A stretch of DNA of 64,000 bases from Klenkia taihuensis (GTDB taxonomy: Bacteria > Actinomycetota > Actinomycetes > Mycobacteriales > Geodermatophilaceae), in contig NZ_FOMD01000002.1 in NCBI RefSeq assembly GCF_900112525.1, positions 620,001-684,000 of the forward strand, in the 5' to 3' direction. Numbering within the stretch: position 1 is the stretch's first letter; each line of letters begins with the position of its first letter. Shown one piece after another: positions 1 through 64,000 of the stretch. A program made the translations under genes and the position numbers. Below the pieces are notes generated by a model. The model ran no database searches, was not told the origin of the DNA, and saw only the letters and a program-made list of their open reading frames with translations.

Positions 1-870
1 GCCCAGCGCGCGCAGCAGCGAGGGGTTGGTGCCACCGACGGAGTGCCCGTGCAGGTAGGTGGTGGCGTGGGCGTAGAGGACGTCGAGCAGCTCCTGGTCC
101 CAGACGCCGCCGAGGAAGCGGACGCGGCCGTCGGCCAGGCCGTGCACCCGGGCGGTGTACTCGTCGGAGTAGGGGGCCGAGCCGACGACGACGAGCGGCT
201 GGGTGGCGCCGCTGGCGGTGTAGCCCTCGACGATCTCGGCGACGTGGTTCTCGGGCTCGAAGCGGGCGACGACCAGGTGGTAGCCGCGGGCGGTCAGGCC
301 GACCTCGGCGAGGCGGTCGGCGGGCGGGTCGATGACCGGCGCGCCGTAGGTGATGAGGTCGGTCGGGGCGCCGAACTCCTCCGTGTAGTAGTCGGCGATG
401 CCCTGGGCGTCGGCGATGAGGGCGTCGGACCAGCGGACGGCGAGGGACTCGGCCATCCGGTAGTACTTCTGGCCGGTGCCGCTCCACTTGGTGCGCTTCC
501 ACTCCAGGCCGTCGACGTGCGTGGCGACGGGGATGCGTGCGGCGCGGATGACCGGCAGCAGCGGGGCGTTGGCGGCGTTGAAGACGAACGCGGCGTCGGT
601 GCGGTGGGTGACCAGGTGCCCGACGGACAGCGCGGTGTGCGACAGGGTCTCCAGCGCCCGCTTGCGGGCGGCGGGCAGGTGCACCAGGCGCATGCCGAGG
701 TGCGTGGCCGGCTGCTCGGTGGCGCCGGGGGTGGTGCGGCAGTACACGACGACGTCGTGGCCGGAGTCGGCGAGCCGGCGGCCCACCTCCTCGACGGCCG
801 TCTCGAATCCGCCGTACGCGGCCGGGACACCTCGGGTGCCCACCAGTGCGATGCGCACGGGCGCCTCCAT
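1..870 (-). CDS. Glycosyltransferase, DUF1972/GT4 type (3' end outside window)
   Basis: The frame runs from an ATG at 870 off the left edge, giving 290 residues. It opens with the motif LVGTRGVPAAYGGFET, the N-terminal signature of the DUF1972/rhamnosyltransferase-like branch of GT4-fold enzymes. HDVVVYCRTT and HVDGLEWKRTKW follow and are also typical of that branch. The second Rossmann half begins near residue 200 (YHLVVARFEPENH). Such enzymes add a sugar from a nucleotide-sugar donor to a lipid-linked glycan on the cytoplasmic side of the membrane, which fits the exopolysaccharide genes that follow. No good Shine-Dalgarno precedes the ATG, and a GTG at 858 is an alternative start. The exact sugar cannot be read from sequence. 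Confidence 0.85.
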   Translation of the reverse strand, partial: MEAPVRIALVGTRGVPAAYGGFETAVEEVGRRLADSGHDVVVYCRTTPGATEQPATHLGMRLVHLPAARKRALETLSHTALSVGHLVTHRTDAAFVFNAANAPLLPVIRAARIPVATHVDGLEWKRTKWSGTGQKYYRMAESLAVRWSDALIADAQGIADYYTEEFGAPTDLITYGAPVIDPPADRLAEVGLTARGYHLVVARFEPENHVAEIVEGYTASGATQPLVVVGSAPYSDEYTARVHGLADGRVRFLGGVWDQELLDVLYAHATTYLHGHSVGGTNPSLLRALG

Positions 871-1013
871 CCGTTCTCGTTGCGGGAGTGCTGAGTCTCG
901 GACCCATCGGCCCAGGTGCAGCCGGTCTGGAGGCGACCGTCACCCGCCCGGGTGGGTCCAGGAGCCGTCCGCGGGCGGCAGGTGACCCGGATCCGGCCCG
1001 GCGGTGTCACCCG

Positions 1014-1031
1014 CGCGGGGGGCGCCCCGCG
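1014..1031 (-). terminator. Hairpin downstream of the first glycosylphosphotransferase gene
   Basis: A perfect 7-bp stem (CGCGGGG / CCCCGCG) with a 4-nt loop lies 12 nt past the stop codon of the minus-strand gene ending at 1044. There is no T-tract, as is common in high-GC actinobacteria, so termination is inferred from position. Confidence 0.45.
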
Positions 1032-1043
1032 TCGCCGAACCGG

Positions 1044-2603
1044 TCAGTAGGCGCCCGAGGAGGACAGCACGGCCCGCCCGGTGCGCCACAGGATGGAGGC
1101 GTCCATCGCCAGCGACCAGTTCTCCACGTAGCGCAGGTCCAGCCGGACCGACTCCTCCCACGACAGGTCGCTGCGCCCGGAGATCTGCCACAGCCCGGTG
1201 AGGCCGGGCTTGACCAGCAGCCGCCGGGTGGTCGAGCCGTCGTAGCGGGCCACCTCGACGGGCAGCGGTGGCCGGGGCCCGACCAGCGACATCGACCCAC
1301 CGAGGACGTTGAACAGCTGGGGCAGCTCGTCCAGGGAGAGCCTGCGCAGCCAGCGCCCGACCCGGGTGATCCGCGGGTCGCGCCGCATCTTGAACAGCAG
1401 CCCGTCGGACTCGTTGACCGCCTGCAGCCGCGCCAGCTGGACCTCGGCGTCCACGACCATGCTGCGGAACTTGATCATCGAGAAGGTGCGGCCGTCCTTG
1501 CCGACCCGCTCCTGGCGGAAGAGCACCGGCCCCGGGCTGTCCAGCCGGACGGCGACGGCGAGGGCGAGGAGCAGCGGCGCGAGCAGCACGACCGCACCCA
1601 GCGCGAGACCGCGGTCGACCGAGGTCTTCACCACCCGGCGCCACCCCTCGAAGCGCGGCTGCTCGACGGCCAGCAGGGGCAGGCCGTCGTAGGGGCGGAT
1701 GTGCAGTCGCGGGCCGGCGACCTCGATCAGCCCGGGGGCCACCAGCAGCTCCAACCCGGTGCCCTCGAGGCCCCACGACAGCCGGCGCAGGTACTGGGCC
1801 GCGGTCTCGCTGGCACTGGTGACCGCGACGGTGTCCGCGCCGACCTGCAGCGCGAGGTCCCGGACGTCCTCCAGGCCCGCCACCGGCAAGCCGGTGACAC
1901 CCGCGACGTGCCGCCGGTCGGCCTCGGTGACGCACGCGCCGACCACGTCGAGCCCGGACGACGGGTCGGCGGCCAGCCGCTCGGCGAGCCCGAGCACCGC
2001 GGCCCCCCGGCCCACGAGCAGCACCCGCTTGGTGCAGCGCCCGGCGCGCCGCAGGGCGCGCAGCCGGGCGCGGGCGACGTAGCGGACGACCAGGGAGGCC
2101 ACGACGAGGCCGGGCAGCACGACGGCGACGAGCAGACGGGACAGCGCGAGCTCGAAGGCGTAGGAGGTGAAGCCGGTGGCCGCCAGCACGACCACCCCGG
2201 CGCGCAGCACGCGGGAGAGCTCCTCGCGGCCCAGCGCCGCGACCCGGGCGGCGTACCCGCCGGCGAGGCCGACGAGCACCGGCCACAGCAGCGGCAGCGC
2301 CGCGCACACCCAGAAGAGCACGTCGCGCGGGTCGCTCCAGGTCTGGGTGACCACGACGACGCCGGCCAGCGCGCCGAGCGCGGCATCGGCGCCGATGAGC
2401 CCGGCGAGGTAGCCGCGGACCCAGGACCCGGGACGGGGCGACCGGTCGGCACGGCCGGGGTCACCGACCGGGCCGGGCCGGGCGAGCTCGTCACCCGGAC
2501 GGGCCAGCAGTGCACGCTGGGTCACGAAGGAGGTGTGCCCGCCCTCGCCCGCCGCTGTCGGCCCCCCGCCGCGCAGCTCCACCCGCATGCGTCGTCCCCT
2601 CAC
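1044..2603 (-). CDS. Exopolysaccharide polyprenyl-phosphate glycosylphosphotransferase (first copy)
   Basis: This 519-residue protein has the full-length WbaP/PssY-like layout. It has four predicted N-terminal membrane helices (about residues 60-190), a cytosolic nucleotide-binding-like middle domain, a fifth helix and a C-terminal PssA-type catalytic domain. Catalytic-domain signatures are MIKFRSM, SLDELPQLFNVL, GSMSLVGPRP and GLTGLWQISGRS. The family transfers a sugar-1-phosphate from a UDP-sugar to undecaprenyl phosphate, the first membrane step of repeat-unit assembly. It is divergent from the LCP gene at 2927 and is followed by a hairpin at 1014. A second, clearly paralogous enzyme lies at 6449-8011. 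The start follows the first in-frame start codon; an ATG a few codons in is possible. Confidence 0.93.
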   Translation of the reverse strand: MRGRRMRVELRGGGPTAAGEGGHTSFVTQRALLARPGDELARPGPVGDPGRADRSPRPGSWVRGYLAGLIGADAALGALAGVVVVTQTWSDPRDVLFWVCAALPLLWPVLVGLAGGYAARVAALGREELSRVLRAGVVVLAATGFTSYAFELALSRLLVAVVLPGLVVASLVVRYVARARLRALRRAGRCTKRVLLVGRGAAVLGLAERLAADPSSGLDVVGACVTEADRRHVAGVTGLPVAGLEDVRDLALQVGADTVAVTSASETAAQYLRRLSWGLEGTGLELLVAPGLIEVAGPRLHIRPYDGLPLLAVEQPRFEGWRRVVKTSVDRGLALGAVVLLAPLLLALAVAVRLDSPGPVLFRQERVGKDGRTFSMIKFRSMVVDAEVQLARLQAVNESDGLLFKMRRDPRITRVGRWLRRLSLDELPQLFNVLGGSMSLVGPRPPLPVEVARYDGSTTRRLLVKPGLTGLWQISGRSDLSWEESVRLDLRYVENWSLAMDASILWRTGRAVLSSSGAY

Positions 2604-2926
2604 TCGTCGTCACTGCTGCAGAAGCCCCCGGCCCCGTGACCACACGATCGACGGATGAACACCACCCGACGTCCGGGAACACAGTGACCGTCCGTGAGGT
2701 GTCGGGCAAGGGGTTCTCGCGCGGACCACACCAACGTGTGTCGACGCGGGGCATGACAGAAGGTGACGACCGCCGTTGCACTACTCGTGGTCATGGGGCG
2801 GTCGCTGTGCGGCATCACGGGGAGACCCCTTCGAGTGGTGCAGCGCACGCGGTCGGGGTCGGTGACGGTCCCCTGCGTCTAACCTCGGCGCGACCACGAG
2901 ACAGGGGACGGAGACAGGGGACGACC
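2604..2926. promoter_or_regulatory. Divergent intergenic region between glycosylphosphotransferase and LCP gene
   Basis: These 323 bases contain no convincing gene. They must hold promoters for both flanking divergent genes. The best plus-strand candidate is a TANNNT-type -10, TAACCT at 2880-2885, 41 nt before the GTG of the LCP gene; no good -35 is visible. A short CACAC/GTGTG inverted repeat sits near 2732-2745. Confidence 0.35.
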
Positions 2927-4036
2927 GTGCGCGACGACCAGCAGCCCGCCGACGAACCGGACCACCACCCGGTCTTCGGCTCGGCCGAGGACGAGGACCG
3001 GCCCGCGCCGGCACTCGGCCGGTCCCGCCGGCGTCGCGCGCTGCGCACCGCTCTGCTGTCCATCGGCGTCCTGGCCCTGGCGCTCGCGCTGCTGGTCGGT
3101 GGCGGGGCCTGGTTCCTCGCCGACCGCTACGGCGGGAACGTCGCCCGCGTGCAGGACGTCTTCACCGGCCTGGACCCGTCGGCCCGCCCGGCCGCGGCGA
3201 CCCCCGCCACGGCGACGGACGCCGACCCGGTCACCTTCCTGCTGGTGGGCTCGGACACCCGCGCCGAGGTGGTCGACGGCCAGCTGCCCGATGCCCGCTC
3301 CGACGCGATCATGATCGCCCGGCTGTCCGGTGACCGGCAGCACGTGCAGTTCATCTCGATCCCGCGGGACTCCTGGGTGGACATCCCCGGCCGGGGCAAG
3401 AACAAGATCAACGCGGCGTACGCGTTCGGTGGGCCGAGCCTGCTCATCCAGACCGTCGAGCAGCTCACCGGCGTGCGCATCGACCACTTCGCCGCGATCA
3501 GCTTCGACGAGCTCATCTCGATGACCGACCAGCTGGGCGGGGTCGACGTCGAGGTCGCCGAGACCACCACCAACGGGCCCTACACGTTCACCGCGGGGGT
3601 TAACCACCTGGACGGTGACATGGCCCGCTGGTACGTCGGGCAGCGCTACGACCTGGCCGGGGGCGACTTCGACCGGGTGCGGCGGCAGCAGAACTACCTG
3701 CGCTCGATGTTCGGCAAGCTCTTCGCCGCCGGCACCTTCGACAGCGTCGGCCAGGTGGACTCGGTGCTGCGGATCATCACCGGCTCGGTGGCGGTCGACG
3801 ACTCCCTCGGCACCACCGACCTGCTCGAGCTCGCGCTGTCCGCTCGCAGCGTGACCCCCGAGGACGTCGACTTCTTCACCGCGCCCGTGCTCGGCACCGG
3901 CACGGAGGGAGCAGCGAGCGTGGTCTACCTCGACCCGGTCGACGGCGCCCGCATGTGGGGGTACCTGAACAGTGACTCCCTCGGCCAGAACGCGGCCGAG
4001 TTCGCCGACCAGGCGCTGCCCGACGTCCCGCGCTGA
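2927..4036 (+). CDS. LytR-CpsA-Psr (LCP) family cell-wall glycopolymer ligase
   Basis: The 369-residue product has a short cytosolic N-terminus, one membrane helix (about residues 45-70) and an extracytoplasmic LCP domain. Diagnostic motifs are FLLVGSDTR, DARSDAIMIARL, SIPRDSWVDIPG, NKINAAYAFGG and the arginine pair in DFDRVRRQQNYL. LCP enzymes transfer lipid-linked glycopolymers onto peptidoglycan or related acceptors outside the membrane, so this protein probably attaches the polysaccharide made by the surrounding genes. The open frame extends upstream to 2510. The GTG at 2927 is chosen because it is preceded by a purine-rich ACAGGGGA and because the protein then begins just before the membrane anchor. 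It stands alone as a transcription unit and is followed by a strong hairpin. Confidence 0.93.
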   Translation: MRDDQQPADEPDHHPVFGSAEDEDRPAPALGRSRRRRALRTALLSIGVLALALALLVGGGAWFLADRYGGNVARVQDVFTGLDPSARPAAATPATATDADPVTFLLVGSDTRAEVVDGQLPDARSDAIMIARLSGDRQHVQFISIPRDSWVDIPGRGKNKINAAYAFGGPSLLIQTVEQLTGVRIDHFAAISFDELISMTDQLGGVDVEVAETTTNGPYTFTAGVNHLDGDMARWYVGQRYDLAGGDFDRVRRQQNYLRSMFGKLFAAGTFDSVGQVDSVLRIITGSVAVDDSLGTTDLLELALSARSVTPEDVDFFTAPVLGTGTEGAASVVYLDPVDGARMWGYLNSDSLGQNAAEFADQALPDVPR

Positions 4037-4093
4037 CCCGGCGCTGCTGACCCACCGACGCGCCCGAGCGCTTGAGCGGTCGAGCGGTCGAGC

Positions 4094-4135
4094 GGCCCGG
4101 TGCCGGAACCCTGCCGGCGGAACGGGCACCGGGCC
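4094..4135 (+). terminator. Hairpin after the LCP gene
   Basis: A perfect 11-bp inverted repeat (GGCCCGGTGCC at 4094-4104 and its complement at 4125-4135) with a 20-nt loop lies 58 nt after the LCP stop codon. The preceding stretch (about 4070-4095) carries a tandem GCGGTCGA repeat. There is no T-run. Confidence 0.6.
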
Positions 4136-4176
4136 GGCCCTGGGCCCCGGATGCGCCCGTCCTGGGCTGAGCCGGG

Positions 4177-4395
4177 TCAGGCGGAGGTCAGCACCTCGGG
4201 CTCCACCGCGGCGTCGTCCTGCACCCACCCACGGCGAGCCTCCGCGACACGGATCGCGGCGCCGATGCCCAGGGCGAGCAGCAGACCGCCGACGACCCAG
4301 GCGGCGAGGAGCAGGACGAGCACCTCCCCAGCATCGACCTGTGCCCGACGGAGCTGTAGACCCCAGAAGGGGGTCGCGAGGGGGTGCGCGGTCAC
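4177..4395 (-). CDS. Small single-pass membrane protein, function unknown
   Basis: A 72-residue frame starting with GTG contains one strong hydrophobic helix (about residues 25-48, VLVLLLAAWVVGGLLLALGI) and an acidic C-terminus. Nothing links it to a known family. Start choice is uncertain because no clear ribosome binding site precedes GTG 4395. Codon-position GC bias and the clean hydrophobic profile favour a real gene over a shadow frame. Confidence 0.5.
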   Translation of the reverse strand: MTAHPLATPFWGLQLRRAQVDAGEVLVLLLAAWVVGGLLLALGIGAAIRVAEARRGWVQDDAAVEPEVLTSA

Positions 4396-4540
4396 CCAGC
4401 GCGACGGTCCCCGTCAGGTGGGCACGGCAGGCCGAGGACCGCGCGGGCCGGGGAACCGTCGGAGGTGGCGCCGCGCCCGGCGAGCACGTCGGCGGCGCCG
4501 CGGGACCAGTTGCCGGCGACCGGCGTCGCCAGGACGGCGG

Positions 4541-4762
4541 TCAGCGCCCGGCGGGGCGGAGTGCGCCGCGCAGGAGGACCACTGCGGCGACGAGGCCGCC
4601 GGAGTTGCCGGCGAGCAGACCGGCCACGGCCGTCAGCACGAGGTCTCCGCCCGTGGACCCGAGGAGGAGCCCGACACCCAGGGCGACGGCCAGACCGGTG
4701 AGCAGCCCCAGGACCAGCAACCAGCGACCCTGCCGCAGCACCTCGTGCACGTCTGCACCCAC
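4541..4762 (-). CDS. Small two-helix membrane protein, function unknown
   Basis: The 73-residue product has two predicted membrane helices (about residues 14-36 and 42-66) and short hydrophilic ends. The open frame can start at GTG 4852, but GTG 4762 is preferred because GGTGAGGAG lies at good spacing just upstream. No family is recognised. It sits between the LCP gene and a larger unknown membrane protein, so a link to the cell envelope is only positional. Confidence 0.55.
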   Translation of the reverse strand: MGADVHEVLRQGRWLLVLGLLTGLAVALGVGLLLGSTGGDLVLTAVAGLLAGNSGGLVAAVVLLRGALRPAGR

Positions 4763-5089
4763 TGTGGACTCCTCACCATCCTGGGCCGGCGGAGCATCGG
4801 CCGGCAGCACCGAAGCTAGCGTGATCAGACGGCTACAGCGGGTCATCGGCACAGGTGTCGCCCCGTGTCGTCCCCACCCGCCTCAGCCGTCCCGGGCGGT
4901 TGTCGACCCGAACGCGGGGCGTCCACCGAGGAGCCGATCGGCTGCGCCAGGAGGACCGGGCCCGCACCGTGCAGCGCGGTGTCGTCGGCGGGCGGCCTGC
5001 GGTGAGCCGCGTTGACCGGCTCGTGGCCCTCACGCATGCTCGCTTCCCACCGGCGGACGTCCGGCCTGGTCAGACGGGGGTACGGCACG
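4763..5089. other. Intergenic stretch with no recognised gene
   Basis: Apart from the possible longer start of the minus-strand gene (to 4852) and the plus-strand promoter at 5012-5040, nothing further is seen in these 327 bases. Confidence 0.4.
5012..5040 (+). promoter_or_regulatory. Sigma-70-like promoter before the membrane protein gene at 5090
   Basis: TTGACC at 5012-5017 matches five of six -35 bases and is followed, after a 17-nt spacer, by CATGCT at 5035-5040 as a weak -10. The start codon is 50 nt further on. Confidence 0.45.
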
Positions 5090-6079
5090 ATGTCACAGTT
5101 CTGCCCGGGGCACGCCCCGCAGCCGCGCACGCCCGGCGTCGCGGTTGCCGCTGCCGTCCTCGGGTTCGTCGACGCCGCCTCCGTGCTGAGCATCGTGGTG
5201 TTCGTCCTCGCCGGGACCGCGGCCAGCGGGACCGACGGGGCCGGTGCGGCCATCGCCCTCGGTTCCGCACTCGCCCTCGCGGTGGCCGCCGTCCTGCTGC
5301 TCGGCAGCCTCGCCCTGCTCCGCGGTACCGGACGGACCCTGCTCGTCGTCGGCGCCGTCCTGCAGATCGCGGTGACCGTGGCGCTCGCCGTCGCCGTCCT
5401 CGTCGCGGTGGGCGACGACCCGTTCGGGTTCACCGACCCGTTGCGCGGCGTCGTCATCGGGGCGGTGGTGGTGTCGCTGGCGACGCCCGTCGTGCGGCTG
5501 GTCCTGGTCCTGCAGCGGTCCGTGGCCACCTGGCTCACCTCCCGTCGCGCGGCTGCGCCGGTGTGGCAGCCCGAGACCGGGCAGTGGGTCACCCCGCGCC
5601 GCGCCCCCGGTCCGGCCCTCGCCGTCCTCGCGCCGGTCGGTGCGCTGGCCGTGGCCACCGTGCTGGTGCTCGCGACCGCGCCGGGGACGTCGCCGGCCGA
5701 GGAGGCCTCGTACGGCTGGTTCGCCGCCGGCCCGATCCCGGGGTTCGACCCGTACGCGACGGACCCGTACGCCACCGACCCGTACGGGCTGGGCTACGGG
5801 CCCGGCGAGCCGCTGCTCGAACCGGACACGACCCAGTACGCCGACCTGTACCAGGACGGCGCAGCCGTCCCCCCGCCCGCCACCGGTGACCCGGAGTACG
5901 ACGAGCAGCTGGACCCCTTCGCGCAGAGCTGCTTCGACGGCGCGGTCGGGTCCTGCGACGACCTCTACTACTCGACCCCGGGCGGGACGTTCTACGAGTG
6001 GTACGGCTCGACGTGCGGCGGCCGGCTGGATGCGCTGGCGTCGGGGACCTGCATCTACGTCCCCTTCGACGAGGACTGA
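5090..6079 (+). CDS. Polytopic membrane protein with cysteine-containing extracytoplasmic tail
   Basis: The 329-residue protein has five predicted membrane helices in its first 210 residues, then a Tyr/Pro/Asp-rich linker (repeated YATDP units). The C-terminal domain carries four cysteines in SCFDGAVGSCDDLYY and STCGGRLDALASGTC. This C-terminal pattern (SCDDLY ... YGSTCGGR) recurs in many actinobacterial membrane proteins of unknown function and probably forms two extracytoplasmic disulfides. ATG 5090 is chosen over the upstream frame start at 5012 because of GACGGGGGT just before it and because a promoter covers the extra sequence. No specific role can be given. Confidence 0.8.
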   Translation: MSQFCPGHAPQPRTPGVAVAAAVLGFVDAASVLSIVVFVLAGTAASGTDGAGAAIALGSALALAVAAVLLLGSLALLRGTGRTLLVVGAVLQIAVTVALAVAVLVAVGDDPFGFTDPLRGVVIGAVVVSLATPVVRLVLVLQRSVATWLTSRRAAAPVWQPETGQWVTPRRAPGPALAVLAPVGALAVATVLVLATAPGTSPAEEASYGWFAAGPIPGFDPYATDPYATDPYGLGYGPGEPLLEPDTTQYADLYQDGAAVPPPATGDPEYDEQLDPFAQSCFDGAVGSCDDLYYSTPGGTFYEWYGSTCGGRLDALASGTCIYVPFDED

Positions 6080-6198
6080 CCCGAGCAGATCAGCTGACGC
6101 GGTGTCGCCGAGGGCCCACCGGGCCGGACCCCTCCCCCACCAGCGGGTGCGCGTCGGGGTGCCGGCACGGACCCGTCCCCGCAGGGAGGTGCCGGCGA

Positions 6199-6366
6199 TC
6201 AGGCTCCGGCGGGGTCCAGCCGGTCGGCAGCCCAGGCCTCGGGCACGCGGAGCAGATCCTCGACCGCGACGCCGGGGGTCCGCCGGCGCAGCACCCGGCC
6301 CGTCGCGACGGCCACCAGGGGTGCGCTCGCGCACCAACCGACCAGACCGGCCACCGCCCACCACAT
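6199..6366 (-). CDS. Small membrane protein, function unknown
   Basis: A 55-residue frame begins MWWAVAGLVGWCASAPLVA, a single membrane helix, followed by a basic stretch (GRVLRRRTPG) and an amphipathic tail. A GTG directly upstream (6369) is an equal start candidate. The gene lies just beyond the hairpin that ends the second glycosylphosphotransferase gene. It is short and unrecognised. Confidence 0.4.
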   Translation of the reverse strand: MWWAVAGLVGWCASAPLVAVATGRVLRRRTPGVAVEDLLRVPEAWAADRLDPAGA

Positions 6367-6380
6367 CACCGCGACAGGAT

Positions 6381-6405
6381 GCCCGTCCCGCACCCCGGGA
6401 CGGGC
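6381..6405 (-). terminator. Strong hairpin downstream of the second glycosylphosphotransferase
   Basis: A perfect 10-bp stem GCCCGTCCCG / CGGGACGGGC with a 5-nt loop lies 44 nt beyond the stop codon at 6449 on the minus strand. It separates that gene from the small gene at 6199. Confidence 0.65.
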
Positions 6406-6448
6406 GGATCTGTGACGGCGTGTCACCGAATGATCGCTCCCGGTGGGG

Positions 6449-8011
6449 TCAGTACGCCCCGGAACCCCTGACGACGGCACCGAAGGTCTTGGCCAGGATC
6501 ATGAAGTCGAACGACAGCGACCAGTTCTCGACGTAGCGCACGTCGATGCGCACCGACTCGTCCCACGACAGGTCCGACCGGCCGCTGATCTGCCACAGAC
6601 CGGTGATGCCCGGCTTGACCAGCAGCCTGCGCCGCATGTCGACGCCGTAGGCCTCGACCTCGCGGGTCACGTGCGGCCGGGGCCCGACGAGCGACATGCT
6701 GCCGCCCAGCACGTTGAACAGCTGGGGCAGCTCGTCGAGCGAGTAGCGCCGCAGCACCGCGCCGACCCCGGTGATGCGGGGATCGGCCTTCATCTTGAAC
6801 TGGACGTCGTTGCCCTCGTTGGAGGTGGCGAACAGCTCGTCGACCTCGCGGTCGGAGCCCGGCCGCATGCTGCGGAACTTCAGCACCTCGAACGGCTCGC
6901 CGTCCATGCCGATGCGCTGGTGCCGGTAGAACACGGGCCCCGGGCTGGTCACCTTGACCGCGATCGCGATCGCCAGGAGCGCCGGCGCGGTCATCAGCAC
7001 CAGGAGCCCGGCCACGGTACGGTCGAACGCCGACTTCGCCCAGCGGCGCGGGCCGCTGAACTCGGGGCTGTCCATGTGCAGCAGCGGCAGGCCGGACACC
7101 GGCCGGATGGCGACGCGGGTGCCGACGATCTCGGTCACCGCGGGTGCCAGCAGCAGCTCTGCCTTGGTCGCCTCGAGCTGCCAGCCCAGCCGACGCAGTT
7201 CAGGTCCGTCGAGCTCGGGCGAAGGCAGCACCGCGACCGTGTCGACCTCGTAGTGCCGGACGACCTCCGCGACCTGGGTCATGTCCCCCAGCACCGGCAG
7301 TCCGTCGAACGCCGCGTCCCCGTCCACGTCGCCCCCGGGGACGACGCACCCGATGACCCGGTAGCCGTGGTGGGCCTCGCGGTCGATCTGGGCACGCAGA
7401 TGCGCCACGCCTGAGCGGTGCCCCACGATGATCGTGGTCTGCACGTGTCGACCCGCTACTCGGGACCGGTGCAGCGCTTTCCGGTGCGCCCAGCGGGCCG
7501 CCAGGGTCAACAACCCCGCCAGCGGGATCGCCGTCATGGTGAACCCACGAGCAAGGTCGGCCTTGAACGCCCAGGACACGAATGCGGCGCCGGCAAGCAG
7601 CACCAACGTCGCCCGGGCGACCCGGCGGAACTCCTCCGGGCCGATCCAGAGGAACCGCTCCTCGTACGTGCGGGCAGCGACCATCAACAGGAGCCAGACG
7701 GCCGGCATGGCAAGAGCCAGGACCCGTGCGGCCGACTGCGGGGCGCCCTCGAGCGGTGCATCCGCCCCGAAGTGGACCCAGTAGCTGAACCCGCTCGCCA
7801 CCACGGCGGCCACCACGTCCCACAACGCGATGCGACGCCGGTAACTGGCGCGCCATGCACGGCGGGAGTCGGTGCCAGACCCGCGCAAGCGAGATGCGGC
7901 CGCCCAGCTCAACCGCCGTCGGGACTGCGCATGCGGCGAACCAACAGGCCCCGCCGGCGCCGTCCCGTCGACGGTCGCCGATGCAGGATCGTGATCCGTG
8001 GTCGTGCTCAA
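6449..8011 (-). CDS. Exopolysaccharide polyprenyl-phosphate glycosylphosphotransferase (second copy)
   Basis: This 520-residue paralogue of the enzyme at 1044 has the same design: four N-terminal helices, a nucleotide-binding-like middle domain with a clear IIVGHRSGVAHL segment, and a C-terminal PssA domain with LKFRSM, SLDELPQLFNVLGG, GSMSLVGPRP and GITGLWQISGRSDLSW. It should prime a repeat unit by linking hexose-1-phosphate to undecaprenyl phosphate. The first available start is TTG 8011, followed by a Ser/Thr-rich tail. A hairpin follows the gene. Having two such enzymes around one Wzx/Wzy/Wzz set suggests two priming sugars or two polysaccharides. Confidence 0.93.
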   Translation of the reverse strand: MSTTTDHDPASATVDGTAPAGPVGSPHAQSRRRLSWAAASRLRGSGTDSRRAWRASYRRRIALWDVVAAVVASGFSYWVHFGADAPLEGAPQSAARVLALAMPAVWLLLMVAARTYEERFLWIGPEEFRRVARATLVLLAGAAFVSWAFKADLARGFTMTAIPLAGLLTLAARWAHRKALHRSRVAGRHVQTTIIVGHRSGVAHLRAQIDREAHHGYRVIGCVVPGGDVDGDAAFDGLPVLGDMTQVAEVVRHYEVDTVAVLPSPELDGPELRRLGWQLEATKAELLLAPAVTEIVGTRVAIRPVSGLPLLHMDSPEFSGPRRWAKSAFDRTVAGLLVLMTAPALLAIAIAVKVTSPGPVFYRHQRIGMDGEPFEVLKFRSMRPGSDREVDELFATSNEGNDVQFKMKADPRITGVGAVLRRYSLDELPQLFNVLGGSMSLVGPRPHVTREVEAYGVDMRRRLLVKPGITGLWQISGRSDLSWDESVRIDVRYVENWSLSFDFMILAKTFGAVVRGSGAY

Positions 8012-8334
8012 GACAGTGCTGACCCCCGTGACGGACCCGGCCGTCGTCGTCTGACTGCCGCCCTCCTTTGGACGCTGGCGTGGCCAGGGTAGGCGAGGGG
8101 GTCACTCTGCGCGATCGTGGAGCAATCTCTTCCGTGCGGATCTGCACCCTTACCAGCTAGTAGTGTCCACCTTCGAGTACATCCAGTGACACTGAGTAGC
8201 TGTGAGCGGGGTGTCGCGCCGCTGAGGCCGTTATAAGTTTCTTTGTGACTTGTCCTACATTCGTCCGGGGTTCCGTATAGGACATCCCTCGTTCATCCAG
8301 GCGCCCTGCCCCCGACATCTCCACCCCATCACGC
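8012..8334. promoter_or_regulatory. AT-rich divergent promoter region of the polysaccharide locus
   Basis: These 323 bases hold no gene. The segment 8228-8284 is much more AT-rich than its surroundings and contains TATAAG at 8232-8237 plus the 7-bp inverted repeat listed separately. A second inverted repeat, AGTGTC (8162-8167) / GACACT (8188-8193), lies closer to the minus-strand gene. The region must serve both the TTG-started gene at 8011 and the glycosyltransferase at 8335. Confidence 0.45.
8251..8284. promoter_or_regulatory. Operator-like inverted repeat in the divergent promoter
   Basis: TGTCCTA at 8251-8257 is repeated in inverted form as TAGGACA at 8278-8284. The arms are spaced two helical turns apart, as expected for a dimeric repressor or activator. 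The right arm overlaps a TATAGG element that could be a -10 box. No regulator in the window is obviously linked to it. Confidence 0.4.
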
Positions 8335-9450
8335 ATGCTGGCGGGTATGCCGAGCAGACCGCCCCACGTCCTTCACGTGAGCCAGCCCGTGCACGCCGGG
8401 GTCGCCCGGGTCGTCGCGGGGCTGGCGTCCGATCAGGTCGCGCGGGGCTGGCAGGTGACGGTGGCCTGTCCGGCACAGGGCTGGTTGCCGGAGGCGTTGA
8501 CCGCGACCGGCGTGGACGTCGTCCGGTGGGAGGCGACCCGCTCGCCGGGTCTTTCGGTGGTGACGGAGACGCGGTCGCTGTCCGCCCTCATTCGGCAGGT
8601 GGACCCGGACGTCGTCCACCTCCACAGCGCCAAGGCCGGCCTCGCGGGACGGCTGGCGGTGCGCGGACGTCGGCCCACGGTGTTCCAGCCGCACGCCTGG
8701 TCGTTCGACGCCGTCAGCGGGCCGGTCCGCCGGTTGTCCCAGGAATGGGAGCGGCGGGCATCCCGCTGGACCCACCTCACGGTCTGTGTCAGCGAGGCCG
8801 AAGCGGCCGCGGGTCGGGCCGTCGGCGTCCACGGCCGTCTCGAGGTGACCCCGAACGGCATCGACACGGCTCGCTGGCCCACGGGTGACCGTGCAGCGAG
8901 CCGGGCCCGGCTGGGGGTCCCGGAGGCCCCGACGGTCGTGTGCGTCGGACGCTACGCACGGCAGAAGGGGCAAGATCTTCTGGTCGAGGCCTGGCGGACC
9001 GTGGTCGCGCAGGTACCGGGTGCTCGTCTCGTCTTCGTCGGCGACGGGGTCGACCACCCCGAGCTCCTGGCCGCGGCGCCGGCCGGTGTGCACGTCGCCC
9101 CCAACTCCGACCTCGCCGACTGGTACGCCGCCGCCACCGTCGTCGCCGTCCCCTCCCGGTGGGAGGCCGGGTTGCCGCTGGTCGCCATGGAGGCGATGAG
9201 CACCGCGCGCAGCGTGGTCGCCTTCGACGTTGCCGGGATCGGGTCCGGCCTGGGAGACTCTGGTGAGGCGGTCCCCGCCGAGGACACCGCAGCCCTCGCG
9301 CGCGCCCTGGTCGAGCGGCTCGTCGACGAGCCCGCAGCTGACGCAGAGGGTCGAACCGGACGGGGCCGGGTGTTCGAACTCTTCACCGCGACTCGTTCAC
9401 ACGCCGACATCGCCCGCCTGACCGAGGAGCTGCTGCAGCTCCACCGCTGA
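8335..9450 (+). CDS. GT4-family glycosyltransferase
   Basis: The 371-residue protein has a two-domain GT-B fold. The N-terminal acceptor domain begins HVLHVSQPVHAGVARVV, and the C-terminal donor domain shows CVGRYARQKGQDLL, a conserved Lys, FVGDGVD and the motif VPSRWEAGLPLVAMEAM, in which EAGLPLVAME corresponds to the EX7E donor-binding motif. It transfers a sugar to a lipid-linked intermediate in the cytoplasm. Start is ATG 8335 or ATG 8347; neither has a convincing ribosome binding site. It is followed after 12 nt by the beta-helix gene, suggesting co-transcription. Confidence 0.9.
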   Translation: MLAGMPSRPPHVLHVSQPVHAGVARVVAGLASDQVARGWQVTVACPAQGWLPEALTATGVDVVRWEATRSPGLSVVTETRSLSALIRQVDPDVVHLHSAKAGLAGRLAVRGRRPTVFQPHAWSFDAVSGPVRRLSQEWERRASRWTHLTVCVSEAEAAAGRAVGVHGRLEVTPNGIDTARWPTGDRAASRARLGVPEAPTVVCVGRYARQKGQDLLVEAWRTVVAQVPGARLVFVGDGVDHPELLAAAPAGVHVAPNSDLADWYAAATVVAVPSRWEAGLPLVAMEAMSTARSVVAFDVAGIGSGLGDSGEAVPAEDTAALARALVERLVDEPAADAEGRTGRGRVFELFTATRSHADIARLTEELLQLHR

Positions 9451-9462
9451 CCGGGGGATCCC

Positions 9463-10668
9463 ATGGACGACCACACCAGCGCCACCAGCACGTCCGACAT
9501 CGGCCAGCGGCCATCCCCCCCGCGGCGGCCGGTGCTCGTGATGGCCGTGGTGGTCGCCTGCGCCACTCTGGTCGTCGGCCTCCTCGTCGTGGTCGGGCGC
9601 GGCACGACGGTGACACCCGAGGAGCACGGCGCGGTCGGCGACGGCCGCACCGACGACACCGCAGCGCTCCAGCGGACCCTCGCGGCGCTGGAGGAGGGCG
9701 ACACGCTCGAGCTCCGGGACGGCGCCGTCTACCCCCATGCCGAGGTCCTCGAGCTGGCGACGTCCGGGGTGCACCTCGAGGGCAACGGCGCCGCGCTGCT
9801 GGCCACCAGGGAGCTCACCTCAGCGGTGCACATCAGTGGCGACGACGTCGAGATCGAGGACCTGACGCTCCAGCTGGAGACCTCGACGCAGCGGTTCCAC
9901 GCGTGGGAGCAGATGAAGCTCCGCATCTCGGGCGACGGTGTCCAGGTCCGGCGGGTGACCGTGCTCGGTGCGGCCGCAGCCGGCGTCTACGTGGGCAACG
10001 GCGCCGGCGACTTCCTGCTGGAGGACGTCGTCGTGGAGGACTCCCGCGCCGACGGCATCCACATGACGGGCGGCGCGCACGACGGACGGGTCGTGTCACC
10101 GGTCACCCGTCGCACGGGCGACGACGGCGTGGCCGTGGTCTCCTACCTGGCCGACGAGGCGGTCACGGCGCGCATCGTCGTCGAGTCACCCGTCGTGGAG
10201 GGCACCACGTGGGGCCGCGGACTGTCGGTGGTCGGGGGCCAGGACGTGACCTACCGGGACATCGACGTCAGGGACACGGACGCGGCAGGCGTCTACATCG
10301 GCAGCGAGGGCGACCCGTACTTCACCTACGGCTCCCAGGACGTGCTCGTCGAGGGCGGCCGTGTCACGGGCGCGAACACCAACTCGGACAAGGACCACGG
10401 ATCGGTGCTGGTGTACACGGGCAACGAGCGCACAGGCGCTGAGCGAATAACTGTCCGCGACCTCCAGCTGGTCGACTCCCGGGCCAGCGCGTCCTGGGAC
10501 GTCGGCGTGCTGCGAGGCCCGGGCACCGAGATCGCCGATGTCACCCTGGCAGGGCTGACGATCGAGGGCGGGCCGGACCAGGCGTTCTGGACCAACGCGG
10601 AGGACGCTGTCCTGCTGACCGGCAGCACGGCCGACGGGCGCCGACTACCTGACCGCGGCGACCGCTAG
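9463..10668 (+). CDS. Membrane-anchored right-handed beta-helix protein (pectate-lyase-like)
   Basis: The 401-residue product has an N-terminal signal anchor (about residues 24-46). A Pectate_lyase_3-type entry motif follows (HGAVGDGRTDDTAALQ) and then a long run of beta-helix coils rich in GDDVEIEDL, GVYVGNGAGDF and GDDGVAVVSY. It is predicted to sit outside the membrane and to bind or cleave polysaccharide. It is clearly paralogous to the secreted protein at 17707-19239; both share RADGIHMT/RADGVHVT, GDDGVAVVSY, GRGLSVVGG/GRGISVVGG and DHGSVLVY/DHGAVMVY. GGGGGATCCC precedes the ATG. The stop is a plain TAG, relevant to the TAG recoding in fdhA. Catalytic residues cannot be assigned with confidence. 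Confidence 0.85.
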   Translation: MDDHTSATSTSDIGQRPSPPRRPVLVMAVVVACATLVVGLLVVVGRGTTVTPEEHGAVGDGRTDDTAALQRTLAALEEGDTLELRDGAVYPHAEVLELATSGVHLEGNGAALLATRELTSAVHISGDDVEIEDLTLQLETSTQRFHAWEQMKLRISGDGVQVRRVTVLGAAAAGVYVGNGAGDFLLEDVVVEDSRADGIHMTGGAHDGRVVSPVTRRTGDDGVAVVSYLADEAVTARIVVESPVVEGTTWGRGLSVVGGQDVTYRDIDVRDTDAAGVYIGSEGDPYFTYGSQDVLVEGGRVTGANTNSDKDHGSVLVYTGNERTGAERITVRDLQLVDSRASASWDVGVLRGPGTEIADVTLAGLTIEGGPDQAFWTNAEDAVLLTGSTADGRRLPDRGDR

Positions 10669-10674
10669 TTCGGC

Positions 10675-11127
10675 TCAGCCCCCGAAGGCGTAGGCGCGAG
10701 CGATCCAGGCCGACATCTGGCCGGCACCCACCGCGTCCGCGAGGTGGGCCGGCAGCGGCGCCAAGGGCACCACGGGCCCCCACCGCAGCCACCGCTGCAG
10801 CTGACGGGGCGGGAGCAGGACGACATTCACCCCGCGCAGGGACCGTCGCGTCGCAAGCCAAGCCGGTCCGGCGGCTTCGTCCAGCACGACGACGACCGAC
10901 CCCGCGCCGACGATGTCCGTCGCCCTGGGCACGCGCCCCCAGAACACGAGCACGTCGCACTCCGCGGCCTCGCCGAGGTCCGCAGTCCAGCCGGCCGCCG
11001 CTTGGTGGCGGGCAACCGCGCGCGCCGTCCCGGCGAGGCGGCCGTGGGCAACGTGCCGTACGCGCAAGGACTCTGCGTACACGGGCGTGGACAGCAGCTC
11101 GGGGTCGCGGACCTGGTCGGCGCTCAC
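10675..11127 (-). CDS. Unknown protein at the end of the wzz-wzx-wzy-GT operon
   Basis: This 150-residue product starts at GTG 11127, which overlaps the preceding glycosyltransferase stop by 4 bp (GTGA). Predicted alternating strands and helices (CDVLVFWGRVPRATDIV, SVVVVLDEAAGPAWL, GVNVVLLPPRQLQRWL) look like half of a Rossmann-type domain, as in the N-terminal half of a GT-B enzyme, but no catalytic motif is present. Translational coupling to four polysaccharide genes suggests a supporting role. Only 6 nt separate its stop from the convergent beta-helix gene. I do not recognise the family. Confidence 0.7.
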   Translation of the reverse strand: MSADQVRDPELLSTPVYAESLRVRHVAHGRLAGTARAVARHQAAAGWTADLGEAAECDVLVFWGRVPRATDIVGAGSVVVVLDEAAGPAWLATRRSLRGVNVVLLPPRQLQRWLRWGPVVPLAPLPAHLADAVGAGQMSAWIARAYAFGG

Positions 11128-12224
11128 AGCCGACCTCGCTGCTGCCGGATGGCCGCGACGGTCTCGTCGGCGACCTGGTCCCAGTCCCGGCCGGACCCTG
11201 TGTCGACGTCGGCCCCGTCGTCGGGCGGTGCGGACAGGTGCGCCACCACGGCCTCGGTCCACGCCTGCGGACGGCGACCGGACACGACCTGCGCGCGGCC
11301 GGCGGCTGCTTCGGCGAGCGCGGGGTCCTCGGAGCTGATGACCCGGGCGCCCAGCTCGAGGGCCTCGCTGGCGGGGAGCCCGAACCCCTCGGCGATGCTG
11401 GGGCACAGGACCGTGGCGGCGTTCTCGTAGAGCCAGCGCAACTCTGGGTCGGGGACGTGGCCGAGCGGGAGGACGTGGCCGTCGGCGACGAGCCGGTCGA
11501 AGGCGACGCCGCGGTCGGTGGTTCCCCAGCCGGAGGGCCCTACGACGGCGAGCACCGCGTCGGGGTCCCGGGCCATGACACCAGGCCACGCGTCCACGAC
11601 TGTGCGCAGGTTCTTGCGTGGCGAGGGGTCGCCCACCACCAGGGCGAAACGGCGGTCGGTGAGTGCGGGCACCTCTGCTGCTGGCTGGTCGCGCAGGGCC
11701 GAACGGGTTGCGTGCCCGACGACGGCTGTGCGTCCGGCGGTCTCGGGAAGGTAGTCGACAACCCGGCGGCGGGTAGCCCGGGAGACGCACACGAGCAGGT
11801 CCGCCGATCGAAGGGCGGCCAGGTAGGGCGTACGGACGAGCGCCCGCTTGGCCAGGCCGAAGTCGCGCGGCCGGTCGAGGACGAGCATGTCGTGCACGGT
11901 GAGCACCCGCGTGCCGACCACGCGCCAGGGGAGCAGGTGCTTGGTGCCGTGGACGACGTCGAACCCGCGCCAACCGGTCGTCATGCCGCTGAACCCTTCC
12001 AGGGCGGCACCCACCTGGCCGCCGCCGCGGGTGTGGTGCACCCCGCCGAGTTCCAGGCCGGTGAAGGCCTGGTCGCCGTCACCGTTGACCAGCACGTGCA
12101 GGTCGATGTCGTCGCGCGCGGCCAGCGCCCGGGCCATCTCCACTGCGTACCGCACCATGCCCCCGCCCCCACCCGACCTCGGCACGTGTGTGGCTATGAA
12201 CAGGTAGCGCAGCCGGGGGCTCAT
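11124..12224 (-). CDS. GT4-family glycosyltransferase in the assembly operon
   Basis: The 366-residue enzyme begins LRYLFIATHVPRSGGGGGMVRYAVEMA, the glycine-rich acceptor-side loop of GT4 enzymes (first 20 residues quoted only in part elsewhere). The donor domain has FALVVGDPSPRKNLRTVV and the EX7E-type motif CPSIAEGFGLPASEALELG. It transfers a sugar from a nucleotide donor to the lipid-linked repeat unit. Its ATG overlaps the wzy-like stop by 4 bp (ATGA), and its own stop overlaps the next start by 4 bp, so the operon is translationally coupled. The specific linkage is not deducible. Confidence 0.92.
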   Translation of the reverse strand: MSPRLRYLFIATHVPRSGGGGGMVRYAVEMARALAARDDIDLHVLVNGDGDQAFTGLELGGVHHTRGGGQVGAALEGFSGMTTGWRGFDVVHGTKHLLPWRVVGTRVLTVHDMLVLDRPRDFGLAKRALVRTPYLAALRSADLLVCVSRATRRRVVDYLPETAGRTAVVGHATRSALRDQPAAEVPALTDRRFALVVGDPSPRKNLRTVVDAWPGVMARDPDAVLAVVGPSGWGTTDRGVAFDRLVADGHVLPLGHVPDPELRWLYENAATVLCPSIAEGFGLPASEALELGARVISSEDPALAEAAAGRAQVVSGRRPQAWTEAVVAHLSAPPDDGADVDTGSGRDWDQVADETVAAIRQQRGRL

Positions 12225-13543
12225 GCCGGCGCCCCGGCGGAGTTGCGGCGCGACCGGTTGAGCAGAACCCCGATGACGAGGAAGGCGAGCAGCGCGGGCG
12301 TGGCCCGGCCCTGGGCGATGTAGACGTAGCGGGGCAGCTCGAGCAGGGTCAGCACCACCAAGGGGTAGAAGAGGAGACCGGTGGCCCGCCCGGCGCGGAC
12401 CGACCGGTAGAGGACTCCGCACAGGAACCCGGCCAGCAGGAAGAACAGCAGCCCACCCACCCACCCGAGGTCTACGAACGGGCTGGCCACACCGCCCGTG
12501 TTGTTGAACTCGGGGTTGCCGAACGAGGCCAGCGCCTCGCCGTAGACCTGCAGCTCGTCCAGCCCTGTCAGCCGGCGATACAGGTCGAGGTCCGCAATCC
12601 CGGGAGCCGTCCAGAACGCTGCCCAGAGGTCGTAGGGCAGCCCCGAGTCGGGCTGGTGCAGCAGCCGGATCGCGCCGTTGTTGTAGGCGGTGAGGTAGTA
12701 GCCGGCGAACCGCTCGACCACGAAGACGGGGAACGACTGACCACCCTGCGCCTGGTAGAAGATCCAGCTGCGCGAGTACTCGAAGGCCGCGAACACCCCG
12801 ACGACGACGGGCAGCATGACGAGCGGCAGGAGCCCTGCCCGCCGGGCCCCGGCACGAGTGCGCGACCACCCGAGGACGAGGACGACGACGAGCGGGACCA
12901 CGAGCTCGAGCAGCGCCAGGCGCTCGGTCACGAAGTAGGCCCGCACGAGCGCCAGGAACAGGACGACCGCGACCCACACGGCGTGCCTCCGCCGCCACCC
13001 CTCGGCGGACACGAGCAGGCCCGTGACCACGACGAAGGCGACCCCGAACTGGGTCATCGTGGTCACACCGGGGATGGTCCCGATGCTGTCCCGGATGCCG
13101 ACGCCGTAGAGCTCCTGGTCGACCAGTACCCGGACGAAGACGTCCAGGCCGATACCTGCCCGGGCCGTGGCGAAGGCGAAGCCGACGTAACCGAGCATCG
13201 TGAGGGCGAAGAGCGTGGCCTGAGCCCGCCCGAGCAGCCTCAGGTCCCGTGCGGTGAAGCCGGGCCAGGTCCGGGCGGGAGGGGCGGCGCCCCGCAGTGC
13301 GGGCAGGAGGGCACCGAGGATGAACAGCAGCAGGCCCAGAGAGAAGAGGCCGACGAGGGTGGCGTCGACGACCTTGGGTGTGCGCCACAGCGCGCGGTAG
13401 CGGTCATCTGCGACGAGCCCGCTCAGCACGGTGGTCGGCAGGGCGACCGCCCCGATGATGACGGCCGGGGAGAGCCACCAGACCGAGATGGTGCGGCGGG
13501 GGCCGACCGCGGCTTCTGCGGGGGGGCCCAGCACGGCGGTCAT
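12221..13543 (-). CDS. Wzy-like polysaccharide polymerase / O-antigen ligase-type membrane protein
   Basis: The 440-residue protein is almost entirely hydrophobic, with about ten predicted membrane helices and one larger extracytoplasmic loop (about residues 245-340, containing AFEYSRSWIFYQAQGG and EVNN-like FNNTGG). That topology is typical of Wzy polymerases, which join lipid-linked repeat units on the outer face of the membrane. Sequence conservation in this family is too low for motif proof, so the call rests on topology plus position between a flippase and a glycosyltransferase. It overlaps both neighbours by 4 bp. Confidence 0.78.
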   Translation of the reverse strand: MTAVLGPPAEAAVGPRRTISVWWLSPAVIIGAVALPTTVLSGLVADDRYRALWRTPKVVDATLVGLFSLGLLLFILGALLPALRGAAPPARTWPGFTARDLRLLGRAQATLFALTMLGYVGFAFATARAGIGLDVFVRVLVDQELYGVGIRDSIGTIPGVTTMTQFGVAFVVVTGLLVSAEGWRRRHAVWVAVVLFLALVRAYFVTERLALLELVVPLVVVLVLGWSRTRAGARRAGLLPLVMLPVVVGVFAAFEYSRSWIFYQAQGGQSFPVFVVERFAGYYLTAYNNGAIRLLHQPDSGLPYDLWAAFWTAPGIADLDLYRRLTGLDELQVYGEALASFGNPEFNNTGGVASPFVDLGWVGGLLFFLLAGFLCGVLYRSVRAGRATGLLFYPLVVLTLLELPRYVYIAQGRATPALLAFLVIGVLLNRSRRNSAGAPA

Positions 13544-14934
13544 CGCGAGACCGTTCCCTCAGCCTTGGCTCCGACCGCCCCAGCCGCCGGGGCGGCGGCA
13601 GCGTCCTCGTCGGCGGTGAGGCCACCACGGATCACCCGGATGCTGTGCACGACGCGGAAGGTCGGCAGTGGCACCCTACCGACCGCCCGCCGGCAGGCGA
13701 CCGTGTACGACGCGAACAGCGCGATGGTGGCGCTGGCGCTGGTCGCGGCGAGACCAGCAGGTCCGCCCCACCAGGTGGCAACGGCAACCACCGGGACCAT
13801 GACGACGAGCACCGACACGACCGAGAGCGCGGCGGCGCGGCCGTTCCCGGAGGCCACCAGGAGAACAGCGCAACCGCCGAACGCGGCCATGCCCAGAGCG
13901 CCGACCGCAAGGATCGTCAGCAGGGCCGCGGCATCTTCGAGACCGTCGCCGTACAGCCGGAGCAGCCAGGGAGCGGCGAGCGCGACCACGCCGACGCCGA
14001 ACACGGTCACGGTGGTGGTGAGCGTCGAGCTCGCCGACAGCAGAGCCACTACGCGGTCCCGCTTGCCAGCCGCCCAGAGGCGCGCGGCCACGGGTGTCAG
14101 AGCGATGTTGGCGAGACCTTCCACGAAAGCCACCTGCATCGCCAGCACACTGGCTGCCGAGTACAGCAGGGCGTCGCGGGCGCTGAAGCTGAAACCCGCG
14201 ACCCACACGTCGGCCCGCCCGACCAGGAACGCCCCCAGCTCGAGAGCGAAGAACTGACTTCCCGCCAGGACGATCGCGAACAGACCGGTCAACCGCCCGA
14301 TGCGCGCGCCGTGCCCGCGCACGGGCAGCCGCACGAGCGAGACGGCGAGCAGCACGACGGAGGCTCCGGTGTAGGTGAGCAGCACGGCGATGAGGTCGAC
14401 GTCGTCGGCGGACACGACCACGACCAGGACGACCAAGAGCGAGCAGAGAGCGCGCACGTGGTGGGTTCCCAGCACGGCCCATCCCACCCGGCCGACTGCG
14501 GCGTAGACGTCGCTGACCGTCAGGCGCAGTGACTCGGCAACCACCAGGACGACGACGAGCAGCACCACTGCGCCACGACCCTCGCGCACGGCCGGGGTGG
14601 CCAGGAAGGCGACCAGAGGCGCGGTGAGCACACTGAGCAGGAGGACCGCCACGAGGTGGCTGGTCACCGCTTGGGCGATCTCGCGCTCGGACCGAGCGGC
14701 GGCGACGGTGCGGATGAGGTGCGGCCCCAGGCCCAGGCGGCCGAGCATGGGTCCGAGCATGAGGGCGGCGAGGATCGCCAGGAATGCTGCGGCGTCGGCG
14801 GTGTCCAGGACGCGGACAGCCACCACAGACGTACCGAGGGTGGCCAGGAGACCGAGGACAGCGAACACCAGACGCGCGGCGAAGCTCCGGCGGAACTCCC
14901 GGCCCCCGTCAGCTCCCCGGTCGGGACCGCTCAC
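13540..14934 (-). CDS. Wzx-like oligosaccharide flippase
   Basis: The 464-residue product has about twelve to fourteen predicted membrane helices in the pattern of the MOP/MVF superfamily. The N-terminal segment FAARLVFAVLGLLATLGTSV and the glycine/alanine-rich helices resemble polysaccharide transporters. It should move the undecaprenyl-linked repeat unit from the inner to the outer leaflet. It starts at GTG 14934, overlapping the upstream chain-length gene by GTGA, and its stop overlaps the polymerase start. The operon order chain length - flippase - polymerase supports the assignment. Confidence 0.85.
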   Translation of the reverse strand: MSGPDRGADGGREFRRSFAARLVFAVLGLLATLGTSVVAVRVLDTADAAAFLAILAALMLGPMLGRLGLGPHLIRTVAAARSEREIAQAVTSHLVAVLLLSVLTAPLVAFLATPAVREGRGAVVLLVVVLVVAESLRLTVSDVYAAVGRVGWAVLGTHHVRALCSLLVVLVVVVSADDVDLIAVLLTYTGASVVLLAVSLVRLPVRGHGARIGRLTGLFAIVLAGSQFFALELGAFLVGRADVWVAGFSFSARDALLYSAASVLAMQVAFVEGLANIALTPVAARLWAAGKRDRVVALLSASSTLTTTVTVFGVGVVALAAPWLLRLYGDGLEDAAALLTILAVGALGMAAFGGCAVLLVASGNGRAAALSVVSVLVVMVPVVAVATWWGGPAGLAATSASATIALFASYTVACRRAVGRVPLPTFRVVHSIRVIRGGLTADEDAAAAPAAGAVGAKAEGTVSR

Positions 14935-16394
14935 GCCTCTGCGGCCTCGACCCGGCGTGGGTCGACGTCTCGGTGGGACCCGGGACCGCCCAGCTCGACC
15001 GGCGCGCCCCAGGCCCGGCGGTCAGTGGTCACAACGGCTCCGACGAAGTCGGTGTCCCCCAGCGAACCGAGCCCGTTGGTGGTGGCGATGACGCTCTCCT
15101 TGCGCGCGACGCCCTCGCCGACGACGACGACGGCGCGCTCGGCGAGCGGCAGGAAGCTGTCGAGCACCGCCTCCGGCGCTCCCCACGTGGCCGCAAGCAG
15201 CACGTGTCGCCCGGCGGCGAGCTGGGCAGCCACCTCGTGCTGCAGCCACCCCCCGTCCGTCCCCGCGGCGACATCGACCACGGACAACGTGGGGAGCACG
15301 ACTGTGGGGACCGTCGACGCGGCGTGGTCCTCTGCCGGTACGTAGAGCGTGACCGCGGACCCGGCAGCGGCGTTGACCCAAGCGACGGACCACGCCACCT
15401 CGGCGGCACCCGAGCTGCGGTCGCCGTCCACGAGGACGACGGACGCCGGCCCACTGCCCGGTGGCAGCAGCTGGCCGGAGATGGCCCGCGCCGCCTCGGC
15501 GACGGCAGGGACCGGACGGCGCAACGGAACACCTCGTCCACGCTGCCCCGGCCGGCCGGCCGGCACGCGTGGGGGCAGCAGGCTGATGCCGACCGTCGCG
15601 AGCTCGCGGGCGTCCAGGAGTCGCCGGGTGACCAGTCGTCGTCCCAGCACCAGCACCAGCGCCACCACCATGCCGCCGACCGCACCGATGATGGCGGCGA
15701 GCAGCGTGGAGGAGGCTGCGGCCGCCGGCTGGGTCGCGGGGCCGTAGAGCACCGGGACGACGAACTGAGCGCGCTGGAGCGCGGACTGCAGGTCCGCCTC
15801 CTGCGCGAGGAGTCGCTGCCGCTCCTGCAGCAGGGCACCGGACTCGTCGTCGGCGGCGGCCCCGAGGGCGGCCAACCGCTGCTGGACGACCGTGAGGTCA
15901 CCCTGCACCGCGTTGGTCGCCCCCGTGACGCGGCGCTCGACGTAGGCGTCGAAGATGCGGTCGACAGCGGCCGTGGCCTGCGTCTCGGACGCGGACGTCC
16001 CGGCGATCTCCACGACTTGTGACGTGCCGACGCGGGTCACCGACAACGCCGTGTCGGGGTCGACGTCCTGCTGAGCGTCGCGCTCGAAGTCGAGGTAGGC
16101 GATCTCGCTCAGGATGAACGACGTGTCGTTGACGACCGAGTTGCTCGTCTCCAGGGGGCCCGTGAGCGTGGTGACGTCGGGGACGACCTCCATACCGACG
16201 ACGACCGTGGTCCCATCATCACCTAGCGTAGTCAACGCTCCGAGGGTGCCGCCGATCAACGCACCCACCACGAGCAGCCCTGCGAGCAGTCGGGTCGGCA
16301 GGCCGGGGCCGGGCCAGGAGTCGGTCTCGTTCGTCCCTGGGACGGCGGTGCGGCTGCCTCGCAGGGACGCCTGCTGCCGGTGGCTCGTCGTCAT
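14931..16394 (-). CDS. Wzz-type chain-length regulator fused to a degenerate BY-kinase-like domain
   Basis: The 487-residue protein has two membrane helices (about 34-57 and 231-251) enclosing an extracytoplasmic Wzz domain with a coiled coil (about 165-210). A cytosolic C-terminal domain (about 300-487) is laid out like CpsD/BY-kinases, ending in VVVVGEGVARKESVIATTNG and DFVGAVVTT. The expected Walker A glycine-lysine loop is replaced by VLVDGDRSSGAAEVAWS, so ATP binding is doubtful. Wzz proteins set polymer length together with Wzy. The open frame extends to 16538, but ATG 16394 is chosen because AAAAGGAAGAG precedes it. It is the first gene of the five-gene operon. Confidence 0.85.
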   Translation of the reverse strand: MTTSHRQQASLRGSRTAVPGTNETDSWPGPGLPTRLLAGLLVVGALIGGTLGALTTLGDDGTTVVVGMEVVPDVTTLTGPLETSNSVVNDTSFILSEIAYLDFERDAQQDVDPDTALSVTRVGTSQVVEIAGTSASETQATAAVDRIFDAYVERRVTGATNAVQGDLTVVQQRLAALGAAADDESGALLQERQRLLAQEADLQSALQRAQFVVPVLYGPATQPAAAASSTLLAAIIGAVGGMVVALVLVLGRRLVTRRLLDARELATVGISLLPPRVPAGRPGQRGRGVPLRRPVPAVAEAARAISGQLLPPGSGPASVVLVDGDRSSGAAEVAWSVAWVNAAAGSAVTLYVPAEDHAASTVPTVVLPTLSVVDVAAGTDGGWLQHEVAAQLAAGRHVLLAATWGAPEAVLDSFLPLAERAVVVVGEGVARKESVIATTNGLGSLGDTDFVGAVVTTDRRAWGAPVELGGPGSHRDVDPRRVEAAEA

Positions 16395-16598
16395 CCAGGG
16401 CTCTTCCTTTTCGGATCCATCACGGCGGTGGCCGGCGACGGCGGTTACGCAGTCATGAATGGTACGTCGCGGTCCGGTCTCCATCGGAGCACGCAGACCC
16501 GTTCTGCGCGGTGATCCGTCCCTCGTCGGGGTGACCATCTGCCCGTGATGCTGACCTCACCCTGAACCACCGAGGTCACCGAGCGTCATCCTGGCGCG

Positions 16599-16604
16599 TA
16601 GCGT
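16599..16604 (+). promoter_or_regulatory. TANNNT -10 element of a probable leaderless acyltransferase transcript
   Basis: TAGCGT lies 8 nt before ATG 16613, the spacing seen in actinobacterial leaderless promoters, and no Shine-Dalgarno is present. On the opposite strand TACCAT (16459-16464) is a weak -10 candidate for the Wzz gene. Confidence 0.45.
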
Positions 16605-16612
16605 GGCACAAG

Positions 16613-17692
16613 ATGACCGCCGCCGTACCGACCCGTCGACGGGTGGTCGCCATCGACGTCGCCCGGGCGCTGGCGATCGTGGGAGTGGTGATCAATCACA
16701 GCATCGACGGTCTCGTCGCGGCCGGGTTGGCGCCACCCGGCGGGTGGCTGCACGACGCCAACGCTGCGCTGCACGTGTTCCGGATGCCCACGCTGGTGTT
16801 CCTGGTGGGCGTGTTCGTCCCCCTCTCGGCGGTCAAGCGCGGGCGCCTGGCATCTGCCCTCGACCGGGTGCGCCTGTTCGGCTGGCTGTACCTGGTCTGG
16901 TTCATTCTGCAGGGGGCCATCGAGTTCGGCACCAATGACCTGCGCAACACCCCTCGCGGGATCGCGGAGTCGCTCCGCCCGTGGGAGTCCTTCGCCCACC
17001 TCTGGTTCCTGCCGTTCCTGGTGGTCACAGCCGTGGTGCTGGCGGTCTTGGCGCCATGGCGCTCCCGCTCCCGGGCGGCCGGGTCCCTGGTCCTGCTTTT
17101 CGCGACGGCTGTCACGACCTGGTCGTGGAACTCCGACGTGGTCGGACTGACCGGCCTCTCACTGCTGTTCTTCGCAGCCGCGGGCAGTGCGATCGGGATG
17201 AACCGTGTGAGCCAACTGCTGTCCGCAGATCCGCGGCTCGTTGCCGCAACTGCGGGCGTGGCGCTGACCCTCTTCCTCCTGCTCAGCCCGTGGGACCTCG
17301 CGCCAGCGACCCGACTGGGCCCCACCGCACCGGTGCCCGAGCGGCTGGCAGCGATGGTGGCGGCGGTGGCGGGCATGGCCGCACTGCTGGCGGTGGCATC
17401 GCTGTTGGCCCGGACCGGACCGTTGGCCCGCAGGCTCGCGTCGATCGGAAGGGAGACGCTCCCGATATTCCTGGCCCACGTGATGGTCGTCGCCGGCGTG
17501 CGGGTCTGCATGGTCGGAGCAGGGGTGACCTCCCCCCTCCTCATCCTCGGGGTGGCCGTCGTCCTCGGCGTGGCCATCCCGTTGGCAGCCCGGGCGATCG
17601 TCCGGCGCTCCGCTTTCACCGCCTGGGTCTTCGACCTGCCCCGATGGGCGACCCGCCCAGATGTCCGCCGGAGCGAACGCGCACCGAACTGA
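16613..17692 (+). CDS. Acyltransferase family 3 (OafA/WecH-like) membrane protein
   Basis: The 359-residue protein has about ten predicted membrane helices. It opens with VVAIDVARALAIVGVVINHS, the family-3 acyltransferase signature in which the histidine near the first helix is part of the catalytic region. FLVGVFVPLSAVKRGR and HLWFLPFLVV are also typical. Such enzymes O-acylate sugars of exported polysaccharides, so this one probably decorates the polymer made by the surrounding genes. It lies divergent from the Wzz operon and 14 nt from the convergent secreted beta-helix gene. Confidence 0.88.
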   Translation: MTAAVPTRRRVVAIDVARALAIVGVVINHSIDGLVAAGLAPPGGWLHDANAALHVFRMPTLVFLVGVFVPLSAVKRGRLASALDRVRLFGWLYLVWFILQGAIEFGTNDLRNTPRGIAESLRPWESFAHLWFLPFLVVTAVVLAVLAPWRSRSRAAGSLVLLFATAVTTWSWNSDVVGLTGLSLLFFAAAGSAIGMNRVSQLLSADPRLVAATAGVALTLFLLLSPWDLAPATRLGPTAPVPERLAAMVAAVAGMAALLAVASLLARTGPLARRLASIGRETLPIFLAHVMVVAGVRVCMVGAGVTSPLLILGVAVVLGVAIPLAARAIVRRSAFTAWVFDLPRWATRPDVRRSERAPN

Positions 17693-17706
17693 CCCTGGAG
17701 CGGGTA

Positions 17707-19239
17707 TCAGGCCCAGCGGTCGGCAACCTGCGAGCCGGCGGAGGTCCAGCCCGTGGCGGTGAAGGTCGTGGTGGCGCGGTTGCTGGTGAGGAGCCGCGCG
17801 GGCCCCCCGCTGCTCACCGCGATGCGCTGGAGGACAACGGCGCGGAGCCCTGGTCCGGCGGGGCTGTCCGAGATGAGGCCGACAACCCAACTCGCCGACG
17901 GGCGGGTCCCCACGATGGACAGCCCGCTGATCGACACGTCGCTGACCGCCTGCGTGGAGGTGCCGTTGTACACCATGACGGCACCGTGATCGACCGATGC
18001 CTGGTAGTTGGCGCCGGTGATCGTGCCCCCGAGGACGGCCACGCGGGCGGTGCCGCGGGTCGACCACACGTCTTCGGCGCCGATGTAGACCGCAGCTCCG
18101 TAGGTGTTCCGCACGGCGATGTCCCGGTACGTGATGTCCTCACCCCCGACGACGGAGATTCCGCGGCCGGCGGTGACGCCATCGACGTCGGGGGACTGGA
18201 TGTCGATGCGGGCGCACAGGGCAGCGTCCCGGCGGTAGGAGACCACAGCCACGCCATCGTCCCCGGAGTTGCGCACCACCGGCGCAATGATGCGTCCGTC
18301 ATGGGAGGACTCGGTGACGTGTACGCCGTCAGCCCGCGTGTTCCGCACCGTGACTCGGTCCACGACGAAGTTGGCGGCGGCGTTGCCGACGAAGACGCCT
18401 GCGGCGGCTGAACCGTCGACGGTCACTCGGCGGATCACGATGCCGGAGTGGCCGGCGATGCGGACGCGGTGCTGCTCGTAGGCATCCCACCGCCGAGTGG
18501 TGCCCGAGATGGTGAGAGTGATGCCGTCCAGGACGACGCCGTCGGCGGCGAGGGTCAGCGACGACGCCGACTCCCTCGTGGCCAGCAGCGTGCCGCCTCC
18601 GGTCACGGTCACGCCCGGGTTGCGGACGACGAGCACCTGACTCTGCACGAAGGTGAGGCCAGCAGGTAGGAAGACCTGGTCGCCAGGCATCGCAGCGTCG
18701 AAGGCCCGCTGCACGGCGACGGTGTCGTCGGTCACCCCGTCGCCGACCGCGCCGAAGTCCAGAACGGACAATGATCTGACTGCCCCTTCTGCAGGGATGC
18801 TGCCGGTCGGGACCGGCGCAGCGGGGGGCGCCGGGCTCTGAGCAGCCACGGGCCGCGGCAGGTCTGCAGCGGCCGGCGTCGGCGCAAGCCCCGGGACCGT
18901 GGACGTGGCCGCGTCGGCGGACGTCGTCGGCGCGAGGGCGGCTGATCCCGAGGTGGCGGTCGGACCGTCGGGGGTGACTTCGGCCGCCGCCGAACTGCGG
19001 CCTTCCGGTGTTGCGCCGAGGACGGGCAGGTCGGCGACCGTCGGTCGCGATGACGTGGTGCCGTCGTCACTGGCGGGAGGCGTCTCGAGGCCACCTGGGT
19101 CGGCGAGGACTACGGACGAGACGGCGTCACCGGGTGCCGCCCGACCCGCGCTTGCTGTCACGGTCGCAGCGAGGGCGACGACCACTGAGACGGTCCAGAG
19201 CAGGCGATGGCGTCCCGAGAGGGAGCGCTCGAGGGACAC
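17707..19239 (-). CDS. Secreted right-handed beta-helix protein (pectate-lyase-like)
   Basis: The 510-residue protein begins with a signal peptide (basic start, hydrophobic core TVSVVVALAATVTASAG). A Pro/Ala/Thr-rich linker runs to about residue 150, followed by a beta-helix domain that opens DFGAVGDGVTDDTVAVQ. It is a paralogue of the anchored protein at 9463, with many identical coils (GDDGVAVVSY, GRGISVVGG, DITYRDI). The likely role is polysaccharide binding, trimming or depolymerisation outside the cell; no catalytic triad is claimed. GTG 19239 is preceded by TGGAG. Unlike its paralogue it lacks a lasting membrane anchor if the signal peptide is cleaved. Confidence 0.87.
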   Translation of the reverse strand: MSLERSLSGRHRLLWTVSVVVALAATVTASAGRAAPGDAVSSVVLADPGGLETPPASDDGTTSSRPTVADLPVLGATPEGRSSAAAEVTPDGPTATSGSAALAPTTSADAATSTVPGLAPTPAAADLPRPVAAQSPAPPAAPVPTGSIPAEGAVRSLSVLDFGAVGDGVTDDTVAVQRAFDAAMPGDQVFLPAGLTFVQSQVLVVRNPGVTVTGGGTLLATRESASSLTLAADGVVLDGITLTISGTTRRWDAYEQHRVRIAGHSGIVIRRVTVDGSAAAGVFVGNAAANFVVDRVTVRNTRADGVHVTESSHDGRIIAPVVRNSGDDGVAVVSYRRDAALCARIDIQSPDVDGVTAGRGISVVGGEDITYRDIAVRNTYGAAVYIGAEDVWSTRGTARVAVLGGTITGANYQASVDHGAVMVYNGTSTQAVSDVSISGLSIVGTRPSASWVVGLISDSPAGPGLRAVVLQRIAVSSGGPARLLTSNRATTTFTATGWTSAGSQVADRWA

Positions 19240-19369
19240 GGTGGGGCTCCAGACGTCGACGGCGCTTCACCGTGGACATCGGCTGAGACCCGAGGGGTCT
19301 TGAGCACCATCACCTGATCGGGTGGGCAAGCCACTCGGCACTCCGACCCCTGCCCAACCGTCGCCATCA

Positions 19370-19397
19370 CCCTCGTCCTGGTCGACTGGGACGAGGG
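19370..19397 (-). terminator. Terminator hairpin of the formate dehydrogenase operon
   Basis: A perfect 9-bp stem CCCTCGTCC / GGACGAGGG with a 10-nt loop lies 38 nt beyond the stop of the NrfD-type gene on the minus strand. The rest of 19240-19435 shows nothing else. Confidence 0.6.
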
Positions 19398-19435
19398 CGA
19401 AGGGCCCGCAGACCTTGCGAGCTCGTCCAGTGGGC

Positions 19436-20596
19436 TCAGGTCTGCGTGCCCGCTGCGCGGGCGGCCAGGCGCTCGCGCTGGGGGACGACGACGTACTTCG
19501 GGTCCTTCGACGACGCCATCCCCGCGTCGAACACGCCGAACCGGGTCAGCGCCGACCCCGCCGCCAGCAGCGCGCCGGAGGCCACCGCACCCCACCGCTT
19601 CCCGCCCAGCACCGCCGCACCCACCGCGCCCGCAGCCGTGCACGCCTTGGCGATGCGCAGCAGCTTCCCGGCCCGGCCGATGTGGAAGGGCTCGCTCACG
19701 ATGCCGTGGTCGTTCTCCACCTTGTGCATCGCGGCCAGCTCCACCGCGGCACCCACGACGGCGGCCTTGCGTGCCGGGCCGGCCTGGTCGACCGGGGTGA
19801 ACGCCATGCACAGCCCGCCGCCGGCGGCCAGACCCGACCCCGTGAACACGAACGGCAGCTGGTTGCCCGGCTCGTGCCACGACGGCGTCGCGGTGTTGGC
19901 CAGCAGCACCGCGGTGTAGGCCGCCATCGGCCCGCCGAACACCGCGCCGCCGACGCCGGCGGTCCTCCGCAGCCACGGCGCCTTCACCCAGCCCGGCACC
20001 CGGTCCACCCGCTCCGCCAGGGTCAGCGCAGCCGCCGCCCCGGTCAGCGCGCTGAAGGGCGACAGGATGTAGGAGCCCACGCTCAGCGGACTGGTCGGCT
20101 TGAACACCCGCAGCATGTGCAGGAACCGCTCCGGCCGGCCCAGGTCGTGGATGAGGAACCCGACGCTGGCGACCGCTCCCCCACCGGCGATCAGGTGCGC
20201 GGTGCGGGCCAGCGCCGGACGGTCGGAGAACTCCGCCGCCGCGCCCAGCACCGCCGACGAGCCCGCCGCGCCGCCCAGGAACAGGTAGAGGGGGACGTCC
20301 GGGGTCTTCCAGACCGCCGACTTCACGATCTGCCGGCCGTAGTAGCTCTGGAACTCGGCGTCCTCGACCGTCGGGTCGCCGTCGCGGGCGCCGCCCCGCC
20401 GTCCGCCGCCCTTGCGCTTGCGGCGCTGCTGGCCCCGGGTCGGGCCGTCCGCGCGGCGCCAGCCACCACCCGGCGTCGCCACCCCCGACGTCCCCGGCCG
20501 GTGGTCCAGCGGGGCGTCGAGCGCCTCGGCCGGGCGGCCACTGGTGCGCATCTCCGGGGTGTCGGCCTGGGCCACCTCGGGGTCGGGCCGCGTCAT
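19436..20596 (-). CDS. NrfD/PsrC-type membrane subunit of formate dehydrogenase
   Basis: The 386-residue protein has a basic, Arg/Lys-rich N-terminal cytosolic segment of about 80 residues and then eight to nine predicted membrane helices of the NrfD (polysulfide reductase) family, with PLYLFLGGAAGSSAVLGAAAE and FLIHDLGRPERFLHMLRVFK as recognisable family segments. It anchors the FdhAB module and passes electrons to or from quinone. ATG 20596 overlaps the FdhB stop (ATGA); the longer frame to 20668 is rejected for that reason. It is the last gene of the operon before the hairpin at 19370. Confidence 0.9.
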   Translation of the reverse strand: MTRPDPEVAQADTPEMRTSGRPAEALDAPLDHRPGTSGVATPGGGWRRADGPTRGQQRRKRKGGGRRGGARDGDPTVEDAEFQSYYGRQIVKSAVWKTPDVPLYLFLGGAAGSSAVLGAAAEFSDRPALARTAHLIAGGGAVASVGFLIHDLGRPERFLHMLRVFKPTSPLSVGSYILSPFSALTGAAAALTLAERVDRVPGWVKAPWLRRTAGVGGAVFGGPMAAYTAVLLANTATPSWHEPGNQLPFVFTGSGLAAGGGLCMAFTPVDQAGPARKAAVVGAAVELAAMHKVENDHGIVSEPFHIGRAGKLLRIAKACTAAGAVGAAVLGGKRWGAVASGALLAAGSALTRFGVFDAGMASSKDPKYVVVPQRERLAARAAGTQT

Positions 20597-21681
20597 CGCC
20601 GCCGTCCCAGGAAGCCGCTCAGCGCGACGCCGACCAGCATCGCCGCCGCACCCGCCGCGTGCCGCCACATCGAGGGCAGGTCGCGGGTGGTCACCACCGG
20701 GTCCGGCGGCAGGCCGTAGACCTCGGGCTCGTCGAGCAGCAGGAAGAACGCCCCCGCGCCGCCCACGCCGTCGTCGGTGTCCCGGCCGTACAGCCGCGCC
20801 GTCGTCACGCCCTGCTCGGTCAACGTGGCCAGCCGGGCGTCCGCGCGGGCCTGCAGCTCGTCGAGGTCACCGAACTGGATGGACTGCGTCGGGCACGCCG
20901 TGGCGCACGCCGGCTGCAGACCGTCGGTGAGCCGGTCGTAGCACATCGTGCACTTGAAGACCCGGCCGTCGCCCTTGCGCTGGTCGATCACGCCGTACGG
21001 GCAGGCCGGCACGCAGTAGCCGCACCCGTTGCAGATGTCGTCCTGCACCACCACGGTGCCGAACTCGGTGCGGAACAGCGCCCCGGTCGGGCAGACGTCC
21101 AGGCACCCGGCGTGCGTGCAGTGCTTGCACACGTCGCTGGACATCAGCCAGCGGATCTCCCGGTCGCCCGACTGGGCGGTCTGCGGGTCGAACGACGACA
21201 GCGCCTGCGCGTTCAGCACGCTGTGCTGGTCGATCGTGGTGCCGTCGGCGTTCCCGTGCGCCGGGGACTCCGAGCCGCACGAGCCGCCGCACCCACCGGC
21301 GGAGCCCACGCCCTGGTCGGGTGCCGCCGGGACCCCCATCGAGGGCATCGGCAGGTCCACCGAGCGTGACTGCTCCACGAAGGCCACGTGCCGCCACGAG
21401 TTCGCACCGAGCATCCCGGTGTTGTCGTAGCTCATCCCGGACAGCCCGAGGGCGTCGCGGGTGCCGTCGGCGTCGTCCATCGGGAGCGTGTTCCACTCCT
21501 TGCAGGCCACCTCGCAGGCCTTGCAGCCGATGCACACGCTGGTGTCGGTGAAGAACCCGACCCTCGCCGGGTGGTCGGGCTCGTACCCGGCCTCCCCGGT
21601 GACGTCGGGCAGCGGCCCGTAGAGCCGGTTCTCCGGGTCGTGCCCGGTGAACGCCGGGCTGGCGGAGCTGAACTGGCTCAC
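20593..21681 (-). CDS. fdhB: Formate dehydrogenase iron-sulfur (4Fe-4S ferredoxin) subunit
   Basis: The 362-residue protein carries four ferredoxin-type cysteine groups: CIGCKACEVACKEWN, CKHCTHAGCLDVCP, CNGCGYCVPACPYG and CTMCYDRLTDGLQPACATACP. These match the four 4Fe-4S clusters of FDH-N/FDH-O beta subunits. A C-terminal hydrophobic segment (about 340-358) may anchor it. A Gly/Cys-rich insert (SAGGCGGSCGSE, near residue 130) is unusual. It relays electrons between the Mo/W active site in FdhA and the NrfD-type subunit. GTG 21681 overlaps the FdhA stop by GTGA. Confidence 0.94.
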   Translation of the reverse strand: MSQFSSASPAFTGHDPENRLYGPLPDVTGEAGYEPDHPARVGFFTDTSVCIGCKACEVACKEWNTLPMDDADGTRDALGLSGMSYDNTGMLGANSWRHVAFVEQSRSVDLPMPSMGVPAAPDQGVGSAGGCGGSCGSESPAHGNADGTTIDQHSVLNAQALSSFDPQTAQSGDREIRWLMSSDVCKHCTHAGCLDVCPTGALFRTEFGTVVVQDDICNGCGYCVPACPYGVIDQRKGDGRVFKCTMCYDRLTDGLQPACATACPTQSIQFGDLDELQARADARLATLTEQGVTTARLYGRDTDDGVGGAGAFFLLLDEPEVYGLPPDPVVTTRDLPSMWRHAAGAAAMLVGVALSGFLGRRR

Positions 21682-24600
21682 GGCTGTGCCTCCGCGACGT
21701 GGTCGGGGGCGCTCTGCGTGGTGTGCGTCTGCCCCTTCTCCTCGCCGGTCATGTTGGTCTCCTCGACGGGCGAGCGCCCACCGACGGGCACCAGCCCGCT
21801 CTTGACGCCGGCGCGCTGCCGGTAGGACTCCACCAGCTCGACCAGCGCGGGACCGCGGGGACGCCGTCCGGGCTGGATGTCGCAGGTAGCGACCTTGGAC
21901 TCCTGGATGTGCACGTTCGGGTCCATCACCACGCCGAACAGGTCGTTGCCGCTGTCGCCGGTGGAGATGCCCTGCTCACCCCAGTGGTACGGGATGCCGA
22001 TCTGGTGCACGACCTGGCCGCGCCCCATCTTCAGCGGCCGCATCCGCTCGGTGACCAGCACCCGCGCCTCGATCGCCGTCCGGGCGCTGACCAGCGTCGC
22101 CCAGCCCGCGTTCTCCAGGCCGCGCTCGTCGGCGAGCTCCGGGGAGACCTCGACGAAGAACTCCGGCTGCAGCTCGGCGAGGTAGGGCAGCGTGCGGCTC
22201 ATCCCGCCGGCCGTGTGGTGCTCGGTCAGCCGGTAGGTGGTGAACACGTACGGGTAGACGTCGCTGGTCGGCGGGTTGCTGCGGTTCCAGGCCGCCTCGA
22301 TGACCTCGCGGCCCGGGTTGGCCTGCTGCCGGTACAGCGCGTTGGGCACCGGCGACTCGTCGGGCTCGTAGTGCGTGGGCAGCGGCCCGTCGGCCAGACC
22401 GGACGGCGCGAACAGCCAGGCCTTGCCGTCGTTCTGCATGATGAACGCGTCGGCCCCGCTGATGCCGTCCGGGCCCTTCGCGCCGGGCTCGGGCCGGTAG
22501 GACGGCGGCTTGGTGGCCTCGAAGTCCGGGACGTCGTGCCCCGTCCACCTCTGCGTCTCCTCGTCCCACCAGACGTAGGCCTTGCGCTCGCTCCAGGGCT
22601 TGCCCTCGGGGTCGGCCGAGGCGCGGTTGTAGAGCGTGCGGCGGTTCGCCGGCCACGCCCAGCCCCACTCCGGGGCCACCCAGTTCTGCTCCCGCCCGGG
22701 CTTGCGGCGGTCGCTCTGGTTGACCTCGTCGGCGTAGACCCCGGTGTAGATCCAGCAGCCGGCCGTCGTCGTCCCGTCGTCCTTGAGCTCGGTGTAGGAG
22801 GACAGCGCCTTCCCGTCGGGGCCCACGCCGTTGATCTCGCGCAGCACCGCCTCTGCACTGGGCTCGACGAGCGGGCCGTGCGTCGGGTAGTCCCAGGTCA
22901 GCGCCTGCAGGCCGCGGTCGCGGGGGTCGGTGGAGTCCTTCAGCCGGTCGCGCAGGATGCGGCCCAGGTGGAAGTAGAACCAGAGGTCGCTGCGGGCGTC
23001 GTCCGGGGGCTCGATCGCCTGCCGGTGCCACTGCAGCAGCCGCTGGGTGTTGGTGAAGGTGCCTTCCTTCTCCGTGTGCGTGGCGGCCGGCATGAAGAAG
23101 ACCTCGGTGCCGATCTGGTCGGTGACCAGCTCACCGGTCTCGATCTCCGGCGCGGTCTTCCAGAAGGTGGCCGACTCGATCATCTGCAGGTCGCGGACGA
23201 CCAGCCAGTCCAGGTTGGCCAGGCCCAGGCGTTGCATCTTGCCGTTGGCGTGGCCCACCGCCGGGTTCTCCCCGACCAGGAAGTAGCCGGGGATCTTCCC
23301 CTGGATCATGTCGGCGACCTGACGGTAGGAGCCGTGGTCACCGTTGATCTTCGGCAGCAGGTCGAAGCAGTAGTCGTTCTCCGCCGTCGCGGCGTCGCCG
23401 AACCACGCCTTGAGCAGGCTGACCATGTAGGCCCGGGTGCCGCCCCAGAACCCGACCATCTCGTCGCCGACCTTGCAGTACTCGTCGAGGCTGGAGTGCT
23501 CGCCCGCGTGCGGCATGGCCAGGTAGCCCGGCAGCAGGTTGTACAGCGTCGGGATGTCGGTCGACCCCTGGATGGAGGCGTGCCCGCGCAGCGCCAGGAT
23601 GCCGCCACCCGGCCGGCCCATGTTGCCCAGCAGCGCCTGCAGGATCCCGGCGGTGCGGATGTACTGCACGCCCACCGTGTGGTGCGTCCAGCCCACCGAG
23701 TAGACCCATGCCGTCGTCCGGTCGCGGCCCGAGTTCGCCGTCACCGCGCGGGCGACGTCGAGGAACACCTCCGGCTCGACGCCGCAGATGTCGCCCACCA
23801 TCTCGGGGGTGTAGCGGGCGAAGTGCCGCTTGAGCACCTGGTAGACGCTGCGCGGGTGCTGCAGGGTCGGGTCGGTGGCCGGGCTCCCGACCTTCCCGGC
23901 GTCCGGGGCCACCGGGTCGATCTCGTCGGTGCCCGTCGCCGACGGCTCGTGCGCGCCCTCGAACTGCCACGACGTCTTGTCGTAGGACGAGGACTCGGGG
24001 TCCCAGCCGGAGAAGAGGCCGTCGAGGTCTTCTGTGTCCTGGAAGTCCTCACCGACCAGGGACGACGCGTTGGTGTAGGCCAGCACGTAGTCGCGGAAGT
24101 CGAGCTCGTTCTCCAGCACGTAGGAGATGAGGCCGCCGAGGAAGGCGATGTCGGTGCCCGCCCGCAGCGGCACGTGGGTGTCCGCCACGGCCGACGTCCG
24201 GGTGAACCGGGGGTCGACGTGGATCACCTTCGCGCCGCGCGCCTTGGCCTCCATCACCCATTGGAACCCGACCGGGTGGCACTCGGCCATGTTCGAGCCC
24301 TCGATGACGATGCAGTCCGCGTTGACCAGGTCCTGCTGGAAACCGGTGGCGCCGCCGCGCCCGTACGTGGCACCCAGACCGGGCACCGTGGCGGAGTGCT
24401 ATATGCGCGCCTGGTTCTCGATCTGGATCGCACCCATGGCGCTGTACAGCTTCTTCATCAGGTAGTTCTCTTCGTTGTCCAGCGTCGCGCCACCAAGGCT
24501 GGCCAGCCCCATGGTGCGGTTGACCCGCTGGTCGCCGTCGAGCTCCTGCCAGCCCTTCTCCCGCGCGGCGAGCACGCGGTCGGCGATCATCTCCATCGCC

Positions 24601-24998
24601 TCATCGAGGGCCAGGTCCTCCCACTCGGTGCCGTACGGACGGCGGTACTTCACCGTCGTCACCCGGGTGGGACTGGTGACCAGCTGCTTGCTGGCGCTGC
24701 CCTTGGGGCAGAGCCGACCGCGGCTGACCGGGGAGTCGGGGTCGCCCTCGATCTGCACGATCTGCTCGTCCTTGACGAACACGCGCTGCCCGCAGCCGAC
24801 GGCGCAGTAGGGGCAGATGCTCTTCACGACGCGGTCGGCGGTCGCCGTCCGGCTCGTGACGGCCTCGGTCCGCTTGCTGCGCGCGGCGTGGCCGCGACCC
24901 AGCGGATCGGGACCGGTGAGCTGGCGGAACACCGGCCAGGAGTCGAGCCACGTCTTCACCGTCGCCACTGTGCCACCGCGTGCGGTGGGCCGCCTCAC
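21678..24998 (-). CDS. fdhA: Formate dehydrogenase catalytic subunit, selenoprotein with TAG-encoded Sec200
   Basis: One frame of 1,107 codons runs from GTG 24998 to TGA 21678, interrupted by a single TAG at 24401-24399 (codon 200). The N-terminus has CPYCAVGC and RLCPKG, the 4Fe-4S ligands C62, C65, C69 and C97 plus the conserved Lys. At codon 200 the context is NQARI-TAG-HSATVPGLGATYGRGG, exactly where molybdopterin formate dehydrogenases have Sec or Cys followed by the catalytic His. The frame continues for 906 more residues with all later FDH domains intact. A SECIS-like hairpin follows (24369-24387). The protein oxidises formate or reduces CO2 at a bis-MGD Mo/W centre. Start may instead be GTG 24968 or 24959. 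Standard gene callers would split it in two. Confidence 0.95.
24369..24387 (-). promoter_or_regulatory. Bacterial SECIS element following the TAG codon of fdhA
   Basis: Counting T of TAG as 1, bases 15-21 (GGTGCCC) pair with 27-33 (GGGTGCC): five Watson-Crick pairs flanking a T17-G31 and a G18-T30 wobble. The apical loop, bases 22-26, is GGTCT. In the E. coli fdhF SECIS the SelB-contacting bases are U17, G23 and U24 in an identical GGUCU loop; all three occur here at the same distances from the recoded codon. Confidence 0.85.
24399..24401 (-). other. In-frame TAG read as selenocysteine (Sec200 of FdhA)
   Basis: TAG stands at the active-site Sec/Cys position and is followed directly by the conserved His codon. 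Three other genes in the window end in TAG (stops at 10668, 27949 and 40609), so TAG is not globally reassigned and the local SECIS must specify Sec. Confidence 0.9.
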
Positions 24999-25007
24999 GG
25001 GCCTGGA

Positions 25008-25214
25008 TCAGTTCCGCCTGCTGCGCACCAGAGCGGTCAGCGCCAGCATCGCGGCCAGCCAGCCGAGCAGGAGGAGGACGTCGCCGGCGTGCAGGCCGTG
25101 CGTGGGGGTCACCCGCACGACGACGGGGCCTTCGAACCGGTACGTGCCGTTCAGCAGCAGGCCGACGAAGCCCGTCAGCACGGCCGCCACGACGAGGGCG
25201 GCCGCTGTTCTCAC
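25008..25214 (-). CDS. Small two-helix membrane protein, first gene of the fdh operon
   Basis: The 68-residue product has two membrane helices (about residues 3-22 and 43-62) with a short polar loop between them (LNGTYRFEGPVVVRVTPTHG). It is 9 nt upstream of the fdhA start and is probably co-transcribed. GTG 25214 is chosen because a TANNNT -10 lies 6 nt before it, consistent with a leaderless transcript; the frame extends to 25268. Its job is unknown; position suggests an accessory or anchoring role for the formate dehydrogenase. Confidence 0.6.
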   Translation of the reverse strand: MRTAAALVVAAVLTGFVGLLLNGTYRFEGPVVVRVTPTHGLHAGDVLLLLGWLAAMLALTALVRSRRN

Positions 25215-25220
25215 AGGTGG

Positions 25221-25226
25221 ACGGTA
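25221..25226 (-). promoter_or_regulatory. Leaderless -10 element of the fdh operon
   Basis: TACCGT on the minus strand is separated by 6 nt from GTG 25214, so the transcript would begin at or next to the start codon. No good -35 is visible. Confidence 0.45.
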
Positions 25227-25293
25227 GGCGCAGGGGGCGGTGGACGGTGGCGGACCGCACCGCCCCACGAGTCACACCGGGTCACTCCTGCCG

Positions 25294-25310
25294 CGTGTCG
25301 CGACGACACG
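25294..25310. promoter_or_regulatory. Palindrome upstream of the TGRH-repeat protein gene
   Basis: CGTGTCG-CGA-CGACACG is a perfect 7-bp inverted repeat with a 3-nt centre, 93 nt before the GTG at 25404. A second one, GACAC(N7)GTGTC, lies at 25330-25346. The same GTGTC...GACAC core recurs at 26956-26979. Confidence 0.5.
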
Positions 25311-25403
25311 CCCGGACAGACTGTTGTCAGACACCTCCGGAGTGTCACCATCTCCGCCGATCGGGTGACCTCGGACAGGCACCCGCAACGGGGAAGGACC
25401 ACG

Positions 25404-26792
25404 GTGGACCAGAGCCCGACGCCCCGCCGCGCGCTGCCGCCGGTGCCGCCCCCGGCCCGCCCGTCGGCCACCACGACGCTGGCGCCGCCCGCCGACGAGA
25501 CGACCTGGTTCGACGCCCTCGACCCGATGGTCGACTCGATGCGGCTGGGTCCGCTGGACGACGGCACCGCCGCCGGCGCCGCCCGCGACCTCATCCGCGA
25601 CTCCGCCCGCCAGCCGGTGCTCGACCAGGCACTGCTCGAGGCGCTGGACGCCGCCGCCAAGGCCGCCGCCGCCCGCCGCGCCGTCACGATCGACCTCCCG
25701 GCGCCCCCCACCGGCTCGCTGCCGGCTGCCGCCGTCGCCTCGGCCGTCGCCGCCGCTCCCCCTGCCCCCGCACGCCCGCCCGTGCCCGCCCCGGTCGTTG
25801 CCGCGCCCCCGGTCGCGGCTGCGGCCCCGGTCCCTGCCGCCGCCCCGGCGACCGTCGCCGCCCCCGTCGCGGACCTCACCGAGGCGGACGACCTCGAGGG
25901 CGAGCTGGACGACGAGATCGACGAGGACCCGGACGACGACGCTCCCCCGCCGGCGCCCGGTCTGCGCACCGCGCACGCCGCGTCCCTGCGCATCGCCCCG
26001 CAGCCGGTGGCCGAGCCGGTGACCGAGGTCGACGTCGCCGCCGAGTTCGCCCGGCACGACGACTTCCTCGAGACCGGCCGGCACGCCCTCGACCAGGAGT
26101 GGCTGTCCGACACCGGTCGCCACCACGTCGTCACCGACACCGGCCGGCACTACGCGGTCGAGGTCACGCCCGACGACGACGACGACGCCGGGCCGCTCAC
26201 CCACCGCACCGTGATCACCCGCTCCTCCAGCGCCCGCCGCTGGATCCCCGCCGGCATCGGCGCGGGAGTGCTGTCCATCGTCGCCGCGGTCCTGCTCACC
26301 AGCGGGTTCGCCAGCGGCGGCGCCCCCACCGGCACCGACGAGGCCGCCCGCACCGGCGAGGCCGGCACCGAGGCCCCGGCCACCACCACCCCCGCGCCGA
26401 CCATGCCGGGGATGGACACGATCGACCTGTCGGGCACCGTCGCCCCGAGCACCGCGGACTCAGCCCAGCCCGACGTCGACGACGCCGCCCCCCAGGTCGC
26501 CACCCCGCCCACCACGGTGCGCGCCGGCTCGCAGGCCGTCGTCCCCGGCGCCGGCGCGGGCACCGGCTCAGGGTCCGGGACCGGCAGCGGGTCGGGGACC
26601 GGCACCACCGGTGGCGGATCCACCGGCAACGGGTCCACCAGCGGCGGCACGACGACCGGCGGGACGACGACTGGCGGCGACTCCAGCAGCACCCCGGCGA
26701 CGCTCAGCAACACCTCGCCGCCCAGCACGCCCACCGAGGAGCCGACCGAGGAGGCCCCCTCCTCCAGCGCCGCGGGATCCGACACCAACTGA
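25404..26792 (+). CDS. Ala/Pro-rich single-pass membrane protein with TGRH repeats
   Basis: The 462-residue product is low-complexity. A cytosolic half contains one folded-looking helix region (ETTWFDALDPMVDSMRLGPL), a long Ala/Pro tract and an acidic patch. TGRH occurs three times (near residues 223, 236 and 245), then one membrane helix at about 280-302 and a Ser/Thr/Gly-rich extracytoplasmic tail. GGGGAAGGACC precedes GTG 25404. I do not recognise the family. Its architecture resembles the neighbour at 27068, and both have a similar palindrome about 90 nt upstream. The open frame upstream to 21699 is antisense to fdhA and is not coding. Confidence 0.75.
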   Translation: MDQSPTPRRALPPVPPPARPSATTTLAPPADETTWFDALDPMVDSMRLGPLDDGTAAGAARDLIRDSARQPVLDQALLEALDAAAKAAAARRAVTIDLPAPPTGSLPAAAVASAVAAAPPAPARPPVPAPVVAAPPVAAAAPVPAAAPATVAAPVADLTEADDLEGELDDEIDEDPDDDAPPPAPGLRTAHAASLRIAPQPVAEPVTEVDVAAEFARHDDFLETGRHALDQEWLSDTGRHHVVTDTGRHYAVEVTPDDDDDAGPLTHRTVITRSSSARRWIPAGIGAGVLSIVAAVLLTSGFASGGAPTGTDEAARTGEAGTEAPATTTPAPTMPGMDTIDLSGTVAPSTADSAQPDVDDAAPQVATPPTTVRAGSQAVVPGAGAGTGSGSGTGSGSGTGTTGGGSTGNGSTSGGTTTGGTTTGGDSSSTPATLSNTSPPSTPTEEPTEEAPSSSAAGSDTN

Positions 26793-26826
26793 CGGCGCGG
26801 CCGCCCTCGTGCGGGTCGGCCCGCGC

Positions 26827-26885
26827 CGGCGCCCCTTCGTCCGCTGCACGACGCGGACCCACGGACGCCGCGGCGGGTTGACCCG
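26827..26885 (+). repeat. Intergenic 59-nt repeat, copy A
   Basis: This segment aligns without gaps to 36928-36986 with about 44 of 59 identities, beginning CGGCGCCCCT and ending CGGGTTGACCCG. It starts 34 nt after a plus-strand stop codon. Confidence 0.45.
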
Positions 26886-26955
26886 TGCGGCGGCCGGCGT
26901 TGGGGCAGGTGGGACGGGTGGTAGCAGCCCGGTCGTTGTGAGCGTGAACATCGCT

Positions 26956-26979
26956 CGGCGTGTCCTTGTCGACACGCCG
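26956..26979. promoter_or_regulatory. Palindrome upstream of the second Ala/Pro-rich membrane protein gene
   Basis: CGGCGTGTC-CTTGTC-GACACGCCG is a perfect 9-bp inverted repeat with a 6-nt centre, 88 nt before the GTG at 27068. It shares the GTGTC...GACACGCC core with the palindrome at 25294. A TANNNT-type TAGGTT lies downstream near 27010. Confidence 0.5.
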
Positions 26980-27067
26980 ACTGGGACTGGTCCGTCACTC
27001 AGAGCCCCGTTAGGTTGCCTCTCCGTCAGCAACGAATGACACGAGTGCAATTCACCGGGGGACGAAC

Positions 27068-27949
27068 GTGGGAAGCAGGCATCGTGCTGCAGCAGGCCGG
27101 CACGCCGAGCCCGAGACCGAGGCCCGCGTGGCCCGCGTCCCGTCCGGGCCGACCCCCGTCCCGCCGCTGCCCCCGCTGACCGGTCTCCGCGTCGTCGCCG
27201 AGACCCCCGCCGACGCATCGCCCTTCCCCGCCTTCGGGCAGATCGCCACCGATGGCGGCGCCCGCCGCGCCGCCCCGGCCCCCGCCGGACCCGCCACCAC
27301 GGGGCCCACCACGGGCGGCGGCGCCACCGGGTCGCGCCGGGCGACCGGCCCTGCCACCGGCACCCGCCGGGCCCCCGGCCGCGACGTGCGCTGGGTGCCC
27401 GTCGCGCTGGCCATCTGGATCGCCAGCTTCCTGGCCGTCCCCGCCGCCGTGCTGGTGCACCAGGCGGTCAGCGACGGCGACACCGTCGTGCAGAACACCG
27501 CCGACACCACCGACAGCGGCACCGAGGACGGCGCGCCCGCCGCCGACGGCAGCACCCGGGACGACGCCGCCGCGGCCGACCCCTCCGGCAGCGCCGCGCC
27601 GGGCCGGCCGGCGCAGGACGGCACCGCGCAGGACGCCGTGACCGGCCAGGACCCCGCCGTCGTCGGCCCGGCCGACCCCACCGCGGCCGTCGTGGTGGTG
27701 GACGGCGTCCCCGTGCCGGTCCCCGGCGGCGGCGGTGCCGTCGCCGTCCCGTCGGCGGGTGCCCCGGTCTCCGCCGCAGCGGCGGTGGTCAGTCGTGCCC
27801 CGCAGGTGTCCTCCGCGGCCCCCTCGACCGCTCCCGCCACCCAGAGCACCGAGGTCGCCCCGCCCACCGAGGCCGCGATCGTCACCCAGCCCCCGGTCGA
27901 GGCGCCCGCCGCCGAGCAGGCCGCCGCGGTCGAGGCCGTCAGCCCCTAG
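27068..27949 (+). CDS. Ala/Pro-rich single-pass membrane protein, function unknown
   Basis: The 293-residue protein has a basic, Pro-rich cytosolic N-terminus (GSRHRAAAGRHAE), one membrane helix (about residues 110-133, VPVALAIWIASFLAVPAAV) and an Ala/Asp/Thr/Pro-rich extracytoplasmic tail without visible domain motifs. Overall design matches the protein at 25404. GTG 27068 follows a strong CCGGGGGACGAAC. The stop is TAG. The convergent 49-residue gene ends 1 nt away. No function can be assigned. Confidence 0.72.
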   Translation: MGSRHRAAAGRHAEPETEARVARVPSGPTPVPPLPPLTGLRVVAETPADASPFPAFGQIATDGGARRAAPAPAGPATTGPTTGGGATGSRRATGPATGTRRAPGRDVRWVPVALAIWIASFLAVPAAVLVHQAVSDGDTVVQNTADTTDSGTEDGAPAADGSTRDDAAAADPSGSAAPGRPAQDGTAQDAVTGQDPAVVGPADPTAAVVVVDGVPVPVPGGGGAVAVPSAGAPVSAAAAVVSRAPQVSSAAPSTAPATQSTEVAPPTEAAIVTQPPVEAPAAEQAAAVEAVSP

Positions 27950-27950
27950 G

Positions 27951-28100
27951 TCAGAGACCGGCGAGCTCGCGCTCCAGGGCGCGGTCGACGTCCAGCCGGA
28001 CGTCCTCGTTGCGCTCCGCGGTGCGCAGCACGCGGCCCAGCCACACCCCCAGCGCACAGGCGAGGGCCAACCACAGGACGGGGAGCCAGAGCCACATCAT
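27951..28100 (-). CDS. Tiny membrane protein, function unknown
   Basis: A 49-residue frame begins MMWLWLPVLWLALACALGVW, a single Trp-rich membrane helix, followed by an amphipathic charged helix (RTAERNEDVRLDVDRALERELAGL in part). GCGAGGTCCCG gives a plausible ribosome binding site before the double ATG. It resembles other short actinobacterial helix-plus-charged-tail proteins. It is read toward and nearly touches the gene at 27068. Confidence 0.6.
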   Translation of the reverse strand: MMWLWLPVLWLALACALGVWLGRVLRTAERNEDVRLDVDRALERELAGL

Positions 28101-28263
28101 CGGGACCTCGCGGGCTACTGCAGGGCTGGTGCCGGGAACGTACAGGTGAACACGGGGTTCCACGAGCGCAACACCGCGAAACGCCGGTGACGGGCCAACC
28201 CCGAGGGGTGACGACGGGCGCGGGACGCTCAACGCAGCCGGTCGCGACGACGACGACCACCGG

Positions 28264-30897
28264 GTGAACCCAGGCCCTCCGGCGCTCCCCGGCGGTCCCC
28301 CGCTGGCCGCGACGCCCCGTCGGGTGGCCACCGGGGCCGTCGTGCTGTCCGCGGGCATCGTCGTGTCCGCCGCCCAGCCGGCCCCGCTGTCCGACCTCGG
28401 CGTCGCGCTGTTCTCCGTGCTCGCCCTCCTCGGCGGGGCCCTGCTGGCCCGCTCGGCCGCCCGGCGCAGCAGCCACCCCGGCGTGTGGGGCTGGTACGCC
28501 GGCGCCCTCGTGACCGCCGGCGTCGGGGCCGCCCTCGCGCTGCACGTACCCGGGTCGACCGTGCCGATGACCGTCGGCGCGCTCCCCGGGATGCTGCTCA
28601 CCGTCCCGCCGCTGCTCCGGCTCATCCCGACCGGCACCTGGCGCCGGCTGCGCGCCCAGCTCGTCACCTCGCTGCTGTTGTTCCTCGACGCCTGCCTGCT
28701 CTGCGCGCTGGCCACCTTCGAGCTGGTCAGCGGCCGGTCGCTGGGCCTCGACACCGTCTTCGACATCACCCTGGTGGCCCTCGGCACCACGCTGGCGCTG
28801 CTCACCGCGATGGGCCTGCTCGTCGTCGCCAGCACCTCCGGTGCGCTGCGCCGGGTCGCCGTGCTCGCGCTCTCCGGACAGGTGACGATCACCGGCGCCC
28901 TGGTGCTGATGGCCTTCTCCGACGAGGACGACGCCGCCACCCCGCCCCTGGTGGCCACCGCGGTCGTCGCCACCGTCGGCCTGGCCCTGCTGGTCAGCGC
29001 GGCCCTGCAGGACCACACCCGCGGCGAGCCGCTGGCGCAGGACGAGCCGCTGTCCTTCGTCGCCGCCGTCCTGCCGCACCTCACCGCGCTCGCCGGCGGG
29101 TCGCTGCTGCTCACCGGCGTGCTCATCACCGGCACCCTGGACGTCGCCCAGACCGTGCTCGGCGGCGTCGGCCTCGTCCTGCTCGTGGCGCACCAGACCG
29201 TCTCCTGGCGCGACAGCCGCGACCTCACCCGATCCCTGCAGCGCAGCGACGCCTACTTCCGCGCGGTGGTCCGCTCCGCCGTCGACCCGGTGGTGATCCT
29301 GGCCGGCGACCTCGCCATCACGTGGTCCTCCCCCGGTTTCGGCGACATCATCGGCCGAAGCGCCGAGCGGTTGGTGGGCCGCGACGTCCGCACCGCCGTG
29401 CACCCCGACGACCGGCCCGCGCTCACCGCCGCGCTGCTGGCCCCCCAGGTCGGCGACACGCGCGAGGGCCGCACCGCCACCGCCCGGGTACGCCACGACG
29501 ACGGCCGCTGGCTGCTGCTGCAGGCCCGGGTCCGCGACCTGCGCGACGACCCCGACGTCGGCGCCCTCGTGCTGCACTGCCGCGACCTCACCCGCGCCAC
29601 CCCGCAGCACGCCGCCGTCGCCGACGCCCTCCCGCTGGGCGGCACCGACCTCGAGACCGGCCTGCCCGACCGCAGCGCCCTGGTGGCCCGGCTGGCCGAG
29701 CTCGCCCGCGGCGGCGCCGAGGTCGGCCTGGTCAAGATCGGCATCGGCGGGCTGCCCGACACCCCGCCGGCCGACGTCGTCCGCGAGGTCGCCGGGCGGC
29801 TGTCCCGCGTGCTGCGCGGCGGCGACCGGCTGCTGCGCTCGGGCCCGCACGAGTTCGCCGTCCTCGTCGACGGCACCATCAGCGACGCCGAGACCCTCGC
29901 CGAGCGGCTGGTGGGCGCGGTCCCCGCCGACGCCCCGGTGCACGGCCTGCGGCTGACCGCCTGCGCCGGCCTCACCTCGCTGGAGGGCACCGACCACGAG
30001 CCGGTCGAGGTGCTGCGCCGCGCCTCCCTCGCCCTGGGCAGCGCCCGCGGCGCCGGGCCCGGGCGGGTGCGCCGGCACTCCGTCGCCCTGCTCATCGCGC
30101 AGAACCGCCGCGAGGCGCTGCGCTCCGACCTGGCGCAGGCCCTCGACCGCGGCGAGCTGCGGCTGGTCTACCAACCCGTCGTCGACCTCGCCCTGCAGAA
30201 GGTCGTCTCCGTCGAGGCGCTGCTGCGCTGGCAGCACCCCACCTGGGGCGCGGTCTCACCCGCCGAGTTCGTGCCGCTGGCCGAGGAGTCGGCGCTGGTC
30301 ACCGAGCTGGGCCGCTGGGTCATGCACACCGCCACCGCGGCCATCGCCGACCTCGGCCGGCCCGACCTCTGCGTCGCGGTCAACGTCGCCGCCCGGCACG
30401 TGCGCAGCGGCCAGCTGCTCACCGACGTCTCCGACGCGCTCGCCGCCAGCGGCCTGGCCCCGCAGCGGCTGGTCCTCGAGCTCACCGAGTCGGTGCTGCT
30501 CGACGAGGCCCACGTGACCGACGAGCTGGCCGCGCTGCGCCGGATGGGCGTCCGGATCGCCGTCGACGACTTCGGCACCGGCTGGTCGTCGCTGGCCTAC
30601 CTGGTCGGCCTGCCCATCGACGTGCTCAAGATGGACCGTGCCTTCCTCGCCTCCGTCGAGACCGACCCCCGGCACCAGGCGCTGTGCCGCTCGGTGCTGC
30701 ACCTGGGCACCAGCCTCGGCCTGGACGTCGTCGTCGAAGGCGTGGAGACCCCGCGCGAGCTGCAGCTGCTGCGCGACATGGGCCACCGCTTCGTGCAGGG
30801 CTTCCTGCTCGCCCGGCCCACCGAGGTGACCGCCCTGGCCGAGGTGGCCGCCGCCGTCCCCGCCGGGCTGGCCGCCGTCCAGGGGGCCGACCGGTGA
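28264..30897 (+). CDS. Membrane PAS-GGDEF(degenerate)-EAL protein, c-di-GMP phosphodiesterase
   Basis: The 877-residue protein has about nine N-terminal membrane helices (to about residue 315), a PAS domain (about 330-440), a GGDEF-like domain and an EAL domain (about 620-870). In the GGDEF domain the signature is SGPHEF (526-531), so cyclase activity is not expected. The EAL domain keeps its metal and catalytic residues: EALLRW (Glu651), NVAARH, LELTES, VDDFGTG, KMDRAF and VEGVET. It should hydrolyse c-di-GMP. Its stop overlaps the next start by GTGA. This is the first gene of a five-gene coupled operon. Confidence 0.93.
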   Translation: MNPGPPALPGGPPLAATPRRVATGAVVLSAGIVVSAAQPAPLSDLGVALFSVLALLGGALLARSAARRSSHPGVWGWYAGALVTAGVGAALALHVPGSTVPMTVGALPGMLLTVPPLLRLIPTGTWRRLRAQLVTSLLLFLDACLLCALATFELVSGRSLGLDTVFDITLVALGTTLALLTAMGLLVVASTSGALRRVAVLALSGQVTITGALVLMAFSDEDDAATPPLVATAVVATVGLALLVSAALQDHTRGEPLAQDEPLSFVAAVLPHLTALAGGSLLLTGVLITGTLDVAQTVLGGVGLVLLVAHQTVSWRDSRDLTRSLQRSDAYFRAVVRSAVDPVVILAGDLAITWSSPGFGDIIGRSAERLVGRDVRTAVHPDDRPALTAALLAPQVGDTREGRTATARVRHDDGRWLLLQARVRDLRDDPDVGALVLHCRDLTRATPQHAAVADALPLGGTDLETGLPDRSALVARLAELARGGAEVGLVKIGIGGLPDTPPADVVREVAGRLSRVLRGGDRLLRSGPHEFAVLVDGTISDAETLAERLVGAVPADAPVHGLRLTACAGLTSLEGTDHEPVEVLRRASLALGSARGAGPGRVRRHSVALLIAQNRREALRSDLAQALDRGELRLVYQPVVDLALQKVVSVEALLRWQHPTWGAVSPAEFVPLAEESALVTELGRWVMHTATAAIADLGRPDLCVAVNVAARHVRSGQLLTDVSDALAASGLAPQRLVLELTESVLLDEAHVTDELAALRRMGVRIAVDDFGTGWSSLAYLVGLPIDVLKMDRAFLASVETDPRHQALCRSVLHLGTSLGLDVVVEGVETPRELQLLRDMGHRFVQGFLLARPTEVTALAEVAAAVPAGLAAVQGADR

Positions 30898-33440
30898 GCG
30901 GGCAGCTGCGCCGCGGCGCGCTCCTGGTGCTGGCCGGGACCCTGGCCATCCTGGCCGCGCTGGCCGTCACCCCGGTGACCAGCGTCGGGTTCCAGGCCGA
31001 CAACACCGTGCTCGGCCTGCTCACCGCGGTCACCGCCGTCCGCGCGCACCGGCTGGCCCGGGGCACCACCGGACGGCGGGGGACGTCGTGGCGGCTGCTC
31101 GCCTGGTCCGGGGCGCTGTTCTCCCTGGCCGCGCTGGTCACCGGCAGCGGGCTGGCCGGCTCCTTCGGCGTCGTCGGACTCGGCGACCTGCTGCTGCTGC
31201 CGGTCCTCGTCGTCCCGCCGCTGGTGTGCGTCCGGCTGGCCACCGAGGTGCGCATGGCCCGCAGCCTGGCCCTCCTGGTGGACGGCGCCTCGGTGGTGCT
31301 CGCGCTGGCCTTCGTGGTCGACGTCCTGGCGCTCTCGGCCCCCGACCAGCTGCGCACGCCTCCCCCGGTCGCCCTCGGCTACGCCGGGTACGCCGTCCTC
31401 GTCGTCGGCCTGGCCGGCGCGGTCCTGACCGTGACCACCCGCGAGCTGCAGCGCCCGGCCACCGCGATGGTGGTCATGAACCTGATGGTGGCCGTCGCCG
31501 CAGCCATGCTCGCCGTCGGCCTGGACCGGCCCGGCCTGCTCTGGCAGGGCATCGGGGACCTCGCCTGCCTGGTCGCCCTGGAGGCGGGCGTGGCCGCGAT
31601 CGCCACCGCCCCCCGCCGTCCGGCCTCCCCCGACGACGTCGCCGCCCGCAGCCCACGGGTCAACGCCACCGGTCTGGCCATCACCCTGCTGGCCCTCGGC
31701 GGCGTGCCCGTCGCGCTGGTCGTGGCGCTGCTGCGCGACCAGGACCTCACCCCGTGGTCCACCGCCGCGCTGGCCGCCGTCGTCGCGCTGCTGATGGTCC
31801 GCAGCACCCTGCGCATCCGCAGCAGCGCCGGCCTGGTCGCCGACCTGGTGCGCAACGAGGAGGACCTGCGCGCCCTGGTCGAGGGCAGCACCGACGGCGT
31901 GGTCATCGTCGACGACGACCTGCGGCTGCGCTTCGCCTCCCCCGCGGCCCGCACCCTGCTCGGCGTGGGCGACGACGCCGCCGACCGGGACCTGCTGGAC
32001 CTGGTGCTGCCCGCCGACCGCGAGGCCGCCCGCGCCGCGCTCGCGGCCGGCACCCCCACCCTGCACCTGCGGGTCCCCGGCGACGCCGGCCAGCCCGCCG
32101 AGCTCGAGGTCACCCAGCACGAGCGGGCCGGCTCCGGCCGCCGGGTGCTGCACCTGCGCGACGCCACCGTCCGGCTGCGCCGCGAGCGCGAGCTGGAGCG
32201 GATGGCCTACACCGACCACCTCACCCGGCTGCCCAACCGCGCCCTGCTGTTCGAGGAGCTGGCCGCCCCCGCCGGCGAGCGCTGCCTGCTGGTGCTGGAC
32301 CTCGACGGGTTCAAGGCGGTCAACGACGTGGCCGGCCACGAGGCCGGCGACCAGCTGCTGGTCGAGGTCGCCCGCCGGCTGCGCACCGTCGTCCGCGACC
32401 AGGACGTCGTCTGCCGGCTCGGCGGCGACGAGTTCGCCGTGGTGGTCGACGGCACCCCGGCCGAGGCGGTGGAGGCCGCGCAGCGCGTCGTCGACGCCAT
32501 GGCGCTGCCGCACCGCACCGCCGACCGCACCTTCGCCCTCGGCGCCAGCGTCGGGGTCGCCGAGCTGCACCCCGGCGGCGGCCAGCTGGCCTTCCGCGAG
32601 GCCGACGCGGCGCTGCGGGCCGCCAAGCGCGCCGGCAAGGGCTGCGTCCGGGTCTGGGACGGCGGCGCCGGCGGCGACGCGGCGGGTTCCGTGGCCGCGG
32701 CCATCGCCGCCGGGGAGGTCGAGCTGCGCTACAGCGTCACCGGCCGCACCGGCCACGAGCGCGCGCTGCACGGCGCGCCTGCCTGGGCGCACCCCTCGGG
32801 CGCGCTGCTGCCCGCGGCGGAGCTGTGGGCCGCCGCCGGCCGGCAGGGCTGCGACGCCGAGCTGCAGCACTGGGTGCTCGCCCAGGCCACCCGGCACGCC
32901 GCGACCCTGCCCGCGGTCACCCTGCTCGCCCTGGACCTGCCCGCCGGGCACGTGCAGGCCGCCCGGCTTGTGGACGACGTCCGCGGCGCGCTCGAGGTTT
33001 CCGGGCTGCCCGCCGAGCGGCTGTCCCTGGCCTTCACCGAGGAGGCCCTGCTCACCTCGACCGCGGACCTGGTGCCCGCCCTGCACGAGCTGCGGGCGCT
33101 GGGCGTCCGGCTGTGCCTGGACGACTTCGGCATGGGGCAGACGCTGTACGCCCACCTGTCGCGGGTGCCCCTGACCAGCGTGCGGATCGACGTGTCCGCG
33201 CTCGGCGCCCGGGACGACGAGGACCTGCTGCGCCGGGTGCAGGCCATCGTGCGCAGCGCGGACATGTTCGGCCTGCGCACCGTCGCCCACGGGATCGGCC
33301 CCGGGCCGCTGCTGGACGCGGTGCTGGCGTGCGGGGTGTCGATGGTGCGCACCCGCGCCGACCTGAAGCAGGTGCCCTGGTCCCGGGTGCAGCAGGAGCT
33401 GGCTGCGGGGACGACCGGCACCCGGATACTGGCCGGGTGA
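30894..33440 (+). CDS. Membrane PAS-GGDEF-EAL(degenerate) protein, diguanylate cyclase
   Basis: The 848-residue protein has about eight N-terminal membrane helices (to about 300), a PAS domain, a GGDEF domain with the intact signature RLGGDEF (Gly510-Phe514), preceded by YTDHLTRLPNRALLFEEL (typical cyclase entry), and a C-terminal EAL-like domain. The EAL domain is broken: the catalytic Glu position is Arg623 (ERALHGAPAW), VEGVET is replaced by AHGIGP and KMDRAF by RIDVSA. It should make c-di-GMP but not degrade it. GTG 30894 is fixed by the GTGA overlap. It is the mirror image of its upstream neighbour, so the two probably act as one opposed or balanced pair. Confidence 0.93.
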   Translation: MSGQLRRGALLVLAGTLAILAALAVTPVTSVGFQADNTVLGLLTAVTAVRAHRLARGTTGRRGTSWRLLAWSGALFSLAALVTGSGLAGSFGVVGLGDLLLLPVLVVPPLVCVRLATEVRMARSLALLVDGASVVLALAFVVDVLALSAPDQLRTPPPVALGYAGYAVLVVGLAGAVLTVTTRELQRPATAMVVMNLMVAVAAAMLAVGLDRPGLLWQGIGDLACLVALEAGVAAIATAPRRPASPDDVAARSPRVNATGLAITLLALGGVPVALVVALLRDQDLTPWSTAALAAVVALLMVRSTLRIRSSAGLVADLVRNEEDLRALVEGSTDGVVIVDDDLRLRFASPAARTLLGVGDDAADRDLLDLVLPADREAARAALAAGTPTLHLRVPGDAGQPAELEVTQHERAGSGRRVLHLRDATVRLRRERELERMAYTDHLTRLPNRALLFEELAAPAGERCLLVLDLDGFKAVNDVAGHEAGDQLLVEVARRLRTVVRDQDVVCRLGGDEFAVVVDGTPAEAVEAAQRVVDAMALPHRTADRTFALGASVGVAELHPGGGQLAFREADAALRAAKRAGKGCVRVWDGGAGGDAAGSVAAAIAAGEVELRYSVTGRTGHERALHGAPAWAHPSGALLPAAELWAAAGRQGCDAELQHWVLAQATRHAATLPAVTLLALDLPAGHVQAARLVDDVRGALEVSGLPAERLSLAFTEEALLTSTADLVPALHELRALGVRLCLDDFGMGQTLYAHLSRVPLTSVRIDVSALGARDDEDLLRRVQAIVRSADMFGLRTVAHGIGPGPLLDAVLACGVSMVRTRADLKQVPWSRVQQELAAGTTGTRILAG

Positions 33441-34198
33441 GCCTGACGTTCCTCGGACACTCCACCGTCCGGGTCGAACTGGCAGGTCGCACCGTGCTCA
33501 CCGACCCGCTGCTCACCGGCCGGGTCGGCCCGCTGCGGCGGGTGGTGCCCCCGCCGGCCCCCGCGACGTGGGCCGGTGTCGACCTGGTGCTGCTCAGCCA
33601 CCTGCACGGCGACCACACCCACCTGCCCTCCCTGCGGCTGCTGGGCACCGGCACCCGGGTCGTGGTGCCGCCCGGCGGTGGCGCGTGGCTGCGCGGGCAC
33701 GGGTTCACCGCCGTCGAGGAGCTCGCGCCCGGGGAGACGCTCACGGACGGCGGGCTGACCGTCCGCGGCGTCGAGGCGGTGCACAGCGGGCACCGCTGGG
33801 GCCCGCGCTCCACCCGCGGCCCGGACGCCGTCGCCATGGGCCACCTGGTCTCCGGCGACGGGCGCACCGTCTACGCCGCCGGCGACACCGACGTCTTCCC
33901 CGCCATGACCGACCTCGCGCCGGTCGACGTCGCCCTGCTGCCGGTGTGGGGCTGGGGCCTCACCCTCGGCCCCGGCCACATGGACCCCGCCGGCGCGGCG
34001 CTGGCCTGCTCGCTGCTGCGGCCCGCGGTCGCCGTCCCCGTGCACTGGGGCACCCTCGCGCTGCCCGGCGTGGCCGGCACGGGGCGGATGCGCTCGCTGC
34101 TGGTCGACCCGCCGCGCCGGTTCGCCGCCGACGTCGCCGCGGCCGGCCTGCCCACCCGCGTGCTGGTCACCGAGCCCGGGTCGGAGGTCGAGCTGTGA
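33437..34198 (+). CDS. Metallo-beta-lactamase-fold hydrolase (UlaG-like)
   Basis: The 253-residue protein starts LTFLGHSTVRVELAGRTVLTDP and carries the zinc-binding motif SHLHGDHTHLP, a second-site GDTDVF and a late histidine in PVHWGTLALP. These are features of UlaG / NAPE-PLD-type hydrolases of the metallo-beta-lactamase superfamily. Substrate is unknown; phosphodiester or lactone hydrolysis are the usual activities. The GTG start overlaps the cyclase stop (GTGA), and its stop overlaps the DedA start, so it belongs to the c-di-GMP operon. Confidence 0.88.
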   Translation: MSLTFLGHSTVRVELAGRTVLTDPLLTGRVGPLRRVVPPPAPATWAGVDLVLLSHLHGDHTHLPSLRLLGTGTRVVVPPGGGAWLRGHGFTAVEELAPGETLTDGGLTVRGVEAVHSGHRWGPRSTRGPDAVAMGHLVSGDGRTVYAAGDTDVFPAMTDLAPVDVALLPVWGWGLTLGPGHMDPAGAALACSLLRPAVAVPVHWGTLALPGVAGTGRMRSLLVDPPRRFAADVAAAGLPTRVLVTEPGSEVEL

Positions 34199-34809
34199 GC
34201 GTGCAGGTGCTGGCGTCGGGATGGACCGACAGCAGCTCGCTGGGCTACCCGGTGCTGTTCGGCGGCGTCCTGCTGGGCTCGGTCGTGCCGGTGGTGCCCA
34301 CCGGGCCGCTGCTGTCGGTCGCGGCCGCCGTGGCGATGACCACCGACCGGCTGGAGATCGCGCTGGTCCTGCTGCTGGCCACGCTCGCCGCGTTCCTCGG
34401 CGACGTCGTCACCTTCGCCATCGCCCGGTTCGGCGGGCCCGCCGCGGTGCGCTGGGTCGCCCGCGGCCAGCACGCCGACCGGCTGGAGGAGGTGCGCGGG
34501 CAGTTCACGGCGCACGGCTGGCAGATCGTCGTGGTCGGCCGGCTGCTGCCCGCCGGCCGCATCCCGGTCCTGGTCGCCGCCGGCGCGCTCGCCTACCCGT
34601 GGCGGCGGCTGCTGCCGGCCTCCTTCGCCGCCGCCGCGCTGTGGGCGATCGCCTACGCACTCCTCGGCGTGGTCAGCGGCGGCATCTTCGACAACCCGCT
34701 GATCGCCACGCTGGTCGCCACCGGCCTGGTGCTGGTGGTCGGGCTGGTGTCCAACCTGGTCGCCTCCCGCCGGCGCAAGGCCAAGGCGGCGCGGGAGCAC
34801 TCGTCGTGA
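34195..34809 (+). CDS. DedA/VTT-domain membrane protein
   Basis: The 204-residue protein has five to six membrane helices and the DedA-family segments GDVVTFAIARFGG and FTAHGWQIVVVGRLLPAGRIPVLVAAG (quoted in part). The second holds the conserved Arg/Gly/Pro loop. DedA proteins are linked to recycling of undecaprenyl phosphate and phospholipid flipping. In this operon it may supply lipid carrier traffic for envelope polymers. The GTG at 34195 is set by the GTGA overlap; the stop overlaps the next gene by 1 nt (TGATG). Confidence 0.88.
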   Translation: MSVQVLASGWTDSSSLGYPVLFGGVLLGSVVPVVPTGPLLSVAAAVAMTTDRLEIALVLLLATLAAFLGDVVTFAIARFGGPAAVRWVARGQHADRLEEVRGQFTAHGWQIVVVGRLLPAGRIPVLVAAGALAYPWRRLLPASFAAAALWAIAYALLGVVSGGIFDNPLIATLVATGLVLVVGLVSNLVASRRRKAKAAREHSS

Positions 34810-36920
34810 TGCCCCCGCACACCCCGCCGGGCCGGGTCCTCACCGGCGGCCGCATCGTCGCCCGCGTGCTGCTGGTCTGGGGGCTCACCACCGGCGCCCT
34901 GCTGCTGCTGGACCGCTGGCTGACCGGCTTCCGCATGACCGACTGGTGGCAGCCCCCGGTGGCCGCGCTGCTGCTGGGCGTGCTGGCCGGCGTCGTCTGG
35001 CCCCTGCTGATGCGCATCGCGCTGCCCATCGCCTTCTTCACCCTCGGCCTGGGCGGGTTCCTCGTGCTCGGCGCCGGGGTGCTCGGCATCTTCCTCGCCA
35101 TCCCCGGCGTCGAGGTCACCTCGTTCAAGACCTCGGTCGTCGTCGCGGTCTCCATGGCCGGGGTCGCCGCGCTGATCAGCAGCCTGCTGGCCATCGACGA
35201 GGACGAGCTGTTCTTCCGCCGCGCCCGCCGCAAGCGGACCGACGGCGAGGCCACCCCGGTGCCCGGCGTGCTGTTCCTGCAGGTCGACGGGCTGGGCCAC
35301 GCCACCGCGCAGCGCGCCGTCCGCGACGGCACCATGCCCACGCTGGCCGCCTGGCTGCGCGAGGGCAGCCACCGGCTCACCTGGTGGCACACCGACTGGA
35401 GCTCGCAGACCGGCGCCAGCGTCTGCGGCATCCTGCAGGGCTCCAACTTCGACGTCGTCGGGTTCCGCTGGTACGAGAAGGACCGCGACCGGGTGCTGGC
35501 CGTCTCCCACCCCGAGGACGCCGCGCTGGTCGAGGCCCGGCACTCCGACGGCGGCGGGCTGCTGGCCCCCGACGGCGCCGGGCGGGGCAACCTGTTCACC
35601 GGCGACGCCCGCTACGTCTCGCTGACCATGAGCTCGCTGGCCGTCGTCGTCCCCCAGGGGTCCCGGCGGGCCCGCCGCGGCCGCGACCGGGTGGGCGCGG
35701 GCTACTACGCCTACTTCGCCAACCCGGTGAACGCGCTGCGCACCCTGACGGTGTCCCTGGTCGACGTCGTCCGGGAGCTGGTCGCCGCCGGCAAGCAGCG
35801 GCGGGCCGACGTCCGGCCGCGGATCGACCGCGGGGGGCTCTACCCGCTGGCCCGCCCGGGGACGACGGTCATCGCCCGCGACGTGGTGGTGGCCGCCCTC
35901 ATCGAGGACATGCTGGCCGGCCGGCCGGTGGCCTACGCCGACTTCCTCGGCTACGACGAGGTCGCCCACCACTCCGGCATCGAGCGGTTCGACACCCTGC
36001 AGGTGCTGCGCTCCATCGACCAGCAGATCGGCCGGCTGTGGCGGGCCACCCAGCTCGCGCCGCGGCCCTACCACCTGGTCTGCCTGTCCGACCACGGCCA
36101 GACCCAGGGCCAGTCGTTCGCCCAGCGGTTCGGCGAGACGATCGAGGAGCTGGTCGGCCGGCTGTGCGGCGGGCCGACGGCGGCCGCGCACCGGGGGCAC
36201 GGCCGGCAGCGGGCGACGGAGGGCTGGCAGGTGGGCGCCGCGCTCGCCGAGGCGGCCAGCGGGCCGGGCTTCGTGGCCCGCCGGCTGCGCGACCGGGTGG
36301 AGCGGGCCGGGTCGGCCGAGCACACGCCCCGCGACACCGCCGGCGCACCCGGCAAGGTCGCCCGCGTCGCCCCCGGTTTGGTCTGCGTGGTCAGCGGCCA
36401 CACCGCGATGGTCTCGTTCACCGACCTGGCCGGCCGGGTGCCGATCGAGGAGATCGAGCGCCGCTGGCCGGCCCTGCTGCCCTCCCTGGTCGACCACCCG
36501 GGCGTGGGGTTCCTGCTGGTGCACTCCACCGAGTTCGGCCCGGTGGTGCTCGGCCGCGACGGCGTGCACCGGCTGGACTCCGGCGTCGTCATCGGGGAGG
36601 ACCCGCTGGCGCCCTACGGCGAGCACGCCGCCCGGCTGGTGGCCCGCACCTCGACCTTCCCGCACTGCGCCGACGTGATGATCAACAGCCGGTTCGACCC
36701 GGCGACGGAGGAGGCCTCGGCCTTCGAGCCGCACGTGGGCTCGCACGGCGGCCTCGGCGGCCCGCAGCAGCGCGGTTTCCTGCTGCACCCGGCCGGGTTC
36801 ACCGACCCGGGCGAGATCGTGGGCGCCGAGCACCTGCACCGGGTGCTGCGCGGCTGGCTCACCGACCTGGGCCACCCCGACCCCCGGGCCGCCGTCCCCA
36901 CCCGCACCGAGGTGGGTTGA
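34809..36920 (+). CDS. Holin-like membrane domain fused to alkaline-phosphatase-superfamily phosphodiesterase
   Basis: The 703-residue protein has four membrane helices in the first 135 residues (phage holin IV-like domain). A basic linker and a large alkaline-phosphatase / type I phosphodiesterase domain follow. Visible metal-site features are FLQVDGLGHATAQRAV, the nucleophile region DWSSQTGASVCGIL, GYDEVAHHSGIERFDTL and CLSDHGQTQG. Such fusions are common in actinobacteria and probably cleave a phosphodiester or lipid-linked phosphate at the membrane; the substrate is not known. GTG 34806 is an alternative start in the same frame. It is the last gene of the coupled operon. Confidence 0.86.
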   Translation: MPPHTPPGRVLTGGRIVARVLLVWGLTTGALLLLDRWLTGFRMTDWWQPPVAALLLGVLAGVVWPLLMRIALPIAFFTLGLGGFLVLGAGVLGIFLAIPGVEVTSFKTSVVVAVSMAGVAALISSLLAIDEDELFFRRARRKRTDGEATPVPGVLFLQVDGLGHATAQRAVRDGTMPTLAAWLREGSHRLTWWHTDWSSQTGASVCGILQGSNFDVVGFRWYEKDRDRVLAVSHPEDAALVEARHSDGGGLLAPDGAGRGNLFTGDARYVSLTMSSLAVVVPQGSRRARRGRDRVGAGYYAYFANPVNALRTLTVSLVDVVRELVAAGKQRRADVRPRIDRGGLYPLARPGTTVIARDVVVAALIEDMLAGRPVAYADFLGYDEVAHHSGIERFDTLQVLRSIDQQIGRLWRATQLAPRPYHLVCLSDHGQTQGQSFAQRFGETIEELVGRLCGGPTAAAHRGHGRQRATEGWQVGAALAEAASGPGFVARRLRDRVERAGSAEHTPRDTAGAPGKVARVAPGLVCVVSGHTAMVSFTDLAGRVPIEEIERRWPALLPSLVDHPGVGFLLVHSTEFGPVVLGRDGVHRLDSGVVIGEDPLAPYGEHAARLVARTSTFPHCADVMINSRFDPATEEASAFEPHVGSHGGLGGPQQRGFLLHPAGFTDPGEIVGAEHLHRVLRGWLTDLGHPDPRAAVPTRTEVG

Positions 36921-36927
36921 CCCGCCT

Positions 36928-36986
36928 CGGCGCCCCTCCACCCGTGCTACGGCGCGGTTCGACGGCCGCCCGGACGGGTTGACCCG
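36928..36986 (+). repeat. Intergenic 59-nt repeat, copy B
   Basis: This is the partner of 26827-26885, starting 7 nt after a plus-strand stop codon. Both copies end CGGGTTGACCCG, and both follow the last gene of a plus-strand unit. Confidence 0.45.
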
Positions 36987-37037
36987 CGTCGCCGCACGGC
37001 CCTCAAGTGCGCAGGCCGGCGAGCCGATCACCACCGT

Positions 37038-37439
37038 GTGACCCTGCTGGAGCAGCCCGCGACCGCGCCCCTGCGCGCCGGTTCGCTGGCGGCTGCCCTG
37101 CACCTGGCCGGCCCGCTCGCCTCGCTGCTGGTGATCGCCGTCGACGAGGACCGCACGACCGCCGTCCGCGCCGCGCTGCGCCGGGAGACCCGGACCGAGG
37201 ACTGGGTCGGCACCGACGGGGACGACGTCCTCGTGGTGCTCGCCGTGCTCCCCGCCGACCTGGACGCCGTCGCCGACCGCCTGCTGGAGGTCGCCGAGCG
37301 GGTGGCCGGCCGCCCGGCAGCCGCGGGGCTGACCGCGGTGTCCCGCGACCGCTCCCCCGGCGAGCTGCTCGACCGCGCCCGCACCGGGCTGCGCGTGGCC
37401 TGGGCCTGCGGCGGGGGCCGCGTCGTCCGCCACCCCTGA
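37038..37439 (+). CDS. Stand-alone degenerate GGDEF-like domain
   Basis: The 133-residue product matches the second half of a GGDEF domain in layout: a strand (LLVIAVDED), a long helix, the signature region as GTDGDDVLVVLAV instead of GGDEF, and a C-terminal RARTGLRVAWACGGGRVV resembling the usual AL..AK..GGNRV end. It lacks the first half and all catalytic residues, so it cannot be an active cyclase. It may bind nucleotide or a partner protein, or be a remnant. It follows the c-di-GMP operon after 117 nt and precedes gpgS. Confidence 0.6.
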   Translation: MTLLEQPATAPLRAGSLAAALHLAGPLASLLVIAVDEDRTTAVRAALRRETRTEDWVGTDGDDVLVVLAVLPADLDAVADRLLEVAERVAGRPAAAGLTAVSRDRSPGELLDRARTGLRVAWACGGGRVVRHP

Positions 37440-37529
37440 GCACCTCTGCTGTTCCGCTCCTGTGAAGATCAGGTGAACCCGGTCCCACCAGCGCGACACG
37501 GGGCGCACCGGTGGCCGACAGTGGTGCCC

Positions 37530-38510
37530 ATGCGACCCGACGCCCGCGCCTGGTTCGAGCACCGCACCACGTCGGCCACCTCGTTGGCCGAGATCGACAC
37601 CGCCGCCCTGCTGGCCGCCAAGCGCGCCGGCGGGCACCGGGTCAGCGTCGTGCTGCCCGCCCGCAACGAGGCCGCCACCGTCGGGGGCCTGGTCGTCGAC
37701 CTGGTCGCCCGCTGGGTGGACGACGTCCCCCTGGTCGACGAGCTGGTCGTGATGGACTCCGACTCCACCGACGACACCGCCGCGGTCGCCCGGGCCGCCG
37801 GCGCGCAGGTGGTGGCCACCGCCGACGTGCTGCCCGCCCACGGCTCCCGCCCCGGCAAGGGCGAGGCGTTGTGGAAGTCGCTGGCCACCACGACCGGCGA
37901 CCTGGTCGTGTTCATGGACTCCGACCTGCTCAACGACACCGCGCACTACGTCCCCGGGCTGCTGACCCCGCTGCTCACCCAGCCGCGGGTCTCCTACGTC
38001 AAGGGCTGCTACACCCGCCCGCTCACCGTCGACGGCCAGGTCCGTCCGGCCGGCGGCGGCCGGGTCACCGAGCTGACCGCCCGCCCGCTGCTCAACGCGC
38101 TGTGGCCCGAGCTGGCCGGGTTCGTGCAGCCCCTGGGCGGGGAGTACGCCGGACGCCGCTCGGCGCTGGAGCAGGTGCCCTTCGTCTCCGGCTACGGCGT
38201 GGAGGTGGGCCTGCTGGTCGACCTGCTGCAGGTGTGCGGCCTGCCCGGGCTGGCCCAGGTCGACCTCGGCACGCGGGTGCACTCGCACCAGACCGACGAG
38301 GCGCTGGGCGTGATGGCCGGCCAGATCGTGTCCACCGTGCTCGCCCGGGCCTCCCGCGGCAGCAGCGACCGGCACCGCAGCGCCCCCGGTGGCCTGCTGA
38401 CCCAGTTCGCGCACGACGGCGACGGCTTCGTGCCGACCAGCGTGCCGGTGGCAGTGGACCAGCGCCCGCCGATGGTCGCCGTCCGCGAGTACGTCGAGCG
38501 CGCCGCCTGA
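37530..38510 (+). CDS. gpgS: Glucosyl-3-phosphoglycerate synthase
   Basis: The 326-residue GT81-family enzyme has SVVLPARNEAATVGGLVVDL, DSDSTDDTAAVARAAGA, the catalytic-site DSD in LVVFMDSDLLN, GKGEALWKSL and FVSGYGVEVGLLVDL. All match mycobacterial GpgS (324 residues). It transfers glucose from a nucleotide donor to 3-phosphoglycerate, the first step toward glucosylglycerate and methylglucose lipopolysaccharide. The frame begins at 37473, but ATG 37530 gives the family length and is preceded by GTGGTG. A HAD phosphatase lies convergent to it; a role of that enzyme in dephosphorylating glucosyl-3-phosphoglycerate is possible but not shown. Confidence 0.93.
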   Translation: MRPDARAWFEHRTTSATSLAEIDTAALLAAKRAGGHRVSVVLPARNEAATVGGLVVDLVARWVDDVPLVDELVVMDSDSTDDTAAVARAAGAQVVATADVLPAHGSRPGKGEALWKSLATTTGDLVVFMDSDLLNDTAHYVPGLLTPLLTQPRVSYVKGCYTRPLTVDGQVRPAGGGRVTELTARPLLNALWPELAGFVQPLGGEYAGRRSALEQVPFVSGYGVEVGLLVDLLQVCGLPGLAQVDLGTRVHSHQTDEALGVMAGQIVSTVLARASRGSSDRHRSAPGGLLTQFAHDGDGFVPTSVPVAVDQRPPMVAVREYVERAA

Positions 38511-38523
38511 CGCCCCTCCTGCT

Positions 38524-38617
38524 CAGCGTTGATCAGGGGAGTTGATCGACGTCCGTCCTCCCTCACGAGATCTGGTGGACCAGGACGGAGTTGGATCAAC
38601 CTCCCTGATCAACGCTG
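38524..38617. repeat. Large imperfect palindrome between convergent genes (bidirectional terminator or REP-like element)
   Basis: Arms 38524-38559 and 38582-38617 pair over 36 nt with five mismatches around a 22-nt loop. The outer arm reads CAGCGTTGATCAGGG. The right arm contains the HAD gene stop codon. It could end transcription from both sides. Its length and symmetry exceed normal terminators and resemble dispersed palindromic elements. Confidence 0.7.
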
Positions 38618-39283
38618 CTCACCGGCCCAGCGGGTGGAGTCGAGGGCGGCGGTGAGGTCGGCGGGGGTGTCGTACAGCTCCACCGCGCCCGCCGCCCGCA
38701 GCTCGTCGTCCCCGAACCCGCCGGACCGGACGACGTAGGCGGGCATCCCCGCCCGCTTCGCCGCCTCGACGTCGTACACCGAGTCCCCCACCACGACGGC
38801 CGGCGCGTCCTCGGGCTCGCCGAGCTTGGCCAGCGCCGTCCGCAGCAGGTCGGGCGCGGGCTTGGAGGCCTCGACGTCGTCGCTGGTCGTCCACGCCTCG
38901 GCCAGGTCCCGGGCGTCGAGCAGGTCCAGGTAGTGGTCGACCTGGTCGGCCTTGCCCGAGCTGGCCAGCACCAGGCGGTGCCCCCGCTCCCGGACGGCGA
39001 CCAGCAGGTCCCGCGCCCCCGGCAGCGGTGCCAGCTCGCCGAGCAGCGGCTGCACCTCCTCCTCCCACCGCTCGCGGGCGGCGTCGCCGAGGCGCTCCTC
39101 CAGCTCGTCGCCGCCCACCGCGGCCACCAGCTGGTCCCCGCCCATGCCGATCAACCGGTGCAGCCGCCACACCGGCACCGTCTCGCCGAGCGACCGGAAG
39201 GCGCGGTACCAGGCCAGCGCGTGGTGGTAGTTGGAGTCGACGAGGGTGCCGTCCACGTCGAGGACGGCAATGCGGGGAGCCAT
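38609..39283 (-). CDS. HAD-superfamily hydrolase (phosphoglycolate phosphatase-like)
   Basis: The 224-residue protein has HAD motif I DVDGTLVDSN, a C1 cap domain of the beta-phosphoglucomutase/Gph type, motif II LASSG, motif III Lys in ASKPAPD and motif IV GDSVYDVEAA. It should hydrolyse a small phosphomonoester in the cytoplasm. ATG 39283 is chosen because it starts seven residues before motif I; the frame upstream is antisense to the gene at 39365. Substrate is unknown. Confidence 0.92.
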   Translation of the reverse strand: MAPRIAVLDVDGTLVDSNYHHALAWYRAFRSLGETVPVWRLHRLIGMGGDQLVAAVGGDELEERLGDAARERWEEEVQPLLGELAPLPGARDLLVAVRERGHRLVLASSGKADQVDHYLDLLDARDLAEAWTTSDDVEASKPAPDLLRTALAKLGEPEDAPAVVVGDSVYDVEAAKRAGMPAYVVRSGGFGDDELRAAGAVELYDTPADLTAALDSTRWAGEQR

Positions 39284-39364
39284 CCGCACCCGGTGCCCGG
39301 ACACCCCGGGGCCTGAACCCCCTGCCTCCGGCGGCGCGCCCGGGCGTGCGGCAGGATCGCCGGG

Positions 39365-39814
39365 GTGACGCCCGACAGCCCCGCCGCCGGGTCCCCCTCC
39401 CTCCCCCAGGCGCCCACCGTGGTGTCGCGGTGCCCCGGGTGCGGGGCCGTGCTGGCCGCCGTCCCCGGTCTGGAGGCCCGGCACGAGGGGGCCTCCCCCA
39501 GCTGCACCCGGCTGTTCGACGTCACCGTCCGCGGGCTGCGCGACGAGGCGCCCAGCGACCTGCGCGCGGCCGGGCTGGTCCAGCTCGCCACCGCCGCCTA
39601 CGACGCCCAGCACGGCGGGGACGCCGACACCGTGCAGCGGCTGCGCACCCTGGTCGGCGAGGGCGCCCGCCGGCCGCTGCTGGAGCGACCACCTGCGCAG
39701 TGGCGCACGACGGTCGCCGACATCGCCGCCGACCTCGACGTGGTCGACCTGCCGGTGCTGCTGCGCTCGTGGGCGCAGGCCGTGTCGGCGGACTGGGCCG
39801 GCGATACGGACTGA
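39365..39814 (+). CDS. DUF5946-type protein with N-terminal zinc-ribbon-like CPGCG
   Basis: The 149-residue protein opens with a short disordered stretch, then SRCPGCGAVLAAVPG and SPSCTRLFDVTV, followed by LATAAYDAQHGG and a helical C-terminus. This order (CPGCG, SP-C, AYxxQH) is that of the DUF5946 family. Two CxxC-like cysteine sites may bind zinc. The role is unknown. GTG 39365 is preceded by GCCGGG. It ends 42 nt before the TetR gene. Confidence 0.72.
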   Translation: MTPDSPAAGSPSLPQAPTVVSRCPGCGAVLAAVPGLEARHEGASPSCTRLFDVTVRGLRDEAPSDLRAAGLVQLATAAYDAQHGGDADTVQRLRTLVGEGARRPLLERPPAQWRTTVADIAADLDVVDLPVLLRSWAQAVSADWAGDTD

Positions 39815-39842
39815 GCTGCTCCCGCCACGGCCGTCGTCACTT

Positions 39843-39848
39843 TACGAT
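39843..39848 (+). promoter_or_regulatory. TANNNT -10 of a probable leaderless TetR transcript
   Basis: TACGAT lies 8 nt before ATG 39857. The surrounding TTTACGATGTCAAA is a weak palindrome that could be the regulator's own operator. Confidence 0.5.
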
Positions 39849-39856
39849 GTCAAACC

Positions 39857-40609
39857 ATGACGGCAGCGCCGGCCGACCGCCGGGCCCGGAAGAAGGCCAG
39901 GACGCACGACGAGCTGCGCGTCGTGGCGCAGCGGCTGTTCACCGAGCGGGGCTTCGACGCGGTGACCGTGGCCGACGTGGCGCAGGCCGCCGACGTCGCC
40001 GTGCAGACCGTCTTCAACCACTACCCGACCAAGGAGGACCTCTACTTCGCCGGGCGGGCGCCCTGGGTGGAGGGTCCGGCGCGGGCCGTGGTGCACCGCG
40101 CCCCGGGCACCGGTGCGGTGGCCACCGCCCACGCCTGGATCACCCGCCACGTGCTCGCCGTCCCCGGGTTGCTGCGCCGTCCGACCGGCGCCGCGTTCGC
40201 CGCCGGGACCCTGGCCAGCCCCTCCCTGCGGGTGCACCAGCGGGAGCTGCTGCGCGACGGCGAGGACCGCCTGGCCCGGGCGCTGCGGGCGACCTGGGTA
40301 GAGCAGGTCGGCGAGGAGGACGGCATCGGCCTGGTGGCGGCGCTGAGCAGCGCCCTGCTGCTCACGACCGGCCGGGTGGCCCTGGGCGAGCAGATGACGG
40401 TCATCCGCGCGGCGGACCCGGCCGCGCGGGCCAGCAGGGCGGTCGCCGAGGAGGCCCGGCGCCGCAGCCGGCCCGCCCTGGACGCGGTGGGCAACGGCTT
40501 CGCCCAGCTGGCCGACCGGGCCGACGCCCCGCCGGCGTTCCGGCGGGTGGCCGAGCTCGAGCGCGACCTGCCCCCGGACCCGCGGGTGGCCCGGCGGACC
40601 ACCCCGTAG
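39857..40609 (+). CDS. TetR-family transcriptional regulator
   Basis: The 250-residue protein has an N-terminal TetR DNA-binding domain: ARTHDELRVVAQRLFTERGF, then the helix-turn-helix VTVADVAQAADVAVQTVFNHY. It is followed by PTKEDLYFA and an all-helical ligand-binding domain. It should repress target genes as a dimer until an unknown ligand binds. It probably regulates itself. The stop is TAG. Another TetR gene is convergent, 3 nt away. Confidence 0.92.
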   Translation: MTAAPADRRARKKARTHDELRVVAQRLFTERGFDAVTVADVAQAADVAVQTVFNHYPTKEDLYFAGRAPWVEGPARAVVHRAPGTGAVATAHAWITRHVLAVPGLLRRPTGAAFAAGTLASPSLRVHQRELLRDGEDRLARALRATWVEQVGEEDGIGLVAALSSALLLTTGRVALGEQMTVIRAADPAARASRAVAEEARRRSRPALDAVGNGFAQLADRADAPPAFRRVAELERDLPPDPRVARRTTP

Positions 40610-40612
40610 CGG

Positions 40613-41224
40613 TCAGGCGGTGGGGGCGGTGACCGCGGGCAGCAGGACGGAGTCGACCAGGTCGGCGACCTCGGCGTCGGACAGCGGCGTGGAGAACGCG
40701 GTGTAGCGCTCCCACCACAGCGCCTGCACCAGGGTGCGCAGCAGGGCCAGCCGCTCGGGGCTGATGCCCTCGCCGCGGTCGGCGGCGCGGGCGGCCAGCT
40801 CGTCGAGCACGGTGGCCAGCGGCTTCACGACGGCGGCGTCCAGCCCGGCCCGCAGCTCCTCGTCGTGGTGCGCCGCGCCGACCAGACCGGCCGCGGCGCG
40901 CTCCTCCCGCGAGAGCGCCCGCGTCCACGGCTGCAGCAGCGCCACCAGGTCACCGCGCAGGGAGCCGGTGTCCTCGGGGCAGGTGACCAGCTCGAAGCCG
41001 GTGACCGCGTGCCGCACCAGGGCGGACATGGTGGGCCAGCGCCGGTAGATGCCGGCCTTGCCGGCCCGGGCGCGGGCGGCGACCCGGTCGCTGTTGAGCC
41101 GACCCCAGCCCTCGTCGGCCAGGATGTCCACGGCCACGGCCACCAGCTGCTCGGACAGCTCAGGGCTCAGCGGGCGGCCCGGCGAGCGGTGCGCGGCGCG
41201 GGCGGGCAGGTCGGTGCTCGTCAC
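40613..41224 (-). CDS. TetR-family transcriptional regulator
   Basis: The 203-residue protein has a TetR DNA-binding domain with LVAVAVDILADEGWGRLNSD, the helix-turn-helix VAARARAGKAGIYRRW and TMSALVRHAV. A C-terminal helical effector domain follows, with a conserved TLVQALWWERY segment. GTG 41224 is preferred over the first frame start (41311), as it places the N-terminal arm at normal length. A 4-bp inverted repeat GTGG(N5)CCAC lies upstream near 41245-41260. Its targets are unknown; menB is the next gene upstream on the same strand. Confidence 0.9.
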   Translation of the reverse strand: MTSTDLPARAAHRSPGRPLSPELSEQLVAVAVDILADEGWGRLNSDRVAARARAGKAGIYRRWPTMSALVRHAVTGFELVTCPEDTGSLRGDLVALLQPWTRALSREERAAAGLVGAAHHDEELRAGLDAAVVKPLATVLDELAARAADRGEGISPERLALLRTLVQALWWERYTAFSTPLSDAEVADLVDSVLLPAVTAPTA

Positions 41225-41335
41225 GGGGTCCACTGTGCACGACTGAGTGGAGTCACCACAACGACCGAGACCATCCAGCGTCGGCGAGTCACACGTAACA
41301 CGGTAAGCCACTACGGCCCGTGTGCGGCCGGAAGG

Positions 41336-42226
41336 TCAGACGTGCCACGGGAAACGGGAGAAGTCGGCCGGTCGCTTCTCCAGGAAGGAGTCCCGGCCCT
41401 CGACGGCCTCCTCGGCCATGTACGCGAGGCGGGTCGTCTCCCCGGCGAAGAGCTGCTGGCCGACCAGGCCGTCGTCGACCAGGTTGAACGAGTACTTCAG
41501 CATCCGCTGGGCGGTGGGGCTCTTGGCCACGATCGTGCGCGCCCACTCCAGCGCCCGGGTCTCCAGCTCGGCGTGCGGGACGACGGCGTTGACCATGCCC
41601 ATCCGGTGCGCGTCGGCGGCGGAGTACTCGCTGCCCAGGAAGAAGATCTCGCGGGCGAACTTCTGGCCGACCTGCCGGGCCAGGTAGGCCGAGCCGTAGC
41701 CGCCGTCGAAGCTGCCGACGTCGGCGTCGGTCTGCTTGAACCGGGCGTGCTCCTCGCTGGCGAGGGTCAGGTCGCTGACCACGTGCAGGCTGTGCCCGCC
41801 GCCGGCCGCCCAGCCGGGGACGACGCACACCACGACCTTCGGCATGAACCGGATGAGCCGCTGCACCTCCAGGATGTGCAGCCGCCCGTTCACCCCGGCG
41901 CCGGCCTCGTAGCCGTACCGGCCGCGGACCCGCTGGTCCCCGCCGGAGCAGAACGCCCAGCCGCCGTCGCGGGGGCTGGGCCCGTTGCCGGTGAGCAGGA
42001 CGCAGCCCACGGAGGTGTCCAGCCGGGCGTGCTCGAGCACCTGCAGCAGCTGGTCGACCGTCTGCGGCCGGAAAGCGTTGCGCACCTCGGGCCGGTCGAA
42101 CGCGACCCGGACGACACCGCCCTCGACCGCCCGGTGGTAGGTCAGGTCGGTCAGGCCCTCGAAGCCCGGCACCTGCTCCCACGCCGCGGGGTCGAAGGTC
42201 TCCGAGACGCCGTCCAGTGCACTCAC
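41336..42226 (-). CDS. menB: 1,4-dihydroxy-2-naphthoyl-CoA synthase
   Basis: The 296-residue crotonase-fold enzyme has the MenB-specific insert: FCSGGDQRVRGRYGY, WAAGGGHSLHVVSDLTLAS, the catalytic-loop motif VGSFDGGYGSAYLARQVG and KFAREIFFLG. It cyclises o-succinylbenzoyl-CoA in menaquinone synthesis. Menaquinone is the usual respiratory quinone of actinobacteria and would be the natural partner of the formate dehydrogenase above. No other men gene is in the window. It lies 10 nt downstream of the TPP-enzyme gene and may be read through from it. Confidence 0.95.
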   Translation of the reverse strand: MSALDGVSETFDPAAWEQVPGFEGLTDLTYHRAVEGGVVRVAFDRPEVRNAFRPQTVDQLLQVLEHARLDTSVGCVLLTGNGPSPRDGGWAFCSGGDQRVRGRYGYEAGAGVNGRLHILEVQRLIRFMPKVVVCVVPGWAAGGGHSLHVVSDLTLASEEHARFKQTDADVGSFDGGYGSAYLARQVGQKFAREIFFLGSEYSAADAHRMGMVNAVVPHAELETRALEWARTIVAKSPTAQRMLKYSFNLVDDGLVGQQLFAGETTRLAYMAEEAVEGRDSFLEKRPADFSRFPWHV

Positions 42227-42236
42227 CCGGCGGACG

Positions 42237-44063
42237 CTACTCGCCGCCGAGCGCCTGCTTCGCCCGGTGCCACAGCCCCTTCGCCGGTGCCCCCACCGCC
42301 TCGCGCAGCCCGTCGGCGATGACCAGCGGGGCGGACGGGTCGCCCTCCAGCTGGGACTTCGCGGTGTTCACCACCTGCTCCAGGGTCAGGTGCGGCGGGA
42401 TGAGCGGCACGTTCGCGTCGACCACGGCGTCCACGACGAACGGGCGGTCGGCCGCCAGCGCCTCCTCCCACAGCCCGGCCACCTCACCGGGTTCGCTGAT
42501 CCGGCGCCCGCCCAGGCCCAGCAGGTGCGCCCAGTCGGCGTAGGGCACGTCGGGGAGGTCCTGGCTCTCGGCGAAGGGGACGTCGCCGACCATTGCCCGC
42601 ATCTCCCAGGTCACGAACGACAGGTCGCGGTTGTTGAGCACCAGGACGACGAAGGTCGGGTCGGCCCAGGTGCGCCAGTACCGGCTGACCGTGATGAGCT
42701 CGTTGACGCCGTTCATCTGCATGGCGCCGTCGCCGACGAGGGCGAACACCGGCCGGTCGGGGTGGGCGACCTTGGCCGCGATGGCGTAGGGCAGCGCCCC
42801 GCCCATCGACAGCAGCGTGCCGCTGAGGCTGGCCAGCATGCCGGGGCGCAGGTCGACGTCCCGGGCGAAGTGGCTGGTCGCCGTCCCGCAGTCCACGGCC
42901 AGCATCGCGTCGTCGGGCAGCCGGTCCGACAGCTCCCGGACGACGAACTCCGGGTTCAGCTCGTGCGTCCTCGCGCCCACGCGGGCGGCGGACTGCTCCC
43001 GCCAGGCGTGCGTCCACTGCCCGACCTGCTCGCGCCAGCTGCCGTCGCGGTCGGTGCGCAGCAGGGGCAGCAGCGCGGCGAGGGTCTGCTGTGCGTCGCC
43101 GACCAGGTTGACCTCGGTGTCGTAGCGCAGCCCGCAGTTGGCGCCGTCGATGTCGATCTGCACCGCCCGGGCCTGGCCGGGGGCGGGGTAGAAGTCCGAG
43201 TACGGCATGGTCGAGCCGACGATCAGCAGGCCGTCGCACTCCCGCATCAGGTCCCAGCTGGCCCGGGTGCCCAGCAACCCGATCGCACCGGTGACCCAGG
43301 GCAGCCGGTCGTCGAGCACGGCCTTGCCCAGCAGCGCCTTGGCCACCCCGGCGTCCAGCCGGTCGGCGACGGCGGTCAGCTCGCTCGTCGCGCCCAGGCA
43401 GCCAGCCCCGGCCAGGACCGCCACCTTCTCGCAGCCGTCGAGCAGGGCGGCCGCCTCGCGCAGCGCCGCCGCGGGCGGCACGGTCGCGGTCGTGCTGGGG
43501 ACGGCGCTGGTGTGCGCGTAGCCGTGCGCGTCCGGCGGCTCCACGACTGCGTCCTCGACCAGGACGTCGCTGGGCAGGACGACGGCGGTGACGGTGCGGT
43601 GGGCCAGCGCGGTCCGGGCCGCGCGGTCGACGACGTGCCGCACCTGGCTGGGCTCGCTCACCTGGGCGACGTAGGCCCCGGCGACGTCCTTGACCAGGTT
43701 GAGCAGGTCGACCTCCTGGTAGTAGCCGCTGCCCTGGGCGTTGCGGGCGGTGTGCCCGAGCAGCGCGACGACCGGGACGTGGTCGAGCTTGGCGTCGTAC
43801 AGGCCGTTGAGCGCGTGCACCGCACCCGGGCCGCTGGTGACCACCGCGCAGCCGATCGGCGACCCGCCGTACTTCACGTCGGCGCAGGCGGCGAAGGCGG
43901 CGGTCTCCTCGTGCCGGACCTGCACGAACTCCGCGTCGCCGGCGTCCACCGCCTTGCGCAGCGCGCTCATCACGCCGCCGATCCCGTCGCCGGGGTAGCC
44001 GTAGAAGCGCCGCACGCCCCACTCCCCCAGCCGTGCCACCACGTGCTCGCCCACCGTCGTCAT
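42237..44063 (-). CDS. Thiamine-diphosphate enzyme, pyruvate oxidase/PoxB-like
   Basis: The 608-residue protein has the three-domain POX/AHAS fold. The catalytic Glu lies in VQVRHEETAAFAACA, GPGAVHALNGLYDAK is in the first domain, and the ThDP-Mg motif is GDGAMQMNGVNELITVSRYW with NNRDLSF. It resembles PoxB/YdaP-type pyruvate dehydrogenase (quinone) proteins; decarboxylation of pyruvate or another 2-oxo acid is expected. Whether it binds FAD and uses quinone is not shown by sequence alone. Its ATG is 72 nt from the divergent EEP gene, and menB follows directly. Confidence 0.9.
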   Translation of the reverse strand: MTTVGEHVVARLGEWGVRRFYGYPGDGIGGVMSALRKAVDAGDAEFVQVRHEETAAFAACADVKYGGSPIGCAVVTSGPGAVHALNGLYDAKLDHVPVVALLGHTARNAQGSGYYQEVDLLNLVKDVAGAYVAQVSEPSQVRHVVDRAARTALAHRTVTAVVLPSDVLVEDAVVEPPDAHGYAHTSAVPSTTATVPPAAALREAAALLDGCEKVAVLAGAGCLGATSELTAVADRLDAGVAKALLGKAVLDDRLPWVTGAIGLLGTRASWDLMRECDGLLIVGSTMPYSDFYPAPGQARAVQIDIDGANCGLRYDTEVNLVGDAQQTLAALLPLLRTDRDGSWREQVGQWTHAWREQSAARVGARTHELNPEFVVRELSDRLPDDAMLAVDCGTATSHFARDVDLRPGMLASLSGTLLSMGGALPYAIAAKVAHPDRPVFALVGDGAMQMNGVNELITVSRYWRTWADPTFVVLVLNNRDLSFVTWEMRAMVGDVPFAESQDLPDVPYADWAHLLGLGGRRISEPGEVAGLWEEALAADRPFVVDAVVDANVPLIPPHLTLEQVVNTAKSQLEGDPSAPLVIADGLREAVGAPAKGLWHRAKQALGGE

Positions 44064-44135
44064 GCCCGGCCCCTACCCGGGCGGAGGCCCGGCAGACGCG
44101 ACCGGCGTGCCGGACGTGCGCACAACCTGCACCCT

Positions 44136-44918
44136 GTGCCGGTGCGCGTCGGCTCCTTCAACCTGGCCTCGGGCCGGGACGCGTCCGGGCGCTCCGTCGA
44201 CGCCGGGGCGCTGGCCGCCGCCGTCGCCGACCTGGACGTCGACGTGCTGGCGCTGCAGGAGGTCGACGTCGACCAGCCCCGCTCGCACCGGGTGCACCAG
44301 CCGGCCGTGGTCGCTGGCGCGCTCGGGGCGACCGACTGGCGGTTCGCCCCGACACTGGCCGGCACGCCCGACCCGTTCGCGTCCTGGTCGCGGCTGGACC
44401 CGGTGCTCGACCAGGGCTCCCTGACCGGGCCGCACTACGGGATCGCACTGGTGTCGCGGCTGCCGGTGCGCCGCTGGCACGTGCTGCACCTGGACCCCGG
44501 CCCGCTCAAGCTGCCGTTGGTCGCCCCCGACCCCCGCACCGGCGCGCGGAGGCTGTGGTGGTTCCCCGACGAGCCGCGGGCCGCCGTCGCGGCCGAGCTG
44601 GACGGGCTCATGGTCGTGGCCACCCACCTGTCCTTCGCGGCGCCCACCGCGGCCCGGCAGCTGCGCCGGGTGCACCGCTGGGTGGCCGGCCTGCCCGGCC
44701 CGGTCGTCGTCGCCGGCGACCTCAACCTGGGCGGGTCGCTGTCGGCGCTGGTCACCGGCGGGCGGCGGCTGGTCGCCGAGCGCACCTGGCCCGCGCCGGA
44801 CCCCAAGGTGCAGTTCGACCACGTCCTCTCGCTGCACGGGGCCCGCGGCCGCGACCCCGAGGTGCGTCAGCTGGACGTCGGGGACCACCGGCTGGTGGCG
44901 GTCACCCTCGGCCCGTGA
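44136..44918 (+). CDS. Endonuclease/exonuclease/phosphatase (EEP) family protein
   Basis: The 260-residue protein shows the EEP order of motifs: VGSFNLASG, VLALQEVDVDQPRS, VATHLSFAAP, VVVAGDLNL, QFDHVLS and GDHRLVAV. These include the metal-binding Asn, Glu, Asp/Asn and the final Asp-His pair. It may cleave DNA, RNA or phospho-sugar/lipid phosphoesters; no family subtype is clear. GTG 44136 or 44142 start. The 3' end overlaps the convergent Pr6Pr-type gene by 17 nt. Confidence 0.85.
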   Translation: MPVRVGSFNLASGRDASGRSVDAGALAAAVADLDVDVLALQEVDVDQPRSHRVHQPAVVAGALGATDWRFAPTLAGTPDPFASWSRLDPVLDQGSLTGPHYGIALVSRLPVRRWHVLHLDPGPLKLPLVAPDPRTGARRLWWFPDEPRAAVAAELDGLMVVATHLSFAAPTAARQLRRVHRWVAGLPGPVVVAGDLNLGGSLSALVTGGRRLVAERTWPAPDPKVQFDHVLSLHGARGRDPEVRQLDVGDHRLVAVTLGP

Positions 44919-45537
44919 CCGGCAGCCGCCGGTCCAGCAGGCGGCACAGCGACAGCAGGACCAGCGCGAGGACGGCGACGAACCCGGTGTTGCGCAGGGC
45001 CACCGCGTAGCCGAGCTCCCCGACGTCCAGGAACGGGTAGGGGTACCAGCCGCTGACCGCGCCGTGGGCCAGGGTGTAGGCGATCCAGGCCAGCGGCCAG
45101 ACCATCGCCCAGCCCACCGTCGGCCAGGTGGCCCGCGGACGCGGGCCGAGCAGCAGCCAGCCGACGAGGGCCAGCGGCGGGGCGACGTAGTGCAACCCGG
45201 CGTTGGTGAGCGCGCCCAGCCCGGTCGGGTCCTGCAGCGGCGCCAGCACGACCGCGTAGACCAGCCCGGTGACCGTGATGCCCAGCAGCGCGGTCAGCCG
45301 CAGCGGCCGCCACCAGCGCCCGTCGTGCTGCGGGTCGCGCACCAGCGGCAGCACCGACAGCAGGGTCAGCACGTTGCTCTGGATCGTGAAGTAGCTCCAG
45401 AACCGGACCACCCGGGTGCCGGTGCCGCCCTCGAGGTCGCCGACCCCGGCCAGGGACCGGCCGAACTCGGTGAGCACCGACAGCACGACGACGGCGGCGA
45501 GGACACCCCAGCAGACCCGGGCGGCGCGGTTGCTCAC
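44902..45537 (-). CDS. Pr6Pr-type six-helix membrane protein
   Basis: The 211-residue protein has six predicted membrane helices. The motifs FWSYFTIQSNVLTLL, LHYVAPPLALVGWLLLGP and YPYPFLDV correspond to the actinobacterial Pr6Pr family (FAR-17a/AIG1-like topology). Conserved Thr and His residues in that relative group act in fatty-acid ester hydrolysis, but function here is not established. It starts at GTG 45537. Its tail overlaps the EEP gene by 17 nt in convergent orientation. Confidence 0.82.
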   Translation of the reverse strand: MSNRAARVCWGVLAAVVVLSVLTEFGRSLAGVGDLEGGTGTRVVRFWSYFTIQSNVLTLLSVLPLVRDPQHDGRWWRPLRLTALLGITVTGLVYAVVLAPLQDPTGLGALTNAGLHYVAPPLALVGWLLLGPRPRATWPTVGWAMVWPLAWIAYTLAHGAVSGWYPYPFLDVGELGYAVALRNTGFVAVLALVLLSLCRLLDRRLPVTGRG

Positions 45538-45652
45538 GCGGTGATCATGCCGGAACGGAACGCCTGCGTGTCGCCGGCGAACTGCCAGGTCCGCCTTCTA
45601 CCGTCAGCCCGCCTCCGGGGGGTCCGGCAGGTCGCGGAGGGGGTCGGGCGGC

Positions 45653-46600
45653 ATGGCGGACGACGCACGGAGGACCTCCGCGTGGCCCGGGGACGCGGCC
45701 GTGGAGGCGGCGGCCCAGTGGGCCTCTGCCGTGCACCTCGCGCCCGGCCCGGTCGCGAAGGCCCGTACCGCGCTCGGCACCGCCGAGGCCCGCGCGGGCC
45801 TGGTCGCCACCCTCCGGGTGCTCCGGGGCCTGCCCGTCGTGGACCTCCCCCTGACGCGCGGACCGGCCGGCACCGAGCTGCGCCGCTGCTTCGGCGGGGA
45901 CGCACGGGTCGCCGCCTGGGACCGGGGCCCGGTGGCGGTGCTCCGGCTGCCGGCCACGGCCGCGGAGCACCTGGCCGGGCGCCCGCGGCAGGCGCTGCGG
46001 ACCAACATCACCCGGGCCAGGAACGCGGGGCTGACCTGCGCCCTCGTCACCGACGACGCCGAGCGGCGGACGACCGTGGACGTGGTCGCCCGGCTGCGGC
46101 ACCAGGACCCGGCGGCGATGGTGGTCGAGCGGCCCGGCGACGTCCGGACCCGCGTGCTGGTGGCCCGCACGGCCGAGGGCGAGGCGGTCGGGCTGGCCGA
46201 GCTCGTCGTGGACGCCGAGGTCGGCGGGCTCGCGACACTGGTGACCGCCCCGGGCAACCCGGCGGGCGCGGCGCTGCGCTCCCTGCTGCACCTGGCCGTG
46301 GTCGAGCACCTGCTCGCCGAGGACGTGCGGCTGCTGGTCGTCTCCGGGTCGATGCTGCTCACCCCCGCGGGCACCCGCTACCACCAGCGGCGGACCGGGT
46401 TCGTGCCCGCGCGGGTGCGGCTGGTCGAGGCGGTTCAGCCGATGAGCGCGCGCAGCGCGGGCAGGCTCGCCGCCAGCCCCGGGTGGAGCTCGACGCCGGG
46501 GTCGGCCAGCGGCAACCACGCCACCTCGGTGCTCTCCCGGTTGAGCACCAGGCCCGACGGGTCGAGCTCGCCGGTGGGCACCGCCAGCACGGTGGTGTAG
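45653..46600 (+). CDS. GNAT/FemAB-like protein, function unknown
   Basis: The 315-residue frame has a strong GGAGGGGGTCGGGCGGC before ATG 45653. The middle part RQALRTNITRARNAGLTCAL and the strand-helix order that follows (VLVARTAEGEAVGLAELVV, then LLHLAVVEHLLAEDVRLLVV) resemble FemAB / DUF2156-type acyltransferase folds. Typical content ends near residue 260 (FVPARVRLVEA). The last 50 or so residues are Ser/Pro/Gly-rich and lie antisense to the NUDIX gene, because no stop codon occurs earlier. The assignment is tentative. Confidence 0.6.
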   Translation: MADDARRTSAWPGDAAVEAAAQWASAVHLAPGPVAKARTALGTAEARAGLVATLRVLRGLPVVDLPLTRGPAGTELRRCFGGDARVAAWDRGPVAVLRLPATAAEHLAGRPRQALRTNITRARNAGLTCALVTDDAERRTTVDVVARLRHQDPAAMVVERPGDVRTRVLVARTAEGEAVGLAELVVDAEVGGLATLVTAPGNPAGAALRSLLHLAVVEHLLAEDVRLLVVSGSMLLTPAGTRYHQRRTGFVPARVRLVEAVQPMSARSAGRLAASPGWSSTPGSASGNHATSVLSRLSTRPDGSSSPVGTASTVV

Positions 46601-46902
46601 CTCCACCCGCCGTGGTCGTCGACGGACACCGCGCCCAGGGCGAGCTGCTCGGGCAGCAGCCCGAGCTCCTCCCGCGCCTCCCGCAGCGCCCCGTCGGCCG
46701 GGGTCTCGCCCAGGTCCAGTGCCCCGCCCGGGGTGCCCCAGGTGCCGCCGTGGTGGCTCCACCCGACGCGGTGCTGCAGCAGCGCCTCGGTGCCCGCCGG
46801 CCCGGACCGGTGCACCAGCAGCCCGGCCGCGCCCACCAGCCCCCAGTGCCGGTGGCCCAGCGCGCAGGTGGTCCACCCGTCGGTCGGTGAGGTGTGCGGC
46901 AC
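46435..46902 (-). CDS. NUDIX hydrolase
   Basis: The 155-residue protein begins with a short wing (GHRHWGLVGAAGLLVHR) and carries a complete Nudix box: GALDLGETPADGAL followed by REAREELGL, fitting GX5EX7REUXEEXGU. The Trp-rich strands GWSHHGGTWGTPGG precede it. It hydrolyses a nucleoside diphosphate derivative; substrate unknown. GTG 46902 is chosen for its GGGGAGGATGG ribosome binding site. The frame upstream enters the palindromic repeat at 46988. The 3' part overlaps the convergent gene at 45653 by 166 nt. Confidence 0.9.
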   Translation of the reverse strand: MPHTSPTDGWTTCALGHRHWGLVGAAGLLVHRSGPAGTEALLQHRVGWSHHGGTWGTPGGALDLGETPADGALREAREELGLLPEQLALGAVSVDDHGGWSYTTVLAVPTGELDPSGLVLNRESTEVAWLPLADPGVELHPGLAASLPALRALIG

Positions 46903-46987
46903 GCCCCCATCCTCCCCGCCCGCGCCACCCGGCCCGCCCGGTGGCCACCCGGGCAAGCCGCACGCCGGTCCCGCGCCGGCCCACCCT

Positions 46988-47057
46988 GGTGGGAGGTGAT
47001 CCCTGACGGTCGGAGGTGCGTGCAACGGCCTCCGACCGTGCAGGATCACCTCCTACC
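46988..47057. repeat. Palindromic REP-like element, copy 1
   Basis: Two 29-nt arms (46988-47016 and 47029-47057) pair with four mismatches around a 12-nt loop. The arm sequence contains GGAGGTGATCC and CGGTCGGAGG. A related element of the same size and orientation is at 48251-48320. Confidence 0.7.
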
Positions 47058-47161
47058 CCGGCCGCCCGACGTCGCGCGGGCGCCGTCCACAGGGCCCGGC
47101 GCCGTCCACAGATCGCGCTCGTCGCCCCCGCGCGGGCTCGCGGTGCGCCAGCGTCACCGGC

Positions 47162-48262
47162 ATGTCGATCGTGCTGCCTCTCGAGACCCGGGAGACCGCC
47201 CGCGCACGGCTGGGCCTGCTGACCCGGCGCGGGCTCCTCGACCGCGGGATGACCGACCGCGAGATCGCGGCCGCGGTCCGCCGCGGCGACCTGCGCCGGG
47301 TGCGACCGGGCTCCTACGTCTCCGCCGCCGACTGGGCCGAGGTCGAACGCACCCGGCGCCTCCCCGGCCTGCACGCACTGGCGGTGTGCGACGCCGTGGG
47401 CGGCGGCACGATGCCGCTGTGCGCCGGCACTGCGGCCTGGGTCTGGGCGCTGCCCCGGCCCGCCCGCCGCCGCGGCCCGGCCGAGCCCGTGCACCTGGTC
47501 AACCCCGACGGCCCGGGTGCCCGCGGCCGGGATTGGGTGCTGCACCGGGCCGCGGTGCCCCCCGAGGAGATCACCCGCCGGGGTGCCTACCTCCTCACCA
47601 CCGCGCCGAGGACCGTGGTCGACGTTGCCCGCGACTGGCCCGAGGTCGACGCCGTCGCCGCCGTGGACGCCGCCCTGCTGCGAGGCCTGACCACGAAGGA
47701 GGAGCTGCTGGAGACCTTGGCCCGGCACGCCACCGTCGCCGGGACCCCCGCCGTCCGCCGGGTGCTGGAGCTCGCCGACGGCCGGGCGGAGAGCTGGCTG
47801 GAGACGTGCGGTCGGCTGGCCTTCGCGGCCGGTGGGCTGCCGCCCTTCGTCCCGCAGGTCGAGCTGTGGCTCGACGGCGAACTGCTCAAGGTGGTCGACG
47901 GCTGGTACGGCGATGCCGCGCTGGCGATCGAGTTCGACGGGCGGTCGAAGTACGTCCTCAGCACGCCGGCCGACCTCTGCGAGGAGAAGCGCATCGAGGA
48001 CCTGCTGCGGTCGGTCGGCATCCGGTTCGTGCGGATCACCTACGAGATGCTCACCCGCGGCTGGGCGCAGCTCCGGGCACGCGTCCTGCGCGAGCTGGCC
48101 GCCGGCGGGCCGGCCACCCGGGTCTTCGGCGAGCAGCCGCGGGCGATCGGCAAGGTGCGCGGGAAGACCACCCCGGACGACGGCTGGCTGTGGCGGGCGC
48201 TGGACCGCGTCGGCGGTGCCGGCGGGCTCACCGGGCTGGCCACGGCCGGGGGTGGGAGGTGA
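47162..48262 (+). CDS. AbiEi-type antitoxin-domain / DUF559-like protein
   Basis: The 366-residue protein begins with a winged-helix-like segment RGMTDREIAAAVRRGDLRRV and RPGSYV, the AbiEi antitoxin N-domain pattern. It ends with a Vsr/DUF559-like nuclease-fold core (LAIEFDGRSKY, EKRIEDLLRSVGIRFVRITY) in which the Glu/Asp and Lys-like positions of that fold are visible. Proteins like this are abundant single genes in actinobacteria; no partner toxin is adjacent. It is bracketed by two related palindromic elements, the second of which contains its stop codon. Function is unknown. Confidence 0.75.
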   Translation: MSIVLPLETRETARARLGLLTRRGLLDRGMTDREIAAAVRRGDLRRVRPGSYVSAADWAEVERTRRLPGLHALAVCDAVGGGTMPLCAGTAAWVWALPRPARRRGPAEPVHLVNPDGPGARGRDWVLHRAAVPPEEITRRGAYLLTTAPRTVVDVARDWPEVDAVAAVDAALLRGLTTKEELLETLARHATVAGTPAVRRVLELADGRAESWLETCGRLAFAAGGLPPFVPQVELWLDGELLKVVDGWYGDAALAIEFDGRSKYVLSTPADLCEEKRIEDLLRSVGIRFVRITYEMLTRGWAQLRARVLRELAAGGPATRVFGEQPRAIGKVRGKTTPDDGWLWRALDRVGGAGGLTGLATAGGGR

Positions 48263-48320
48263 TCGCCGACGGTCGGGGGTGGTCGCAACCGCCTCCCACC
48301 GTCAGGGATCACCTCCTACC
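48251..48320. repeat. Palindromic REP-like element, copy 2
   Basis: Arms 48251-48279 and 48292-48320 (29 nt, five mismatches) enclose a 12-nt loop. Both arms carry GGAGGTGATC, and the loop shares CGCAAC-like bases with copy 1. The stop codon of the gene at 47162 lies inside the left arm. Confidence 0.7.
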
Positions 48321-48371
48321 CCGCTGCGGGGCCCCGGGCCGCCGCGGGGCCGCGGAGGGCGCCGCACAGAG

Positions 48372-48854
48372 CTACGTGCGGAGGGGGCGGCGGCGGGAGG
48401 TGATGACGCCGGTGTCGAAGCCGGCCAGGTGCAGGCCGCCGTGGAACCGGGCGTGCTCGATCTTCAGGCAGCGGTCCATCACCACGTCCAGGCCCGCCGC
48501 CTCGCCCCGCTCGGCCAGCGCGTCGTCGGACAGGCCCAGCTGCAGCCAGAACGTGCGCGCCCCGACCGCGATCGTCTCGTCCAGCACCCCGGGTAGGTCC
48601 GCGGGCCGCCGGAAGACGTCGACCAGGTCGGGCACCCCGGGGCACTCGGCCAGCGAGGGGTACACCGGCCGGCCGAGGATCTCGTCGACCCGCGGGTTGA
48701 CGAACCAGACCTCGAAACCGGTGCTGGCCAGCAGGTAGGTGGCCACGAAGTAGGAGGCGCGGGAGGGGTTGTCCGAGGCACCCACCACCGCGACGGTCCG
48801 GGTGCGGTCCAGGATCTCCTGCCGCTGGCCCGCGGTGGGTCCGGGGCGGGTCAC
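48372..48854 (-). CDS. CoA-binding domain protein (YccU-like)
   Basis: The 160-residue protein is a single Rossmann-type CoA_binding domain: RTVAVVGASDNPSRASYFVA, FVNPRVDEILGRPVYPSLAE, VDVFRRPADLPGVL and FWLQLGLSDDALAERGEAAG. Members bind CoA or acyl-CoA and lack a ligase domain; physiological role is unsettled. GTG 48854 overlaps the MetY stop by GTGA, so the two are translationally coupled. Confidence 0.9.
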   Translation of the reverse strand: MTRPGPTAGQRQEILDRTRTVAVVGASDNPSRASYFVATYLLASTGFEVWFVNPRVDEILGRPVYPSLAECPGVPDLVDVFRRPADLPGVLDETIAVGARTFWLQLGLSDDALAERGEAAGLDVVMDRCLKIEHARFHGGLHLAGFDTGVITSRRRPLRT

Positions 48855-50137
48855 TTCGTCGCCGCCGTCAGCGCCTGGTCCAGGTCCCAGAGGATGTCCT
48901 CGACGTCCTCCAGGCCGACCGAGATGCGCACCAGGTCCGCCGACACCCCGCCGGTCTCCAGCTGCTCGGCCGACAGCTGGCCGTGCGTGGTCGAGCCGGG
49001 GTGGATGACCAGCGTGCGGGCGTCGCCGATGTTGGCCAGGTGGCTGCACAGCTGCACGGCCTCGATGAACCGGCGTCCGCCCTCGCGGCCGCCGACCACC
49101 CCGAAGCTGAACACCGCCCCCGGCCCCTCGGGCAGGTACCGCTGCGCCAGTGCGTGGGAGGGGTGGGAGGGCAGGCCGGAGTACCGCACCCAGGCCACCC
49201 GGTCGTCGGCCTCGAGCCACTCCGCGACCCGGCGCGCGTTGGCCACGTGCTCGCGCATCCGCTGGGGCAGCGTCTCCACGCCCTGCAGCAGCAGGAACGC
49301 GCTGTGCGGGGACAGCGACGCCCCGATGTCGCGCAGCTGCTCGCTGCGCAGCTTGGTCAGGAAGCCGTACTCGGCGAAGTTGCCCCACCAGGACAGCCCG
49401 CCGTAGGACGGCGTCGGCTCGGTCATCTGCGGGAACCGGCCGTTGGCCCACGGGAAGGTGCCGGCGTCGACCACCACGCCGCCGATCGTCGTCCCGTGGC
49501 CGCCGATGAACTTGGTGGCCGAGTGGATCACGATGTCCGCGCCGTGCTCGATCGGCCGGCACAGGTAGGGCGTGGCGGTGGTCGCGTCGACCACCAGCGG
49601 GACGCCGGCGGCGTGCGCGACGTCGGCCAGGCCGCGGATGTCGCTGACCTCGCTGCCCGGGTTGGCCACCACCTCGGCGAACACCAGCTTGGTGCGGTCG
49701 GTGATCGCCGCGGCGTAGTCGGCCGGGTCGGTGCCGCGCACGAACGTGGTGGACACCCCGAACCGGCGCAGCGTGACGTCGAGCTGGGTGACGGTGCCGC
49801 CGTAGAGGTTCGCCGACGCCACGATCTCGTCACCGGCCCCGGCCAGCGAGGCGAAGGTGAGGAACTCCGCCGACTGCCCGGACGACGTCGCCACCGCGCC
49901 CAGCCCGCCCTCCAGCGAGGCCATGCGCTCCTCGAACGCCGCCACGGTCGGGTTGCCGATGCGGCTGTAGACGTTGCCGTACTTCTGCAGCGCGAACAGC
50001 GCCGCGGCGTCGTCCGGGCTCTCGAAGACGTAGCTGGTGGTCTGGAAGATCGGCACCGCCCGGGCGCCGGTCACCGGGTCGGGTTGCCCCCCGGCGTGCA
50101 GGGCGCGGGTGCGGAAGCCCCAGCTGCGGTCGGCCAT
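48851..50137 (-). CDS. metY: O-acetylhomoserine sulfhydrylase
   Basis: The 428-residue PLP enzyme of the Cys/Met metabolism family has RALHAGGQPDP, SYVFESPDDAAALF, SRIGNPTVAAFEERMASLEGG, the PLP-lysine motif HSATKFIGGHG and IHPGSTTHGQLSAEQ. Length and these motifs fit MetY, which makes homocysteine from O-acetylhomoserine and sulfide. ATG 50137 is selected at the conserved N-terminus. No SAM riboswitch is visible in the 76 nt to the divergent VOC gene. The partner metX is not in the window. Confidence 0.93.
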   Translation of the reverse strand: MADRSWGFRTRALHAGGQPDPVTGARAVPIFQTTSYVFESPDDAAALFALQKYGNVYSRIGNPTVAAFEERMASLEGGLGAVATSSGQSAEFLTFASLAGAGDEIVASANLYGGTVTQLDVTLRRFGVSTTFVRGTDPADYAAAITDRTKLVFAEVVANPGSEVSDIRGLADVAHAAGVPLVVDATTATPYLCRPIEHGADIVIHSATKFIGGHGTTIGGVVVDAGTFPWANGRFPQMTEPTPSYGGLSWWGNFAEYGFLTKLRSEQLRDIGASLSPHSAFLLLQGVETLPQRMREHVANARRVAEWLEADDRVAWVRYSGLPSHPSHALAQRYLPEGPGAVFSFGVVGGREGGRRFIEAVQLCSHLANIGDARTLVIHPGSTTHGQLSAEQLETGGVSADLVRISVGLEDVEDILWDLDQALTAATK

Positions 50138-50213
50138 GGCCACCAGTGAACCCGACGGTTGGGCCCCCCACCCGCTGGGGCAGGGGCCCGGGACCCGACG
50201 AGAGGAGCAGGTC

Positions 50214-50567
50214 ATGGCCAGCGGTGTGGCGAGCGTGTGGGTGCCGGTCGACGACATGGAGCGTGCCCGGGCGTTCTACCGGGACACCCTCGGGCTCAGC
50301 GAGGGCAAGGTCACCGACGAGTGGAGCGAGTTCGACGCGGGCGGCCTGATGATCGGCCTCAACGCCCGCGAGGGGACGGCGCGGCACGCCGACGGCGGCG
50401 CGGTCATCACCTTCCAGCCCGACGGCGGGATCGACGCCGAGGTGCAGCGGCTGCAGGGCGCCGGGGTGGAGTTCACCGGCGGGATCAGCGACCACCCGTG
50501 GGGCCGGATCGCGCCCTTCAAGGACTCCGAGGGCAACGACCTGCAGTTCTACGCACCGCCCGCCTGA
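50214..50567 (+). CDS. VOC-superfamily (glyoxalase/bleomycin resistance-like) protein
   Basis: The 117-residue protein is one vicinal-oxygen-chelate domain: VWVPVDDMERARAFYRDTLG, FDAGGLMIGL, FTGGISDHPWGRIAPFKDSE and GNDLQFYAP. Metal ligands of this fold would be in the first strand and the final Glu/Gln region. Its specific substrate cannot be predicted. AGAGGAGCAGGTC supplies a strong ribosome binding site for ATG 50214. Confidence 0.9.
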   Translation: MASGVASVWVPVDDMERARAFYRDTLGLSEGKVTDEWSEFDAGGLMIGLNAREGTARHADGGAVITFQPDGGIDAEVQRLQGAGVEFTGGISDHPWGRIAPFKDSEGNDLQFYAPPA

Positions 50568-50610
50568 TCCGGCTGCCGGGGCCCGGCCGGGCCCCGGCAG
50601 ACTCGGCGGC

Positions 50611-50910
50611 GTGACCACGACCGTGCAGCTGCGCCGCTACTCCGTCGAGCCCGGCCGGATGGCCGACTTCGTCGCCTGGTTCCCCTCGATCCTGCCGGTG
50701 CGCGAGCAGTACGGGTTCCGGGTGCTGGAGGCCTGGGTCGACGAGGCCAACGACGCCTTCGTCTGGTCGGTCGCCCTCGACGGCGACGAGGACCGCTTCC
50801 GCGAGGTCGAGGCGGTCTACAACGCCTCCCCCGAGCGGGCCGCCGCCTTCGAGGCCTTCCCGGGGGTCGTCACCGCCCAGCTGAACTCCTTCGTGCGTCC
50901 CGCCCGCTGA
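50611..50910 (+). CDS. NIPSNAP-family small protein
   Basis: The 99-residue ferredoxin-like-fold protein shows VQLRRYSVEPGRMADFVAWF, ILPVREQYGFRVLEAWVD and FVWSVAL, the NIPSNAP order. Function in bacteria is unknown. It follows the VOC gene by 43 nt and may share its transcript. Its last 41 nt overlap the convergent membrane-protein gene. Confidence 0.8.
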   Translation: MTTTVQLRRYSVEPGRMADFVAWFPSILPVREQYGFRVLEAWVDEANDAFVWSVALDGDEDRFREVEAVYNASPERAAAFEAFPGVVTAQLNSFVRPAR

Positions 50911-52000
50911 GCACCTCCCGGCGGGTCCGCCACACCAGCCCGAGGACGACGAGCTCGGTCACCGCGGCCCCCGACGCCACCCACTGGTCGGTGTAGAACA
51001 GCAGCACGTTGACCAGCGTCAGCGCCAGCAGCAGCGCGCCCTGCGCGAGCTCGACGCCGCGCCGGTCCCGGCCGCGCAGCAGGTGGGCCGCGGCGACCAG
51101 CAGCAGGACGCCGACCACGACGTCCAGGCCCACCCGGGCCAGCAGCAGCGCTGTCCCCAGACCGTCCTGGATGCCCACCCGGGCGTAGTCGTTGGCCGCG
51201 TCGGCCAGGCCGGTCGTGGTGCCGTCCAGCAGGTCCAGGCCGATGAACACCACGACGGCGAGGTCGGCGACGGCGACCACCCCCAGCAGCACCAGCGCCC
51301 CCGCGGTGACGCGGCGCAGGCGGGCGCCGGACAGGTGCCGGTTCGCCCACTCGTCGGCGCCGGTGACCAGCCGGCGCACCCGGCCGGGCTCGGTCACCCC
51401 GCCCTCCAGCGCGCCGCTGCGGGACAGCTCCAGCAGGTCGCCGGCCAGCCGGGCGATGCGCTCGTGCTCCGAGCGCGACGCCGCCTGCAGGCGGCGGTCC
51501 AGCTCCTCCCGGTCGGCCTCGGACAGGTCGCGGTCCACCACGTCGCCGAGCAGCTCCAGCGCGGCGTGCATCTCCGAGGCCGGGGAGGGGTCCCGGCGGC
51601 CGCGGACCCGCACGTAGAGCCACAGCGCCAGCACGAACACCGCGTAGGCCACCGGTGCGGCCGCCGGGAAGAAGTAGTCGTTGTCGACGGTGATGAACTT
51701 GCCGACCTCGTCGACGAACAGCCCCGCCCCGATGCCGGTGGCCCACGCCGCGGCCAGCAGCGCGGACCGGTTGGCCAGGGCGAGCGGCAGCAGCCCGCCG
51801 ACGAACAGCAGCAACCCGCCCCACACCGCGTGCGCGATGTGCAGGGTGTCCCCGCCGACGGTCGGGTAGCCGGTCAGCTCCAGGTAGAGCCGGGTGAGCA
51901 CGACCGAGCCGCCGAAGCCCAGCAGGACGACGAACAGGAAGCGGTCGGCGTCCAGCCTCCGCACGAGGTGGTCCAGCCGGCGGCGCAGTGCGGAGATCAC
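50870..52000 (-). CDS. Polytopic membrane protein, function unknown
   Basis: The 376-residue protein has about four membrane helices in the N-terminal 130 residues, including HIAHAVWGGLLLFVGGLLPLAL and the unusual VDEVGKFITVDNDYFFP. A charged helical stretch follows (about 135-205), then four further helices. No catalytic motif is recognised, but the acidic HIAHAVWG and DEVGKF segments recur in actinobacterial proteins of unknown role. Start ATG 52000 lies just inside the basic N-terminus. Confidence 0.78.
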   Translation of the reverse strand: MISALRRRLDHLVRRLDADRFLFVVLLGFGGSVVLTRLYLELTGYPTVGGDTLHIAHAVWGGLLLFVGGLLPLALANRSALLAAAWATGIGAGLFVDEVGKFITVDNDYFFPAAAPVAYAVFVLALWLYVRVRGRRDPSPASEMHAALELLGDVVDRDLSEADREELDRRLQAASRSEHERIARLAGDLLELSRSGALEGGVTEPGRVRRLVTGADEWANRHLSGARLRRVTAGALVLLGVVAVADLAVVVFIGLDLLDGTTTGLADAANDYARVGIQDGLGTALLLARVGLDVVVGVLLLVAAAHLLRGRDRRGVELAQGALLLALTLVNVLLFYTDQWVASGAAVTELVVLGLVWRTRREVLSGRDARRSSAGR

Positions 52001-52125
52001 ACCGCCACCTGCCCTGCGGGGTTCCCGATGAACCCCGGACGGTGCAAGGTAACGACACCCACCCGTCCGGGTGGGTGCCGACGGGCCGGGCTCAACGTCC
52101 GGCGCCCCCGCGACGATGGGACGAC

Positions 52126-53739
52126 GTGGACTCCGGGCCGGTGCGACCAGCGGACGGGTCGTCCCGTGCCGCCGTCGAGGCGGCCGTGGGCGGGCTCGAG
52201 GCCCTGTCGCGCTTCGACACCGACCTGGACGGCGTCGCCGCCTCCGCCGAGGGTGCCGCCACCGCCGCCCGCGAGCTGGGCCTGGTCGACCTGGCGCTGC
52301 GCGCGGACCTGGTCGGCGCCGACGTCCGCCGCCGCCGTGGCCACCTGGCCGACGCCGGCTCCACCGCGCAGGCGGTGCAGCGGTGGGCCGTCGAGCACCA
52401 GGCCCGCTTCCTGCAGGCCCGCGCGCACCACCTGATGGCCGCGGTGTTCCAGGAGCTGGGCGACCTCTCGCAGGCCCTCGAGCACGCCGTGCACTCCGTC
52501 GACCTGCTCGACGACGAGGTCCCGGTCACCGTGCGCATCGACCACCGCAAGCGGCTCGCCGACTGCCTGGGCCTGCAGGGCGACACCGGCGCGCAGGACC
52601 GCTACGCCGAGGTGCTGGTGCTCGCCGAGCGGCTCGGCGACGTCACCCGGCTCTCGCAGATCCTCAACAACAGCGCCTACACCGCCTCGCTGGCCGGGCT
52701 GCACGACACCGCGCAGGCCGCCGTCGTCCGGCTGCAGGAGCTCGCCGTGGAGCACGACCTGCCCACCGACCTGGCCACCACCGACACGATCGGCCGGGTC
52801 CTCATGGGCCTGGGCCGCCTCGACGAGGCGGAGGAGGCGTTGCGGCCCGGACTGGACCCCGACGTCCTGGCCCGCTCCCCCGACGGCGACGCCGGCGCGG
52901 ACTTCCTGCTCACCCACGCCGAGGTGCAGCGCGCCCGCGGCCGGCTGGAGGAGGCCCGCAGCTCGCTGGAGGAGTGCATCCGGCGGTGCGAGGCGCACGG
53001 GCTGACCTCCATCCGGATCCGCGCGCGCCGCGAGGAGGCCGCGCTGCACGCCGACGCCGGCGACTTCCAGGCCGCGTACGCCGAGCACGTCCGCTACGCC
53101 GACGCGGCGCTGGCCCTGCAGTCCGAGCAGCGCGACGTCCGCGCCCGCACCCTGCAGGCCATGTACGAGGCCACCGAGGCCCGCCAGCAGAGCCGCCGCT
53201 ACCGGGAGCTGTCGCTGCGCGACGCGCTGACCGGGCTGCACAACCGCCGGCACCTGGACGAGCAGCTCCCCCGCTTGCTGGCCAGTGCCTCGCCCGGCCG
53301 GCCGCTGTCGGTGGGCCTGGTCGACCTCGACCACTTCAAGCGGATCAACGACACCTGCTCGCACGAGGTCGGCGACGAGGTGCTGCGCCAGGTCGCCCGG
53401 GTGCTGGAGGCCGTCGCCTCCACCGTCGGCGAGGACGCCTTCGCCGCGCGGATGGGCGGCGAGGAGTTCCTGCTGGTCATGCCCGGCACCGGCATCGACC
53501 ACGCGACCGCGGTGCTCGAGCAGCTGCGGCACGGGATCGCGCACAAGAGGTGGGACCACCTGGTCGGCGCGCTGCCGGTCACCGTCAGCATCGGCGCGGC
53601 GGTGAGCCCCAACCCGCTGCCGCTGGACACCCCCGAGCTGCTCGGCCGGGCCGACGCGCGGCTCTACGAGGCCAAGCGCACCGGCCGCGACCGGGTGGTC
53701 GGGCCGCAGACGGCGCTCAGTCCCCGAGCGACCGGCTGA
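52126..53739 (+). CDS. TPR-repeat diguanylate cyclase
   Basis: The 537-residue soluble protein has about eight TPR-like helical repeats (residues 20-350, e.g. AHHLMAAVFQELGDLSQALEHA in part). A short coiled linker and a GGDEF domain follow, with SLRDALTGLHNRRHLDEQL, VDLDHFKRINDTCSHEVGDE and the active signature MGGEEF (Gly444-Phe448). No I-site RxxD is obvious upstream of it. It should make c-di-GMP in response to a partner bound by the TPRs. GTG 52126 is used because the extra upstream residues are atypical. Its end overlaps the IclR gene by 23 nt. Confidence 0.9.
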   Translation: MDSGPVRPADGSSRAAVEAAVGGLEALSRFDTDLDGVAASAEGAATAARELGLVDLALRADLVGADVRRRRGHLADAGSTAQAVQRWAVEHQARFLQARAHHLMAAVFQELGDLSQALEHAVHSVDLLDDEVPVTVRIDHRKRLADCLGLQGDTGAQDRYAEVLVLAERLGDVTRLSQILNNSAYTASLAGLHDTAQAAVVRLQELAVEHDLPTDLATTDTIGRVLMGLGRLDEAEEALRPGLDPDVLARSPDGDAGADFLLTHAEVQRARGRLEEARSSLEECIRRCEAHGLTSIRIRARREEAALHADAGDFQAAYAEHVRYADAALALQSEQRDVRARTLQAMYEATEARQQSRRYRELSLRDALTGLHNRRHLDEQLPRLLASASPGRPLSVGLVDLDHFKRINDTCSHEVGDEVLRQVARVLEAVASTVGEDAFAARMGGEEFLLVMPGTGIDHATAVLEQLRHGIAHKRWDHLVGALPVTVSIGAAVSPNPLPLDTPELLGRADARLYEAKRTGRDRVVGPQTALSPRATG

Positions 53740-54448
53740 TCCCCCGCGCGGCGGCCATCACGCCGTTGACGTAGGGCCGGACGACGCCCGCTGCGTCACC
53801 GCGCACCACGATCGACAGGGCCGCCACCACCGCGCCCCGCTGCCGCACGGGCGCGGCCACCGAGACGGCGTCGTCGGTGACCTGCCGGTCGCTGATCGCG
53901 TGCCCGGCACGGCGCACCTCGGCCAGCAGCCGGCGCAGCCGGGCGGGGTCGGTGACGGTCTGCCGGGTGTACCGCTCCAGCGGGCCGGCCAGCACGGCGT
54001 CCTGCACCTCGGCGGGGGCGTGCGCGAGCAGCACCAGGCCCACCCCGGTCGGGGCGAGGGCGAACCGGCCGCCGACCTGGGTGAGCACCGTGACCGCCCC
54101 GCGCGCGGCGAACCGCTCGACGAAGAGCACCTCGTGGCCCTCGCGGACGGCCAGCTGCACGTTCTCGTGGGTGACCTCGTACAGGTCCTCCATGAACGGC
54201 AGCGCCGCCTCCCGCAGGCCCAGCCCGCGCGGGGCCAGCGCGCCCAGCTCCCAGATCCGGAGCCCGACGCGGTAGCCGCCGTCCTCGTCGCGCTCCAGCC
54301 CGCCCCACGACGACAGCTCCGCGACCAGCCGGTGCGCGGTCGAGAGCGGGACGCCGGCCGCGCGGGCGATCTCGGACAGCGTCAGCCGCGGGCGGTCCCG
54401 GGTGAAGGCGTCGAGGACGGCGAGCAGCTTGGTGTTCGCCGTCCGCAT
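53717..54448 (-). CDS. IclR-family transcriptional regulator
   Basis: The 243-residue protein has an N-terminal winged helix (KLLAVLDAFTRDRPRLTLSE, IARAAGVPLSTAHRLVAEL) and an IclR effector domain (ENVQLAVREGHEVLFVERF, FALAPTGVGLVLLAHAP). It probably controls the Rieske oxygenase genes upstream, being the last gene of that unit, 2 nt after the reductase stop. The palindrome at 56828-56844 is a likely target. Confidence 0.93.
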   Translation of the reverse strand: MRTANTKLLAVLDAFTRDRPRLTLSEIARAAGVPLSTAHRLVAELSSWGGLERDEDGGYRVGLRIWELGALAPRGLGLREAALPFMEDLYEVTHENVQLAVREGHEVLFVERFAARGAVTVLTQVGGRFALAPTGVGLVLLAHAPAEVQDAVLAGPLERYTRQTVTDPARLRRLLAEVRRAGHAISDRQVTDDAVSVAAPVRQRGAVVAALSIVVRGDAAGVVRPYVNGVMAAARGISRSLGD

Positions 54449-54450
54449 GC

Positions 54451-55407
54451 CTACAACTCCAGCACGAGCCTCGGGCAGGCCGCGCGGGAGACGCAGACGA
54501 ACATGACGTCGTTGGCGGCCTGCTCGGCGGGGGTGAGCAGCGAGTCGCGGTGGTCGACCTCGCCCTCGAGCACCCCGGTCTCGCAGGTGCCGCAGGTGCC
54601 CTCCTCGCAGGAGCTGAGCACCTCGACGCCGTTGTCCCGGAGCACGGCCATGATGCTGCGGTCCGGCGGCACCGTGAGCGTCCTGCCCGACAGCGACAGC
54701 TCCACCTCGAAGGCGTCGCTGCGCACCGGGTCGCCGACGTCCTTGGGCGTGAACCGCTCCAGGTGCAGCACCTCGGGCGCGACCCGCTCCTCGACCGCCG
54801 CCAGCAGCGGCTCGGGGCCGCAGCAGTAGACCAGCGTGCCGTCGGGCAGGTCGCCGAGCACCGCGTCCAGGTCGATGAGGCCGACCTCGTCCTGCGGGTG
54901 CAGCACGTGGCCCTCCAGCTCCTCCAGGAACGCCATCGACCGGCGGCTGCGCCCGCCGTAGTGCAGCTCCGCCGGGACGCCGGCCGCCCGCGCGGCGGCC
55001 ACCATCGGCAGGATCGGGGTGATCCCGATGCCGCCGGCGACGAAGACGTACCGCGGCGCCGGCACCAGCTCGAAGTGGTTGCGCGGGCCGCGCACGCAGA
55101 CCTCGTCGCCCTCGCGCAGGTGGTCGTGCACGTGCGCGGACCCGCCGCGACCGGCGGGCTCGCGGAGCACGCCGATCCGGTACCGCGACCGGTCGGCCGG
55201 GTCCCCGCACAGCGAGTACTGCCTGGTCAGCTCCTGACCCGGCCCTGCCCCCCGATCCCCCCCGACGGTGAGCACCAGGTCGACGTGCGCGCCCGGGGTC
55301 CAGGCGGGCAGCGCGGCGCCGTCGGGGTCGGCCAGCTCGAGGACGACGACGCCCTCGGCACCGTCGCCGCGGGAGGCGACGACCAGGCGCAGCTCCTGCT
55401 CGCTCAC
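54451..55407 (-). CDS. PDR/VanB-type oxygenase reductase
   Basis: The 318-residue protein has a flavin domain (RQYSLCGDPADRSRYRIGVL), an NAD domain (VFVAGGIGITPILPMVAAA, LVYCCGPEPLL) and a C-terminal plant-type 2Fe-2S domain with SCEEGTCGTCETGVLEGEV. This is the phthalate dioxygenase reductase / VanB order. It passes electrons from NADH to the Rieske oxygenase encoded two genes upstream. GTG 55407 overlaps the small gene stop by GTGA. Confidence 0.93.
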   Translation of the reverse strand: MSEQELRLVVASRGDGAEGVVVLELADPDGAALPAWTPGAHVDLVLTVGGDRGAGPGQELTRQYSLCGDPADRSRYRIGVLREPAGRGGSAHVHDHLREGDEVCVRGPRNHFELVPAPRYVFVAGGIGITPILPMVAAARAAGVPAELHYGGRSRRSMAFLEELEGHVLHPQDEVGLIDLDAVLGDLPDGTLVYCCGPEPLLAAVEERVAPEVLHLERFTPKDVGDPVRSDAFEVELSLSGRTLTVPPDRSIMAVLRDNGVEVLSSCEEGTCGTCETGVLEGEVDHRDSLLTPAEQAANDVMFVCVSRAACPRLVLEL

Positions 55408-55682
55408 CGCAGCGGGGTCCGCGGGCCGGCCGCCTGCTCGGGGCGGAGCACCCGGTGCGGCGGGGGCACGTGGTCGACCGGCGTGCCGGCGTCGGGCTCG
55501 GTGACCTGGGCCGGGTGGTCGGGGTGGGCCAGCAGCCACTCCCACATGCCGATCGGGTCGCCCCCCTCGGCGCGCGAGCCGCACGAGCACTCCCCCAGCA
55601 GCCGGTCGCTGCCGGGCAGCCACGCCACCCGGGTGACGCGGTCGCCGTCCAGCACCCGGGTGGGGGCCACGGTGTCCCTCAC
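55404..55682 (-). CDS. Small conserved-looking protein between Rieske oxygenase and reductase
   Basis: The 92-residue product has a compact core RVAWLPGSDRLLGECSCGSR and DPIGMWEWLLAHPDHP, with a CxC pair, and a Pro-rich tail. It starts at GTG 55682 overlapping the oxygenase stop and ends overlapping the reductase start, both by GTGA. That double coupling strongly suggests it is made with, and works with, the oxygenase system. No family is recognised. Confidence 0.7.
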   Translation of the reverse strand: MRDTVAPTRVLDGDRVTRVAWLPGSDRLLGECSCGSRAEGGDPIGMWEWLLAHPDHPAQVTEPDAGTPVDHVPPPHRVLRPEQAAGPRTPLR

Positions 55683-56755
55683 CGGGACGCCAGCGTCGCC
55701 GGGGAGTCGGGGACCTGCTCGGCGCCGGCGGCGGCCTGGGCGGCGATGATCCGGCGGGCGGCGAGACCGCCGGTGTCGATGTTGATCGACAGCTCCTGGT
55801 AGCCGTCGGGCTCGCCGGCCAGCACCCGCTCGAGCGCGTCGAGGGCGACGACGTCCTGCAGCACGACGGTGCGGTTGCTCTCGCGCAGGAAGTCGCTGAC
55901 GCCCTCGTCCTCGAGCGCGAAGTCGCGGGCCACGGCCCAGAAGTCGTGCGTGGAGTGCTCGGTCTCGGGGGTGATGGCGTAGACGACCTCGACGTGGAAG
56001 CCGCCGGGGTCGCTGCCGTCCTCGTCCGGCAGCACGCCCACCGGGGCCACCCGGCTGTGCAGCAGGTACAGGCACGGCGGGTGGAACTCGATGTCCTGCC
56101 AGCGCACGATGCGGCCCTGGATGCCGGTGGACTTCGCGTAGAAGGGCGGGCAGTCGGCGTCGTCCATGTGCCGGGAGACGTAGACGACCTGGGCGTCCTC
56201 GTCGACCTCGGTGGTGATGGGGGTGTTCGCGACCTCGGGGGTCCCGATGTAGCCGCCGTGCAGGTAGGTCTCGTGGCTGAGGTCCATGAGGTTGTCGACC
56301 AGCAGGCTGGCGCGCGCGGCCAGCGGCTCCATGCCGCTCACCGTGGTGTAGCCCTCCTGGTCCAGCCACGGCGCGCGCGGGATCGGCACCGAGTCGCTGC
56401 GGTCGTCGTCACCGATGAACACCCACACGAAGCTGTCCTGCTCGACCACCGGGTAGCTCTTCAGCCGCGCGGTGCGGGGCACCCGGGTCTGGCCGGGGAC
56501 GGCGACGCACTTCCCGTCCGCGTCGTAGGTGAACCCGTGGTAGCCGCAGACGACGGTGTCGCCGACCAGGTGGGAGGGCTTCTCGGAGAGCGGGAACCGG
56601 CGGTGCACGCAGCGGTCGCTCATCGCGGTGACGGTGCCGTCCTCGCGCCGCCAGAACAGGATCGACTCACCGCAGATCGTGCGGCCGAAGACCTCGCGGC
56701 CGATCTCGCGGCCGTACGCGGCGACGTACCACTGGTTGCGGACGATCGAGGTCAT
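55679..56755 (-). CDS. Rieske non-heme iron oxygenase, VanA-like
   Basis: The 358-residue protein has a Rieske 2Fe-2S site (CVHRRFPLSEKP ... CGYHGF) and the mononuclear iron motif DNLMDLSHETYLH (D-x2-D-x-S-H-x4-H). Overall order fits vanillate O-demethylase oxygenase subunits and related aromatic-ring ether or hydroxyl-forming enzymes. Substrate is not deducible. ATG 56755 follows GGGAGGG; the longer frame to 56809 is rejected. It heads the unit oxygenase - small protein - reductase - IclR. Confidence 0.92.
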   Translation of the reverse strand: MTSIVRNQWYVAAYGREIGREVFGRTICGESILFWRREDGTVTAMSDRCVHRRFPLSEKPSHLVGDTVVCGYHGFTYDADGKCVAVPGQTRVPRTARLKSYPVVEQDSFVWVFIGDDDRSDSVPIPRAPWLDQEGYTTVSGMEPLAARASLLVDNLMDLSHETYLHGGYIGTPEVANTPITTEVDEDAQVVYVSRHMDDADCPPFYAKSTGIQGRIVRWQDIEFHPPCLYLLHSRVAPVGVLPDEDGSDPGGFHVEVVYAITPETEHSTHDFWAVARDFALEDEGVSDFLRESNRTVVLQDVVALDALERVLAGEPDGYQELSINIDTGGLAARRIIAAQAAAGAEQVPDSPATLASR

Positions 56756-56827
56756 GCGGTCCCTCCCGGGGGCGTCGGCGGTGACGCGGACCATGGTGAG
56801 CCGGGTCACCCGGCCTGCAGAACCGGA

Positions 56828-56844
56828 CTTCCACCATGCGGAAG
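56828..56844. promoter_or_regulatory. IclR-like operator palindrome
   Basis: CTTCC-ACCATGC-GGAAG is a 17-bp inverted repeat 73 nt upstream of the Rieske oxygenase start and next to the MFS stop. Its TTCC...GGAA arms resemble sites bound by IclR-family dimers. Confidence 0.5.
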
Positions 56845-56845
56845 G

Positions 56846-58000
56846 TCAGGGCCGACCGCGTCGGAGCAGGCCCGCGGCGGCCGCCAGCACCACCGCCCCG
56901 CCGGCCAGCGCGGCGGTCGCCCGCGGGCCGAGGACGTCGGAGCCCCACCCCATGAGCGGTGCGCCCAGCGGGACGCCGGCCACCAGCGCCACGGTGAACA
57001 ACCCGGTCACCGCCCCGCGCACCTCGTCGGGCACCCGCACCTGCACCAGCGCGCTGCCCTGCGAGGCCATGAACACCGACGTCGCCCCGCACAGCACCAG
57101 CGCGCCGAGGTAGACCGGGAGCGTCGGCGCCGCCCCGGAGACCGCCGCGCTCAGCCCGCACGCCACCGCGCCGGCACCGACGGCCCGGGTGGTCGGGGTG
57201 CGCCGGGCCGCCGTCGTCCACAGCGCGCCGCCGACCGCGCCCACCGCCAGGGCCAGCGCTCCCCCGCTGACCGCGACCGCGTCGCCGCCGAACGCCTCGA
57301 CCACGGTGAGCGTGGCCAGCGTCGTCAGGTTCGGCCCCACCAGCCCGCCCCAGCCGACGAACCACAGCACCAGCAGCAGCTGCGGGTCCCGGCGCAGGGC
57401 CGCCCGCGCCGAGGACCCGCCCGGCCGCACCACCCGGCCGGCGCGGCGCCCGGCCCGGGTGGCCAGCAGCGCCGCGAAGCCCGCGAACAGCGCCGCGCAG
57501 CCGGAGAACAGCGCGCCGGTGCCGCGCAGTGCGATCAGCCCGGCCCCGGCGGCCGGCCCGAGCACCCGGCCCAGCTGGGTGGTGAGGACGACGGCGCCCA
57601 CACCCCGGGGCAGCCGGGCTGCGGGCACCAGGTCGGCGACGGCGGAGGTGCGCACCGGCTGGTCCAGGGCCGCGGCGCAGCCCAGCACCCCGGCGAGCAC
57701 CAGCGAGTGCGCCAGCACGGGCGTGCCCGCCAGCACCCGCACCGCCTCGGTGACCGCGACGCCGGCCATCACCAGCTGCCCGGCCAGCAACACCGCCAGC
57801 CGCGGCACCCGGTCGGCCACCGCCCCCAGCAGCGGCGCCAGCAGCACGACCGGCACCGTCTGCAGCGCCGCGAGCACCCCGACGGTCCAGCCCGCGGCGC
57901 CGGGCACCTGCAGCAGCACCAGGGTCTGGCCCAGCCGCAGCATCCAGATGCCGGTGCCCGAGCCCAGGGTCCCCAGGACGTAGCCGCCGAACCAGCTCAC
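56846..58000 (-). CDS. MFS transporter (EntS-like)
   Basis: The 384-residue protein has twelve predicted membrane helices, with the MFS loop signature GAVADRVPRLAVLLAG between helices 2 and 3 and a related GGALWTTAARR later. It resembles EntS-type exporters more than importers. GTG 58000 overlaps the dehydratase-like gene stop by GTGA, so its substrate is probably a compound of the CaiB/dehydratase pathway. It ends next to the IclR-type palindrome. Confidence 0.87.
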   Translation of the reverse strand: MSWFGGYVLGTLGSGTGIWMLRLGQTLVLLQVPGAAGWTVGVLAALQTVPVVLLAPLLGAVADRVPRLAVLLAGQLVMAGVAVTEAVRVLAGTPVLAHSLVLAGVLGCAAALDQPVRTSAVADLVPAARLPRGVGAVVLTTQLGRVLGPAAGAGLIALRGTGALFSGCAALFAGFAALLATRAGRRAGRVVRPGGSSARAALRRDPQLLLVLWFVGWGGLVGPNLTTLATLTVVEAFGGDAVAVSGGALALAVGAVGGALWTTAARRTPTTRAVGAGAVACGLSAAVSGAAPTLPVYLGALVLCGATSVFMASQGSALVQVRVPDEVRGAVTGLFTVALVAGVPLGAPLMGWGSDVLGPRATAALAGGAVVLAAAAGLLRRGRP

Positions 58001-60297
58001 CGTCCGGCGCGGGCGCCCACCAGGCCGTCGACGAACTCCTCCAGCCGCGCCCGGGCCACCGCCCCCGCGTCGTGCGCGGTGTTGTCGAGGCCCAGCCGCA
58101 GCACCGGCACGCCGGCGTCCTCCAGCGCCCGGACGACGAACGGGTCGGCGTCGGCGATGGCCACCGCGGCGTCCACCCCGTGCCGGCGCGCCTCCTCGAC
58201 GTGCCACGGCCCGGCCCACCCGGGCATCCGCAGCTCGTCGCCCATCACCACGAACCGGCTGGCCAGCGCCCGCAGCGGGTCCTGGCCGGGTGCGCAGCGG
58301 CGCTCGTAGCCGTCGGCGGCCAGGCCCAGGTACATCGACCAGACGAAGACCGCGCCGTGGCTGGCCTCCAGGTGCTGGTAGAGGCCGGTGTCGCCCCACA
58401 TGCCGCGGCCCACCCACATCAGCCGCAGCCGCTCGTCGTCCACCACGCCCTGCCCGGCGGCGACCCGGGCGGCCAGCTCGTCGCGCAGCGCGCGGGCGGC
58501 GTCGCGCGCCCAGACGGTGCCGCGGTGCCACTGCGGGACCATCGTCGCCGGCATCGTGTCCACCACCCCGGCCGGCGCCGCGCGCGCGGCGGCCAGCAGG
58601 TCGCGGGCCTCCCGGTTCGCCACCGCCTGCTCGTTGGCCAGCTGCAGCACCTCGGCCAGCCGGTCGTGGTCCAGCCGCCGGCCGGTGACCTGCTCCAGCC
58701 CCGCGACGACGCCATCCAGCTCGGCGCGCAGCAGGTCCAGCCGGGGTGCCTCGACCGCGTCGTCCCAGTGCTCGGGCAGGTCGGCCCACCAGGTGGGCGA
58801 CAGCCGCGCCCGGGACTCCGCCGTCCGCTCCACCGGCAGGTAGCGGGCACCGGTCTCGTGCGCCCACGCGGTGTAGATCCGGTGGGTGACCGGGGTGCCC
58901 AGCGCCGCCCCCAGCACGGCCGGCCGCGGCAGCCCGCCCCACGGCGCCTCCTCGGCCAGGTGGCTGGCCAGGCCCTGCGCGCTGTAGGGCTCGACGTCGG
59001 GGGCGTACCCGCCGGCGGCGAGCGCGGCCAGGTTGCCCGCGGTCATCCGCTTGGACCCCACGATCGAGGCCCACCACTGGGTCACCACGTACGGGACGTC
59101 GAGGGCCCGCAGCAGCTCGTGCGGGTAGTCGGCCCCGACCACCGCGAACGGCTCGCCGTCCCGGGCCCGGCCGGTGACCTCGGCGAACCACTCCCGCTGG
59201 TAGGCGGTGTAGGACTCCGCGACCGTCAGCACCTTGCGCGACCGCGGCCCCGGCGGGGAGGCGGTCCGCGCACCCCCGGCGGGGCGCACCGCGGGCGCCG
59301 GGGCCGACAGCTGGGCCGCCCCGCCACGGACGACGACGACCTCGACGTCGGCGGGCGCGCGGGCGACCAGCCGGGCGGCGTCCCAGCGGGCCACCTCGTC
59401 CTCGTCGCGGGACACGTGCACGACCGCGGCGGCCGACCGCTCCCGGGCCTCGCGCAGCAGCAGGTCGACCAGCTCGTCACCGGGCCGGCCGGGGCCGGTG
59501 GCCGCCCAGCCGAGCTCGGCCCCGTCGGTGGCGTCCAGCACCACCAGGCCGCGCTCCTCCACGGCGGCGACCAGGGCGGCGTCGTCCTGCGCGCTGCCGG
59601 CCAGCACCACCCGGCGCGCGGCGGGGTCCGGGCGCGGCACCCCGGCGAAGCCGTCCTCGACCAGCGCCCGCAGCAGCTCCAGGTGCGCGGCCGGGCCGAT
59701 CGCGGCGCCGGCCTGCCGGGCGACCGCCGCGGCCCAGCCGGTGGTGCGCGGGGACGCCGAGCGCCGGTCGCGGGCCAGCTCGCCGAGCACCGCGTCCCGG
59801 GTGGCGACCAGCTCCCGGGCCGCGGCGAGCGCCCGGTCGTCGACGGCCCGGCCGGCCAGCTCGCCCAGCCAGCGCAGCACCTCGGCCTCGCGGGCGGCGC
59901 GGTAGGCCGCCGAGGCGGGGCGGTCCAGGCCCGGCGCGTCCAGGTGGGCCAACGGCGGCAGCGGCGTCCCGGTGGTCCGGCCCAGCTCGCGCAGCACGGC
60001 GAACAGACCGGCGTCGGCCGGCGTCCGGCCCGTGGTCAGGACCCCGGCGACGGTGCCGGCGCGGGCGAGCACCTGCTCGACCACCGACCGGTCGCGGGCG
60101 GTCAGCGCGACGTCGCCGGCGAGGGCGTCGAGCATCGGCGTCGGGGCGCCGGGGTCGGGCACCAGCTCGACCGGGTGCAGGCCGGCGGCCACCACCAGCG
60201 CGGCGGCGGGCACCGGGCCGGCCAGCAGCACGGCCCCCTCCGGCCCCGGCGCCCGGCGGTCGGCGTGCGCGGCGAGCAGCCGGCCGAAGGCGGTCAT
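57997..60297 (-). CDS. Fused 2-hydroxyacyl-CoA dehydratase-like protein with very few cysteines
   Basis: The 766-residue protein looks like two tandem HgdB/BcrB-type domains. The C-terminal one (about 385-766) is clearer: PFAVVGADYPHELLRALDVPYV (in part), WWASIVGSKRM, RLRLMWVGRGMWGDTGLYQHLE (in part), GPWHVEEARRHGVDAAVAIA and LRLGLDNTAHDAGAV. The family dehydrates 2-hydroxyacyl-CoA or reduces aromatic CoA esters using a 4Fe-4S cluster held by cysteines. Here only one Cys (in ERRCAPGQ) is present, so a cluster-based mechanism is doubtful. The start overlaps the CaiB stop by 1 nt (TGATG). No activator ATPase is nearby. Confidence 0.72.
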   Translation of the reverse strand: MTAFGRLLAAHADRRAPGPEGAVLLAGPVPAAALVVAAGLHPVELVPDPGAPTPMLDALAGDVALTARDRSVVEQVLARAGTVAGVLTTGRTPADAGLFAVLRELGRTTGTPLPPLAHLDAPGLDRPASAAYRAAREAEVLRWLGELAGRAVDDRALAAARELVATRDAVLGELARDRRSASPRTTGWAAAVARQAGAAIGPAAHLELLRALVEDGFAGVPRPDPAARRVVLAGSAQDDAALVAAVEERGLVVLDATDGAELGWAATGPGRPGDELVDLLLREARERSAAAVVHVSRDEDEVARWDAARLVARAPADVEVVVVRGGAAQLSAPAPAVRPAGGARTASPPGPRSRKVLTVAESYTAYQREWFAEVTGRARDGEPFAVVGADYPHELLRALDVPYVVTQWWASIVGSKRMTAGNLAALAAGGYAPDVEPYSAQGLASHLAEEAPWGGLPRPAVLGAALGTPVTHRIYTAWAHETGARYLPVERTAESRARLSPTWWADLPEHWDDAVEAPRLDLLRAELDGVVAGLEQVTGRRLDHDRLAEVLQLANEQAVANREARDLLAAARAAPAGVVDTMPATMVPQWHRGTVWARDAARALRDELAARVAAGQGVVDDERLRLMWVGRGMWGDTGLYQHLEASHGAVFVWSMYLGLAADGYERRCAPGQDPLRALASRFVVMGDELRMPGWAGPWHVEEARRHGVDAAVAIADADPFVVRALEDAGVPVLRLGLDNTAHDAGAVARARLEEFVDGLVGARAGR

Positions 60298-61544
60298 CAG
60301 ATGACCCCGCGGTCCGCCAGGTCGCGCAGCCGGTCGTCGTCGTAGCCCAGCAGGTCGCGGTAGACCTGCTCGTTGTGCTGGCCCAGGTGCAGCGGGAGGA
60401 CGTCGTCGAACCCGGTGGTGGCCTCGGTGAAGGTGATCGGGATGCCCGCGGTGTGCAGGTCCGACGGCCCGTGCACCGGGTGCACGACCGGCACCGACTC
60501 CTGGCGGCGCAGCGTGTCGGGGTCGGTGAGCGCCTCCTCCGGCGTGCGCACCGGGGCCGCGGGCACGCCCTGGGCCTCCAGCGCGGCGAGGGCCTCGGCC
60601 AGGGTGCAGGTGCGCGACCAGTCCTCGATCCGGGCCTCGAGCTCGACGGCGTGCGCGACCCGGGCGTCGCGGGTGGCGAACCGGGGGTCCGCACCCAGCT
60701 CGGGGCTGCCCATCGCGGCGAACAGGCCGGTGGCCAGCTTGTCGTGCACCGCGACGACGGCGACCCAGCCGTCCTTGCACTCGAAGACGCCGAAGGGCGA
60801 GAGCCGGTGCACGGTGCGCCCGGTGCGGGCCTCCATGCCGGCCGCGGCCATCGCGCCCCAGTTCTCGATCGCGACGAAGGAGGTCAGCGCGCCCAGCATC
60901 GAGACGTCGACCCAGTCGCCGGTCCCGGTGCGGTGCCGGCGCTCCAGGGCGGCCAGCACGCCGATGACGCCGAAGACCGGGGCGAGCATGTCGGCCACCG
61001 GGATGCCCAGCCGCACCGGCGGCTCCCCGGGCTCGCCGCTGGTGTACATGACCCCGCTCAGCGCCTGGACCAGCACGTCCATCGCCTTGCTGCCGGCCTT
61101 GGCGTCCTGCCCGAAACCGCTCAGCGACAGGTAGACCACCCGCGGGTTGATCGCCGCGACCGTGGCGTGGTCGACGCCGAGGCGGGCCGCCGTCCCCGCG
61201 GTGAAGTTCTCCACCACGACGTCGCAGCCGCGCACCAGGTCGGCGAACACCTCGCCGGCGCCCTCGCGCTTGAGGTCCAGCGTGATGCCGGACTTCCCGC
61301 GGGAGCGGGTGAGGTGGGAGAAGGAGACGTCGTCGGGGTCGGCGCGGCCCACGGTCACGCCGTCCTTGCCCAGGTACGGGCTGTTCTCCCGGGCCAGGTC
61401 GCCGCCGTCGGGGTCCTCGAGCTTGATCACCTCGGCGCCGAGGCCGGCCAGCAGCAGCGTGGCGTAGGGCCCGGCCAGGGCGCGGGTCAGGTCGAGCACC
61501 CGGATGCCGGCCAGCGGTCGGTCGTCGGTCTGCGTCGTCGTCAT
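60297..61544 (-). CDS. CaiB/BaiF class III CoA-transferase
   Basis: The 415-residue protein shows GIRVLDLTRALAGPYATLLLA, GAEVIKLEDP, FSHLTRSRGKSGITLDLK, CDVVVENFTAGTAARLG, the active-site Asp in KAMDVLVQALSG and YTSGEPGEPPVRLGIPVADM. It moves CoA between carboxylic acids. Coupling to the dehydratase-like gene mirrors the FldA-FldBC arrangement for 2-hydroxy acids. GAGAGGAACCCCC precedes ATG 61544. Confidence 0.93.
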   Translation of the reverse strand: MTTTQTDDRPLAGIRVLDLTRALAGPYATLLLAGLGAEVIKLEDPDGGDLARENSPYLGKDGVTVGRADPDDVSFSHLTRSRGKSGITLDLKREGAGEVFADLVRGCDVVVENFTAGTAARLGVDHATVAAINPRVVYLSLSGFGQDAKAGSKAMDVLVQALSGVMYTSGEPGEPPVRLGIPVADMLAPVFGVIGVLAALERRHRTGTGDWVDVSMLGALTSFVAIENWGAMAAAGMEARTGRTVHRLSPFGVFECKDGWVAVVAVHDKLATGLFAAMGSPELGADPRFATRDARVAHAVELEARIEDWSRTCTLAEALAALEAQGVPAAPVRTPEEALTDPDTLRRQESVPVVHPVHGPSDLHTAGIPITFTEATTGFDDVLPLHLGQHNEQVYRDLLGYDDDRLRDLADRGVI

Positions 61545-61603
61545 GGGGGTTCCTCTCGCGGGCATGCCGAGGGCACGCCGGGCGTCCGGCGGGGTGGGCG
61601 GGA

Positions 61604-62383
61604 TCAGGAGGCGGCGGCGGAGAACCGCTGCAGGAAGGTCTGCAGGCGCTCGGTGCGCGGGTTGCCGAAGACCTCGTCGGGGGTGCCCTGCTCGACCACC
61701 CGGCCGGCGTCCATGAACACGACCCGGGTGGCGACCTCGCGGGCGAACTGGAGCTCGTGGGTGACCACGACCATCGTGGTGCGCTCCTGGGCGAGGCTGG
61801 TCATCACGGCCAGCACCTCGCCCACCAGCTCGGGGTCCAGCGCGCTGGTCGGCTCGTCGAACAGCATGAGCCGCGGGCGCATGGCCAGGGCGCGGGCGAT
61901 GGCCACCCGCTGCTGCTGGCCGCCGGACAGCTGCACGGGGTAGGCGTCGCCCTTGTGGCCCAGGCCCACCCGCTCCAGCAGCTGCTGCGCGCGGGCGCGG
62001 GCCTCGGCGAGGGGCTCGCCCAGCGAGCGGACCGGCGCCTCCCACACGTTGCGCTCGACGGTGAGGTGGGAGAACAGGTTGAAGGACTGGAAGACCATGC
62101 CCATCCGGCGGCGCTGCGGCGCCGTCGCGCGGGCCGGCATCCGGCGCAGGACGCCGCGCCGGTCGACCCGCAGGCCCAGCAGCTCGCCGTCCAGCTCGAC
62201 CGAGCCGGCGTCGATCTCCTCGAGCAGGTCGATGCAGCGCACCAGGGTCGACTTGCCCGAGCCCGAGGGCCCGATCACGACGACGACCTCGCCCTCGGCC
62301 ACGTCGAGGTCGACGTCGGCCAGTGCGGTGACGTCGCCGAACCGCTTGCCCAGGCCGCGGACCCGCAGGACGGGGGTGGTCAT
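61604..62383 (-). CDS. ABC transporter ATPase, polar amino-acid type
   Basis: The 259-residue ATPase has Walker [10 protein letters not shown], signature LSGGQQQR, Walker [15 protein letters not shown] and the H-loop VVTHE. Similarity to GlnQ/HisP-type ATPases is strong. ATG 62383 is preferred; GTG 62404 would overlap the permease stop by 11 nt. It forms a complete importer with the two genes upstream. Confidence 0.94.
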
Positions 62384-62393
62384 CGGGGTGGGC

Positions 62394-63257
62394 TCAGTAG
62401 CCACGGGAGAACCGCCGTTCCAACCAGGACTGCCCTGCGGTGAGGACGGCCACGAGGACGATGTACCAGACGATCGCGACGATCAGCAGCGGCACGACCT
62501 CGAAGGTCCGGGTGTAGACCTCCCGGGCCGCGCCGAGCAGGTCGGTCATCGCGATGACGCTGACCAGCGAGGTCCCCTTGAGCAGCGAGATCACCTGGCT
62601 GCCCATCGGCGGCAGGATGATCCGGGTCGCCTGGGGCAGCCGGATGCGGAAGAAGGTGTCCCGCGCGGGCAGGCCGAGCGAGCTGGCCGCCTCCAGCTGC
62701 CCCCGCGGGACGGCGGACAGCCCGGACCGGATGATCTCGGCGCTGTAGGGGCTGTTGTAGAGCGACAGGCCGATCACCGCGGCGGTCCAGGGCGTGATGA
62801 CGTCGTTGGCGCTCCACTCCCCGACGCTGGGGCCGAACGGGATGCCGATCGACAGCACCGGCACCAGGTAGGCCAGGTTGAACCAGAACAGCAACTGCAC
62901 CAGCGGGGGCACGCTGCGGAACACCGCGATCCACGCCGCGGCCAGGTAGCGCAGCGGGGCCAGCGAGCTCAGCCGGGCCAGGCAGACCAGCGCGCCCAGC
63001 ACCGTCGCGATGGCGGTCAGCGAGATCGTGGTGACCAGCCCGTCGAGGACCGGCGCGGCGAACAGGTACTCCCCGACGACCGGCAGCTCGAGCCGGTCGC
63101 TGCGCAGCACGAACGCGATGACCTGGGCCGCGAGCAGGGCGAGCACGACCCACGCCACCCACAGCCAGGGCCGCCGCTCGGGCCGGCTGTCCCGGGCGTC
63201 GGGGGCCTGCGTGGTCGGAGCGGGGTCCACCACCGCTCCTGCAGCCGGCCGGCTCAC
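62394..63257 (-). CDS. ABC transporter permease, polar amino-acid type
   Basis: The 287-residue protein has five to six membrane helices, with the HisMQ-type [14 protein letters not shown] segment and the EAA loop ([21 protein letters not shown] in part). It probably works as a homodimer because only one permease gene is present. GTG 63257 overlaps the binding-protein stop by GTGA. Confidence 0.93.
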
Positions 63258-64000
63258 GACGCCGGGTTGAGGACGGGCTCGTCGACCGCGTTGTCGCCGA
63301 GGTTCCAGCGGTCCATGAGGTCCTGGTAGACGCCCTGGTCGATGAGCGCCTGGAAGGCGGCGGTCATCGCCTCGCCGAGCCCGCTGCCCTTCAGCGACAT
63401 GCCGGCGGTGAGGTCGGAGGTGCCGGTGTCCTCGACGACCACCTCGTAGCGGCCCTCGCGCTGGAGCTGGATGTAGCGGGCGTCGGACTCGTTGGCCGCG
63501 TAGGCGTCGGCCCGGCCCGAGTCGACGGCCAGCCGGGACCCGTCGGCGGTCAGCGGCAGCGGGGTCAGGGTGTCGTCGCCGCACTCCTCGGCCAGCGCCT
63601 CGACGAAGGACTGCATCGAGCTGCCCTCCTCGTAGGAGACGGTCAGCCCGCACAGGTCCTCGGGCGTGCTGATCTCGTCGGCCCGGTCGGCCGCGATGAG
63701 GTAGGAGGGCCCGACGGTCAGCCAGGCCACCAGGTCGAAGTCCTGCTGCCGCTCGGGCGTGGCCCGCACGCCGCCGACGAAGAAGTCGGCCCGGCCCGAC
63801 TGCAGGGACAGCAGCACCGAGTTCAGGCCGTCGGTGGGCTGGAACTCGATCTCGACCCCGAGGACCTGCTCCATGGCGGTCTGCAGGTCCGGGCCCAGGC
63901 CGGTGAACCCGTCCTCGCCGTCGATGTAGAAGGGCGGCTTGGGCGCGCCGGTCCAGGTCATCGTGCCGCTGTCCTGGATGGACTGGGGCAGCAGGTCGGC
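63254..64000 (-). CDS. Family 3 extracellular solute-binding protein (5' end outside window)
   Basis: The frame is open to the right edge, leaving 248 residues without the signal peptide. TMTWTGAPKPPFYIDGED, FTGLGPDLQTAMEQVLGVEI, GRADFFVGGVRATPERQQDF and DLCGLTVSYEEGSSMQ are typical of SBP_bac_3 proteins for amino acids and small polar solutes. It delivers ligand to the permease and ATPase encoded downstream. The ligand could feed the CaiB pathway, but this is not shown. Confidence 0.92.
   Translation of the reverse strand, partial: ADLLPQSIQDSGTMTWTGAPKPPFYIDGEDGFTGLGPDLQTAMEQVLGVEIEFQPTDGLNSVLLSLQSGRADFFVGGVRATPERQQDFDLVAWLTVGPSYLIAADRADEISTPEDLCGLTVSYEEGSSMQSFVEALAEECGDDTLTPLPLTADGSRLAVDSGRADAYAANESDARYIQLQREGRYEVVVEDTGTSDLTAGMSLKGSGLGEAMTAAFQALIDQGVYQDLMDRWNLGDNAVDEPVLNPAS

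Follow-up and report, generated by a model that had tools for sequence, protein, structure and literature searches.

In its formate dehydrogenase, a Klenkia-related soil actinobacterium appears to decode UAG, and not the usual UGA, as selenocysteine (Sec), as judged from the sequence of its genome and those of its relatives. The gene in question, fdhA, lies on the minus strand of the window, i.e., the whole 64,000-nucleotide stretch of DNA that was analysed. We consider it very probable that this gene codes for a functional selenocysteine-containing formate dehydrogenase with Sec encoded by UAG, because a single TAG occupies the catalytic position and the reading frame is intact and under selection on either side of it. 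The features of the locus are:

19436–20668, minus strand: NrfD-type membrane subunit (PF03916 NrfD, 48.2 bits, cut-off 25.8)
20593–21681, minus strand: fdhB, iron-sulfur subunit (TIGR01582 and PF13247 Fer4_11), overlapping the fdhA stop
21678–24998, minus strand: fdhA, formate dehydrogenase catalytic subunit, a single frame with one internal TAG and a terminal TGA
24369–24387, minus strand: predicted apical hairpin of a bacterial SECIS (bSECIS), 7 bp with a GGUCU loop (24376–24380), from RNAalifold and compensatory pair changes
24399–24401, minus strand: UAG codon probably read as selenocysteine, at the catalytic position and followed by His
24402–24404, minus strand: AUA (Ile), a rare codon directly 5' of the UAG and the same in all distinct TAG-containing fdhA genes read

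Translation of 21678–24998 yields 1,106 codons and the final TGA, with the TAG at 24401–24399 as the sole interruption, at position 200 (context NQARI*HSATVPGLG); from its length, full-length FdhA would be roughly 120 kDa. This bears out the initial annotation in placing one in-frame TAG at the catalytic Sec position, directly before His. Its description of an intact frame likewise holds; its figure of 1,107 codons is to be taken as an upper bound, since translation may start at any of three GTG codons (codon 1, 11 or 14). The read-through protein matches the NCBIfam formate dehydrogenase model NF041513 over residues 17–1062 with 1918 bits, passing the cut-off of 1400, and TIGR01553 with 934 bits. 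The neighbouring genes are coupled to fdhA, as had been claimed: fdhB begins with a GTG at 21681 that overlaps the fdhA stop, and the NrfD-type gene comes next. The fdhB product contains a match to PF13247 and scores 174 bits against TIGR01582, under the cut-off of 334.7 for that model.

All four components that the initial annotation had singled out for a genome search, namely selA, selB, selD and a tRNA-Sec with the anticodon CUA, were recovered from the window's own genome, in a cluster at G000:C3:154510-159724. The CUA tRNA-Sec gene is a full-length match to RF01852 (65.7 bits, cut-off 47); no other Rfam family reaches its gathering score within locus L001. It is followed about 50 bases downstream by selA and then selB, with selD 1.2 kb away. 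The products of selA (TIGR00474, 405 bits) and selD (TIGR00476, 385 bits) score above the curated cut-offs, as does that of selB (TIGR00475, 271 bits, cut-off 242), with a match limited to residues 1–343 of 574. The closest named SelA, at 95% identity, is from Klenkia brasiliensis, whose fdhA likewise contains one TAG, and the Klenkia lineage falls within Geodermatophilaceae; thus, the earlier placement in this family was right. The genes, the anticodon, the codon and its conservation, the hairpin (by comparison) and the match between codon and anticodon from genome to genome are shown by the data; charging, insertion and enzyme activity we infer from what is established about Sec decoding in bacteria. 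Serine would be charged onto the CUA tRNA-Sec and changed to Sec-tRNA by SelA, using selenophosphate supplied by SelD. SelB would then bind both the Sec-tRNA and the hairpin just 3' of the UAG, bringing Sec to that single UAG in competition with release factor 1.

The presence of a bSECIS just after the UAG of fdhA is supported by comparison across relatives. RNAalifold was run on 45 TAG sequences and, separately, on 27 TGA sequences, and the resulting hairpin begins 11 nt past the TAG, with compensatory changes supporting its pairs. Pairing is maintained in 99.0% of 315 cells (45 distinct TAG rows). The covariation score is 0.263 versus 0.110 in shuffles, with none of 500 as high in a control that takes no account of relatedness, and versions slid along the alignment score at most 0.056. 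Folded as a single sequence, the region does not exceed shuffles in stability (z −0.01), its minimum-energy structure differs from the SECIS hairpin, and an inverted-repeat search just 3' of the TAG returned three palindromes only. The hairpin therefore rests on the comparison. These single-sequence results count against the UAG-Sec reading, as do the partial SelB match and the fdhB score under its cut-off.

We weighed three other explanations of the TAG. That it is a nonsense mutation or a sequencing error in a decaying fdhA would be in keeping with the use of UAG as a normal stop, which ends 5 of 34 window ORFs (chosen by composition, the internal one excluded). Set against this, dN/dS relative to six members of the same genus group is well under 1 on both sides of the TAG: 0.09–0.28 upstream (197–199 codons) and 0.16–0.25 downstream (906 codons for one relative and 660–664 for five, whose loci were cut). 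Both parts of the gene therefore look selected as protein. Further, exactly one TAG is found in 118 of the 123 fdhA matches from 100 family genomes, and 98 of these genomes have a TAG copy. The remaining five matches are four pieces in G107, a member of the window's genus, and one partial match in G061 that begins past the TAG site; both fdhA copies of G107 are missing the region with the Sec codon and the SECIS, yet its CUA tRNA-Sec is present, a point against the UAG-Sec reading. Conservation of the TAG refutes decay or error, to which the matching CUA tRNA-Sec is also opposed. We regard this explanation as extremely improbable, and the initial annotation was correct in describing the locus as not decayed.

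The CUA tRNA gene is labelled tRNA-Pyl by ARAGORN, which would have the codon specify pyrrolysine. This we reject as having next to no likelihood, given the full-length tRNA-Sec match described above, the location of the gene immediately upstream of selA, and the position of the codon at the Sec site of a formate dehydrogenase, where relatives with a UCA tRNA-Sec carry TGA. It is just as improbable that an ordinary near-cognate or suppressor tRNA inserts a residue other than Sec without SelB; readthrough of UAG by near-cognate tRNAs does occur in general, but it would leave the CUA tRNA-Sec and the covarying hairpin without a purpose in a genome where selA, selB and selD all score above their cut-offs.

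The preferred reading, UAG-encoded Sec in fdhA, is a further case of a phenomenon already known for this family. The parts of PMC5330540 consulted describe UAG-encoded Sec in Geodermatophilaceae, citing Mukai 2016, in agreement with the attribution in the initial annotation, and the window's genome resembles the system described there in its CUA tRNA-Sec, the TAG at the formate dehydrogenase Sec site and its family. The same parts describe UGSC-motif selenoproteins and an AhpC with Sec-TAG in Blastococcus saxobsidens. In contrast, the UGSC model found 0 matches in the window's genome, weak evidence of absence as it matched no control, and the six AhpC-TSA matches there have no internal stop inside the matched stretches. 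The UGA-Sec formate dehydrogenases of the canonical type in other actinobacteria share with the window's fdhA the enzyme, the Sec position and the SECIS core (CCCGGTCTGGG, seen in 27/27 TGA rows of alignment A2 and 46 rows of the TAG alignment A1, the exceptions being two later TAG sequences, L329 and L331), but differ in having TGA, a UCA tRNA-Sec and mostly ATT instead of ATA before the stop.

Across genomes, codon and anticodon agree: fdhA has TAG in all 37 searched named CUA genomes and TGA in all 19 searched named UCA genomes having an fdhA. The CUA rows form one clade in the SelA tree, and fdhA requires at least five TGA/TAG changes. This suggests that fdhA copies acquired from elsewhere were repeatedly switched to the family's own Sec codon; UGA-type genes entering CUA genomes by transfer would on several occasions have had their Sec codon re-edited to UAG, the preceding codon being altered synonymously to AUA on every such occasion. 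AUA precedes the stop in all 88 distinct TAG fdhA genes against 2 of 27 TGA genes, the other 25 having ATT there. Among the 310 Ile codons counted in selected ORFs of the window, just 3 are ATA (the fdhA one included). A test of the ATA–TAG pairing on independent pairs typically gave four in the same direction, none opposite and one with no difference (median p 0.125), the pairs being too few for p to reach 0.05. Such a joint change to UAG and AUA would suggest that AUA helps UAG-Sec decoding. Long gene conversion was judged a less likely origin of ATA-TAG, because L326 keeps CGT at −2 (16/27 TGA rows, 0/45 TAG rows) and AGT at +11 (shared with the TGA rows L052 and L066 and found in 0 rows of A1); a very short tract is still conceivable.

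Both a CUA and a UCA tRNA-Sec gene are present in the relative G086 (probably Geodermatophilus sp. LHW52908), the UCA one adjoining a UGA-interrupted gene for a CxxU peroxidase-like protein. A mobile island may have brought this second tRNA-Sec together with a UGA selenoprotein gene to go with it, and the cell would then read both UAG and UGA as Sec through a common SelA, SelB and SelD. A search for the donor of the cassette among 394 genomes of the class gave no match at E 1e-30, which carries little weight. At E 1e-12 the cassette gene has matches in 73 of 112 family genomes; those other than the gene itself show at most 40% identity and no internal stop. It is quite possible, although we propose it tentatively, that the choice of Sec codon is set locally and can be swapped, with transferred UGA fdhA genes re-edited to UAG plus AUA and G086 reading both codons. 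We found no mention in the literature searched of the AUA signature, of a genome with both tRNA-Sec types, or of a single CUA SelA clade with at least five fdhA codon changes; nor do the parts of PMC5330540 consulted mention repeated fdhA conversion, the signature or a two-codon genome.

In the fdhA of the window, the natural reassignment of a stop codon is seen in a clean form that can be tested, in a gene that gene callers are likely to break into two. For engineered systems, the AUA signature would serve as an inexpensive lead towards better UAG-Sec insertion. The two-codon state of G086, if borne out, would make it a naturally occurring cell in which Sec has two codons, and Geodermatophilaceae provide a test of how a codon reassignment persists when arriving genes use another codon.

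The window's fdhA has the following features around its internal stop codon:
21678-24998, minus strand: fdhA, formate dehydrogenase catalytic subunit, with a single internal stop in the translated frame
24401-24399, minus strand: in-frame TAG of fdhA, in the context NQARI*HSATVPGLG
24369-24387: SECIS hairpin, from the RNAalifold comparison
20593-21681: iron-sulfur subunit gene, overlapping the fdhA stop and scoring lower than the curated cut-off for the model that it fits best

An NrfD-type subunit gene comes after the iron-sulfur subunit gene. With the TAG read through, the fdhA product scores 1918 bits (cut-off 1400) against NCBIfam NF041513 over residues 17-1062, the Pfam domain Molybdop_Fe4S4 being encoded before the TAG and Molybdopterin and Molydop_binding after it. 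Three GTG codons (codon 1, 11 or 14) are candidates for the start. Comparison with six relatives by the Nei-Gojobori method gave a dN/dS of 0.09-0.28 upstream of the TAG (197-199 codons) and 0.16-0.25 downstream of it (906 codons for one relative and 660-664 for the remaining five, which had truncated loci); the low downstream values indicate that this part is under selection as a protein. A 1,697-codon ORF antisense to fdhA (21699-26792, plus strand) is probably just a side effect of high GC. Within another long ORF of the window, ARAGORN called a tRNA (1936-2022) to which it assigned no type and an anticodon of four bases; this call is probably spurious.

The window's genome (4.32 Mb in 10 contigs) codes for the selenocysteine (Sec) machinery on contig C3:
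C3:156605-156696: tRNA-Sec, anticodon CTA, Rfam 65.7 bits, above cut-off
starting about 50 bases downstream of the tRNA-Sec: selA, TIGR00474, 405 bits
overlapping the end of selA: selB, TIGR00475, 271 bits (cut-off 242), best stretch residues 1-343 of 574
C3:154510-155424, upstream and on the strand opposite to selA: selD, TIGR00476, 385 bits

ARAGORN labelled the CTA gene tRNA-Pyl, a label that we rejected, as Rfam gives tRNA-Sec alone in this locus. At E 10, the genome held 13 weaker tRNA-Sec matches, all under the cut-off, and both of those scanned (L002 and L004) are tRNA-Ser. Since genes for SelB and a CUA tRNA-Sec were found, the two absences that the initial annotation had named as counting against its reading are excluded. 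SelB would insert Sec at the UAG of fdhA, and on the genes present this is the best explanation of the TAG; the annotation was right both in observing an fdhA with an in-frame TAG and in reading it as UAG-encoded Sec.

Geodermatophilaceae with a CUA tRNA-Sec were reportedly described by Mukai et al. in 2016. Our search of named genomes for SelA showed how closely codon and anticodon agree. Among the best 80 of 466 loci, ARAGORN found a tRNA-Sec with the anticodon CTA in 38, TCA in 30 and none in 12. For these 12, a genome-wide search recovered a tRNA-Sec above the cut-off in every genome, the anticodon of each best match being TCA. All but one of the 38 CTA loci are from Geodermatophilaceae by name; the exception, Bacillus sp. 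AZ43 (L028), is probably mislabelled, and the SelA tree puts its selA together with Blastococcus. A TAG-bearing fdhA was present in 37/37 CUA genomes searched for FdhA (37 of the 38, L030 being left out). Of the 42 UCA genomes, 21 were searched: 19 had an FdhA match, with the site read directly as TGA in all 19, and the remaining two had none at E 1e-150.

Within the window's family (112 genomes, GTDB groups), 108 genomes have a tRNA-Sec above the cut-off, amounting to 110 genes, 102 with CTA and eight with TCA. Seven of the latter occur singly in genomes of three other genera (g6, g7, g8), in which no FdhA match was found at E 1e-60; the eighth is in G086, which has both anticodons. The loci of these seven genomes (L122-L127, L130) bracket the anticodon switch within the family. 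FdhA matches were found in 100 of the 112 genomes (123 matches, 118 with exactly one TAG), and 98 of these 100 code for a TAG fdhA. In one of the other two (G061), the partial match does not cover the site; in the second, from the window's genus (G107), both fdhA copies (L317 and L318) are without the Sec and SECIS stretch. These copies resume at the same bases beyond it, which could reflect real deletions or an assembly artefact.

G086, probably Geodermatophilus sp. LHW52908, has a CUA tRNA-Sec on contig C11, a TAG fdhA on C70 and a second, UCA tRNA-Sec (81.8 bits) on C17, adjoined by the following gene:
L181:1579-2154 (G086:C17): peroxidase-related gene, TIGR01926 112.6 bits (cut-off 81.8)

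This gene matches the (seleno)protein model NF041238 weakly (51.8 bits, cut-off 175) and has an in-frame TGA in a CxxU motif (NRCFY*MESH), with a hairpin predicted 10 bases past the TGA when folded without a control. No selA was found in the L181 locus. The peroxidase-related gene is absent from the other family genomes among the 112, whose matches to it reach no more than 40% identity and have no stop. The UCA tRNA-Sec and the UGA gene lie in a lower-GC stretch at the contig end (L181:1-6000): GC is 59-65% from about 1 to 6 kb and, taken in 3-kb steps, about 70-79% elsewhere. The ORFs beside this stretch are presumably transposase-like. Near the opposite end is a gene that we take to be TrkA-like, and its 90% identity to a counterpart in another family genome indicates that the contig belongs to the window's family; the UCA tRNA-Sec end could still be a false join.

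The phylogenies of the machinery and of its target were examined separately. The SelA tree covers 57 of 143 distinct rows, those of the named loci together with the family's other genera. In it a single clade with support 100 unites the 11 CTA rows to the exclusion of 35 TCA rows; a further 11 rows, lacking a tRNA-Sec in the locus and belonging to genomes that turned out to be TCA, were kept out of this count. The FdhA tree, from a short search under LG+G4, comprises 115 distinct proteins (88 TAG, 27 TGA) after removal of duplicates and rows of fewer than 500 residues. On it the codon label requires five changes, a count that does not separate gains from losses, with every change forced by well supported branches; the AU test rejects a single origin of the TAG rows as one clade (p 0.00018). 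Five changes are retained without the long branch L068, and a smaller tree of 97 rows gives three. The TAG gene L326 has a TGA gene of Nocardioidaceae as its partner; L118 and L327 group with Actinomadura terrae, with L329 adjoining them; and L113, L119, L180, L328 and L340 group with L173, from a Pseudonocardia terrae genome. The simplest reading of these trees is that UGA-type fdhA genes were transferred into CUA genomes and later changed to UAG, the direction being suggested by the distribution of the anticodons.

The codon preceding the stop shows a further regularity. Every one of the 88 distinct TAG proteins, that of the window included (24402-24404), has ATA as the Ile codon immediately before TAG; in the TGA proteins this codon is ATT in 25/27 and ATA in 2/27. 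ATA accounts for only 3/310 Ile codons in selected window ORFs, and among the 38 of the window's fdhA the sole ATA is the one before TAG. In 61 TAG gene contexts, Ile at -7 is ATC in 59/59, and at -9 it is ATC in 42 and ATA in four. Independent pairs typically gave four cases in the same direction and none opposite (median p 0.125, the pairs being too few for significance). The P-site codon may affect competition with release factor 1; alternatively, a very short tract may have been copied from a resident gene. ATA stands before TGA in L090 (Rhodococcus phenolicus) and L068 (Nocardioides mangrovicus), the latter a long branch adjoining the main TAG clade. The L068 gene also resembles Geodermatophilaceae in its SECIS flank, and it is perhaps a TAG gene turned back to TGA after transfer.

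From 45 distinct TAG sequences and, separately, from 27 distinct TGA sequences, RNAalifold recovered one and the same GGUCU-loop hairpin, with seven pairs in the former and the inner six of these in the latter. Pairing holds in 99.0% of 315 cells of the TAG alignment (46 rows, 45 distinct) and in 94.7% of 189 cells of the TGA alignment, in which the outermost pair is broken in 10/27 rows. The covariation scores, 0.263 for TAG and 0.266 for TGA, compare with 0.110 and 0.150 in shuffles that ignore the kinship of the sequences (0/500 as high in each) and with at most 0.056 and 0.105 when slid. Two pairs per set changed on both sides, which is not unusual (151/500 shuffles as high for TAG, 87/500 for TGA). 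Among 17 further TAG sequences, the innermost C-G pair is G-C in L331 and one loop base is altered in L329. Folded alone, the window's SECIS region is no more stable than its shuffled versions, and the structure of lowest energy is not this hairpin.

PMC5330540 agrees with Mukai et al. 2016 in reporting a CUA tRNA-Sec, for three members of the Geodermatophilaceae, and also describes a Sec-TAG AhpC in Blastococcus saxobsidens. According to PMC10778597, some species recode UAG, UAA and ten sense codons as Sec; passages of PMC8318568 and PMC7609411 have nothing further on the point. A search of a limited set of papers found nothing joining 'selenoprotein' and 'Klenkia', and no title there seemed to us to concern a genome with both Sec codons or the AUA signature, either of which may be in print. 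The UAG-Sec fdhA of the window is another case of something already known, and what makes it valuable is the set of comparative results that surround it.
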